A stretch of DNA of 10,335 bases from an uncultured Nitrosomonadales bacterium (GTDB lineage: Bacteria > Pseudomonadota > Gammaproteobacteria > Burkholderiales > Gallionellaceae). The translations under genes were made by a program, and so were the position numbers. Positions 1-10,335 of this stretch are shown here, piece after piece. The notes beneath the pieces are model-generated. The model was not told where the DNA came from. It ran no database searches and saw only the letters and a list, made by a program, of their open reading frames with translations. The stretch's first letter is position 1, and the number at the start of each line of letters is the position of its first letter. The stretch is from NCBI GenBank assembly GCA_903934275.1, contig CAIZNF010000031.1, positions 1-10,335 on the forward strand, written 5' to 3'.

Positions 1-827
1 AGAAATAGCGCGCGCAGCCACAGAGCCCGATCCGGCGGTGTCACGGCGGCGATGCTTTCCGCCGCCATCGAGTATGCCCATGAGTATGCGATGGTGCTGT
101 CGCCGCTCACACGCCCTGCAAGTTTTGCGCCCTGCTGTAATGTCAGGCTCTCGAAGCGTTTCTCGACACCCTTATGCGTGTAGCCTAAACGCTCTTCGAG
201 GCGCAGCACCTTTTCTCCCATCACGGAAAAACGGAAATGCCCCGGCTCGATGATGCCTGCATGTATCGGTCCGACCGGAATTTCATGCACGCCCTGTCCT
301 TCCACCCGCACGAACGGATAGGCATCCGGCTCGATACAAATGCTTTTCATCCCGTTCTCCGCAGGAGAATGAACGTTGGCCTCCTCTCCCTCCGGGTGAG
401 GATTGAGGTGGGGGTCGCTCTTGAAATCCTTGCGCAACGGAAAGCTGCCGCTGTGCCACGCGCCGTGGCGCACCCATTTACGGTGATCGTGGCCTTCGTG
501 TGCGAAAATGCCGAGCAGGTCATATGCCGCACGTTGCATCCGGCTGGCCGCCGGAAAAATTCGGCTGATATCTGGATAGACAGGCTGCACGGCATCCAAA
601 GCCATGCTCAAACAAATCAAACCGGCCTCATTGACCAGCGCAACGTGCAATGTGAAACCGTTACCCTGCTTGCGGGCATCGCCGCCCCACAACGCTACCA
701 GCCGCCCGCCGCCGTCGGCTACGTTTTGGCAAATCGGCAGTAAATCGCCCGGTTTGATCTCGCCCAGCCAAGCTGGAATTGCGCCGTCCAGCTTGGTCAA
801 ATGTAGGTTGGGATGTGTGATGGGCAT
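1..827 (-). CDS. hyfG: HyfG-like NuoCD-type large subunit of an Ehr complex (3' end cut by the window)
   Basis: The visible 275 residues are the N-terminal part of a fused NuoC/NuoD-like protein, homologous to the catalytic large subunit of group 4 [NiFe] hydrogenases (HycE/HyfG). Residues 1-~130 form the 30-kDa (NuoC-like) domain, with a family-like stretch from FPAASRMQRA (91-100) to about 121. Residues ~165 onward are the 49-kDa domain, with GPIHAGIIEPGHFRF at 187-201 and LRLEERLGYTHKG at 208-220. Hydrogenases have RxCGxC at the first metal-binding site. Here the aligned stretch is RVSGDS, so both cysteines are serines (S241, S244; codons 105-107 and 96-98). That argues against a NiFe centre and for an energy-converting hydrogenase-related subunit. 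The linker at about 138-149 is a translated palindromic repeat. The ATG at 827 lies 6 nt after the hyfF stop, with a weak GGGATAG purine tract upstream. The second metal-binding motif and the C-terminus are off the window. Confidence 0.9.
   Translation of the reverse strand, partial: MPITHPNLHLTKLDGAIPAWLGEIKPGDLLPICQNVADGGGRLVALWGGDARKQGNGFTLHVALVNEAGLICLSMALDAVQPVYPDISRIFPAASRMQRAAYDLLGIFAHEGHDHRKWVRHGAWHSGSFPLRKDFKSDPHLNPHPEGEEANVHSPAENGMKSICIEPDAYPFVRVEGQGVHEIPVGPIHAGIIEPGHFRFSVMGEKVLRLEERLGYTHKGVEKRFESLTLQQGAKLAGRVSGDSTIAYSWAYSMAAESIAAVTPPDRALWLRALF
381..417. repeat. GC-rich palindromic repeat inserted in frame in hyfG
   Basis: Positions 383-401 (CCTCTCCCTCCGGGTGAGG) fold as CCTC, one mismatch, CCC, a 3-nt loop, then GGG and GAGG on the other strand. 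Read in the hyfG frame, the element gives DPHLNPHPEGEE (residues 138-149), which resembles the 'PHPNPLPEGEG' translation of a dispersed palindrome common in proteobacterial genomes. It sits in the flexible linker between the NuoC-like and NuoD-like domains, where an insertion would be tolerated. The resemblance to that repeat family is recalled, not searched. Confidence 0.5.
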
Positions 828-833
828 AATTTT

Positions 834-2291
834 CTATCCCAGCAAAGCTGCCGCCTGGCGATACCAGTTGGCCAGATAGGGCGGCATATACAGCCCGAGA
901 ATCAGCACCAGCAGCAAGTGCGCGAACACCGGCAGCAGGGCGGGCGAATGCGGCAGACGTTGCGCGGTGGTTTCGCCGAACACGATCGGCTGTATCTTGC
1001 CGAAAATGGCGGCAAATGCGATACCCAGCGCGATCAGCAATATCGGTGTGGTCCACGGATAGTCGTGCATCGCCGTGGTGATAATCAGGAATTCGCTGGC
1101 AAACACGCCGAACGGCGGCATGCCGAGAATGGCTAACGTGCCTAGCATCAGCCCCCAGCCTACCGTGGGGCTGATTTGCATCATGCCGCGTATGTTTTCC
1201 ATCTGCTGCGTGCCGGCCTTCTGCACCGCATGTCCGACCGCGAAGAAGATCGCCGACTTGGTCAGCGAATGCATGGTCATGTGCAGCAGCGCCGCAAACG
1301 TCGCCACCTTTCCGCCCATGCCGAACGCAAACGTAATCAGCCCCATGTGTTCGATCGAGGAATAGGCGAACATGCGCTTGATGTCTTTTTGCCGTGACAG
1401 AAACAATGCGGCAACCACCACCGACAACAGGCCGAAACCCATCATCAGATTGCCCGCAAAATGCGTGCCAAGTGAGCCATCCACCAGCACCTTGCTGCGC
1501 ATCACCGCGCAGAGCGCGACATTCAGCAGCAGGCCGGAAAGCACCGCAGAAACCGGCGTGGGACCTTCCGCATGGGCATCCGGCAACCAGCTGTGCAGCG
1601 GCACCAGCCCGATTTTTGTGCCGTAGCCGACCAGCAGGAAGATGAACGCCAGTTTGAGCACGGTCGGCTCCAACTCGCCCTTGACATGATTCAAGTGCGT
1701 CCAAAGCAGGGCGGTGCCGCCCTGCCCGAGCACGCGCTCGGCGGCGAAATACAGCAGGATGGTGCCGAACAGCGCAAGCGCGATGCCCACGCCGCACAGG
1801 ATGAAATATTTCCACGCCGCCTCAAGGCTGGCGGGGGTGCGGTACAGGCTGACCAGCATAACCGTGGTCAGCGTGGCCGCCTCCATCGCCACCCAGATGA
1901 TCCCCATGTTGTTAGTGGTGAGCGCCACCAGCATGGTAAAAGTGAACAGTTGATACATGCTGTAGTACAGGTGCAGCATCCCGGTGGAGAGCTTGCCGTG
2001 ATGTTGCTCGATGCGCATGTAAGGGCGTGAAAACAGCGAGGTAGTAAAGGCCACAAAGGCGGTCAGCGCGACCAGAAACACGTTGAACTGGTCGATGAAG
2101 AACTGTTCATTGAACGCGACTTGTGGCCCTGATTCAACCACGCGCACAGTCAGCGCCACCGCTGCAGCAAAGGTGCAAAAACTCATCAGCGAATTCAGCT
2201 CCGCCGCCCAGCTGCGTGAGCCGAACGCGGCCAGCAACCCGCCCCCCAGCAGCGGCGTGAGCAGCAATGCCAGAAGTTGCAGGTCAATCAT
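834..2291 (-). CDS. hyfF: HyfF-like antiporter-type proton-translocating membrane subunit
   Basis: A 485-residue polytopic membrane protein of the Mrp-antiporter/NuoN-NuoM-NuoL family (Proton_antipo_M), one of the two proton-channel subunits of the complex. The membrane-embedded charges expected of the family are visible: Glu137 in WVAMEAATL, Lys226 in GYGTKIGLVPLHSWLPDAH, the broken-helix region AEGPTPVSAVLSGLLLN (241-257), and a later DIKRMFAYSSIEHMGL segment. I placed the start at MIDLQLLALLL (2291) because the hydrophobic first helix begins there and a purine-rich CAAGAG lies just upstream. The frame stays open to 2486, but those extra 65 codons run through a repeat element and read as arginine- and cysteine-rich noise. 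The upstream TIR-like sequence abuts the start codon, so the likely ribosome-binding site lies inside the inserted element. The stop is 6 nt from the hyfG start. Confidence 0.92.
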   Translation of the reverse strand: MIDLQLLALLLTPLLGGGLLAAFGSRSWAAELNSLMSFCTFAAAVALTVRVVESGPQVAFNEQFFIDQFNVFLVALTAFVAFTTSLFSRPYMRIEQHHGKLSTGMLHLYYSMYQLFTFTMLVALTTNNMGIIWVAMEAATLTTVMLVSLYRTPASLEAAWKYFILCGVGIALALFGTILLYFAAERVLGQGGTALLWTHLNHVKGELEPTVLKLAFIFLLVGYGTKIGLVPLHSWLPDAHAEGPTPVSAVLSGLLLNVALCAVMRSKVLVDGSLGTHFAGNLMMGFGLLSVVVAALFLSRQKDIKRMFAYSSIEHMGLITFAFGMGGKVATFAALLHMTMHSLTKSAIFFAVGHAVQKAGTQQMENIRGMMQISPTVGWGLMLGTLAILGMPPFGVFASEFLIITTAMHDYPWTTPILLIALGIAFAAIFGKIQPIVFGETTAQRLPHSPALLPVFAHLLLVLILGLYMPPYLANWYRQAAALLG

Positions 2292-2534
2292 TGACAACTC
2301 TTGAAAGTCGTAGCGATGTTGCCTTGACACGGTGTTGCGAAGCATCCGGTGCGGGAGAGGCAACTGGCGGCTGTTCCCGCAATCGGCTGGCTTCGCCAGT
2401 AACGTGTCGCAGCCGCCGTTTCGAGAGCAAGGTGCACGGAGCGCAGCGAACGAGACATACCTCATGGGTAGGCGAGGAGCGAGCACCGCGCAACGCAGCT
2501 ATCGAGCCGCGCAGTAGATTTTCAGGAGTTGTCA
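2292..2534. repeat. 243-bp inverted-repeat-bounded element between hyfE and hyfF (MITE-like)
   Basis: The gap between hyfE and hyfF is bounded by two inverted 18-bp sequences. TGACAACTCTTGAAAGTC at 2292-2309 (plus) and TGACAACTCCTGAAAATC read on the minus strand from 2534 to 2517 agree at 16 of 18 positions. One end abuts the hyfF start codon and contains its probable ribosome-binding site. The other end supplies the last codons and stop of hyfE. The interior has no convincing gene but is rich in stems: GCGGGA (2351-2356) with TCCCGC (2375-2380), CTGGC-TTC-GCCAG at 2387-2399, and GTTGCCT (2318-2324) with AGGCAAC (2358-2364). Neighbouring genes of the operon overlap or lie within 20 nt, so this gap stands out. 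No clear target-site duplication is seen. A non-autonomous insertion is the best reading; a structured intercistronic RNA is the alternative. Confidence 0.55.
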
Positions 2535-3184
2535 TCTTTGAGCTTTTCCATGTGGGTTATGTCCAGACTGTCGAAGGTCTCGCGAATCTGAAAGAAGAAG
2601 ATACCGAAGATTAAGGTGGCCACTAGCACGTCCAGCGCGATGCCCAGCTCCACCACTAACGGCATGCCGTGCGTGGCGCTGGTCGCGGCGAAGAACAGGC
2701 CGTTTTCCATCGCCAGGAAGCCGATTACCTGCGAAATCGCCTTGCGCCGCGTCAGCATCATCAGCAGCGACAGCAGCACGCTGGCCAGCGCGATGCCGAT
2801 CAGGCCGCGGGTGATGCCTTCGGCCAGTTGTGCGATCGGTGCGGCCAGGTTGAAGGCAAAAATCACCAGCGCGATGCCGACCAGCATGGTTGTCGGAATA
2901 TTGATCAGCGTTTCCACATCCCATCTCACGTTCAGCTTGCGGATCAAGCGATGCAGCAGCCAGGGCAGTACCAGCACTTTCAGCAGCAGGGTCAGCGCGG
3001 CGGAATAATATAAATGATGCTGCGCTGTCGAATACGCCACCACAAAGGTGCTGATTGACAGCACCAGCCCCTGCCAGGCAAACAGATTGATCAGCGACAG
3101 GATGCGCCGTTGCGACAGCATCGCAAAAACGATCAGCAGCAGTATCGCCGCGAGCAGGTTGATGAACTGGATGGTGTAGCTCAT
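2522..3184 (-). CDS. hyfE: HyfE-like small membrane subunit (NuoK-related)
   Basis: A 220-residue very hydrophobic protein with about six to seven predicted transmembrane segments, matching the HyfE family (about 215-220 aa). It contributes to the membrane arm of the Ehr/hydrogenase-4 complex. The C-terminal half resembles NuoK, with the buried acidic residue Glu160 in GFLAMENGLFF and a second acid, Glu179, in VVELGIALDVL. The tail ends in the charged KLKDDNS. The ATG at 3184 begins MSYTIQFINLL and lies 19 nt after the hyfC stop. A mini-ORF between them (3181-3207) overlaps this start as ATGA, which could couple translation. The last codons and the stop TGA fall within an inverted-repeat end of the element at 2292-2534, so the native C-terminus may have been altered slightly. 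Confidence 0.9.
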   Translation of the reverse strand: MSYTIQFINLLAAILLLIVFAMLSQRRILSLINLFAWQGLVLSISTFVVAYSTAQHHLYYSAALTLLLKVLVLPWLLHRLIRKLNVRWDVETLINIPTTMLVGIALVIFAFNLAAPIAQLAEGITRGLIGIALASVLLSLLMMLTRRKAISQVIGFLAMENGLFFAATSATHGMPLVVELGIALDVLVATLIFGIFFFQIRETFDSLDITHMEKLKDDNS

Positions 3185-3203
3185 GGTTTTATGGATGTAT
3201 CCA

Positions 3204-4163
3204 TCATGCGCCCAGCAGGAAGTGGATCAACAACCCCAGCACCGCCAGCAGGAAAGCCGTACCCAAAAACTCTGGTGCGCGGAAGATGCGCATTTTGGCG
3301 AGCAGCGTTTCCAGCAAGGCCAATCCTGCACCGGCCAAGGTTAGTTTTACCAGCAGCACGGCGATGGATAGTGGCAGCGCACCCCAATTGCCTACTTCGG
3401 CGATGCCGTGCGGAAAAAACAGCGCAATGCCGAGCGAAATATAGGCCAGCAGCTTCAGGCTGCTGGCCCATTCGATCAGTGCCAGATGGCGCGCCGAATA
3501 CTCCAGGATCATCGCCTCGTGGATCATGGTCAGCTCCAGGTGCGTGCCGGGGTTGTCCACCGGAATGCGCGCATTCTCGGCCAATAGTACGATCACAAAA
3601 GCCAGCCCGGCAAAGGCGAGGCTGGGATACAGTACAAACTGGTGGTGCGCCAGCGCTTCCACGATGCGCGGAAGTTGCGTCGACTGGCTGATCAGCGAGG
3701 CGGTGAATAGCACCATCAACAGCGCAGGCTCGGCGAGAAACGACACCAGCATCTCGCGCCGTGCGCCAAGCGAACCGAACGCGGTGCCGATATCCATCGC
3801 GGCGAGTGCGATGAACACCCGCGCCAGCGCAAACACACCGACCAGCGCGATCACATCGGCGGCGGGCGAGAACGGTAAATCCACCGCGATGATGGGGATG
3901 ATGGCCGCCGCCAGCCACATGCAGCCAAATAAAATATAGGGTGTGACGCGGAATAACGGTGACGCGTTATAGGCGATAACCGCATCCTTGTGGAACAGCT
4001 TGCGCAACGTGCGAAAGGGCTGCAACAGGCCTGCACCAGAGCGGTTTTGCAACCAGGCGCGGCACTGGTTCACCCAACCCGTCAGCAACGGCGCGAGCAC
4101 CACCACCAGCAGCGATTGGCAGAGCTGGAACAGGATACCGAGAGTCAGGTTGATATTTTCCAT
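3204..4163 (-). CDS. hyfC: HyfC-like membrane subunit (NuoH/ND1 family)
   Basis: A 319-residue integral membrane protein of the NADH dehydrogenase subunit 1 family, the element that joins the soluble redox module to the proton channels. Signatures are AWLQNRSGAGLLQPFRTLRK near residues 36-55, GSLGARREM at 130-138, and the NuoH-type acidic loop LLAENARIPVDNPGTHLEL (193-211), continuing to HEAMILEYS at 215-223. Acidic residues Glu145 and Glu196 match positions conserved in the family. I chose the ATG at 4163, which overlaps the hyfB stop by one base (TGATG) and implies translational coupling. A GTG one codon upstream (4166) is an alternative that would add a single residue. The protein appears full length. 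Confidence 0.93.
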   Translation of the reverse strand: MENINLTLGILFQLCQSLLVVVLAPLLTGWVNQCRAWLQNRSGAGLLQPFRTLRKLFHKDAVIAYNASPLFRVTPYILFGCMWLAAAIIPIIAVDLPFSPAADVIALVGVFALARVFIALAAMDIGTAFGSLGARREMLVSFLAEPALLMVLFTASLISQSTQLPRIVEALAHHQFVLYPSLAFAGLAFVIVLLAENARIPVDNPGTHLELTMIHEAMILEYSARHLALIEWASSLKLLAYISLGIALFFPHGIAEVGNWGALPLSIAVLLVKLTLAGAGLALLETLLAKMRIFRAPEFLGTAFLLAVLGLLIHFLLGA

Positions 4164-6172
4164 CACACGAACGCCAGCAGTACGACCAGCGTGACGAAGG
4201 TATAGCTCAGGTACAGGTGGATGCGCCCGTGCTGCAACAGAGCTACCCAGGATGACAGTTTTTCGGTGATGCGCTTGATGGGCAGGTAGAGATATAGCCA
4301 GATGCGGTCATCGTTGCGGCCGTGATAGCGCGGATGCGCATCAAACGCGGTCGGCAGCTTGCTTTCAATCTTGAAGAACGGTTCGAAGATACGCCGGATC
4401 GGCTGGCCGAAGCCCTCGGCGGTATCCTGCATACGCGCGGTCTGTGCCGGAAAGCCGCAGTCCCATGCAGGGCCTCGGCGCAACCGCCCGTGATAGAAAC
4501 GATGCACCACCAATGAGGTCACCAGCATCACCCCCAGCACCGCCAATAAGAAAAATACCGGGCTGTAGCTGGCGCGCTCAGTGTCCACCGGGGTAAGGAA
4601 CAGCCAGCCGCCTGCTGAATTACCGAGCCCTTGCCCGACCAACATTCGTGTTACCAGATCAAGCTGCTGTATCACAAAAACCGGTGCCAGCCCCAGCACC
4701 ACGCAACCGAGCGCCAGCCAACCCAACCCGATGCGCTCCCATATACCTGCGTCGTGCGCATGTTCCAGTGCCTGCTCGCGCGGTTGGCCGAGGAAAATAA
4801 TTCCGTAGAATTTCACCATCACATAGGCCGCCAGCGCGGCGGCCAGTGCGATCACTGCCGCCGCCACCGGAATCAGCATGTTGATGTAGCTGTTCGGCAA
4901 GCCGGGAGTCAGCAGGAACGCCTGCAACAGCAGCCATTCAGAGACGAAGCCATTGAACGGGGGCAGGCCGGATATGGACAACACGCCGACCAGCATCAGC
5001 GTCGCGACCCATGGCATCTTTCGGATTAGCCCGCCGAGGCGCCCCATGTTGCGCTCGCCGGTCGCATGCAGGATCGCGCCTGTGCCGATGAACAGCAGGC
5101 TTTTGAAGAAAGCGTGATTCAGGCTGTGATACAGCGTCGCGGTGAGCGACAAGGCCGCCAGCGCATCCTTGCCATAGACGTGGAAGATAATGGCCAAGCC
5201 GATGCCCACCAACAGCAACCCGATGTTCTCGATGGATGAATAGGCCAGCAACCGCTTCATGTCACCCTGCACGGCGGCGAACATAACGCCGAAAACTGCG
5301 GTAAGCAAACCCAGCGCCAACGCCAGCACTCCCCACCACCATTGTTGCGCACCCAGCAAATCGAAGGTGACGCGCAGGATGCCGTAGATCGCCGTTTTCA
5401 GCATGACACCGCTCATCAGCGCGGAAACTGGCGAAGGCGCGGCGGGGTGTGCCTCGGGCAACCAGACGTGCATCGGCAACAAACCGGCTTTCGCGCCAAA
5501 GCCGAACAGCGCCAGCAGAAATGCCGCAGAAGACCAAAATACCGATAGATGCGCATCGCGCATCGCCGTAAAAGTGTATGCGCCGATACCATGCCCGCCT
5601 TGCATCACGCCGAAGCTGAGTAAAATCGCAATCGCTCCGACATGCGCAACCAGCAGATACAAATACCCCGCCTTGCGGATGTCGGGAACGTGATGTTCCG
5701 TGGTGACCAGAAAATAGGAGGATAGCGCCATGGTTTCCCATGCCACCATGAACATATAGGCATCATCCGCCAGTAACACCAACGCCATGCTGGCGAGAAA
5801 TAAATGGTATTCCAGGCACAACAAACCGAGCTTATTACCTTGCATGGCGCGAAAATAGCCGATGCTGAACAGCGATACACCGAATGATGCGCCACCCAAC
5901 AGAATCAGGAAAAATGCCGAGAGGGGGTCAAGACGGAGGTGTAAGGGTAAATCGGGCAGTCCGAGCGGCAACACGGCAACGCCGGGAGTTTCGCCGAGAG
6001 CCCATAAGCCTGTTCCGGCTACAGCGAGCGCTGCAAGCGCACCGAGGGGGAAGATGAAGCCGGTAATAAGACGCGGCATGCGTTGCAATACCAACCCGAG
6101 CAATCCAAGCGCCAGCCAGAGCAGAATAATTCCGCTCACCACATTCAACGGCAGAATATTATTTGCGCTCAT
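4163..6172 (-). CDS. hyfB: HyfB-like antiporter-type proton-translocating membrane subunit
   Basis: A 669-residue membrane protein of the NuoL/Mrp antiporter family, close to the usual HyfB/HycC length of 610-680. It is expected to pump ions across the inner membrane, driven by the soluble arm. Family charges are present: Glu146 in VAWETMALSSYF, Lys228 in GFGAKAGLLPMHVWLPEAH, Lys259 in SGVMLKTAIYGILR, and His349/His353/Lys357 in LYHSLNHAFFKSLLF. MKRLLAYSSIENIGLL (305-320) is another typical segment. The C-terminal extension (about 560-640) is soluble and charged, as in HyfB, and ends with a final helix. The start at 6172 is fixed by an in-frame TAA 18 nt upstream; the ribosome-binding site is weak (only GGA). 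It is the first hyf gene here, 52 bp after the pal-like gene on the same strand. Confidence 0.94.
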   Translation of the reverse strand: MSANNILPLNVVSGIILLWLALGLLGLVLQRMPRLITGFIFPLGALAALAVAGTGLWALGETPGVAVLPLGLPDLPLHLRLDPLSAFFLILLGGASFGVSLFSIGYFRAMQGNKLGLLCLEYHLFLASMALVLLADDAYMFMVAWETMALSSYFLVTTEHHVPDIRKAGYLYLLVAHVGAIAILLSFGVMQGGHGIGAYTFTAMRDAHLSVFWSSAAFLLALFGFGAKAGLLPMHVWLPEAHPAAPSPVSALMSGVMLKTAIYGILRVTFDLLGAQQWWWGVLALALGLLTAVFGVMFAAVQGDMKRLLAYSSIENIGLLLVGIGLAIIFHVYGKDALAALSLTATLYHSLNHAFFKSLLFIGTGAILHATGERNMGRLGGLIRKMPWVATLMLVGVLSISGLPPFNGFVSEWLLLQAFLLTPGLPNSYINMLIPVAAAVIALAAALAAYVMVKFYGIIFLGQPREQALEHAHDAGIWERIGLGWLALGCVVLGLAPVFVIQQLDLVTRMLVGQGLGNSAGGWLFLTPVDTERASYSPVFFLLAVLGVMLVTSLVVHRFYHGRLRRGPAWDCGFPAQTARMQDTAEGFGQPIRRIFEPFFKIESKLPTAFDAHPRYHGRNDDRIWLYLYLPIKRITEKLSSWVALLQHGRIHLYLSYTFVTLVVLLAFV

Positions 6173-6224
6173 TCCGGCTTGTCCGGCTTAGGGGTGTTCT
6201 GGCATCATGCCCGTTAGGCTAACA

Positions 6225-6785
6225 CTAATCAATTTTGTGGATAAAATCGCTTCTGCGGTTTTCATTCCAGCACTTTTTTTCATGGCATGAGAGTCGTGGC
6301 TTTTCTTCCCCCATGCTTGCCGTCTTGATTTGTGTTGTGGGAACACCCAACAACTCTAGGCTCTTGCGAACAGCGTTAGCGCGCTTATCTCCTAATGCAA
6401 GATTGTATTCGGCGCTTCCACGCTCATCTGCATTTCCCTCAAGAGTGACTACGTCATTCTTATGCGCCTTGATGAAAGCGGCTTGTTTCCGAATAATTTC
6501 CAGGTACTCCGGCTTAACTATATATTTATCAAAATCAAAGTAAACGCTTTGTTTTTGCAGCTCCCGCGATTCATTGCGCGCCATTTCCAATTTGCGAGCT
6601 TCTTCTAATTTGCGCATTTCGATTTCGGAAACATTTTTTCCGGTTGCACCCGAATTGGGTGTAGCCGAATTGGTTGTAGCCGAAGCGCTATTTGCAGCTC
6701 CTTTTGTTGGTGAGGAATGCTCATTGGGTGTGGAAGCGCAAGCCACAAACAAGAATGAAGCTAAAACAACTATTACTTTCTTCAT
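6225..6785 (-). CDS. Pal-like peptidoglycan-associated outer-membrane lipoprotein (OmpA C-terminal domain)
   Basis: A 186-residue lipoprotein. MKKVIVVLASFLFVAC is a signal peptide with an acceptable lipobox, and Cys16 would be lipidated. A Ser/Thr/Ala-rich linker (about 17-50) and a charged helical stretch (about 54-78) precede the OmpA-like domain (about 81-186). The peptidoglycan-binding signature NADERGSAEYNLALGDKRA spans 118-136 and the typical NENRRSDF end spans 174-181. The domain anchors the outer membrane to the cell wall through diaminopimelate. The start at 6785 has a good AGGAG upstream; an in-frame extension to 6851 lacks a signal peptide. Unusually, tol genes are absent nearby, and the C-terminal loop has Cys167 and Cys172 where Pal normally has none, so a periplasmic disulfide is possible. 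I call it Pal-like because an orphan OmpA-family lipoprotein need not be the cell-division Pal. Confidence 0.88.
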   Translation of the reverse strand: MKKVIVVLASFLFVACASTPNEHSSPTKGAANSASATTNSATPNSGATGKNVSEIEMRKLEEARKLEMARNESRELQKQSVYFDFDKYIVKPEYLEIIRKQAAFIKAHKNDVVTLEGNADERGSAEYNLALGDKRANAVRKSLELLGVPTTQIKTASMGEEKPRLSCHEKKCWNENRRSDFIHKID

Positions 6786-6978
6786 GATTTTTCTCCTTTG
6801 GTTTAAAAATTGAAAAAGTTGACTACAGCAACATCCTCTGTCAAGGCACATAATGTACCGAGCTTAAGAAAACGTATTCTTGTCTATGACAAGCTGGTTG
6901 TCATATTCTACAATAAGCATATTGCAATAAAATTGCAATTATATTAATATAACATTAACATCAAATAAGAGTATATTT
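6786..6978. promoter_or_regulatory. Divergent intergenic region between the pal-like gene and the RHH regulator
   Basis: This 193-bp AT-rich region must carry promoters for both directions. A perfect dyad CTTGTC-TAT-GACAAG at 6879-6893 lies in the middle and is followed by a further TTGTCA at 6898. On the minus strand, TTGACA occurs about 60 nt upstream of the pal-like start codon, but no convincing -10 sits at the right distance. On the plus strand the stronger signals are listed separately. Confidence 0.5.
6921..6950 (+). promoter_or_regulatory. Probable promoter with overlapping tandem palindromes (RHH operator candidate)
   Basis: ATTGCAAT at 6921-6928 is repeated at 6932-6939, each a perfect palindrome, with centres 11 bp apart, about one helical turn. 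ATATTAATAT (6941-6950) is a third palindrome. A -35-like TTGCAA (6922-6927) and a -10-like TAATAT (6945-6950), 17 bp apart, overlap these repeats just upstream of the regulator start at 6979. Ribbon-helix-helix dimers commonly bind short tandem palindromes and repress their own promoters, so autoregulation is a reasonable inference. Confidence 0.45.
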
Positions 6979-7179
6979 ATGGAAAATCGCACTGCAAGAC
7001 TAACGCTGTTGATTGACCCCACCAAGAAGCAGATATTTGAAGAAATATGCACCATGCGTGATCTGACACCTTCGCAAGTGGTGCGGCAGATGATTCGGGA
7101 TTATGTTCAGCAATATGGAACCATGGAGCAAATTGCCCGCATGCCCCTCAACGCGAAGGTGAGTGACTCTGGAAGTTAG
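6979..7179 (+). CDS. Small ribbon-helix-helix (CopG/Arc-type) DNA-binding protein
   Basis: A 66-residue protein with a ribbon-helix-helix layout: a short beta strand RLTLLID (residues 7-13), a first helix from about 16 to 28 (KKQIFEEICTMRD), a turn with TPSQ, and a second helix of VVRQMIRDYVQQY type. Such proteins dimerise and insert the paired strands into the DNA major groove. The start at 6979 has an AAGAG tract upstream with a rather long spacing. No toxin gene follows: the next 247 bp have no recognisable gene, so an antitoxin role is not supported. The tandem palindromes upstream are candidate operator sites. It could regulate itself, the divergent pal-like gene or the TPR-methyltransferase downstream. 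Confidence 0.7.
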   Translation: MENRTARLTLLIDPTKKQIFEEICTMRDLTPSQVVRQMIRDYVQQYGTMEQIARMPLNAKVSDSGS

Positions 7180-7205
7180 AGCTTGATTCGGTAGTGGTAT
7201 ATGCC

Positions 7206-7324
7206 GGGCACAACGATGTTCACTTTAGGTTTTTCCTCTCCTGTTTGCGCTTGAGAAAAAGTCGAATGCAAATTGCGGTTCGACTCCTCAATTGCAAATT
7301 TCTAAAGTGAACTTCATCGTGCCC
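7206..7324. repeat. 119-nt long imperfect inverted repeat (MITE-like or structured RNA)
   Basis: The outer arms GGGCA (7206-7210) and TGCCC (7320-7324) pair, then CGATG (7214-7218) with CATCG (7315-7319), then TTCACTTTAG (7219-7228) with CTAAAGTGAA (7302-7311), with small bulges only. Further in, TTTGC and TTGAG of the left half pair with CTCAA and GCAAA of the right half, and AGTCGAA (7259-7265) pairs with TTCGACT, leaving a loop of about 12 nt. No ORF is convincing inside. There is no T-run after it, so it is not a standard intrinsic terminator. A small mobile element lacking a transposase or a structured RNA are both possible. Confidence 0.55.
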
Positions 7325-7349
7325 TGCTTGAAGTTGAAATTGTTTTCAG

Positions 7350-7380
7350 TTGACCAACATGCAGAATTACGTGGTTAAAA
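7350..7380 (+). promoter_or_regulatory. Possible promoter of the TPR-methyltransferase gene
   Basis: TTGACC at 7350-7355 is a good -35 match. Weak -10 candidates (GTTAAA at 7374-7379 or TTAAAA at 7375-7380) follow at 18-19 bp. This would give a 5' leader of roughly 40 nt that includes the hairpin at 7381-7419. Confidence 0.3.
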
Positions 7381-7419
7381 TCCCCTTGTCTGGATGTCTT
7401 AACCGCCACAGAGGGGGGA
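7381..7419 (+). promoter_or_regulatory. Hairpin pairing with the ribosome-binding site of the TPR-methyltransferase gene
   Basis: TCCCCTT (7381-7387) can pair with the G-run and A at 7413-7419 (two G-U pairs), and TCTG (7389-7392) with CAGA (7409-7412), with G7388 bulged, around a loop of about 16 nt. The G-rich right arm is the Shine-Dalgarno sequence of the gene starting at 7427, so the fold would hide it. This suggests translational control, for example by temperature or a bound factor. It is inferred from base pairing only. Confidence 0.4.
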
Positions 7420-7426
7420 GCTTGGA

Positions 7427-9079
7427 ATGACTGTAGTTGACAAAAAAACCGGTCGTAACGACTTGTGTCCCTGCGGCAGCGGAAAAAAATTTAAACAATG
7501 CTGTTTGCAGCCGAGTAAGTCTTTTAGCGGACGACTTGATGTAAAGCTATCAAAGCCTGATGTTTCAAATCTTATCCAGGCAGCAATCGCGCACCATCAG
7601 GAAGGAAATCTAATCCAGGCGGAAACGATCTACCATGAAGTATTGGCAATAGACCCAAACAATTTTAATGCTCTGCATCTTCTCGGTATAACCGCTTTAC
7701 ATTTTGAAAAATATGAGCAGGCAGCTGAATTTTCTAGTCAGGCAATTGCATGCAATGCTAATTTCTCATCTGCACATTTCAGCTTGGGAAACGCATATCA
7801 GGCGCTAAAGAAATTGGATTCAGCAGCGGCCTGTTTCCGGCAAGCAATATCACTCGACCCCAGCTATGTGTGCGCGCACAACAATCTTGGGGTTGCTTAC
7901 AAAGATCAGAATTTGTCACGCGAAGCCACTGCTTGCTTCCTGAAAGCAATTTCACTCAAATATGATTTTGTTGAGGCACATAACAATCTGGGAAATGTGC
8001 TCAAAGATATAAACAGGCAAGAAGAAGCGATTGCTTGTTTCCATAAGGCGCTCTCATTCAACCCCGATTATGCCGAGGCACACTATAATTTAGGCGTTGT
8101 GTTAAAAGAACAGGGCAAGTTGGATGAAGCCGTCGCCTGTTTTCATAAAGCGATCGCGCTCAAGCCTGATTTTGCCGAGGCGCACAGTAATTTGGGTGTC
8201 GTGTTTATGGAGCGAGGCAAATTGTATGCAGCGCTGCTTTGCTATCGTAAAGCAATCTTGCTCAAGCCCGATTTTGTCGAAGCCCTTAATAATCTTGGGA
8301 ATGTGCTCCGGGTGCAAGGCAAGCTGGATAAATCACTCGCTTGCTTCCAACAAGTTATTAAGATTGAACCCGAAAATGGCATGGCAAACCATTCGATTGC
8401 AGTCCTTAGCGGGAGCAATCCAGAGCGAGCTCCAAGTGAATACATAGAAAAAATTTTTAACGCGCACGCCGATAAATTTGATTCACACTTGCTGGAAGAT
8501 CTTCAATATGAAACCCCTGAAAAATTGGTTGATTTTATCAGGCAATCCTCGGAGCTTCCTCTGCAAAATCTGGATATTCTCGACTTGGGGTGTGGCACAG
8601 GATTGGTCGGCTTGGTAATTGCACCTTATGCACGTCAAATGGTTGGTGTTGATTTATCCGCCAAAATGCTGGAAAAAGCTCAAGCACGAAATCTGTATCA
8701 ACGGTTGGAACGGGCAGATTTGTTGACCATGATGCAAGGCGAAATGGCATCAAGCTACGACCTGATTATCGCAGCAGACGTGTTTGTATATTTGGGCAAA
8801 CTTGATACGATTTTTAATGAAGCAATAAGGCTGCTTCGTCCGGGTGGAATTTTTGCTTTCTCCGTAAAGGCTATGGAGGAATTGCCGCGCGAAGAAAATG
8901 AGCAGGATAATCCAATGGAGTACCGATTGAACGAAACGGGGCGCTACGCCCATTCTTCGGCATATCTGAGCAGGCTCGCTGTCGCTAGCGATTTCAAATC
9001 CCATCAAATGATTCGAGCGCATACGCGCTTGGAAAAAGGGCAGTCCGTTCAGGCGTGGTTGGTACTTTGTGTGAAATAA
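7427..9079 (+). CDS. SEC-C / TPR-repeat / SAM-dependent methyltransferase fusion protein
   Basis: A 550-residue three-part protein. Residues 10-27 are a SEC-C zinc-binding motif ([19 protein letters not shown]14, C16, C25, C26). Residues 48-319 are eight uninterrupted 34-residue tetratricopeptide repeats with the typical A-H-x-N-L-G ... A-x-x-C-F-x-K-A-I pattern. Residues ~345-550 are a class I methyltransferase with motif I DLGCGTG at 386-392, the acidic motif II residue D409 in VGVDLS, and [14 protein letters not shown] followed by RLLRPGG. The linker and domain order resemble the 'predicted methyltransferase containing TPR repeats' group (COG4976). The TPR array would bind a protein or glycan partner that the C-terminal domain methylates; the substrate cannot be told from sequence. 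No signal peptide is seen, so it is cytoplasmic. A strong GGGGGAG sits 7 nt before the ATG. The gene is AT-richer than the hyf operon. Confidence 0.9.
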
Positions 9080-9219
9080 CCATAGATGTTTTACTATGAG
9101 CCTGATTGTGTTGATACCAGCAATAGTGCTGGCTGTGGGTCGTCATCGTTTAATTATGTTGGAGAAGCGACGCAAGATTTTTGTATTGGCCAAAAATGTG
9201 AAAAGGGATTAACGATTCT
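9080..9219 (+). other. Intercistronic spacer with hairpin and two overlapping small ORFs of doubtful status
   Basis: This 140-bp spacer holds a perfect 6-bp stem CCAGCA-ATAG-TGCTGG at 9117-9132 and a smaller one, CATAG/CTATG, just after the previous stop. Neither is followed by a T-run. Two ORFs overlap in it: 9086-9223 (45 aa, four cysteines, its stop overlapping the next ATG as ATGA) and 9096-9212 (38 aa, hydrophobic start MSLIVLIPAIVLAV, then a basic tail). Neither has a recognisable ribosome-binding site, so I do not call them as genes. Confidence 0.3.
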
Positions 9220-9474
9220 ATGAAAGAAATTCTGCAATTTCTAAAAAAACATGGTGAGAGTCTCGATGCGGAGATAGCGGTGGCAACGGGTATCCCGCTT
9301 GGCAAGGTGCGCCTCCATTTGTCTGAGCTTGCTGCCAAAAATGAGGTTGTGGTGTGCCACAAGACCACGTTTGAAAACGGTAAGAAAATCAAGGGAATAA
9401 CTTGCCGGGTGGCCGGGTTTATTCCTCCTGCTGCACCGGGCCGAAAATCAAAGGCTCAGTTGAATTTATCGTAG
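9220..9474 (+). CDS. Small winged helix-turn-helix DNA-binding protein
   Basis: An 84-residue protein. MKEILQFLKKHGESLDAEI forms the first helix region, AEIAVATGIPLGKVRLHLSEL (residues about 17-37) is a helix-turn-helix, and ENGKKIKGITCRV is consistent with the wing. A basic, proline-rich tail (PPAAPGRKSKAQ) follows. The layout fits the minimal winged-helix regulators of ArsR/MarR-like folds, without a metal-binding or effector domain. An AAGGGA purine tract lies upstream of the ATG at a long spacing. The stop is 68 nt before the spermidine-synthase-like gene, so the two may be co-transcribed. The target is unknown. Confidence 0.7.
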   Translation: MKEILQFLKKHGESLDAEIAVATGIPLGKVRLHLSELAAKNEVVVCHKTTFENGKKIKGITCRVAGFIPPAAPGRKSKAQLNLS

Positions 9475-9542
9475 CTCCTCGCCCGTTGAAGAATAATCAG
9501 TTGAAAAAAGCTGCACAGAGGATTCAGCAACAGGTTGAAAAG

Positions 9543-10335
9543 ATGCTTGGGCGGACGGCAGAATCTGAAAAGAAAATTGTGGCGGGCAAACCTTATCTAA
9601 AAAAACGCAAAAATACCCTTTCGATGCATTTTGATGCTTTGTCAATACAAAGCGAGATGTCCATTAATCTGCCGGATGAGCTGGTTTTCAGTTACACCAA
9701 AACCATGATGAGTTTTTTGCTGTTCGAGCCATCGCCGAAACGCATCACCATGATAGGGTTAGGTGGCGGGTCGCTGGCTAAATATTGCTACCGATATTTG
9801 CCTCAGGCAGAAATCACCACTATTGAAATCAATCCCGATGTGATCGCGCTGCGTAATGAATTTGCAATCCCTGCCGACGATGCGCGCTTTAATGTGTTGC
9901 TGGGTGATGGAGCAGTGTTCGTGGCAGGTGCATCAATGCAGACAAATGTGCTGATTGTGGACGGGTTCGATGCGGACGGGTTACCTGCACAATTGAGCAG
10001 TCAGCAGTTTTACGATGACTGCTTTGCGGCGTTGGCTGACAATGGCATCATGGTGGTCAATTTGTGGTGCGGCTACACGCCATGTGATAAATATTTGGCG
10101 CGCATCCACAACAGTTTTGCCGGTAGCCTGGTAACTGTTGATGCGGAAGACAGCCCCAACAAAATTGTTATCGCATCAAAAAGTACAGAGTTCCCGCCCC
10201 CTTTATCCACCATACGACATCATGCCAAATTACTTTGCTTGTCGCATCCGTTGAATTTTCAAGCAAAGTCCAACAAGCTGATTCGGGCCTTACCTGACAC
10301 TCAATGCAAAGCTACAGACCAACTTGGTTGTAGGG
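9543..10335 (+). CDS. Spermidine-synthase-fold protein, 3' end cut by the window
   Basis: At least 264 residues, still open at the right edge. The nucleotide-binding motif MIGLGGGSLAKYCYRYLP begins at residue 70, an acidic residue (E95 in IEINPDV) would hold the SAM ribose, and VDGFD (D140, D143) is the counterpart of the catalytic DSTD of polyamine aminopropyltransferases. VVNLWCG follows. The canonical GGGDGG is GGGSLA here, so one Asp involved in polyamine binding in true SpeE is absent. I therefore call it spermidine-synthase-like rather than a polyamine synthase; many proteobacteria carry such paralogues of unknown substrate. The start is uncertain: ATG at 9543 has an AGG 8 nt upstream, but the frame is open further back with TTG codons at 9501 and 9486. 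No transmembrane segment is visible. Confidence 0.8.
   Translation, partial: MLGRTAESEKKIVAGKPYLKKRKNTLSMHFDALSIQSEMSINLPDELVFSYTKTMMSFLLFEPSPKRITMIGLGGGSLAKYCYRYLPQAEITTIEINPDVIALRNEFAIPADDARFNVLLGDGAVFVAGASMQTNVLIVDGFDADGLPAQLSSQQFYDDCFAALADNGIMVVNLWCGYTPCDKYLARIHNSFAGSLVTVDAEDSPNKIVIASKSTEFPPPLSTIRHHAKLLCLSHPLNFQAKSNKLIRALPDTQCKATDQLGCR

Follow-up and report, generated by a model that had tools for sequence, protein, structure and literature searches.

The operon at the start of this Gallionellaceae contig raises the question of whether genes scored as hydrogenase 4 encode a hydrogenase at all and, if not, what their complex may do. The window, the whole stretch of DNA analysed here, is the entire contig C31, 10,335 bases long, from a draft genome that comprises 722 contigs and is 94% complete. 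A preliminary description had noted the loss of the first NiFe cysteine pair from the large subunit, HyfG, and had proposed an energy-converting hydrogenase-related (Ehr) complex, pumping ions by a redox reaction.

Organization of the operon

The genes hyfBCEFGI form a stand-alone operon of six subunits, divided between the window and C500 (locus L004), another contig from this genome, whose end shares 17 bases with the window start and continues the hyfG frame (Table 1). The joined HyfG has 538 aa and is 100% identical to a database protein (P0001) on a 15,255-bp contig, which supports the join; P0001 may derive from the same sample. Beyond hyfI, C500 carries a convergent gene, presumably COX15-like, followed by other genes.

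A NuoH-like subunit, antiporter-like membrane subunits and a small Fe-S subunit are all encoded in this one operon, as expected of an Ehr. In the alignment of homologues, the charged pump residues of HyfB, HyfC, HyfE and HyfF are conserved, as are the four Fe-S ligands of HyfI; together with the family matches, these residues bear out the claim that the four membrane subunits are intact. It had also been expected that annotation pipelines would name the complex hydrogenase 4, and both HyfF and HyfB indeed exceed the cut-offs of the NCBIfam hydrogenase 4 models. As curated models score Ehr subunits in this way, hydrogen metabolism is easily over-predicted.

The window also holds, on its forward strand, a gene for a 550-aa protein combining a SEC-C motif, a TPR array and a methyltransferase domain, and a spermidine synthase-like gene (PF01564), the latter also lying close to Ehr operons in 13 of 80 loci and in L140 and L142 of the class.

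Table 1. Location of the features described in the window, on C500 (L004) and in related loci
Feature	Location	Strand	Remarks
hyfG, Ehr large subunit (NuoC+NuoD-like), N-terminal 275 aa	window 3..827 (ORF; part 1..827)	-	runs off the contig end, onward on C500
GRVSGDST, former first NiFe cysteine pair	window 93..116 (RVSGDS 96-113)	-	S241 and S244, D243 in between
hyfF, antiporter-like membrane subunit, 485 aa	window 834..2291	-	PF00361 E 3e-52; NF005045 877 bits (cut-off 543)
hyfE, small membrane subunit, 220 aa	window 2522..3184	-	NF008556 E 2.4e-25, 89.7 bits, below cut-off 136
hyfC, NuoH/HycD-like membrane subunit, 320 aa	window 3204..4166	-	PF00146 E 1.9e-35
hyfB, antiporter-like membrane subunit, 669 aa	window 4163..6172	-	PF00361 E 2.7e-51; NF005086 930 bits (cut-off 667)
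SEC-C/TPR/methyltransferase protein	window 7427-9079	+	
Spermidine synthase-like gene	window 9402-10334	+	
hyfG remainder	L004:8173-8979	-	on C500
hyfI	L004:7610-8170	-	on C500, 3' of hyfG; motifs GSCNGCE, GDCGC, SGCPP
XRE-type HTH gene, 80-90 aa	L084:4221-4490; L134:6457-6729; L136:13365-13607; L143:13438-13707		just before hyfB
Cys-bearing Ehr-type BCEFG with HyfH-HyfI fusion	L022:1977-4428; L147:12416-19501 (G150:C93)		a Cys-less Ehr operon follows immediately
Second Ehr-like large subunit, very divergent	L039:1503-2996		no cysteine at the four positions; HyfH-like stretch follows
SulP and Cam/CcmM-type carbonic anhydrase clusters	L105:1829-10267; L109:913-8521; L113:9430-19864		
Tandem Ehr operons	L102:5-13323; L031:4792-19521		first hyfB cut at the L102 edge

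Loss of the NiFe ligands in HyfG

HyfG is homologous to the large subunits of group 4 hydrogenases, as described at first, and the replacement of the first cysteine pair by S241 and S244 was confirmed (RVSGDS, compared to RVCGIC in E. coli HyfG and HycE). Reading the second, C-terminal CxxC site had been advised, and C500 allowed it: the HyfG part encoded there ends NIVPDFPLINKSFNLSYSGQDL, with the stop codon where mature hydrogenase large subunits end, so that here, too, both ligands are missing (NLSYSGQDL versus DPCYSCTDR). The C-terminus of the joined protein, NKSFNLSYSGQDL, has no CxxC and no C-terminal extension. Thus, neither of the group 4 [NiFe] pairs, RxCGxC and DPCxxC, is present in the window HyfG, whose four former ligand positions read S241, S244, S532 and G535.

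This loss is fixed and not a sequencing slip, as seen by the near-uniform motif among the 120 best-listed homologues: RVSGDS in 112, RVSGDT in three, RASGDT and RISGDS in one each, the other three (P0024, P0080 and P0107) falling outside the search pattern. None of the 120 has a cysteine in its last 15 residues. Among the 77 HyfG sequences longer than 380 aa from 80 genome loci, cysteines at the four positions number none in 69, one in seven and four in a single protein (L022), and the C-terminal extension present in E. coli HyfG and HycE occurs in none. The nearest named relatives of the window HyfG belong to Gallionella and Gallionellaceae. By profile search, Ehr was found in 46 of 150 genomes of the order (G000, G011, G126 and G131 counted by split or partial matches), with at most one cysteine at the ligand positions in any copy read, all four positions being readable in 44 genomes and two in G011 and G126.

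The replacing residues were considered as new metal ligands and rejected: across the 77 sequences these positions vary (S/C/A/V; S/T/C/A; S/A/N/C), hence they do not look like ligands. Near-invariant residues are found instead in D243 (76/77, absent solely from the four-cysteine L022 protein), N526 (76/77), K527 (76/76) and R479 (77/77). As judged from the alignment, D243 and K527 may fill the former metal pocket; the structure model is of low confidence at the C-terminal end (534-538), so the pocket geometry stays putative.

A hydrogenase function retained with unusual ligands, alone or within a formate hydrogenlyase, is suggested by the closest solved relative of the complex, HycE of FHL-1, and by Geobacter sulfurreducens, whose Ehr subunits are higher with formate than under hydrogen-containing conditions, according to the accessible part of the report (PMC7894505). 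It is difficult to reconcile with the loss of all four thiolate ligands to variable residues and with the lack of a protease-cleaved tail. Moreover, HydDB places the large subunit of the At. ferrooxidans hyfBCEFGI operon among non-hydrogenases, as stated in the available text (PMC7735108).

The lost active-site ligands would also fit a decaying remnant without function. Such decay is extremely improbable: internal stops are absent from the 50 match rows listed of the Ehr profile search, homologues occur in Pseudomonadota, Acidobacteriota, Nitrospirota and Myxococcota, 70 HyfG columns are at least 98.5% identical over the 77 sequences, and the Fe-S and pump residues are kept.

Electron wire, partners and maturation

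The 80 loci, many of them truncated at a contig end, yielded 44 complete BCEFGI runs. No HyfH, HyfA, formate dehydrogenase (FdhF) or maturation gene was seen in the hyfBCEFGI operon. In a tblastn search of 139 loci, including the window and C500, with E. coli queries at E 1e-3, which a divergent HyfH could escape, HyfH/NuoI matches came only from L022 (equal to L145 and L147), L039 and places in L100 lying 9-10 kb from the operon; the HyfA query matched a single ferredoxin-like stretch of L007, which lies outside the operon. As this wire was not found, the window-type complex seems to have a single Fe-S cluster.

No redox partner appeared among the annotated recurrent neighbours of the operon (59 flanking proteins scanned, 25 of 70 families listed). 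Formate dehydrogenase, CODH and ferredoxin were rejected as partners, no conserved co-directional gene of this kind being present in the 80 loci; CODH adjoins the operon in one comammox Nitrospira, according to the text available of PMC5596200, and in none of the loci examined here. The spermidine synthase-like, metG, dnaE and dcd neighbours were judged to reflect chromosomal synteny rather than a functional partnership. A small gene preceding hyfB in several gammaproteobacteria was considered as a subunit and turned out to encode an XRE-type protein; conserved in gammaproteobacterial Ehr loci, it is likely a regulator. Regarding the first proposal, its two parts fared differently: the Ehr identity is upheld by the loss of all four NiFe ligands, whereas ion pumping by a redox reaction stays putative: the pump residues and one [4Fe-4S] site are kept, yet neither HyfH/NuoI nor a conserved partner dehydrogenase was found.

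A search for hyp genes had been suggested as a further check and proved a weak one. HypD is encoded in the window genome, elsewhere than in the operon, yet the search gave no HypD for 19 of the order's 46 Ehr genomes, 15 of which are at least 90% complete. Ehr does not seem, from this distribution, to need the NiFe assembly line, and the HypD of the window genome fits the other hydrogenases known in the family, Hox, Hya and HupUV being those named in the part consulted of a Gallionellaceae pangenome study (PMC10734462). Set against the absences of HypD and of HyfH, HyfA and FdhF described above, a hydrogenase or hydrogenlyase function is highly improbable, and the window complex is almost certainly, on the evidence of its genes, an Ehr and not a hydrogenase.

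Proposed mode of action

The explanation that we moderately favour is a six-subunit Ehr complex (HyfB, HyfC, HyfE, HyfF, HyfG and HyfI) in which a soluble low-potential electron carrier would dock directly on HyfI, whose single cluster would reduce a small acceptor bound in the emptied HyfG/HyfC cavity, lined by D243, N526, K527, R479 and E194. A conformational change would then move H+ or Na+ via HyfC, HyfE, HyfF and HyfB, in the manner of complex I and group 4 hydrogenases. Ion translocation is probable; for a drive by electrons from a soluble donor, the chances appear even. The whole scheme is weakened by a HyfI cluster without a visible donor, by the loss of HyfH, which also fits a complex not driven by electrons, and by the presence of HypD in the window genome.

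Concerning the acceptor, two columns that we take to be the quinone-site positions of the NuoD/49-kDa subunit were compared. The Tyr column (Y in E. coli NuoCD) holds glycine, G242, in 76 of 77 HyfG sequences, and the His column (H in E. coli NuoCD) holds isoleucine, I193, in all 77. With neither residue kept, a complex I-type quinone reaction is unsupported.

A possible link to inorganic carbon

A different role, the energized uptake of inorganic carbon together with SulP-type anion transporters and gamma-carbonic anhydrase, is suggested by gene neighbourhoods; either the ion gradient would drive HCO3- uptake or CO2 would be hydrated one-way, as in NDH-1MS and DAB2. In the order, at least 10 of the 46 Ehr genomes have a SulP gene no more than 15 kb away from HyfG, against 1.05 expected, with a p of 3e-8 that assumes random gene placement and independent genomes; the genomes are related, but they span six families (f15, f21, f35, f43, f45 and f50). 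The gene is directly upstream of hyfB in L099, L107, L108, L109 and L113, and it was present in 9 of the 80 loci of an earlier, separate set. In G014 (L099), SulP precedes hyfBCEFGI, which is followed by two further genes, then LysR and RuBisCO.

The gamma-carbonic anhydrase, of the Cam/CcmM type with three zinc-histidine motifs, VVIHC (VVIHS in some) and IAHRSIVHGP being intact, is encoded by 11 of the Ehr genomes. Six of these, from four families, have it at most about 12 kb from HyfG, and the other five on a contig separate from HyfG; it is also near Ehr in L020 and L025. The 6/11 figure (nominal p 6e-10) is biased and provides no clean test, as the profile was built from seven loci picked for adjacency, six of them in the same genomes. 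Co-occurrence of the anhydrase with Ehr is non-significant (11/46 versus 13/104, p 0.09). RuBisCO accompanies Ehr in 29/46 genomes versus 28/104 (p 4.6e-5, RuBisCO-like proteins excluded by the cut), an association that is gone on stratifying by family (p 0.65, 4 informative families; 0.05 at the family level; label available for 144 of 150 genomes). A tie of Ehr to autotrophy, significant across genomes, was accordingly rejected. Ehr is also present in Granulicella and Rhodanobacter, which are not known as autotrophs.

Furthermore, tblastn found neither SulP nor Cam/CcmM-type anhydrase on the window contig or C500. It gave the same result for 20 loci from other parts of the class, whose HyfG never has more than one of the four cysteines; the window genome has no such anhydrase at E 1e-40. 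SulP-anhydrase pairs occur without Ehr in G080, G106 and G121. With 131 bits, the SulP that was tested misses the curated BicA cut-off of 880, and sulfate is a possible cargo. No CO2-hydrating subunit is among the six operon genes as annotated, with DabA (PF10070) and CupA left out of the model searches. DAB2 and the cyanobacterial NDH-1MS tie complex I-like membrane subunits to CO2 hydration, as described in the accessible text of PMC13144422; no DabA- or CupA-like gene was seen in the Ehr operon, so that any likeness would be functional only.

The linkage of SulP to Ehr in six families of the order, four of them also with gamma-carbonic anhydrase, is new and hints at inorganic carbon. With both genes absent beside the window operon and in the 20 class loci, and with weak statistics, the link offers a lead on part of the family rather than a function for Ehr as a whole; as the explanation of Ehr, it is unlikely. 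A bolder version, that Ehr is not electron-fed and is a gated ion machine whose emptied, Asp/Lys-lined HyfG pocket would bind CO2 or HCO3-, forming with SulP and the anhydrase a chemolithotroph counterpart of NDH-1MS, is less likely still. By title or abstract start, none of the literature matches listed connects Ehr with SulP or carbonic anhydrase. Nitrospira marina has SulP and gamma-carbonic anhydrase genes, with Ehr not mentioned in the part of the article available (PMC8115632). The SulP-anhydrase clusters in Table 1 include a histidine kinase (L105 and L109), a sigma-54 regulator (L109) and TauE (L105), and in G043 the anhydrase lies about 1.5 kb from RuBisCO.

Relation to known systems

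The window copy is an Ehr of a kind already known. Large subunits without ligand motifs have been described in Sulfobacillus, with six syntenic genes nearby (PMC4378227), comammox Nitrospira (PMC10284858), Margulisbacteria and relatives (PMC6349859) and ammonia-oxidizing archaea (PMC10432482), as well as an Ehr cluster in Geobacter (PMC7894505), while the Nitrospira hyfBCEFGI operon was interpreted as a group 4 hydrogenase (PMC5596200). Where the available parts of these papers discuss function, it is called unknown, uninvestigated or suspected, and several note the role as an open question. The hyfBCEFGI order (Nitrospira, At. ferrooxidans) and the loss of RxCGxC and DPCxxC are common to the window, and no essential difference was found in the texts at hand. 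By title or abstract start, none of the literature matches listed reports Ehr in Gallionellaceae.

Compared to E. coli hydrogenase 4 (HyfA-J) and FHL-1 (HycB-G), HyfB, HyfC, HyfE, HyfF, HyfG and HyfI are homologous, HycE being the best fold match. E. coli HyfG differs by its four cysteines and a 32-aa C-terminal tail, and its operon adds HyfA, HyfD, HyfH and HyfJ, none of which is in the six-gene operon. Among Pyrococcus complexes, the C-terminal part of HyfG matches MbhL of Mbh with 62 bits, and MBS keeps part of the cysteines and has a NuoI-like subunit; the absence of Mbh/MBS chains from the 50 fold matches listed carries no weight against such a likeness.

This analysis adds the completeness of the motif loss, the lack of a wire, the SulP/carbonic anhydrase neighbourhood and a cysteine-bearing sister. 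Ehr is common in the order (46/150 genomes sampled), and its role becomes testable through the joint loss of wire and metal site, the sister, and SulP and gamma-carbonic anhydrase as a candidate substrate lead.

A cysteine-bearing sister and the evolution of Ehr

The one HyfG with all four cysteines belongs to an operon of the Betaproteobacteria bacterium NC_groundwater_730 (L022/L147). It shares with the window type the BCEFG order and the Ehr-type residues K527, N526, E182 and I193; it alone keeps RICGVC and ELCYSCTDR, bears a valine in place of D243 and encodes a HyfH-HyfI fusion. Its large subunit lacks the C-terminal extension, and HypD had no match in its genome, so this protein, too, may lack hydrogenase activity.

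A quick tree was computed from 49 rows, with NuoD as the root, SH-aLRT support only, and Geobacter and archaeal Ehr left out. In it, the Ehr rows cluster with L022 and L039 in a single group, separate from E. coli HyfG and HycE (98); L022 branches first (98 for the rest) and then L039 (92 for the rest). The program warned of long-branch risks for L039, whose branch measures 3.97, and for the NuoD root. As the sister keeps the cysteines and the HyfH-HyfI fusion, both metal site and electron wire would have been lost on the way to Ehr and, taking the branch order at face value, the ligands first and HyfH second. This newly described sister indicates what Ehr likely started from.

The tandem Ehr operons of L102 and L031 combine two subtypes, reading NKSFNLSYSG and NKSVNGSYSG.
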